DNA of 21,004 nt from a virus: positions 1-21,004 of the IMG/VR virus record IMGVR_UViG_3300038423_000721; one strand, written 5' to 3'. Each line of letters opens with the position of its first letter. Positions within the stretch are counted from its first letter, which is position 1. Both the position numbers and the translations under genes were made by a program. The notes under the pieces are model-generated. The model was not told the DNA's origin. It searched no databases and saw only the letters and a program-made list of their open reading frames with translations. Of this stretch, positions 1 through 21,004 are shown one piece after another.

Positions 1-855
1 CTATTGGCGCGCGGCCTGCTCCAGCGCGCGGACGATGGTGGCCACGATGCGGCCGGTATCGAACAGCGCGGCGGCCCGTCGGGCGACCTCTTCCCGGTCG
101 AATTGATGGCAGAGGGCCACTGCCTGCTGGCAGGCGTGCGGGTCGAAGCGATCGACCGAAACGCCCGTGTGGCCGGGCTCGATGAACGGCGCCCCGGTTG
201 GAATCCCGACCGCCGGGCAGCCGGCCAGCAGGATTTCGGCCAGTGCCAGCGGGCCGCGATCGTCCTCGGAGCCATAGAGGCAACAGCGGGCGGTGCGGGC
301 CAGCTCCATCAGCCGCTCGCGGCGATAGCGGCCGTAGCGGACCCGGACGTTGCGGGGCCAAGTCTGGCCCAGCCGATCGATCGTCTCCCGCAGCGGCCCG
401 GACTTCTCGTAAACCAGCAGGTCATATTCCGCCGGCAGCGGGCCGTCCGGCCGCGGATCGATGGGGTAGGGCCAGATCACGATGGGGGCCCGGTTGGCCG
501 GGCCGCGGTACTCCTCGATCAAGCGGCGATACCACTCCGACTCGGTGAACAGCAGGCAGCAGCTTGCCGCCTGGCAGATTTCGCACTCGGCCGAGGTTCG
601 GCAGGGGTGGCGGCTATCATCGAACAGGACATTGGGCCCGGCGATGAACGGTTGCCCGGTCCTGGCACACAGCGCCGCGGTTTCGCGGTCTTCCCAGCAC
701 CAGAACCAGGGGATTTCGCCGTTGTGCAAGGGGCCGCCGATCCGCAGCCAGTGGGGCGCCTGTTGACGCAGGGCGCGTTGCAGAGCGAATTGCCCGTTCC
801 CCGGCCCGCGGCCGCTGGGCGCCGACACCGCTCGAATCAGACGAATGGTTCGCAT
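1..855 (-). CDS. GT-B-type glycosyltransferase (284 aa)
   Basis: This is probably a cytoplasmic sugar transferase of the GT-B fold. The C-terminal third holds the nucleotide-sugar-binding pattern RGPLALAEILLAGCPAVGIP (about residues 200-219), followed by PFIEPGHTG, which is how GT4-like enzymes usually look. A Cys cluster (HPCRTSAECEICQAASCC, about 83-100) is unusual for the fold. At 284 aa it is shorter than classical GT4 enzymes (350-400 aa), so the N-terminal Rossmann domain may be reduced. I chose the ATG at 855. A TTG at 867 would add four residues, and neither start has a clear ribosome-binding site. The stop lies at bases 1-3, so the gene is complete. It is the last of three glycosyltransferases at the 3' end of the virion module, which suggests modification of a virion protein or of the host surface. 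Substrate and linkage cannot be read from the sequence. The fold assignment is fairly secure, the role is not. Confidence 0.72.
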   Translation of the reverse strand: MRTIRLIRAVSAPSGRGPGNGQFALQRALRQQAPHWLRIGGPLHNGEIPWFWCWEDRETAALCARTGQPFIAGPNVLFDDSRHPCRTSAECEICQAASCCLLFTESEWYRRLIEEYRGPANRAPIVIWPYPIDPRPDGPLPAEYDLLVYEKSGPLRETIDRLGQTWPRNVRVRYGRYRRERLMELARTARCCLYGSEDDRGPLALAEILLAGCPAVGIPTGAPFIEPGHTGVSVDRFDPHACQQAVALCHQFDREEVARRAAALFDTGRIVATIVRALEQAARQ

Positions 856-913
856 GAGGGTAATCAAGCGTTCAGGGGCGACTGCCCCAAGTTGTTACTC
901 GGCCGATCCTAAT

Positions 914-1012
914 ATTACTGCGCAGGTTGTTAAGTTAGGTAAAGTTCGGGTGCCGTAAGTCCTTTGGCAGCGTTTGCCCTATCTTGCCCATTTTGAAAGC
1001 CTGCGCAGTAAT
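914..1012. repeat. 13-bp perfect inverted repeat bracketing the gap between two glycosyltransferase genes
   Basis: ATTACTGCGCAGG at 914-926 is repeated in exact reverse complement at 1000-1012, separated by 73 nt. The right arm ends two bases before the stop codon of the GT2-family gene. The 146-nt gap is visibly more AT-rich than the flanking genes. It could be a small non-autonomous element or a long-range RNA stem. A short GGGGC-GACT-GCCCC hairpin also sits at 875-888, just upstream of the next start codon. No convincing promoter was found here. Confidence 0.6.
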
Positions 1013-1013
1013 C

Positions 1014-1727
1014 CTAAAACACCCGCGGGTGGATTCCCGGCAGGATTCTTGGGTTTCGCAAGTCGACGGCCGGAGGCGTGTCGAAGATCAAGGGAGTTTT
1101 TTCGGCCGCACGGTGTCCCAGCCGCTCGTAACCATCGGGTCCCAGGCCGGACAGATGCCACGGGCCGCCCCAGACATAGACGTAGAACGGCGGAAAGCCC
1201 AGCGCGCAGGGATCGGCCTCGGCGGTGCCCGCGTCGGCCAAGCGGCGGGCCAGGGCCTGGTCCTCGCCGTTGTTGATGGCCGGGTAACCGCCCTGTCGCT
1301 GGAACAGATCGCGGCGGTAGGCCCAACCGCCGTGGAACAAGCCGCCGGTGCGGTGCTGTTTCAGGCCGCCGCCGGCTTGGGGATGCAGGACCAGCGAGGG
1401 TCGCGACCAGGCCGCGCACTCCAGGGCGGCGACCGAGGCCGACAGGGCCCAGGGCAGATACAAGTCGTCGTCGTCCCAGACGGCCAGGGCGTCGGCGCCG
1501 GCGGCCAGGGCGGCGGCCGCGTTCCGCTTCTCGCCCAGCGTGGCATAGCGCCGGCAAATCGAGATCAGCCGCCAGCCCCGGCCCCGCTGGCTCTCGTACT
1601 GCCCGGCGTCGTCCAGAACGATCAGTTCCCGCTTGTCGGGCGGATAATCCTGCTCCAGAAAACAGCGGATCATCCAGCCCAGTTGCCGGGGGCGGAGGTA
1701 CGTGACGCAGATTGCCGCGATGTTCAT
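1014..1727 (-). CDS. GT2-family (GT-A fold) glycosyltransferase (237 aa)
   Basis: This is a family 2 glycosyltransferase. The N-terminus MNIAAICVTYLRPRQLGWMI is the usual first beta strand and helix. LIVLDDAGQ (about 36-43) is the nucleotide-binding Asp region. KRNAAAALAAGADALAVWDD leads into the metal-binding Asp run at about 85-88. GGWAYRRDLF and NNGEDQAL (Glu-Asp at about 155-156) match the acceptor and catalytic-base region. At 237 aa it is a single catalytic domain without membrane segments, so it is probably cytosolic. The reading frame continues upstream to 1820, but those residues come from a repeat element, so the ATG at 1727 is preferred. The ribosome-binding site before it is weak. 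It lies between two GT-B genes, and all three may act on the same acceptor. The sugar and the acceptor are unknown. Confidence 0.8.
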   Translation of the reverse strand: MNIAAICVTYLRPRQLGWMIRCFLEQDYPPDKRELIVLDDAGQYESQRGRGWRLISICRRYATLGEKRNAAAALAAGADALAVWDDDDLYLPWALSASVAALECAAWSRPSLVLHPQAGGGLKQHRTGGLFHGGWAYRRDLFQRQGGYPAINNGEDQALARRLADAGTAEADPCALGFPPFYVYVWGGPWHLSGLGPDGYERLGHRAAEKTPLIFDTPPAVDLRNPRILPGIHPRVF

Positions 1728-1766
1728 GTGAGGTTCTTCGATTGGAGGTGATGGTTGGCGCGAGTT

Positions 1767-1889
1767 GTCCCCCTCTCCCTCCGGGAGAGGGCCGGGGTGA
1801 GGGGAGCCTGCGTTGGCCACGAAAACCGGAGATGCAAACCCCTCACCAAGTTCCCCTCACCCGAACCCTCTCCCGGAGGGAGAGGGGAC
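1767..1889. repeat. MITE-like inverted-repeat element, copy 1
   Basis: This is a 123-bp element with imperfect terminal inverted repeats of about 37 nt. The left arm (1767-1804) begins GTCCCCCTCTCCCTCCGGGA and continues into GGGGTGAGGGG. The right arm (1853-1889) begins CCCCTCACCC and ends in GGAGGGAGAGGGGAC. Each arm also folds on itself (CTCTCCC/GGGAGAG). A second copy with the same ends lies at 19227-19343. It fills the gap between two glycosyltransferase genes and overlaps the 3' end of the upstream one. It looks like a dispersed host repeat rather than a phage sequence. Confidence 0.75.
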
Positions 1890-2939
1890 CTTGAGTCCTG
1901 CGTCTGTCGCCAAGGAGCCGAACAGCTCCAGCCAGGCTTGGCCGATGACCGTGGGATCGGCCAGTTGCTCGATTAGCGCGGCCCGCGCCTGCCGGGCGAT
2001 CGCCAGCCGGTGCTCCTCGTCGTAAGCCAGGCGGGCGGTGTAGTAGGCCAGCTCGTCGTCGGTGTGGGCCAGATAACCCGTCTGGCCGTGCCGGATCATT
2101 TCGTTCCATCCCCCCTGGGCCTCGGCCACGACGGGCACGCCGGCGGCCATGGCCTCCAGTCCCACGCGGGGCCAGTTTTCCACGGCGGCGTCGTTACGGG
2201 CAAGCAAGGCATGGAGCGTCTGGAGGAACGGCCCGACCGGCAGCGAGCCGGCGGCGAAGCACTTGGCCCACGGCGGCGGCGGACCCACGCGGGCCTCGAC
2301 CTGCGAGCCCCAGCCCAACACGCGGGCGGCAAGCGGGTGCGGAACCCGCCCCAAAATCCGCCACAGATTGGGGGCGAACTTGTCGGGCTCGGCCCGGCTG
2401 ATGCGCCCCACGGTGAACGCTTCGCCGGGGGCGTGCGGCCGCGGCTGGAAGGGAAACTCCTCCGCGCCCAGCGCACCGCGAAGCACCACGCCCTGCCGCG
2501 GCTGGAAACCATAACGCCGCAGTTGCGGCACAAGCTGGTCCCGCTGGTAGCGGCTTTGGAACACGTGCCGGTCGAACGTGCCTAGGCGGCGATACAGGAG
2601 CCGCTCGGCCGGGAACAGCCAGTTCATGCAGGACACCCACACGGTGCGGCAGCCGAGTTCGCGGAGCCGCCGGCCGCAGGCCAGGAACTGCAAGTTGCAC
2701 ATGCCGACGACAATCCCTTCGGGCAAACCGGCCACCGCGCGGAGCGTGTCCGGCCCGGCCGAAATGGTCCGGCAGCCGATTGCATCCAGGCGTGCCTGCC
2801 AGGGCGGGTCGGCCTTCCAGGTCGGCACCAACGTCACGTCGCAGCCCAAGTGCCGCCAGAGCTTGACGGTATGCCACAGCTCCGTGTTGGCGCCGCCGAC
2901 GTGACCGGGGTATCCCAGCACGAACACGCTTACGGCCAT
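1857..2939 (-). CDS. GT4-like (GT-B fold) glycosyltransferase (360 aa)
   Basis: This is a full-length GT-B glycosyltransferase. The N-terminal glycine loop is GYPGHVGGAN (about 9-18). The donor half includes TVGRISRAEPDKFAPN (about 176-191) and the E-x7-E type motif VENWPRVGLEAMAAGVPVVA (Glu254 and Glu262), then GGWNEMIRHGQTGYL. Length is normal for GT4 enzymes, and no membrane segment is visible. The ATG at 2939 is preferred because GGGAG lies 9 nt upstream. An in-frame ATG at 2948 has that sequence directly abutting it. The gene overlaps the end of the Cys-rich gene upstream by 10 nt, which suggests translational coupling. The last ten residues (VPSPSGRGFG) are encoded by the inverted-repeat element at 1767-1889, so the original C-terminus has probably been replaced. 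The acceptor is unknown; a virion or surface glycan is inferred from context. Confidence 0.8.
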   Translation of the reverse strand: MAVSVFVLGYPGHVGGANTELWHTVKLWRHLGCDVTLVPTWKADPPWQARLDAIGCRTISAGPDTLRAVAGLPEGIVVGMCNLQFLACGRRLRELGCRTVWVSCMNWLFPAERLLYRRLGTFDRHVFQSRYQRDQLVPQLRRYGFQPRQGVVLRGALGAEEFPFQPRPHAPGEAFTVGRISRAEPDKFAPNLWRILGRVPHPLAARVLGWGSQVEARVGPPPPWAKCFAAGSLPVGPFLQTLHALLARNDAAVENWPRVGLEAMAAGVPVVAEAQGGWNEMIRHGQTGYLAHTDDELAYYTARLAYDEEHRLAIARQARAALIEQLADPTVIGQAWLELFGSLATDAGLKVPSPSGRGFG

Positions 2940-3250
2940 CGATTGCATCTCCCGTAGGCCAGCACCGCGCGCCATGTCTGCCAGCGTCGGCCGCAACGGC
3001 CGCGGGTGCAGCCGTGGGCATACTCGTCGCAGACGCAGCAGCGGGCCACCAAGCGGCTCAACTCCTCGGCGCTCCGCGGGCAATCGGGGCAGAAGACGCG
3101 AATGCTGGCCAGTATTTGCTCCGGCACCTGCGCGGCCGGCGGGCCGCAGTTCCTTCCGGCCCGCTCCGGCAGCGTCCGCCGCCGCTGGGGATCGCACGCC
3201 GGACAATACCAGCGGCCGGAGTCGAGCTGCGTCAGTTCGCAGAACTGCAT
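2930..3250 (-). CDS. Cys-rich putative zinc-binding protein (106 aa)
   Basis: This small basic protein has twelve cysteines, several in pairs that suit zinc ribbons or knuckles: WYCPACD (Cys16, Cys19), FCPDCP (Cys54, Cys57), RCCVCDEYAHGC (Cys71, 72, 74, 81) and GRCGRRW (Cys86), ending GRCNRWP. The pattern predicts two or three metal sites, but no specific family was recognised. The ATG at 3250 is the only in-frame Met near the beginning, and its ribosome-binding site is poor. The 3' end overlaps the glycosyltransferase start by 10 nt, so it is probably co-expressed with the sugar-transfer genes. The upstream gap is a repeat hairpin. It might bind nucleic acid or be a structural adaptor; this cannot be decided from sequence. 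Confidence 0.6.
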   Translation of the reverse strand: MQFCELTQLDSGRWYCPACDPQRRRTLPERAGRNCGPPAAQVPEQILASIRVFCPDCPRSAEELSRLVARCCVCDEYAHGCTRGRCGRRWQTWRAVLAYGRCNRWP

Positions 3251-3262
3251 ATGGTTGCCATC

Positions 3263-3373
3263 AGGAGTTAGAAGTTAGGAGTTAGGAGTTAGGAGTTAGA
3301 AGAAACGCGAGCAGGCCGGGCCTCCCGGCCCGGCTTCCGAATTCCAACTCCTAACTCCTGACTTCTAACTCCT
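3263..3373. repeat. 7-nt tandem repeat array with inverted counterpart (hairpin)
   Basis: GTTAGAA/GTTAGGA units repeat with a strict 7-nt period at 3263-3303. The complementary units (CTAACTCCTAACTCC and variants) occupy 3344-3373. Between them is a second GC-rich palindrome (CCGGGCCTCCCGGCCCGG). The whole gap therefore folds as nested hairpins. The right end abuts the stop codon of the upstream gene. Confidence 0.8.
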
Positions 3374-4013
3374 ATGCACTCACGCTGCACGTTGCTCCGG
3401 GCGCGCTGCAAAAGCCCGTCGAGTCCACGTAAGGAAGACTCACATTGCTCAGTTGCGTGCAATCGTAGGGCTCGCTTTGATTGTCTTCCTGGAACTGGAA
3501 CAACACCGAAACACAGCCGAGACTATTGCCCAACACGGCGGCAATCATTCTTGTGCCCGCGACGCCGCCGAAATTCCAGTAGATGGAGAGGCTGAGATCG
3601 AGCGTGGCGGGGCCCATGTTACAGACGCACATCGGCACCTCGAACGCGCCGTGGTAGGTGATAGCGCTTTGCCGGACGCCGCCGAGAATCGTCTCCACGC
3701 AATCGCCGGCCTTGGTCACTACCCACGATCCGTTGGCAGCGGTGCAATCACTGCACCACGGACCGTTCTGAATGCCTGCCAAGGTGAGGGTCAGCTCGCT
3801 GGGATACTGCTTGTTCCTGCAGGCTTCGCAGACGTTGCAGCACAAGGGACAGGGAAGGAACCGCCAGGGACCAAGGCGGAGGGCGAAAGGCGGAAGGCGG
3901 AAGGGGAAGAGAGTGGGGAGTGTCGAGTGGGGAGTGAGGAGCGGGGGAGCGAGCGCGCGGAACAGCCCTTTCCTCGTTCGTGCCAGGATTGCCCGCCACT
4001 CACCACTCATCAC
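3372..4013 (-). CDS. Cys-rich putative virion-associated protein with a repeat-encoded N-terminus
   Basis: The credible core begins at about CCNVCEACRNKQYPSELTLT and ends PYVDSTGFCSAPGATCSVSA (about 156 aa, 3372-3845). It is a beta-rich, Cys-rich protein of a kind I recall near tail genes in planctomycete phage-like clusters, with no known function. The reading frame runs upstream another 50-60 codons to a GTG at 4013 and an ATG at 4010, preceded by GGAGG. These codons fall entirely inside the 7-nt repeats, giving a Pro/Leu-rich stretch unlike the rest. The core itself has no ATG; a TTG near 3845 is the nearest alternative and lacks a ribosome-binding site. Either the repeat tract replaced the original start and is now translated, or the gene lost its start. 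It follows the 233-aa structural gene by 14 nt. Confidence 0.6.
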   Translation of the reverse strand: MMSGEWRAILARTRKGLFRALAPPLLTPHSTLPTLFPFRLPPFALRLGPWRFLPCPLCCNVCEACRNKQYPSELTLTLAGIQNGPWCSDCTAANGSWVVTKAGDCVETILGGVRQSAITYHGAFEVPMCVCNMGPATLDLSLSIYWNFGGVAGTRMIAAVLGNSLGCVSVLFQFQEDNQSEPYDCTQLSNVSLPYVDSTGFCSAPGATCSVSA

Positions 4014-4024
4014 TCACCACTCCC
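3874..4024. repeat. Three 7-nt repeat tracts between virion genes
   Basis: AGGCGGA-type units run at 3874-3908, GAGTGGG/GAGTGAG units at 3911-3945, and CACTCAC/CACTCAT units at 3997-4024, all with a 7-nt period. The second and third are roughly complementary and can pair across about 50 nt. All lie inside the open reading frame of the Cys-rich protein. On the minus strand the third tract is followed by the candidate start codons. Confidence 0.75.
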
Positions 4025-4027
4025 TCC

Positions 4028-4729
4028 TCAGCACGCCGCGGCTGTCACCCACCACAGGCCGTCCTGGGGAAAGAACTCGACCTTGACTTTGGTGCCGGCG
4101 GGCAGATTGCCGCCTGGGGCTAGGAGCCAATCGTAAGCGGTGACGTCGAGGCCCGAACTGCCTCCTCCCCACCAGAGCTGTGCGGTGGCGCTGCCGCCGG
4201 CAACGAGTTGCTGGTTTAGCGTAGCCCAGCAGGCCACATAATAGGGCGGCCCCTGGAGCGCCTCCCAACGACCGCTCTGGCGATTGAAGAGGCCCAGCAA
4301 GCGGGTTCCGACTTGGGCCACGGGCGGGCCCATGGCATAACCGTCGGCATTCCGCGGAGCGAGCGGAAACCAGATCGTCGTCGTCGCCGGGTTGTCGCTG
4401 ATCTGGTCGCTACGGATCGGCTCGCCCGTCGCGCTCTCGTCGGCCGCCTGGTGCTGAGAGCACCAAACGGGTTTGGCCTGGGCGTAAGGCGTGCACTCAC
4501 GGTCGAAATAGCCCTCCGCCGCGCCGACCAGCTCGGGGTAGATCACCGGAGCGACCAGCTCGAACAGTGCCAGCCGGGCTTCCGCCGCGGGATGAAACGT
4601 CAGGCCGGCGGCGCCGAACTGGGCCTGGCCGACCGCGCCGGGCCGCCCAAGGGCGTTGATCTGCTCGACGAGCAGGTTCTGCCCGGCCGCGCTGAGAGGA
4701 TCGCCGGATCGCACGTAAGCAAGCGTCAT
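4028..4729 (-). CDS. Putative tail-associated structural protein (233 aa)
   Basis: No enzymatic motif is present. The N-terminal part is helical (NLLVEQINALGRPGAVGQAQ). The rest is rich in Trp, Gly and Pro and looks beta-rich, ending LLAPGGNLPAGTKVKVEF and then DGLWWVTAAAC. I recall similar C-termini in structural proteins near the 3' end of planctomycete phage-like tail modules, but no named family is claimed. The ATG at 4729 is the first in frame; the ribosome-binding site is not obvious because the upstream bases are a GTTGTC repeat. Position between another uncharacterised structural gene and a Cys-rich gene suggests a tail-tip, baseplate or fibre-anchor role. This is inference from context only. 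Confidence 0.55.
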   Translation of the reverse strand: MTLAYVRSGDPLSAAGQNLLVEQINALGRPGAVGQAQFGAAGLTFHPAAEARLALFELVAPVIYPELVGAAEGYFDRECTPYAQAKPVWCSQHQAADESATGEPIRSDQISDNPATTTIWFPLAPRNADGYAMGPPVAQVGTRLLGLFNRQSGRWEALQGPPYYVACWATLNQQLVAGGSATAQLWWGGGSSGLDVTAYDWLLAPGGNLPAGTKVKVEFFPQDGLWWVTAAAC

Positions 4730-4735
4730 GGCAGC

Positions 4736-4917
4736 GGTTGTCAGTTGTCGGTTGTCGGTTGTCAGTTGTCGGAAGAAGCGGTCAGCTATCAGCGATCAGC
4801 GGTCAGCTTCGGCTCTTGTCCCCGTGTCTCCGCGTCTCCGTGTCTCCGCGTCCCCGCGTCTCCGCGTCCCCGCGTCCTCGCGTCCCCGCGTCTCCGCGTC
4901 CCCGTGTCTCCGCGTCT
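4736..4917. repeat. Three successive short-period tandem arrays filling a 226-nt gap
   Basis: From left to right: GGTTGTC/AGTTGTC units (7-nt period, 4736-4772), AGCTATC/AGCGATC/AGCGGTC units (7-nt period, 4784-4807), and about twelve CCGCGTCT/CCGCGTCC/CCGTGTCT units (8-nt period, about 4821-4917). A C-rich tract runs on to 4955. There are no spacers, so this is not CRISPR. No gene lies in this gap. Confidence 0.85.
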
Positions 4918-4955
4918 TCTCCTCCCCCTCCCCCCGCCCCCCTCCCCGCTCGCCC

Positions 4956-5825
4956 CTAGCTGTTCGGGTACTGGAACAAGGGGCTGAAATCGAGCCGCCG
5001 GTAGAGCGTATTGCCGCTGGCGTCGACCAGGCGGTCCCACACCGGCCCGGCCGCCGACTCGGTGCGATAGGAATGGTTCCAACCGAAGGTGACCTGGGAC
5101 TCGTCTTCGTCCAGGGCCTTGATGGCCTTCTCGCGGAAGACATAGGTAATCCGCCAGCCGAACTGGGGTTGCTGGAGGTCGTCCAGGCCGGTGAACTGGC
5201 GATCGGCCTTGGCGCCGTCGAAGAGCACGGTCTCGGCCGCCGCGCCGAGGAAGGAGTCGGAATTGACCGCCCCCACGCAGGCCCGAATCGCATCCCACGG
5301 CGGATCGTTCACCCAGTGCCACGTCACGTTATGCTCGGTGATGGGGATGCGGAGCGTGGGCACAGCCTCGGGCAAGACGGGAATCGTGGCGTCCGATTCC
5401 CACTGCAGGGCTTGGCCGGGCAGGGCCACGTATTCCCCGCCGAAATCCATGCGATAGGTCAGCAGGGTGCCCGGCGCCGCCTGCGGCAGTCGGGAATTGC
5501 GACCGTCGCCGTACAATTCGTAATTGACGGTGATTTCGACGAACTGGCCGCTGTAGCTGTTCAAGTCGGCCGTCAGATCGTCGAACGTTCCCTGGTTGTC
5601 GGGAGTATTCTGGAACGGCTCGACCTGTACCCGGACGGCGATTACGCCCGGCTTGCCCGGATAGACCGCCTGGGCGGGGCCGCTTAACTGGCCGGTGTTC
5701 ATCAGCGCGGCCACCACCGCGTAGCGGTCCTCGAACGCCGCGAGCAACCGCCGCTGGGCTTTCATGCCCTCGATGCTGTAGGTCTCGATCGGCGAGCCGG
5801 CAAGTTCCTTGAATAGAATGGACAT
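4956..5825 (-). CDS. Putative phage structural protein, tail region (289 aa)
   Basis: A soluble, Trp/Tyr-rich, beta-rich protein with no membrane segment or catalytic motif. Recognisable stretches are SIEGMKAQRRLLAAFEDRY near the N-terminus, FVEITVNYELYGDGRNSRL in the middle and TEHNVTWHWVNDPPWDAIRA in the second half. The ATG at 5825 gives a natural phage-like N-terminus (MSILFKELAGSPIETYSIEG). The upstream GGGGAT is a weak ribosome-binding site. It lies downstream of the tail tube and chaperone genes, where distal-tail or baseplate genes normally sit. I recall related proteins only in planctomycete phage-like loci and know of no function. A distal tail or hub role is the best guess. Confidence 0.55.
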   Translation of the reverse strand: MSILFKELAGSPIETYSIEGMKAQRRLLAAFEDRYAVVAALMNTGQLSGPAQAVYPGKPGVIAVRVQVEPFQNTPDNQGTFDDLTADLNSYSGQFVEITVNYELYGDGRNSRLPQAAPGTLLTYRMDFGGEYVALPGQALQWESDATIPVLPEAVPTLRIPITEHNVTWHWVNDPPWDAIRACVGAVNSDSFLGAAAETVLFDGAKADRQFTGLDDLQQPQFGWRITYVFREKAIKALDEDESQVTFGWNHSYRTESAAGPVWDRLVDASGNTLYRRLDFSPLFQYPNS

Positions 5826-5862
5826 GTTGCATCCCCGGGGGGTTATTACCTGAGCTTGTTAC

Positions 5863-5952
5863 TGTAGGCCGCACACGCCGTGTGCGGGATCATCGGCACA
5901 CGGCGTGTGCCGGCTACATTACAGTGTGTGCCGTCTACATTACGGCGCGTGC
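5863..5952. repeat. Palindromic TGTAG...CTACA element, copy 1
   Basis: The core at 5863-5918 begins TGTAG, ends CTACA and contains two palindromes: CCGCACACGCCGTGTGCGG and CGGCACACGGCGTGTGCCG (8-bp stems, 3-nt loops). Two degenerate half-units (GTGTGCCGTCTACATTAC and GCGCGTGCCG) continue to about 5952. A second copy lies at 7982-8042. It occupies the gap between the 289-aa and Ala/Pro-rich genes. Confidence 0.8.
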
Positions 5953-5982
5953 CGCTGGCTGTGGCGGCGGCCGGAGGCCGCA

Positions 5983-6789
5983 TTACGGTCCAAACACCGT
6001 TGTGGGATCGGCCGTTTTCTTCTCGAGGAATTGGTTGGTTTTCTTATGCTCGGCCAGTTGGTCGCGGGCGACCTTGAGCTGCTCGACTTGATTGCTGCTG
6101 GTCGCCGACTCGCCGGAAAGGCCCTGGAGCTGGCCCAGGCCGGCTGAGGGCAGCGCGGAGGCCGTCCACGGCGGCAGAGCGGGTACGGATGGCGGCCATG
6201 GCAGGCCTTCCGTTTCCAAAGCCGGCGCCGTTGCCGGCGGTGCGCCGGCCGTCAACTGCCCAGCCAGGGCCGGCGCGGCGGCTTCGTCTGGCGGCGAGTC
6301 GGGCCATGGCGGGCCGCCTGGAAGCCCGGCCGCGGTTGCCGCCGGCCGCTGAGCGTCGTCCCCCGCCGCGGTTTCGCCGGTTGCCGAAGTGGCTTGCCCG
6401 GAGGGGGGCAGGCCAAAAGCGGCCAAGCCGGCGGGGGCCGGGTCGGCAGTAGCCGGGCTGGCCGGGGCCGTATCGTTCGCTCTACCTTCCGTCGCTGCCT
6501 TTCCGCCATCGGTCGCCGCTGCCGCGCTGGCCGCCGAAGCAGCCAGACGAGCAGCGACCAGGCCGGCAGCGGCCTGCGGGCCGCCCTCGGCCGTCGGGCT
6601 TGCAGCTTCCGCCTTGGTCTGGGCCCCGGGCGGCGGCGCCGCGTGCGCCGAAACAGCGGCCTCGATCCGCTGGGCAAGGGCCTCGAGCGTGGCCACGATT
6701 CGATCCACGTTTTGCGTCAATTGGGCCAGGGAAGCGTCCAGCCCGCGCCCGGCCGAGGAGGGGCGCGGATTGTCACGGCGAGCCGACAT
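5983..6789 (-). CDS. Ala/Pro-rich coiled-coil protein at the tape-measure position (268 aa)
   Basis: Three zones are visible. A short coiled coil (SLAQLTQNVDRIVATLEALA, about 19-39) is followed by about 170 residues of low-complexity Ala/Pro/Gly sequence. A charged helix at the C-terminus (SNQVEQLKVARDQLAEHKKT) completes it. The ATG at 6789 has GGAGG 9 nt upstream, inside the end of the preceding gene, so the 17-nt overlap is ordinary coupling. I see no slippery heptamer that would fuse it to the upstream frame. In siphophages the gene after the tail chaperones is normally the tape measure, which is far longer and helical throughout. This could be a short ruler, a tail chaperone partner or a scaffold. 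Function is unassigned. Confidence 0.6.
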   Translation of the reverse strand: MSARRDNPRPSSAGRGLDASLAQLTQNVDRIVATLEALAQRIEAAVSAHAAPPPGAQTKAEAASPTAEGGPQAAAGLVAARLAASAASAAAATDGGKAATEGRANDTAPASPATADPAPAGLAAFGLPPSGQATSATGETAAGDDAQRPAATAAGLPGGPPWPDSPPDEAAAPALAGQLTAGAPPATAPALETEGLPWPPSVPALPPWTASALPSAGLGQLQGLSGESATSSNQVEQLKVARDQLAEHKKTNQFLEKKTADPTTVFGP

Positions 6790-7468
6790 GTTCCAGTTCC
6801 TCCATCATGGTTTGAATCCAGCGCTGGCGATCGGCCTGCCGCTGGCGGCACAGGGCGACGCCCTCTGCCAACGGCACGTGCCGGCGCGAGGCGGAGTCGC
6901 AAGCTTTGCCGAGGTAGATGCACATTTGCGCGATCGTCAGGCGGCCGATTTCGTCGGGGGTCCATCCGAAGGCCCGGCTCAACTCCGCCGCCCAGCGATA
7001 CCAGGGGATGACCTCCTCGGCAGGCTGTGGCTGGCGCGCGGCGTCTGGCGACGGCCAGCCGCAGCAGCGCTCCATTCGCCGGCCGAGCCCCACCCGCTGC
7101 TCTGCGCCGAGCGACCGCAGCAGATCGGCGGCGGCCTCCAGCGTCATCTGGGGCTGGTCCTTGCGGGCCATGAGCCAGAAGCGATAGCAGAACCCTTCGG
7201 CGGTTTGCCACCATTGGTCGAGGTCGGCCGGGCCGACGCGCCGCTCAGCCGCCGCCTGATCCAATGCGCGGCCCAGCGCCGCTTGCCGTTCCGGCGGCGT
7301 TCGCCCGGCGAGCCTGGCCGGCAGGCCGGCCAGCGGATCGGGCCGGCCGGCAAGGATCCGGTTCTCGATCTCGCCGTAGTCGGCCAGCGTCAGCGGCGTC
7401 AGGCGGTAGGTCCGCCCGCCGATGGCGATCGTGTGCGCCGAGGCGGTCAATTGGCCGAGGCCGTCCAT
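6773..7468 (-). CDS. Putative tail assembly chaperone / tail protein (231 aa)
   Basis: The N-terminus reads TIAIGGRTYRLTPLTLADYG, a short beta hairpin leading into a helical body. This pattern is common in siphophage tail assembly chaperones and lambda gpG-like proteins. The rest is helical with many Arg, Trp and Ala residues (for example WYRWAAELSRAFGWTPDEI, a common phrase for the part that reads host-gate-like ABC helices in these proteins). It follows the tail tube gene, where gpG/gpGT equivalents belong. The ATG at 7468 is used because everything upstream in frame is repeat DNA. The ribosome-binding site is weak. Its last codons carry the ribosome-binding site of the next gene. The assignment rests on order and the N-terminal pattern. 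Confidence 0.6.
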   Translation of the reverse strand: MDGLGQLTASAHTIAIGGRTYRLTPLTLADYGEIENRILAGRPDPLAGLPARLAGRTPPERQAALGRALDQAAAERRVGPADLDQWWQTAEGFCYRFWLMARKDQPQMTLEAAADLLRSLGAEQRVGLGRRMERCCGWPSPDAARQPQPAEEVIPWYRWAAELSRAFGWTPDEIGRLTIAQMCIYLGKACDSASRRHVPLAEGVALCRQRQADRQRWIQTMMEELEHVGSP

Positions 7469-7471
7469 AGT

Positions 7472-7552
7472 GGGATTTAGGGATTTAGGGATTTGGGGAA
7501 GCAGTGAGCAGTGAGCAGTCACCCGCCAGAATCTCAAATCTCAAAGCTCATA
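7472..7552. repeat. Three short-period arrays between tail tube and chaperone genes
   Basis: GGGATTTA units (8-nt period) lie at 7472-7494, GCAGTGA units (7-nt period) at 7501-7521, and AATCTCA/AAGCTCA units (7-nt period) at 7530-7552. They fill the whole 85-nt gap and separate the chaperone start from the tail tube stop. Confidence 0.8.
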
Positions 7553-7553
7553 G

Positions 7554-7946
7554 CTACTGGCCCGTGACGCCGTGCCGGACCACGGCGCCGTTGCCGGAGA
7601 AGTCGAGCACGTAAGCGATGATCTGGCCCTTGTTGATATCGACCTCGACGCTGATCTTGTCGATGATCGCGGGGACCTCGTAGTAGTTGTCGCCGCTGGC
7701 GTCGAGGTGCAGGTTCAGCGTGGCCGTTTGGCCTTCTTCGATGGGGCACTGCTGCGTGTCGGTGGCCTTGATCTCGAACGAGCCGGAGGCGTCGCGGACG
7801 CCGGCGGCCCGCTTCTTCCAACCGCCCGTGTCGTTGGCGGCGTAGTCCGGGTTGTTGCTGGTCGCGACGAGCTTCCAGTCCGACACGGGCGTGATTTCGC
7901 TCGTGCCGAGGTACAGCGTTCCGTCTTTTCCGCTCAAGACAGCCAT
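7554..7946 (-). CDS. Major tail (tube) protein (130 aa)
   Basis: This small beta-rich protein fits the siphophage tail tube fold. The N-terminus MAVLSGKDGTLYLGTSEITP is a typical tail-tube opening. WKKRAAGVRDASGSFEIKAT and YYEVPAIIDKISVEVDINKG match the strands and the final segment (AYVLDFSGNGAV) seen in small major tail proteins. Length is at the short end of the family (about 130-200 aa). Start is secure: AAAGGA lies 7 nt before the ATG at 7946. Monomers would stack as hexameric rings to form the tail tube, so the particle probably has a long tail. It sits after the tail-completion cluster and before the chaperone candidate, as expected. Confidence 0.75.
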   Translation of the reverse strand: MAVLSGKDGTLYLGTSEITPVSDWKLVATSNNPDYAANDTGGWKKRAAGVRDASGSFEIKATDTQQCPIEEGQTATLNLHLDASGDNYYEVPAIIDKISVEVDINKGQIIAYVLDFSGNGAVVRHGVTGQ

Positions 7947-7981
7947 GGGATTATCCTTTCTTGCTTTGTTAAGGCCCCCGT

Positions 7982-8042
7982 TGTAGCCGGCACACGCCGT
8001 GTGCCGTCCGCACGGTACGGCACACGGCGTGTGCCGACTACA
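7982..8042. repeat. Palindromic TGTAG...CTACA element, copy 2
   Basis: TGTAG at 7982 and CTACA ending at 8042 flank two near-identical palindromes, CGGCACACGCCGTGTGCCG (7988-8006) and CGGCACACGGCGTGTGCCG (8018-8036). The design matches the copy at 5863-5918. It sits immediately upstream of the tail tube ribosome-binding site, so the message would carry two stable stem-loops there. Confidence 0.85.
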
Positions 8043-8076
8043 TTGGAACTGACCAAGTGATTTACTGAGCGCCCGT

Positions 8077-8595
8077 CTAGTCCGCGCCGCTGGAGCCGGA
8101 GCCGGTGGCGTTGAGCGTTCCCACCAGGGCCAGCGAGTAAGTGACGTTGCCGCCGACGGCCGCCAGCTTCAGGAGCTTGTGCGAATCGTCGACGGGCCAG
8201 CCGTCCTGCCGGTTGACCAGCAGCACTGCGCCGTCGGGCGGCACCACGAGCGAATCGCCGTCGGCGCCGAAGGGGGCCGACCACTCGGCCTGGCCGGCCC
8301 CGCCCACGGCCAGGCGACCCGTGGAACTGCCGTCGTTGAGCAGCAACAGCCCCTTGACGCGAACCAGGGTGGTGGTGTGATCGGCGCCGAGCATCTCGCG
8401 ATGCAGTGCCGTCAGGTCGAGCGTGTCGGCCGCACCGCTGTCGAGCGTCTGTTGATCGGCGTGCCAGCCGGCCTCGGCCTGGCCGCTGCCGCAGCCCTCC
8501 TGCAACTGCTTAGTGTAATCCAGCCGGGCGGTGTCCAGCGCGCCCTGGTTCCAGTTCCAGCCGATGGAAGCCCTCAGTTCCGCTTTGAACGTCAT
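8077..8595 (-). CDS. Conserved phage structural protein, beta-rich (172 aa)
   Basis: A soluble, Gly/Asp-rich protein with the recurring phage phrase GSGQAEAGWHADQQTLDSGA followed by DTLDLTALHREMLGADHTTT and a long beta-rich half (RVKGLLLLND, then VPPDGAVLLVN and VTYSLALVGTL). I recall this layout from structural genes of unknown function in many tailed-phage loci, where a polar N-terminal part precedes a beta sandwich. The ATG at 8595 overlaps the stop of the upstream gene in an ATGA arrangement, which supports this start and coupled translation. It lies between the tail-completion candidate and the tail tube, so a tail or joining role is likely. The exact function is unknown. Confidence 0.65.
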   Translation of the reverse strand: MTFKAELRASIGWNWNQGALDTARLDYTKQLQEGCGSGQAEAGWHADQQTLDSGAADTLDLTALHREMLGADHTTTLVRVKGLLLLNDGSSTGRLAVGGAGQAEWSAPFGADGDSLVVPPDGAVLLVNRQDGWPVDDSHKLLKLAAVGGNVTYSLALVGTLNATGSGSSGAD

Positions 8596-9005
8596 GCGAT
8601 TTTCTCCTTGAAGATATGGACCATGCACACGAAATCGATATTCATTTGCCACACGCCGTCGTCCTGTTGCCGCTGGCCGCCGCCCGTTCGCCGCATCTCG
8701 ATCACGCGCTGGCCGTCGTCCAGGTCGAAATCCGTGCGATCGAAGGCGGCGTCGATTTGCTCGACGATGGCTGCCGCCGCATCGTAGTTGCCGTGGAAGA
8801 CTTGGAACCGCAGGCCGATCAAGCGGACGGTCGAGCCGTCGTTGCAGGCGGCCAGCGGCCGATCGCTCTGGAGGCTGACGACGGCCCGGGGCAGGCCGGG
8901 ATCGGGGCTGAGGCCCGTCGCGAGCCGCCCGCCCGGCAGCAGGGCGCACAGCGGCTCCACGGCCGACCAGCGGCAATGGATGGCCTGCATCAGGCTCAAG
9001 GCCAT
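8592..9005 (-). CDS. Putative tail completion / tail terminator protein (137 aa)
   Basis: The length (137 aa), alpha/beta character and position suit a tail terminator or tail-completion protein (the gpU or DUF3168-type role), which caps the tail tube and joins it to the head. Seen in the sequence: MALSLMQAIHCRWSAVEPLC, a helix-rich start; GLRFQVFHGNYDAAAAIVEQ, a strand followed by a helix; and a last strand WQMNIDFVCMVHIFKE. The order of a strand, an amphipathic helix (IVEQIDAAFD) and strands is usual for this family. The ATG at 9005 overlaps the upstream stop by 10 nt, and the end forms an ATGA overlap with the next gene. It is thus in a tight head-tail joining operon. Assignment is by fold-like pattern and synteny. 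Confidence 0.6.
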   Translation of the reverse strand: MALSLMQAIHCRWSAVEPLCALLPGGRLATGLSPDPGLPRAVVSLQSDRPLAACNDGSTVRLIGLRFQVFHGNYDAAAAIVEQIDAAFDRTDFDLDDGQRVIEMRRTGGGQRQQDDGVWQMNIDFVCMVHIFKEKIA

Positions 9006-9658
9006 GGCGTCACCTCCGCCTCGATGCTCTCCAGCTCGCCGATCAGCTCGGCGGCGGTGGTGCCGAGAACCTTGTAGATCGTTCCGTCCGGACCCTGAAT
9101 GCGGTGCGTGTGGTCGAGCTTTAGCGTCTGCTCCACGAAGATCCGGTAGCGGGTGACGGTCTGCCATGCCGCGTGCAGAACATCGGACTGCGAGGCGACC
9201 GGCTGAATGCGGGCCCGGATTCCCGTAAGCCACACCTGCCAGGCGGGCACGGCGGCGCCACCCGTTCCCGGGGTGTAGACGGCCTGTAGGACGGTGATCG
9301 TGTCGTCCAGGGCGTAGACCACGGCCAGGCTCCGCGCGGCGCACCGCCAGCGGGAGCCCAAGGCGGTGCCGGCCACGTCCAACACGGTCCAGCGACGGCC
9401 CTCGGCGTCGCACAGCACGTCGCCCAGCCGTGGGGCGGCGGGCAGCTCGGCGACCGGCAGGTGCCAGGTGACGTCGCTGGCCGTGTAGCGCCCGTCGGAA
9501 GCGGCCGCCTCGCGGGTCGTGACCGCCCGCCGCAAGGCGTGCGCAATCACCCTGCCCGGCGCGGCGGGGCTGCTGCCGCGCCGACGTATAATCACCGGCT
9601 CCAGGCCGTCGGCGACTTGTGCCAGGTCGGAAACAAGGTCCGGCGAGGGAGTCTTCAT
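8996..9658 (-). CDS. Putative head-tail joining (head closure) protein (220 aa)
   Basis: The C-terminal half (RARIQPVASQSDVLHAAWQT, then RYRIFVEQTLKLDHTHRIQG and DGTIYKVLGTTAAELIGELE) has the strand pattern and length of the head-closure family that includes SPP1 gp16 and HK97 gp7-like proteins. The first 150 residues are an extra beta-rich domain (GDVLCDAEGRRWTVLDVAGT), so the protein is about twice the family's usual 100-120 aa. Its ATG at 9658 directly follows the stop of the 70-aa gene with no gap, and it overlaps the next gene by 10 nt. Role: it would seal the portal channel after packaging and dock the tail. The family assignment is moderate. Confidence 0.6.
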   Translation of the reverse strand: MKTPSPDLVSDLAQVADGLEPVIIRRRGSSPAAPGRVIAHALRRAVTTREAAASDGRYTASDVTWHLPVAELPAAPRLGDVLCDAEGRRWTVLDVAGTALGSRWRCAARSLAVVYALDDTITVLQAVYTPGTGGAAVPAWQVWLTGIRARIQPVASQSDVLHAAWQTVTRYRIFVEQTLKLDHTHRIQGPDGTIYKVLGTTAAELIGELESIEAEVTPWP

Positions 9659-9871
9659 CTAGGTGTACCCCCGCGATTGCACTTCCACCGGTGCGGCGGC
9701 GGCGATCTGCCGCTCGCACCACTCGACCGTCTGCTGCAACTGGGCCAGGTACTCCGCCCAGGCAACCTGTTGCCCGTCGATCTTGTAGGTCGGCTTGGGC
9801 TGGGCCGTGATTTCGGCCACCAGCGCCAGCGTCTGGGCCTTGATTCTGTGCAGTTGTTCCAAGTGGCTCAT
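9659..9871 (-). CDS. Small conserved phage-cluster protein (70 aa)
   Basis: A short helical protein: MSHLEQLHRIKAQTLALVAE, then KPTYKIDGQQVAWAEYLAQL, ending in a second helix and VEVQSRGYT. The phrase Tyr-x-Ile-Asp-Gly-Gln-x-Val-x-Trp-x-x-Tyr is familiar from small genes next to connector genes in phage-like clusters, but no function is known to me. The ATG at 9871 gives 70 aa. A TTG at 9889 would overlap the upstream stop as TTGA, adding six residues; neither start has a good ribosome-binding site. Its stop codon touches the next start codon. It may be a small connector or assembly factor. Confidence 0.6.
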   Translation of the reverse strand: MSHLEQLHRIKAQTLALVAEITAQPKPTYKIDGQQVAWAEYLAQLQQTVEWCERQIAAAAPVEVQSRGYT

Positions 9872-9885
9872 GGGAGTTAGGAGTC

Positions 9886-11592
9886 TCAAATCACGTTAAT
9901 GCGGAATCTCACGAGCACGATTTGCCCGGCCGCCGGGGTCAGCCGGTACTCGACCAGATAGCGGCAGCCGGCCACGGGGAAGGCGGACTGCCGGGAGACG
10001 TCCGGCGTGTGGCGGAAGTTGTACGCGGCCGCGTCCTGGTCGGTCTGAAGGGCGTCGAAGATCACCTCCGCGGCCGCCAACGGCAGCGCGGAGAACCCGG
10101 GGACCGGCGCTCGGCAGTCCGGGTCCTGGTCGTCGAGCAGGTACACCGAGTAGGCGATCGTTTGCACGTCGGCCTGCTGGATGTCGCGGCCCCGGTAGGA
10201 AACGTGAGCCGCCAGGGGCCGCGTGCCGCCGCGGAACACCGTGCTGTAAATGTCTGCGTCGGCCTGGGCCACGGCGGGGGCCCCCGCCGCCGGGCCGCCG
10301 GTGAGCGTGCGTTGGGGGTTCGACCACACGGCCGCCGGCAGCGCGGCCACCGCACCGGCCGCGGTGCCGGCCGCGGTTTCCGCACCGGCGGCTGACGCCG
10401 CGGCGCTGTCGGCGCTGGTCTTGGCCTCCGCGGCTGCGGTGGCTGCACTGCCGGCGCTGGTGGCCACGCCGGCCAGGGCGGCAGCCGTGGCCAGGTGGTT
10501 GCCGGCGTCGTCCACTGCGCGGACGTTGCCGCTGGGGTCAACGGCGGGCTGGTGCGCCGGCAGATTCGCCAACCGCGGGTCGCCCAGGGCCGTCAGGCCG
10601 GCCCCGCCCGCGCCGATCTGCTGGTAGACCTCGTCCGTGTAGCGGTCCACGCGGAAGTAGTATTCGCGGGCGTATGCCACGAAGCTGCTGAGCGTGCTGC
10701 TGTAGGGCTGCCAAAAGCACCACACATCGCCGCTGTCACCCGGCACCCAGGGGCTGTTGCAGGGGAAGTCGAAGGTGTACTGCCCAGGCGATGAAATCCA
10801 CGTCAGCGTGATGGGCGTGTTGACATCCGGCGTGCCGTTGCGAAACACGATCACCAGCGGGATCACCGGCGGATCGACCATTTGCCCCGGCGGGCTGGTC
10901 GTAAGGTCCGACGCAAACAACTGCCGGACGCCCACCGTGTGCGTCGCGGATATGTCGGGCAGGTCGGTCTGAGAGAGGATCTCGATCGTCGCGCCCGGGA
11001 TCGAGACGGATGTCTGGTAATGCGTGTTCTTAAGCGTGATGCTGACCGGCGGTGAAGCTGGGTTGAAAATGACCGGATAGCCGCGGGAGTTGGACAGCGA
11101 CACAATTACTGATGCGTCGGCGGGCACCAGCTCCCAGCCGTCGATGAGCGTGCAGCCGCCGGCCAGAGCTATGGTCACACCCGAGGAGATCTGGGTTACT
11201 CCGTTGCCGAGGTCCCAGATGCCTTTGACCAGGACGTTTCCGTTGCACTGGCAGTTGCAGTCGACCTCGGCCGCGCCCACTGGAAACAAGGCCAAACAGC
11301 CAGTCGTCTCGATCGTGGTCTGGCTCGCACTCCCGGAATCGTTCAGGGTAACGCTGACATGCACGTGGCCGGCGGACTGGGTGAGAATGCCTGCGACATC
11401 CAGGTTGCCCAGCAGCGAAACGTATCCGCCGCCGTGGATCGTGCCGAAGGACACGACGTCACCGGCCGCGATGGTGATGTCATCGCTGTTGTTGCCGTCG
11501 CCGTCGAAGGTCGGCGCGACGCCTCCGACCCAAATCGAGCCGCTCTCCCAGGCGACGGCGCCCTGGTTGCCCTTGGTCGTGAAAGAAGTCAT
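9886..11592 (-). CDS. Fibre-like virion protein (568 aa)
   Basis: The N-terminal 330 residues are rich in Gly, Thr, Ser and alternate like a beta helix or beta sandwich (VAPTFDGDGNNSDDITIAAG; a run of Cys at VDCNCQCNGN). A middle stretch of about 60 residues is Ala/Ser/Thr-rich (TAAAEAKTSADSAAASAAGA), likely a trimeric coiled coil. It runs into VWSNPQRTLTGG, a Trp-Ser-x-x-x-Arg-Thr-Leu-Thr motif I recall in phage fibre-type proteins. The C-terminal 120 residues form a separate domain ending QIVLVRFRINVI. The start is ATG at 11592, with a weak ribosome-binding site. It lies between the capsid genes and the head-tail joining genes, an unusual place for a tail fibre, so a head fibre or neck whisker is possible. 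Confidence 0.6.
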   Translation of the reverse strand: MTSFTTKGNQGAVAWESGSIWVGGVAPTFDGDGNNSDDITIAAGDVVSFGTIHGGGYVSLLGNLDVAGILTQSAGHVHVSVTLNDSGSASQTTIETTGCLALFPVGAAEVDCNCQCNGNVLVKGIWDLGNGVTQISSGVTIALAGGCTLIDGWELVPADASVIVSLSNSRGYPVIFNPASPPVSITLKNTHYQTSVSIPGATIEILSQTDLPDISATHTVGVRQLFASDLTTSPPGQMVDPPVIPLVIVFRNGTPDVNTPITLTWISSPGQYTFDFPCNSPWVPGDSGDVWCFWQPYSSTLSSFVAYAREYYFRVDRYTDEVYQQIGAGGAGLTALGDPRLANLPAHQPAVDPSGNVRAVDDAGNHLATAAALAGVATSAGSAATAAAEAKTSADSAAASAAGAETAAGTAAGAVAALPAAVWSNPQRTLTGGPAAGAPAVAQADADIYSTVFRGGTRPLAAHVSYRGRDIQQADVQTIAYSVYLLDDQDPDCRAPVPGFSALPLAAAEVIFDALQTDQDAAAYNFRHTPDVSRQSAFPVAGCRYLVEYRLTPAAGQIVLVRFRINVI

Positions 11593-11601
11593 GGTGCGAT
11601 C

Positions 11602-11693
11602 GAGGGGTTAAGGGGTTGAGGGGTTAAGGGGTTAAGGGACTGAGGGGCGGGGCTTTTCCCTTATCCCCTTATCCCCTAATCCCTCATCCCCTT
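11602..11693. repeat. AGGGGTTA-type array with inverted counterpart (hairpin)
   Basis: AGGGGTTA/AGGGGTTG units (8-nt period) at 11602-11646 are followed by the roughly complementary units CCTTATCC and CCTAATCC at 11658-11693. Only 11 nt lie between the arms, so the gap can form one long imperfect hairpin between the 152-aa and 568-aa genes. There is no U-tract, so it is not called a terminator. Confidence 0.75.
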
Positions 11694-11703
11694 TTTCTGC
11701 CTA

Positions 11704-12162
11704 CTACGGCGTGGCGTGCTCCCGGGCCTGGGCCACCTGCCACACGTTGACAAGGCCAAAGCCGTTCTGGCGGGCCCAGCTCGTCTGGAGCGTAGCATAG
11801 GCCGCGATCTTGCCCGGTACCGCGGTCAGGGCGGTACTGCCCTGGCAGAGTTGGTTGACCATGCTCTGCAACACGGCGCTTCCGAAATCCAGGCCGCCGC
11901 CGTTGCCGGCCTCGTCGCCGGGCAGGGCCAGCATGGCGATCATGTCGGTCAAGAGCGCACTTGCCGAAGCGGCCGCGTTCAGCGCGGCCCGCAGGGCGTT
12001 ATATTCGGCCGCGGTCAAGAGGTTGGCCAACGTGCGAAAGCTGCCGAAGCAGGAGCAGGGCTGGGCGCTGGGGGCATTGAGCACCGCCATGGCCTGGGCG
12101 TCGGTCATCGTCGAATACTGCGGCTTGGCCAGCTCGGCTTGAAGTGCGGCAAGATTGTTCAT
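11704..12162 (-). CDS. Helical phage protein at the adaptor position (152 aa)
   Basis: A mainly helical protein beginning MNNLAALQAELAKPQYSTMT and continuing DAQAMAVLNA. The phrase Ala-Glu-Leu-x-x-Pro-x-Tyr followed by Asp-x-x-Ala-x-x-x-Leu-Asn is one I recall from a family of uncharacterised tail-region phage proteins. The rest (LLTAAEYNALRAALNAAASA, then LLTDMIAMLALPGDE) is helix-rich. The preferred start is ATG 12162, 7 nt after GGGAG; the frame also opens at 12177 but without that spacing. It follows the major capsid gene, where a head-tail adaptor would be found, but it shows no clear similarity to known adaptors. No function is assigned. Confidence 0.6.
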   Translation of the reverse strand: MNNLAALQAELAKPQYSTMTDAQAMAVLNAPSAQPCSCFGSFRTLANLLTAAEYNALRAALNAAASASALLTDMIAMLALPGDEAGNGGGLDFGSAVLQSMVNQLCQGSTALTAVPGKIAAYATLQTSWARQNGFGLVNVWQVAQAREHATP

Positions 12163-12180
12163 TTCGTTGCTCCCCAATGG

Positions 12181-12288
12181 GTCGTATGGGACCTATAGGC
12201 CCTATACGACCTATGCGCCTGTACGTGATTTCTGCGTTCGGTCACCGGGCGAGTGGCACGCCCGCGCAAGCCTGGGCATGCCACTCGC
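12181..12288. repeat. Tandem CCTATA-type repeats plus a 10-bp hairpin after the capsid gene
   Basis: GACCTATAG/GCCCTATAC/GACCTATGC-type units of about 10 nt run at 12188-12215. Next to them GCGAGTGGCA (12249-12258) pairs perfectly with TGCCACTCGC (12279-12288), with a further CGCCC/GGGC extension inside. The hairpin is 23 nt past the stop of the major capsid gene in the direction of transcription. It could stabilise the capsid message or reduce read-through. There is no U-tract. Confidence 0.65.
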
Positions 12289-12311
12289 CGCCAGCGCCCG
12301 CTGCGCCGGGC

Positions 12312-13493
12312 TTACTGCCTGGTGGGCAGTGGAACGCTCTTGACGATGTAGCGGGGGTTGATCACGGCGGCCGCCCCGCGCTCCGAAGCCTTGAAGCGAA
12401 TCACGACGTCCTGGTTGAAGTCGGCATCGCTGTTGGGCGGCGACTGGGTCACCGTGATCGGCCAGTTCTGCATGTAGGCGAAGGCCTTGCGGAAATCGCC
12501 GAGGAACCACCACTTCTTGGCGTCGCCGCTGGTCTGGCCCGAGGCGATGATCCGCCGATACGCCAAGCGGCTCTCGTAGAACTGGTAGGTCTTGCTGTAG
12601 GGATTGGCGTAGGTGGCGCGGACCTGGTCCTCTTCGGCGCCGTAGATCAGCTCGGTAGCGCTGAGGATGCGGGCCGCCGCGTGGCGGTAGGCCGGCATCA
12701 CCAGCAGCGTCGTGGCCTGGATCAGCACTGGCTCGCCGGTGTTGGGATCGAGGATGTCGGCGAAGAGTTGTTCGGCGGCGTCGAGGTTGGTCCAGTTGAC
12801 CAGTTCCTGCTGGAGGACGTTGGTCCACGGGCCGCCGTCGGTGGGGCCGTAATAGGTGTTGTACTGCGTGCCCTTCCACTTGTAGTTGTTGTCGACGCCG
12901 ATGAGCAGGTCCAGCAGCCGCTTTTCCTTGTTCAGGCCGAGGATCTCGCCCACCTCGGCGGCGCGCTGCAGGACGAGGTGGGTGCGGTCGAAGAACACGG
13001 CTTCGCGGGTCACGGGCACGATGAATCCGCGCTTGGTGGTGGAGGGCGTTTCGATGTAGTCCTCGCCCAGTCCGACGCTGGGATAGGGCATGCCCGGCCG
13101 CACTTCGGCCACGTCGTCGGCCAGCCGGCCGATGCCGGGGATCTTCTCGCCGTCCAGCCGCGTGGGGACCGCTTCCACCAACTGCGACAGGATGAACGCC
13201 TCCTGGGCGTAGGCGGCGAGGATCGTCGAGTAGATGATCTGGCCGGTGATGTTCGAGAAGGCCGTCACGTCCACGGCGTCGCCGGCCTCCAGCAGCCGCA
13301 CGCCGCCGGTGTTGCGGGGATCGAGCTGCTTGACCCACGCCGGCCCGACCGTCGCCTCGGCCAGCTCCCGAATGCTGAAGTCCTCGGCTTTCAGATGGCC
13401 CTCCTCCAGGGCCTCGCGGAGGCGCTCGGCGGTCGGCTCGGGCCCGCACAGCTCGTACATGCGTTTCAATTCACGATACTTGATCGCTCGCAC
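12312..13493 (-). CDS. Major capsid protein, HK97-fold candidate (393 aa)
   Basis: This is the best major capsid candidate by length (393 aa), order (after protease and decoration genes) and composition. It shows a long helical N-terminus (RELKRMYELCGPEPTAERLR), a central region GFIVPVTREAVFFDRTHLVL that suits the HK97 E-loop and spine helix, and later beta-rich segments (RIIASGQTSGDAKKWWFLGD, then VVIRFKASERGAAAVINPRY). Most of the first 100 residues may be removed by the protease, as in HK97. The start is GTG at 13493, 9 nt after AAGGAG; the open frame continues further upstream only into GTTGTC repeats. The capsid shell is its expected location. The family name within HK97-like capsids cannot be given. 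Confidence 0.75.
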   Translation of the reverse strand: MRAIKYRELKRMYELCGPEPTAERLREALEEGHLKAEDFSIRELAEATVGPAWVKQLDPRNTGGVRLLEAGDAVDVTAFSNITGQIIYSTILAAYAQEAFILSQLVEAVPTRLDGEKIPGIGRLADDVAEVRPGMPYPSVGLGEDYIETPSTTKRGFIVPVTREAVFFDRTHLVLQRAAEVGEILGLNKEKRLLDLLIGVDNNYKWKGTQYNTYYGPTDGGPWTNVLQQELVNWTNLDAAEQLFADILDPNTGEPVLIQATTLLVMPAYRHAAARILSATELIYGAEEDQVRATYANPYSKTYQFYESRLAYRRIIASGQTSGDAKKWWFLGDFRKAFAYMQNWPITVTQSPPNSDADFNQDVVIRFKASERGAAAVINPRYIVKSVPLPTRQ

Positions 13494-13516
13494 GGTTCGT
13501 TTCTCCTTGCTTGGAT

Positions 13517-13587
13517 AGTTGTCAGTTGTCGGTTGTCGGTTGTCAGCGTTCAGACTGAGAACTGAACACTGAACACTGGCTACTGAG
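13517..13587. repeat. GTTGTC and ACTGAAC 7-nt arrays
   Basis: AGTTGTC/GGTTGTC units (7-nt period) lie at 13517-13546, and ACTGAGA/ACTGAAC/ACTGGCT units (7-nt period) at 13554-13587. The GGTTGTC array is the same motif as that at 4736-4772, so one repeat type occurs at two separate gene junctions. It separates the decoration and major capsid genes. Confidence 0.8.
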
Positions 13588-13603
13588 CGGCTACAGCCGC
13601 GCC

Positions 13604-14089
13604 CTAGCTGCCGCTGAAGCTGCTGCCTTCCACGCCGCCGGTCATGACGGTCGAGCGGATGTCGACCAGCACGCTGGTGGCCGGCGTGGGGGCCCGGCGG
13701 GCCACGCGACCCACCGCGCAACAACTGGCGGCCACCTTGGCCACCTGCTGATTCAGTAGCGCGCTACCGTTGGTAGTCGCGTCCGGACCGACCAGGTTGC
13801 CCAGCTCGAAGGCCGTGGCGGGGCAATCCATCTCGAACACTCCGGTGGTGGCGACGCGGATCGGCGCCGTGTCGCCGGCGCGGCTGCGCTGCATCGCCAC
13901 GCCCAGGAACTGGAAGGCAAACGCCTCCTGGTTGGCCGCCTTGCCGCCCTGGTTGCTCAGGGCCGAGGCCGGCTGCGCATTGTCGACGCTCTGCCACAGC
14001 AGATCGCCGATCTCGATCACGGTTTCCGAATGCACGGCCGCCACCACCGGACTGGTATCGCCGTACCGCCAACGCATCTTGTCTGTCAT
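13604..14089 (-). CDS. Putative capsid decoration / cement protein (161 aa)
   Basis: This resembles the small beta-rich decoration proteins (the DUF2190 or gpD-like role). The strand motif HSETVIEIGDLLWQSVDNAQ near the N-terminus, VATTGVFEMDCPATAFELGN in the second half, and the position immediately before the major capsid gene in reading order all fit. The length is close to that family (100-160 aa). A second ATG lies at 14077, but ATG 14089 has AGGAA about 9 nt upstream and is preferred. Decoration proteins bind outside the expanded shell and stabilise it. The C-terminus (TGGVEGSSFSGS) is a flexible Gly/Ser tail. I am moderately sure of the role and less sure of the family. Confidence 0.6.
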   Translation of the reverse strand: MTDKMRWRYGDTSPVVAAVHSETVIEIGDLLWQSVDNAQPASALSNQGGKAANQEAFAFQFLGVAMQRSRAGDTAPIRVATTGVFEMDCPATAFELGNLVGPDATTNGSALLNQQVAKVAASCCAVGRVARRAPTPATSVLVDIRSTVMTGGVEGSSFSGS

Positions 14090-14110
14090 GGCTCGTTCTT
14101 CCTGCGAAAA

Positions 14111-14197
14111 AGGAGTTAGAAGTTAGAAGTTAGAAGTTAGAAGTTAGGAGTTAGGAGATCCGGCGGGGGGCACTGGCGCTTGCGCCGGTGCCACCCC
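14111..14197. repeat. GTTAGAA 7-nt array and GC-rich hairpin after the protease gene
   Basis: GTTAGAA (four units) and GTTAGGA (two units) repeat with a 7-nt period at 14111-14157, the same motif as at 3263-3303. Next to it, GGGGCACTGGCGC and GCGCCGGTGCCACCCC (14167-14197) form a near-perfect hairpin with a 2-nt loop just past the protease stop codon. No U-run follows, so an intrinsic terminator is doubtful. Confidence 0.75.
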
Positions 14198-14201
14198 GCG
14201 A

Positions 14202-15143
14202 TTACGTAATGGCGGCGACGAACGCCCGGGCGTCGAGCCTGGCCGAGCCGTCGGCCAGGTGCTGATCCCGCGAGAGCGGCTTGGACCACGGCGACAGCGA
14301 GTCGCCGGCCAGCGCCCGGACCAGTGCCGCCCGCTCCTCGATCAAGGTCCGCAGGGCCTGCTCGTCGGGGGCCGCCAGCAGCGATTCGACGAACCGCCGG
14401 CTGGTGATGGACTTGGCCTGCGGATCGGAGCCCTCCGGGTCGGGCAGGTGATATTCCCGCAGCAGGGTGCGGACGAGCTGCCGTTTCTGGTGGGCCGTCT
14501 CGAGGGCCGCCAGGCGCTGCACTTCCGCCGCCAGCCGCCGCAGCTCGGCCTCTGGCCCCGCGGTCAGGGCCTCGACCAGCTCGGGATAGTCGCGCCGCAG
14601 GGCCTCGACGCTGGCGGGGGGCTGCCGCGCGCCCGGCGCCGGCGGCGACTGCCAGCCGCCACGCGACTCGAACAGACCGCGCGTCGTGGCCGGGTCGGCC
14701 ACCAGGTCCACGCTCTGCACGCGGGTGATGGCCTCGACCTCGACCCGCTCGCCGCGGCGGACCGTTCGCGCCTCGACGTTGTGCGAAAAGCCCACGTTCT
14801 CCGGCGCGTGCTCCGCGTCCCATGCAAGCTGCTCCGCAAGCTGATGCTTGGGATTGAAGTGCAAGTCGGCGAACAGCCCGTCGGGCCGGGCCGTCACGCC
14901 GCGGATCGTGCCGATGCGGTCCTGGTAGTCGCGGGGCATGCCCGGACTGCCCTTGGGGTGATTCACGTTCACCTTGGCGTCCTCGTACAGCGCGGCGGCC
15001 TGGGCCAGCGCGTCGGGCAGATAGGTGCGGCCGTTGCGCGACTCCAGACCCAGAATCTTCACGCCCCGGATCACCCCCGCCTGGCGGTCGGTCCGCAACG
15101 CCAGCCCGCGCCAATCGCAGAATTCCTGCAACATTTCGGTCAT
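14202..15143 (-). CDS. Capsid maturation protease with scaffold-like C-terminus (313 aa)
   Basis: The N-terminal 160 residues look like a prohead protease of the herpesvirus-assemblin-like fold. The pattern LGLESRNGRTYLPDAL (about 31-46) resembles the Asn-Gly-Arg-x-Tyr motif of the T4 gp21-like proteases. His62 in NVNHPKG and Ser120 in NVGFSHNVEA are the candidate catalytic residues, and QSVDLVADPATTRGLFES closes the domain. Residues 175-313 are helical and charged (EALRRDYPELVEALTAGPEA; LAAEVQRLAALETAHQ), as expected of an internal scaffold joined to its protease. ATG 15143 is chosen because AAAGGA lies 6 nt upstream; the frame continues upstream into non-coding hairpin DNA. Role: cleaves scaffold and capsid N-termini during head maturation. 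Confidence 0.72.
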   Translation of the reverse strand: MTEMLQEFCDWRGLALRTDRQAGVIRGVKILGLESRNGRTYLPDALAQAAALYEDAKVNVNHPKGSPGMPRDYQDRIGTIRGVTARPDGLFADLHFNPKHQLAEQLAWDAEHAPENVGFSHNVEARTVRRGERVEVEAITRVQSVDLVADPATTRGLFESRGGWQSPPAPGARQPPASVEALRRDYPELVEALTAGPEAELRRLAAEVQRLAALETAHQKRQLVRTLLREYHLPDPEGSDPQAKSITSRRFVESLLAAPDEQALRTLIEERAALVRALAGDSLSPWSKPLSRDQHLADGSARLDARAFVAAIT

Positions 15144-15160
15144 CTGGTTTCCTTTCTGCG

Positions 15161-15203
15161 GGGACTGTCCCAATTTTCGTCCGACGAAAATGGGACTGTA
15201 CCC
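15161..15203. repeat. Nested palindromes in the leader of the protease gene
   Basis: GGGACTGTCCC (15161-15171, a perfect GGGAC-T-GTCCC palindrome) and TGGGACTGTACCC (15191-15203) flank TTTTCGT-CCG-ACGAAAA (7-bp stem). The whole 43-nt block can also fold as one stem because CCCAATTTTCGT and ACGAAAATGGG are complementary with one bulge. It ends 7 nt before the ribosome-binding site of the protease. It is probably a host-type dispersed element. Confidence 0.7.
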
Positions 15204-15240
15204 TTTGACGGTAGCGGTTTGTTCAATTGAGCTGCTTCGC

Positions 15241-15423
15241 CTATTTTTCAAGGCGGTCCACCATGCACCGGATCTGCTGAATGGTCCCGTCCTGAAGCGT
15301 GAGCCGCACGGCGGCGGTGCCGAAGAACCCGCGCCGCAGGACCTGCTCCAGGAGCTCCGACAGGGCGGCCTTTAGCTGGACCATCTTCTTCGCATTCGCC
15401 TGAGTGGTGCTGTGCGTCGTCAT
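15241..15423 (-). CDS. DUF2292-like small protein, predicted leaderless (60 aa)
   Basis: The protein MTTHSTTQANAKKMVQLKAA continues into a helix (LSELLEQVLRRGFFGTAAVR) and a short hairpin (LTLQDGTIQQIRCMVDRLEK). The pattern of a helix, a Gly-Phe/Tyr-Gly turn, a strand with Asp-Gly and a final charged Glu-Lys is that of the small DUF2292 (YezD-like) family, which is of unknown function. ATG 15423 is chosen over an in-frame ATG at 15435 because the latter lies inside the predicted -10 box. The predicted transcription start coincides with the A of ATG 15423, so the message would be leaderless. Own promoter plus location between portal-effector and protease genes suggests a moron expressed independently of the late operon. 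Confidence 0.6.
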   Translation of the reverse strand: MTTHSTTQANAKKMVQLKAALSELLEQVLRRGFFGTAAVRLTLQDGTIQQIRCMVDRLEK

Positions 15424-15430
15424 GGGCACA

Positions 15431-15459
15431 AACATAGCATATTAGTGTACAAATGTCAA
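15431..15459 (-). promoter_or_regulatory. Sigma-70-type promoter with extended -10, predicting a leaderless transcript
   Basis: On the minus strand the -35 box TTGACA (15459-15454) is a perfect consensus match. A spacer of exactly 17 nt follows, then TATGTT (15436-15431), which matches TATAAT at four of six positions. TGC directly before it makes an extended -10. A standard 7-nt discriminator puts +1 at 15423, the A of the downstream ATG. This is the clearest promoter found in the window. Confidence 0.65.
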
Positions 15460-15829
15460 TAGCAGTTCCTGTAAGATTTGTGCAGCCGCGTTGTGCATCG
15501 GGTCCGGGGCGGTCTGCCGCCTTCGGAACGAAGCGCGGCCGCTACTGTCGGACAAACGTGGCAACGGGCCGTATCGAGAGGGGACGGTTCGCGCCGGCGG
15601 CGGAGTTCCAGGCCCGAGGACCGCAGAATCAATAAGTGTACTCATCTCGCTCCGCGAGATGGGCTTTCATCTCGCTCCAGCGAGATGAGTACGGTGGCGA
15701 ACACGACAATAATTGATTCGCCGGTCCTTGGCTGCTTGAGGTGCGGCGACAATCGGGCCCCGAGGGCTGGCTACGCCCGGCCGTTACATCCGTCTTGCGC
15801 CAGCGTTCGGCCCTTGCCGACGCTGTGCC
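15460..15829. other. Gene-free 370-nt gap with a long hairpin
   Basis: No credible gene is present. ORFs here have biased, Pro/Arg/Ser-rich products and no similarity to any family I know. The main structure is GTACTCATCTCGCT (15638-15651) paired perfectly with AGCGAGATGAGTAC (15679-15692), and the loop contains a related CGCGAGATG/CATCTCGC pair. The rest (for example 15700-15830) looks like non-coding filler, possibly host repeat DNA. It separates the decayed paralogue from the promoter. Confidence 0.55.
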
Positions 15830-16124
15830 ATAACACTCGTCATTGAGATGCCTGACCATTTCCGGCCAGGCGTCTTCCGCGTGCTCGATAAGCGCGTGGA
15901 ACGCGCGCGGCTCTGGCGTACTCGGCCGAATCGTAGTTCTTAGGGAAAACCGCCCGCTCGCGGGAGTCGAAAAGAGGTGCGGGATTGCGATTCGCCAACG
16001 CCTCGACCATGGCGCGGGCATCCGGCGCCGCCGGCTTCTGCTTGTCACCGGGTGGGCCCGCCAGCGCGGCGGCGGCGGCGCAAAAAGCCGCGGCGCATGC
16101 CAACAGGTTCGCTTTGGGGCTCAT
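15830..16124 (-). pseudogene. Frameshifted, truncated paralogue of the exported protein upstream
   Basis: The sequence MSPKANLLACAAAF opens a signal peptide like that of its neighbour, followed by GPPGDKQKPAAPDARAMVEA and RNPAPLFDSRERAVFPKNYD. Compared with the neighbour (GPPGDKQKQPAPPDARAMVE; VFPKRYDSSEYVRAARAFYV) the identity is high at the nucleotide level. A net 2-nt deletion at about 15905-15912 throws the frame after RAAR. The expected continuation AFHALIEHAEDAWPEMVRHL is present in the other frame. Similarity ends near 15830, so two thirds of the gene is lost. Its ATG (16124-16122) overlaps the neighbour's TGA stop as ATGA, which indicates that it was once translationally coupled. This is a tandem duplication in decay. 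Confidence 0.8.
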
Positions 16125-16933
16125 TTGCTCGGGTTGCCCACGCAAATCGAGACCGACTCGCCGAAGCCTTTGAATCGGAAGGCCTGCTTCGAGGTCTTGA
16201 GACGTTCAATTTCGGACTTGATCCCCGCGATCCATTCGAGCCGCTCCGACTTTGATACTCGTTCAAACCCGCCTTTTTCCACCTCCGCGACCGCCCATTG
16301 GCAGACTTCGATCTGCAGCTCGTACAGTCGCTTTGTGCTTCGCGCATCGCACCACGCCTTGAGAATGTCTTTGCCGATCATTGAACCTCTTTTGTCGGGC
16401 AGGAACTTCTCTAGCCGATAATACGACTTTTTATCCGTATGGACATGCTGGAGGTAACTTCCTGTCAGCGCCCCGACGACGATCTCCCGGCAAACGTCCC
16501 CCACGGTCCAATTGTGCGCGTAACCAGACGACGAATCGATGTCGTGGCTGATTGTGATACTGTAACGGTCGTCATTGAGATGCCCGACGATCTCGGGCCA
16601 GGCGTCTTCCGCGTGGTCGATAAGTACGTAGAATGCTCGCGCCGCCCTGACGTACTCCGACGAATCGTAGCGTTTAGGGAAAACCGCCTGGTGGTCGGCG
16701 TCGATACCGGGTACGGGGTTTCGATTCCCCAACGCCTCTACCATTGCCCGGGCATCCGGCGGGGCGGGCTGCTTCTGCTTGTCGCCGGGTGGCCCCGCTA
16801 GCGCGGCGGCGCAAAAAGTCGCGGCGCAGGCCAGCAAAGCCGCTTTCGGAACGGCGCGAGGGCGCCGCGCAGGCCGAGGGGAATCGGTCCTTCCGCGTTT
16901 GCACGAATCGTAGAACCACATTTCGCACCCCAT
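16121..16933 (-). CDS. Exported protein of unknown function, candidate immunity partner (270 aa)
   Basis: A basic stretch (RPARRPRAVPK) is followed by a hydrophobic core (AALLACAATFCAAALA, about 31-46) and GPPGDK, which together read as a signal peptide with an Ala-Leu-Ala cleavage site. The mature part contains YDSSEYVRAARAFYVLIDHA, EDAWPEIVGHLNDDRYSITI, AHNWTVGDVCREIVVGALTG and a helical end (RLEWIAGIKSEIERLKTSKQ). I recall related planctomycete proteins of this type, present in several copies per genome, with no known function. The ATG at 16933 lies 5 nt after the portal stop. The N-terminal extension before the signal is longer than in the decayed paralogue, and no better start exists. 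A duplicated exported gene behind a toxin-like domain is the usual position for immunity; that is inference. Confidence 0.62.
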   Translation of the reverse strand: MGCEMWFYDSCKRGRTDSPRPARRPRAVPKAALLACAATFCAAALAGPPGDKQKQPAPPDARAMVEALGNRNPVPGIDADHQAVFPKRYDSSEYVRAARAFYVLIDHAEDAWPEIVGHLNDDRYSITISHDIDSSSGYAHNWTVGDVCREIVVGALTGSYLQHVHTDKKSYYRLEKFLPDKRGSMIGKDILKAWCDARSTKRLYELQIEVCQWAVAEVEKGGFERVSKSERLEWIAGIKSEIERLKTSKQAFRFKGFGESVSICVGNPSK

Positions 16934-16938
16934 TTTCG

Positions 16939-19188
16939 CTAGTAAGAGCGTGGTTTCGGGCTGTAGCGTGACTTGAACTTGTAGTTCTCGATGTTCGGGT
17001 CCTGCCGCTCCGGGTCCGAATAACCATGGACATCCCTCTTCAACTGGTGCTCGTCGGCAATTCTGCCGCCGTCCATGTGAACGTACTGCTGAACGCCGCT
17101 GTCATCCTTGCCTGCGTAAATCACATTCGACCCCTCGTAGCCATCCTTGTCAACCCCTTTCCTGTGCATGTGGTTCTGCATCCAAACGCGATCCCCCGGG
17201 GCGAAGGTGTTGGGGGCAATGCCGTGCGAGTTGCCGTTGTAGGTCTGGTAGTCACTGTTCCGCCCGCTCGGGTACAGGTCCGGCAAGGTCTTGCCGGCGA
17301 CGTCCTTTTCAAACTCGGCCGTTTTTCCCTCTTTCTTCGCCTGTTGCGCCTGCGCCTCCAGCATAAGCGATCGGGCCGCCGGTGTACATGCGGTTTCACT
17401 TCCGATACCGCTTATCCCGTACACGCGATCGTGGATTCCCTCGGTGGCCTGGCCCGGCTTGATGTGGAACGTATCTTTCGGCTTGCCGTTGACAATAGTT
17501 GTGCGCTTCTCGAAATAGGCCGGGTTCGGTTCCTTCTTTGTGTTGAACTTCATTTTATGGCCGAGGGCCGCCTTGACCAACTCGTACCGCAGATCGCGCT
17601 CCTTTTTGGAAATCTTACCCGCCGCGACCATCGCGTCAAGCTCGGCGGCCGCCCGCGCCAACTGGCCCCTTCGGCCGGCGTTCAGGTATGGCGCGTCGTC
17701 GGGGCTAACGGTATGACCGCCTTGGCCGGCAGCGCCGCCGCCCGTGGTCCATCGGCCTCGCTCGTCTCTCGGTTCGTCCGGGTTGAAGTTGGCCTCCCGG
17801 AGCCCCGCGTGCTGGGCGATCAACTGCTGCTCGCGATCGGGCTCCAGGCCGTGGCGCATGGCCATGGTCTGCCGCGACATGGCCCCGTTGCGGACCAGGA
17901 TCTGGTCGGCCTGGGCCTCTTGCAGCCGGTCGCGAACGGCCAGCGTGGGGGCCACGGCCTGGATGTCGACGGCAGCGAGGGCCTGGTGCGGCAGGCGGCC
18001 GGTTTCCACGGCGTGCGCCAGCACCCGCCCGAGCAACTGCAAGTCGTCCTCGATCGTCTCGTTCTGCAGCCGCTCGAACATCTTGACGGCCGGCCCTTCG
18101 GCCACCATCGTCGAGGCGTAGTTGGCGTTGCTGGCGTCGCTGGAGAGCATGAACTCGGGCATGACCAGGCGGCTGGCGATGGCCCGCAGCTCGGCCTGCA
18201 GCACGGTTACGTAGCGGGCGGCGTCCAGGCCGGCGGCGGGGAATTCGTAGTCCGTGCCCGCCGCCGTGTCGAGGATCGTGCCCGGGGCGTAGCGGTGCAG
18301 GTAGGCGGTCCGCCCGGTGGTCTGGTTGGTGAGGTTGAAATCGGCCTGGTCGCGGACGAACTGATCAAGGGCCGCGCCGCTGGCCGCCTGGTGCTTGCGG
18401 ATCAAGGCGATAGAGGACTGGATCTGCGCCACGGCGCTCATGTTGCGGAGGAGCTTGTCGGCCCGCCGCAGGTTCTTGCGAACGGGGTAGAACAGGGGCA
18501 GGCCCCGCCGCACGTTGCCGTCGACGTTGGCCTTGCGATGCTGGATTTCGCGCTCCCCGACGAGCCGGCCGTCGATCCAGTATCCGAGCACGGTTTCCAC
18601 GTCACCGGGCTGGGTCTGGATGCCCATGGCCGCGGCCGGGTCGCCGGCGTGCTGCGGCGGCGTGGCCACTTGCCCCGGCTCGACGAAGCGGATTTGCGTG
18701 CTCCCGTCGGAGGCGGCGAACAATCGCAGGAAGCATTCCCCGTCGCGGTCCTTGCGGCGGACGATCTCCTGCTGACGCTTGTGCCAATGATTGGCCTGGA
18801 CGAACTCGTCCAGCAGGTCCTGCACCTGGCCCACCAGTCCTTGCGCGGCGGGGTTGGGCCGGGTGCTGAAGGCCCGGTACGAGTGCCCGCTGCCCACGAT
18901 GTACGAAATCCGGTTCTCGTGGCCGTTGATGGCGAATTCGTTGGTCACGGCGAGGATCCGGCACTGGGTGCGGATTTCCGCCAGTTGTTGCTCGTTGACA
19001 ATGATGCCGGCGCTGCCGTACCACAGTCCGCTTTGGCCGACGAGGTTCCAGCGCGTGCCGTCGACGTCGTAGAAGGCGTCTTCGGGATCGACGAAGCTGC
19101 CGCACAACTCCTCGAAGGCCTCGGTCAGGCGGCGCTGCAGCCGGGTGAGGTGTGAAGCACTGGGCGGAGCCGAATCGTTGGGGCTCAT
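16939..19188 (-). CDS. Phage portal protein with C-terminal transglutaminase-like effector domain (749 aa)
   Basis: Residues 1-465 match a lambda-type portal by length and position: a long helical region, QADFNLTNQTTGRTAYLHRY, and the typical LVMPEFMLSSDASNANYAST motif (about 341-360). It forms the dodecameric DNA gate at the head vertex. Then follows FNPDEPRDERGRWTTGGG (about 468-485), a linker type known from phage proteins that carry C-terminal toxin domains. Residues 577-749 resemble the Bacillus spore-coat transglutaminase: candidate Cys601 (TACTPAARSL), FAPGDRVWMQN (about 662-672), GYEGSNVIYAG (about 683-693) and His704 (QQYVHMDGG). The position of the usual catalytic Glu is Ser here. 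The ATG at 19188 has AAGGA 9 nt upstream; earlier codons are repeat DNA. Portal confidence is high, the effector call is moderate. Confidence 0.75.
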   Translation of the reverse strand: MSPNDSAPPSASHLTRLQRRLTEAFEELCGSFVDPEDAFYDVDGTRWNLVGQSGLWYGSAGIIVNEQQLAEIRTQCRILAVTNEFAINGHENRISYIVGSGHSYRAFSTRPNPAAQGLVGQVQDLLDEFVQANHWHKRQQEIVRRKDRDGECFLRLFAASDGSTQIRFVEPGQVATPPQHAGDPAAAMGIQTQPGDVETVLGYWIDGRLVGEREIQHRKANVDGNVRRGLPLFYPVRKNLRRADKLLRNMSAVAQIQSSIALIRKHQAASGAALDQFVRDQADFNLTNQTTGRTAYLHRYAPGTILDTAAGTDYEFPAAGLDAARYVTVLQAELRAIASRLVMPEFMLSSDASNANYASTMVAEGPAVKMFERLQNETIEDDLQLLGRVLAHAVETGRLPHQALAAVDIQAVAPTLAVRDRLQEAQADQILVRNGAMSRQTMAMRHGLEPDREQQLIAQHAGLREANFNPDEPRDERGRWTTGGGAAGQGGHTVSPDDAPYLNAGRRGQLARAAAELDAMVAAGKISKKERDLRYELVKAALGHKMKFNTKKEPNPAYFEKRTTIVNGKPKDTFHIKPGQATEGIHDRVYGISGIGSETACTPAARSLMLEAQAQQAKKEGKTAEFEKDVAGKTLPDLYPSGRNSDYQTYNGNSHGIAPNTFAPGDRVWMQNHMHRKGVDKDGYEGSNVIYAGKDDSGVQQYVHMDGGRIADEHQLKRDVHGYSDPERQDPNIENYKFKSRYSPKPRSY

Positions 19189-19226
19189 GATTAAGGTTCC
19201 TTGGGGTTGAAGTATCTGACAAACTC

Positions 19227-19343
19227 GTCCCCTCTCCCTTTGGGAGAGGGGCAGGGGTGAGGGCCTGGAAAAGCGCGTTAGCCAGGCAACAGTTTCTTCG
19301 CCAATCGCCCTCACCCTAACCCTCTCCCGGAGGGAGAGGGGAC
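19227..19343. repeat. MITE-like inverted-repeat element, copy 2
   Basis: The 117-bp element has the same ends as that at 1767-1889. The left arm (19227-19263) begins GTCCCCTCTCCCTTTGGGAG and contains GGGGTGAGGG. The right arm (19308-19343) begins CCCTCACCCTAACCCTCTCC and ends GGAGAGGGGAC-like. The interior differs between copies and includes GCCTGG/CCAGGC. It fills the gap between the terminase and portal genes and would form a long hairpin in the message. Confidence 0.8.
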
Positions 19344-19364
19344 GAACTTGCCAAAGTCGCGTCA

Positions 19365-19394
19365 GGTTTCTATTCCACGGGTTTCTATTCCACT
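19365..19394. repeat. 15-bp tandem duplication across the terminase stop codon
   Basis: GGTTTCTATTCCACG (19365-19379) is followed directly by GGTTTCTATTCCACT (19380-19394), 14 of 15 bases identical. The second copy carries the stop of the terminase gene. It is a small local duplication, probably slippage. Confidence 0.8.
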
Positions 19395-21004
19395 ATCAGC
19401 CGGGTGCCCAGACCGTCGCGGGCCGCGCGGCCGGCCAGCAGGTCGGCCGCCAGGCGGACGGCCATCTCCAGGGCGTCTGGCCCGTCGTCGTGGTCGCCGA
19501 TGGGGAACTGCTGAAGCTGCTCCACCAGTTCCCGGGTGCCGGGGCTGCCGGTCTTGAACCGCAGGCGGCGCCCGGCCAGGTAGGGTCCCAGGCGGCGGAT
19601 GCGGACCAGCTTGTTGACGTGGTTTTCCAGGGGCCAGGGGCGGGCGGCCAAGAGGCCCTGCCGCCGCAGCTCGCTCTCGAACTCGGCGCCCAGCAGGTCC
19701 TGGAATTGGTTGGCCTCGATGCCGAACACGTCGGGCCGGAAGCGGCGGTAGATCTCCACGCCGTCGGCCACGATCTGCGGCGTGGGGCGGCGGGCCAGGT
19801 CCGCCTCGACGAATACCAGCCCCTGCCGGTCCACGCCCAGCATCACCAGCGCCGAGTAATCGCCGCGCCGCGAGTCGGCCCCCTTGCTCGGATCCAGGGC
19901 CAGTGTTTTCACCAGCAGGCGGCCGGGCCAGGTCTCGAACCAGATCGACTCGTCGAAGTAGGATTCGGGCCATTCGCAGAGGTCGGGATTGACGGGCGAG
20001 TTCTGCTTTTCCCGCTCGAAGGCGGTCCGCCCGCCTTCGACCCGCATGCACATGAGCGTGTAAAGGTCTTCTTCCTCAGGCCAGAGCAGGATCGCGCCGG
20101 CCTCCATGTCCTGGCGGTGCTCTTCGTAGAAGCGGCGGGCCGCCTGCCGGTAGCCGGGATTGGTCAGCTCGGTATAGAACGTCTCCCACTGCTGCCACAG
20201 GGACATGTTGTCGGGCCAGCGCTCGATGGCGCGGAAGACTCGCGAGGTCCAGCCCGGCCGGCGGTCGAGCTCCATGGCCAGCGCCTCGCGGTGCAAGGCG
20301 GTGGCCAGGTTCACCACGTTGGTCCGCGGGGTGCCGGCCTTCATCAACATGCCGTGGAACCAGCTCCGCGAGTGCTCGCGTTGCAGGGCCGAGCTGATAT
20401 GGCCGTCGTTTTGCAGGTCGTCGCAGACGATGAGCGTGGGGCGATGCTCGCGGCGGCGGCGGCCGCGGAGCCGCTGGCCGCTGCCGAAGGCCTCGACGGC
20501 CGCGCCGTTGCGCAGCACCACCGTCCCGGCCCGCCACACCGGCCCGCGACCCGCCGACTGCGGATAATCCGCCGTGAGCCGGTCGTTGTCGATCAACTCG
20601 GCCTTGACGTTCTCCAGGTGCGCGCAGGCCTGGTGCCGCGTGTCGGAGACGATCCAGATGTAGGGTTCCGAGCCTTCCAGGGCGGCGCGGAGGAGAAAGG
20701 TCAGCGTGCCCAGCGTCGATTTCGCGCCGCTGCGGGGGGCCAGGACGTTGAGTTTCACGCCGCGGATCACGCGCATCGTGTCCAGCCAGCGGGCCAGCCA
20801 CAGGTGCATCCGCGACGACGGCCGGCTGAAATAGCGGGGCAGATACTGGCGGCCCCAGGCCAGCAGATCGAGGTCCGCCCGGCCACTGGCGGCCCACCCT
20901 TTCCGGTCGCGGCGGGCCAGCTCGCCGCGCAAGCCGCGGAGCGCCGACCGCAGCAGCCGCCACGACGCACGGCCGTCGTCCATCAGCGTGTCAATGTAAA
21001 TCAT
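19385..21004 (-). CDS. terL: Terminase large subunit (539 aa, start at window edge)
   Basis: This is the DNA-packaging motor ATPase-nuclease. The Walker A-like motif APRSGAKST is at about 89-97, and the Walker B stretch LIVCDDLQND at about 191-200 has Asp195 and Asp196. The C-terminal RNase H-like nuclease shows LALDPSKGAD (Asp371), VFGIEANQFQ (Glu430) and GDHDDGPDALEMAV (Asp504-Asp507), which are the expected metal ligands. Length is normal for the family (450-600 aa). The ATG coincides with the last base of the window, so an upstream extension cannot be excluded; no small terminase subunit is in view. It heads the late operon, with the portal gene next, as in most tailed phages. Packaging type (cos or pac) cannot be read. 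Confidence 0.9.
   Translation of the reverse strand: MIYIDTLMDDGRASWRLLRSALRGLRGELARRDRKGWAASGRADLDLLAWGRQYLPRYFSRPSSRMHLWLARWLDTMRVIRGVKLNVLAPRSGAKSTLGTLTFLLRAALEGSEPYIWIVSDTRHQACAHLENVKAELIDNDRLTADYPQSAGRGPVWRAGTVVLRNGAAVEAFGSGQRLRGRRRREHRPTLIVCDDLQNDGHISSALQREHSRSWFHGMLMKAGTPRTNVVNLATALHREALAMELDRRPGWTSRVFRAIERWPDNMSLWQQWETFYTELTNPGYRQAARRFYEEHRQDMEAGAILLWPEEEDLYTLMCMRVEGGRTAFEREKQNSPVNPDLCEWPESYFDESIWFETWPGRLLVKTLALDPSKGADSRRGDYSALVMLGVDRQGLVFVEADLARRPTPQIVADGVEIYRRFRPDVFGIEANQFQDLLGAEFESELRRQGLLAARPWPLENHVNKLVRIRRLGPYLAGRRLRFKTGSPGTRELVEQLQQFPIGDHDDGPDALEMAVRLAADLLAGRAARDGLGTRLIVE

What the first reader, a model, noticed from the sequence alone, without database searches (positions are those of the whole stretch)
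16939..17790. Portal protein fused to a Tgl-like transglutaminase domain through an RDERGRW linker
The portal ends normally and then continues for about 280 residues. The linker FNPDEPRDERGRWTTGGG is of the type that joins phage head proteins to polymorphic-toxin domains. The domain behind it aligns by eye, in order and spacing, with Bacillus Tgl: a Cys region, then FxxGD-V/L-x-F/M-x-N, then a G-x-NVI-x-x-G block, then a Tyr-x-His block. A portal sits at the unique vertex, so about twelve copies would be placed at the channel or inside the head. The activity could crosslink virion proteins, or be delivered to a cell as an effector. I know of no described portal-transglutaminase fusion, but novelty was not searched.
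Basis: partly seen in the sequence, partly recalled or inferred. Interest (0 to 1): 0.88.

Follow-up and report, generated by a model that had tools for sequence, protein, structure and literature searches.

The report
Phage portal carrying a swappable toxin
A phage's DNA-entry ring protein carries an extra enzyme-like domain related to transglutaminases, with a probable protective gene beside it, and distant relatives of the ring protein carry a nuclease and other domains in the same place, which suggests that this ring can serve as a holder for exchangeable toxins.

Summary
The ORF at 16939-19314(-) has a complete lambda-type portal (PF05136; lambda portal Z about 25), then continues in frame through NFNPDEPRDERGRW for 283 residues. 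A second contig has the same fusion. The extension is a distant TGL (PF20085) relative: the plain Pfam hit is below cut-off, but profile comparison is clear (score 58.7; best of 200 shuffles 24.8, of 200 decoys 25.4). The nucleophile Cys is kept and a His follows; the Tgl dyad Glu is not at its aligned position, so activity is unproven.

Context changes the reading. Extension and next gene (16121-16933) share a lower GC3 than the portal. None of 73 other close portals with a readable 3' end has such an extension. A more distant portal lineage carries different domains on 94%-identical portals: an LHH nuclease with a SUKH immunity gene, or a zincin-like domain. Truncated portal ends lie nearby, as in Rhs/CdiA orphan cassettes. 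Best reading: a polymorphic toxin-immunity system with the portal as carrier. Portal-effector fusions are known; portal-borne toxin-immunity cassettes were not found in the papers searched. Toxicity and delivery are untested.

The parts
16939..19314 (-). Portal-TGL fusion ORF (791 codons from GTG; probable start ATG at 19188, 749 aa)
17791..19188 (-). Complete lambda-type portal core
   Evidence: PF05136 E 6.8e-18; AF2 model with 26 sequences, lambda portal 8xow_B Z 25.6
17749..17790 (-). Linker NFNPDEPRDERGRW, the joint between portal and effector
   Evidence: same or nearly the same joint in L004/L039, L003, L068, L069 with other downstream sequences; low pLDDT around the joint in the model
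17068..17595 (-). TGL-like domain; Cys643 codon at 17386-17388, FAPGDRVW 17182-17205, GYEGSNVIY 17116-17142, His746 codon 17077-17079
   Evidence: PF20085 sub-threshold, hhalign E 4.2e-7, controls, alignment, coordinates
16121..16933 (-). Candidate immunity gene, ATG after 5 bases from the portal stop; hydrophobic stretch ALLACAATFCAAALA near the N-terminus suggests export (no signal-peptide program was run)
   Evidence: no family match above cut-off
15824..16145 (-). Decayed second copy of the candidate immunity gene (76% aa identity over 75 residues, then frame-broken)
19385..21004 (-). Large terminase (context)
   Evidence: PF17289 E 1.5e-5
12312..13724 (-). Major capsid protein (context)
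   Evidence: PF25209 E 6.7e-17

Best explanation
This is a polymorphic toxin-immunity cassette carried on the C-terminus of a phage portal protein. The portal is the conserved carrier, NFNPDEPRDERGRW is the joint where cassettes are exchanged, the TGL-like domain is the effector, and the next gene is its immunity protein. By the known orientation of portals (recalled), the C-terminus faces the capsid interior, so about twelve effector copies would sit inside the head around the channel. The effector would use its Cys, probably with the nearby His, to modify target proteins by transglutaminase or deamidase chemistry in a cell that lacks the immunity protein. Delivery would need release from the portal (cleavage at the flexible linker, for example by a head protease) or leakage from lysed cells. 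Shown here: fusion, distant TGL homology, gene pairing, shared composition shift, and different effectors on nearly identical portals in a related lineage. Inferred: toxicity, immunity, location and delivery.
For: (1) Fusion in two records of the same virus, with an intact portal. (2) TGL homology: searches (E 0.0035, 17.1 bits against a cut-off of 23.7; hhalign E 4.2e-7, Cys aligned), (shuffle and decoy controls). (3) Composition: GC3 is 0.91 in the portal core, 0.76 in the extension, 0.71 in the next gene; 150-codon windows of core and extension do not overlap (0.86-0.95 against 0.73-0.77). The same drop occurs in L082 (0.83 to 0.63) and L039 (0.82 to 0.61). (4) Next gene after 5 bases, with an export-like N-terminus and a decayed copy behind it. 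(5) L082: one ORF with PF05136 (2.9e-14) and PF14411 LHH nuclease (7.6e-26), then after 13 bases a SUKH gene (PF14567 3.8e-20); all above curated cut-offs. (6) L039's portal is 94% identical to L082's (533 residues) but carries an unrelated extension with HELGHGAQ. (7) Truncated portal C-ends, two of which lead into further linker-led ORFs: 3 in L039, 1 in L082; 87-92% nt identity among the L039 copies. (8) A gene in the L039 array has a weak Imm49 match (E 0.01, below cut-off).
Against: No relative of the TGL extension or of the candidate immunity gene was found in viral contigs other than the same virus (pattern-led scans that reach close relatives best), so in the window's own lineage exchange at this exact position is seen only by absence elsewhere. 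The portal lineage with arrays is only about 33% identical to the window's, and two further relatives of it at about 31% (L084, L085) have no effector-like extension. The immunity candidate matches no known immunity family. The Tgl dyad Glu is not at its aligned position. The extension's fold could not be predicted. A direct PDB sequence search with the extension found no transglutaminase. Nothing here shows that the extension reaches another cell; a covalent portal extension is not ejected without cleavage.
Confidence: 0.68

Rival explanations
1. The TGL-like domain is a virion enzyme: it cross-links head or neck proteins around the portal to strengthen the particle, and the next gene is unrelated.
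For: Tgl itself cross-links spore coat proteins (PMC6490927, passages); the domain is placed where virion proteins are.
Against: Absent from 73 of 73 other close portals with a readable 3' end; extension and next gene share the atypical composition; distantly related portals carry a nuclease or a zincin-like domain at the same place; dyad Glu not conserved.
Confidence: 0.1
2. It is an injected host-takeover or anti-defence effector of the 'polyvalent protein' kind, head-borne and aimed at the newly infected cell, and needing no immunity protein.
For: Portal fusions to PBECR, 2H, InPase, Nudix and ART domains are described and most are read this way (PMC5512222, PMC9503650; passages).
Against: Paired downstream genes, including a SUKH immunity-family gene behind the portal-LHH fusion, and truncated-carrier arrays are features of polymorphic toxins; a nuclease of the LHH type is a killing domain (recalled).
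Confidence: 0.15
3. A chance or decaying fusion: an unrelated gene fragment was joined to the portal and is not functional.
For: Extension seen in only one viral population; plain Pfam hit below cut-off; a neighbouring gene copy is decayed.
Against: 283 codons open with coding-type GC3 (0.76 against 0.44 at position 2), Cys and core motifs kept, intact paired gene, and other portal-effector fusions in another lineage.
Confidence: 0.07

Closest known systems
MuF polymorphic toxins of temperate phages (Jamet 2017, PMC5576092; Bxa, PMC11699363; passages)
   Same: Phage head-region protein as carrier, C-terminal toxin, small downstream immunity gene, proposed head loading.
   Different: Carrier here is the portal itself; no MuF domain was reported in the ORF by Pfam at E up to 1; truncated-carrier arrays were found in a related lineage.
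Phage polyvalent proteins with portal fusions (Iyer 2017, PMC5512222; Iyer 2022, PMC9503650; passages)
   Same: Effector domains fused directly to portal domains (PBECR, 2H, InPase, Nudix, ART).
   Different: TGL and LHH are not among the portal-fused domains named in the passages read; here an immunity-family gene and exchange of effectors accompany fusions of the related lineage.
Rhs/CdiA/T6SS polymorphic toxin systems (Zhang 2012, PMC3482391; passages)
   Same: Conserved carrier, variable C-terminal toxin, adjacent immunity gene (SUKH with a nuclease), truncated-carrier orphan cassettes (the last recalled for Rhs/CdiA).
   Different: Carrier is a virion portal and not a secreted filament or effector.
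Bacillus spore coat transglutaminase Tgl (PF20085; PDB 4P8I, 7C9J; species recalled)
   Same: Catalytic Cys and the PGD...N and G-x-x-VIY-x-G blocks in the same order, with a His close behind.
   Different: 26-31% identity to three PF20085 proteins; dyad Glu replaced by Ser at the aligned position, as in those three; fused to a portal.

Membership tests
TGL family (PF20085) | Pfam profile score above curated cut-off | tested here: not met
   17.1 bits against 23.7
TGL family (PF20085) | Profile-level homology along the domain | tested here: met
   hhalign to three PF20085 proteins E 4.2e-7 over 144 columns; shuffle and decoy controls
TGL family (PF20085) | Catalytic Cys (Tgl Cys116) | tested here: met
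   Cys643 aligned in A2 and hhalign; Cys of A1 aligns with residue 116 of chain 4p8i
TGL family (PF20085) | Dyad Glu187 or Glu115 | tested here: not met
   Ser where 7c9j has the Glu of GEN, in all 4 aligned sequences; Glu is not directly before Cys
TGL family (PF20085) | NlpC/P60-like papain fold | tested here: inconclusive
   model of the extension failed, pLDDT 42.6
Polymorphic toxin system | Conserved carrier with different C-terminal toxins | tested here: met
   94%-identical portals with LHH (L082) and a different, zincin-like end (L039); not seen within the window's own close lineage
Polymorphic toxin system | Immunity gene directly downstream | tested here: inconclusive
   gene after 5 bases but of unknown family; met for L082 (SUKH)
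Polymorphic toxin system | Orphan cassettes with truncated carrier | tested here: met
   3 truncated portal ends in L039, 1 in L082; not in the window, which has only a decayed immunity copy
Polymorphic toxin system | Toxicity relieved by the immunity protein | not testable with these tools
   needs expression
MuF toxins | MuF domain (PF04233/PF06152) | tested here: not met
   not reported for the ORF by hmmscan at E up to 1; portal PF05136 instead
Lambda-type portal (PF05136) | Profile above cut-off and complete portal fold | tested here: met
   65.4 bits against 32.9; lambda portal Z 25.6

The most novel reading that the evidence does not exclude
Some tailed phages use the portal ring as an exchangeable toxin mount. 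Every particle would be loaded with about twelve covalently attached effectors inside the head (here a transglutaminase-like cross-linker, elsewhere a nuclease or protease). Lysogens would carry immunity genes plus arrays of spare cassettes that recombine through portal ends, so that phage particles double as interbacterial weapons.
Probability: 0.35. Interest if true: 0.87.

Novelty: new variant of a known kind. Interest (0 to 1): 0.72.

Why it matters
The portal is the protein through which the phage genome passes, and it is present in a fixed number per particle. A polymorphic toxin system built on it would show that an essential virion protein can be a cassette carrier. It would also make the open question of what head-borne phage toxins are for directly testable, since copy number, position and immunity partner are all defined. 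It would add a transglutaminase-type effector to phage-borne toxins.

Tried and rejected
Structure of the extension: a single-sequence AlphaFold model gave mean pLDDT 42.6 and was not used. No relatives from allowed sources were found to deepen it. In the 26-sequence portal model most of the TGL part is also unpredicted (pLDDT below 50 over residues 546-602 and 634-749). The listed Foldseek and VIA-align matches are portals; VIA-align's rows span residues 54-466 and say nothing on the extension.

Direct searches with the extension: none in 50,697 phage records or 72,556 plasmid records at E up to 0.1; PDB gave only an agarase at E 0.73; L077 was a false positive, read by eye as an ASCH-like phage protein. 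The candidate immunity gene: none in plasmids, only the same virus in viral contigs, and only the window itself among 13 virus records.

Virion cross-linker and chance fusion were considered and ranked low; see rivals.

Linker as a specific marker: rejected. NPxxPRDExGRW occurs in 28 viral contigs; the 27 parsed join it by eye to MuF-like, ART-like, zeta-toxin-like and other ORFs, so it is a general phage joint. The strict form gave 4 viral contigs and a slightly looser one 2 bacterial contigs, both Rhodospirillales MAGs.

Promoters and terminators: 3 promoter-like sites against 0.9 expected, 3 terminator-like against 5.5 expected, around the gene; not used.

Host: not determined. The protein kinase and HlyD-type genes at one end of L087 suggest that G413 includes bacterial chromosome, but no taxon was tested.

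Literature: searches found no portal-transglutaminase fusion and no portal-borne toxin with immunity cassettes. The library holds open-licence papers only. Papers were seen as passages only; the rest as search listings.

Full report
What is there. The window (an IMG/VR virus record of 21,004 bases) holds, on the minus strand, a large terminase, a portal, and further on a cement-type protein, a major capsid protein and a probable major tail protein (PHROG 1407, E 2.8e-4). The portal ORF, 16939-19314, is 791 codons from a GTG. An ATG at 19188 is the more likely start, and the protein is then 749 residues. Residues 109-417 match PF05136 (E 6.8e-18). A model built on 26 portals aligns over residues 54-470 with lambda portal structures (8xow_B, Z 25.6, rmsd 6.8, 351 aligned). 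The portal is therefore complete. The extension begins at residue 467 of that numbering with NFNPDEPRDERGRW and runs 283 residues to a stop. Confidence is low around the joint (483-502), high over two helices up to about residue 540, then low over most of the TGL part.

Is it real. A second record, IMGVR_UViG_3300038429_000668, differs at 2 of 10,294 positions and has the same fusion. It is the same virus. The extension has no stop in its frame; the other five frames have 5, 9, 1, 12 and 9.

What the extension is. Pfam gives TGL, PF20085, at E 0.0035, 17.1 bits against a cut-off of 23.7, aligned over profile positions 50-196. PF20085 is uncommon: 3 of 398 genomes of the phylum of G007, a Rhodospirillales MAG. 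Those three proteins, as a profile, find the transglutaminases 7C9J (E 3.3e-8) and 4P8I (E 1.4e-4) in the PDB. Against the window extension the same profile gives E 4.2e-7 over 144 columns. In my own rerun the score was 58.7; the best of 200 letter shuffles of the extension was 24.8 and the best of 200 ORFs drawn at random was 25.4. In hmmsearch over the extension and 1,820 ORFs the best one not from this virus was at E 0.3, against 3.2e-6 for the extension. Cys643, PGDRVW and GYEGSxVIY are kept. Catalysis in Tgl uses Cys116 with Glu187, or Glu115 in its absence; His200 matters for substrates (PMC6490927, passages). The Glu187 position is Ser in all four aligned sequences and Glu is not directly before the Cys; a His follows at 746. 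So homology is well supported, while activity is open. Results on the other side: the direct PDB sequence search found no transglutaminase, and the single-sequence model failed.

The gene next door. The ORF at 16121-16933 starts after 5 bases from the portal stop. It has a hydrophobic stretch at residues 32-46 after a basic segment, which suggests an exported or membrane-anchored protein; no signal-peptide program was available. It matches no family above cut-off. Behind it lies a decayed partial copy (76% over 75 residues, then frame-broken). GC3 is 0.91 in the portal core, 0.76 in the extension and 0.71 in this gene. In 150-codon windows the core (0.86-0.95) and the extension (0.73-0.77) do not overlap. 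Extension and neighbour look like one acquired unit.

How unusual it is among portals. Of the 80 best portal relatives kept from 325 confirmed in viral contigs, 74 have a readable 3' end; the other 6 (L097, L137, L028, L151, L154, L158) are cut. One of the 74 is the same virus as the window. The other 73 have at most 71 residues beyond the core. Among the 36 loci of the earlier scan, three more distant portals have tails of 95 to 117 residues (L037; L031 and L040, cut by the locus end), not effector-like by eye. In 398 genomes of the phylum of G007, PF05136 gave matches in 69 genomes, 116 matches by my sum of the table; the longest open frame was 656 residues, against 817 here.

The key comparison. 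Two contigs with the same linker (L003, L004) were found with the extension as query; L004 belongs to a second portal lineage, about 33% identical to the window's. In L004/L039 the portal runs into an extension of about 423 residues containing HELGHGAQ, a zincin-like motif by eye with no Pfam hit, followed by a small gene. The same 11 kb contig holds three more, truncated, copies of the portal C-terminus (1634-2289, 6034-6708, 8845-9006; 87-92% nucleotide identity). One of them leads through the linker into a different extension, which is followed by a gene with a weak Imm49 match (E 0.01, below cut-off). In L082 a portal 94% identical to L039's carries, in one ORF, PF05136 (2.9e-14) and at its end the LHH nuclease PF14411 (7.6e-26). 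Thirteen bases on starts a SUKH gene (PF14567 3.8e-20, PF14568 6.5e-17, PF09346 2.7e-12), and after it another truncated portal end with another linker-led ORF. Its linker is a variant, FNPSQLRNRFGQW. GC3 falls at the joint in both (0.83 to 0.63, 0.82 to 0.61). A third portal, L083, is 98% identical but cut by the contig end. So of the three close portals of this lineage, both with a readable end carry effector-like domains, and these differ. Two relatives at about 31% identity, L084 and L085, end without one.

How it most likely works. The portal acts as carrier and the linker as the joint where cassettes are exchanged. The C-terminal domain is the effector and the next gene its immunity protein. 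Shown: fusion, homology, pairing, composition shift, different effectors on nearly identical portals in the related lineage, truncated-carrier arrays. Established from other portals (recalled): twelve copies, C-terminus towards the head interior. Inferred: toxicity, immunity, release by cleavage at the linker or on lysis, and the compartment. The export-like N-terminus of the candidate immunity protein here, and of the gene behind the L003 cassette, hints at an envelope target for these two; the nuclease cassette has an immunity protein without such a segment.

What is known. MuF toxins (PMC5576092, PMC11699363; passages) are the nearest system in kind: head protein, toxin, immunity gene. This is not one of them, as no MuF domain was reported. 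Direct portal fusions to PBECR, 2H, InPase, Nudix and ART domains are in print, most of them read as injected effectors (PMC5512222, PMC9503650; passages). So a portal-effector fusion as such is known. I found no portal-TGL or portal-LHH fusion and no portal-borne toxin with immunity genes and orphan arrays, in an open-licence library only.

Verdict. The interpretation moves from a virion enzyme to a cassette-type toxin on the portal: a new variant of the polymorphic toxin kind. The main weaknesses are that the TGL cassette was seen in one viral population only, that its immunity gene is of unknown family, and that toxicity and delivery are untested.

Noticed in passing
G003 record ~15140-29790 (L003 2616-4409, L041, L079, L114); also L104, L110, L113 at about 4001: A ~14.6 kb element with a large serine recombinase (PF00239, PF07508, PF13408) splits a toxin-free portal gene between INGH and ENRISY. 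In three further contigs (L104, L110, L113) the portal frame also begins at ENRISY, with similar sequence just before it, so this may be a recurrent insertion site. The recombinase itself was found only in G003; the others were seen for about 4 kb upstream (8 kb for L104's contig, as L010). L113 is identical to L114 in the stretch shown.
   Followed up: partly
L003 1-1032 and 1081-2160: A linker-led effector-like ORF with an 80-residue non-portal N-terminus and an export-like neighbour gene lies 5' of a toxin-free portal: the same joint on another carrier.
   Followed up: partly
L039 9964-10722: An ORF with GLKPHHAGGDVIQYTPAVLHQIQHTD near its end looks by eye like an HNH-type nuclease in the portal-cassette array; no Pfam hit.
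   Followed up: partly
L068 and L069: In two Rhodospirillales MAGs, ORFs with YNPDEPRDERGRW near the start continue into long domains with no significant Pfam match, beside a conserved neighbour on the opposite strand.
   Followed up: no
window 1770-1889, 3263-3373, 5863-5921, 7982-8044, 14111-14168, 19217-19353: Short interspersed and inverted repeats, many at or near gene ends; in my view more typical of a bacterial chromosome than of a compact phage genome.
   Followed up: no
G413 record, L087 715-5130: HlyD-type and protein kinase genes lie beside the phage-like module, suggesting a prophage edge in a bacterial chromosome.
   Followed up: no
G412 and G413 records: The portal is on the strand opposite the other large phage-like ORFs; those were assigned by eye, and the capsid-like and protease-like ones of G413 had no Pfam hit.
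   Followed up: no
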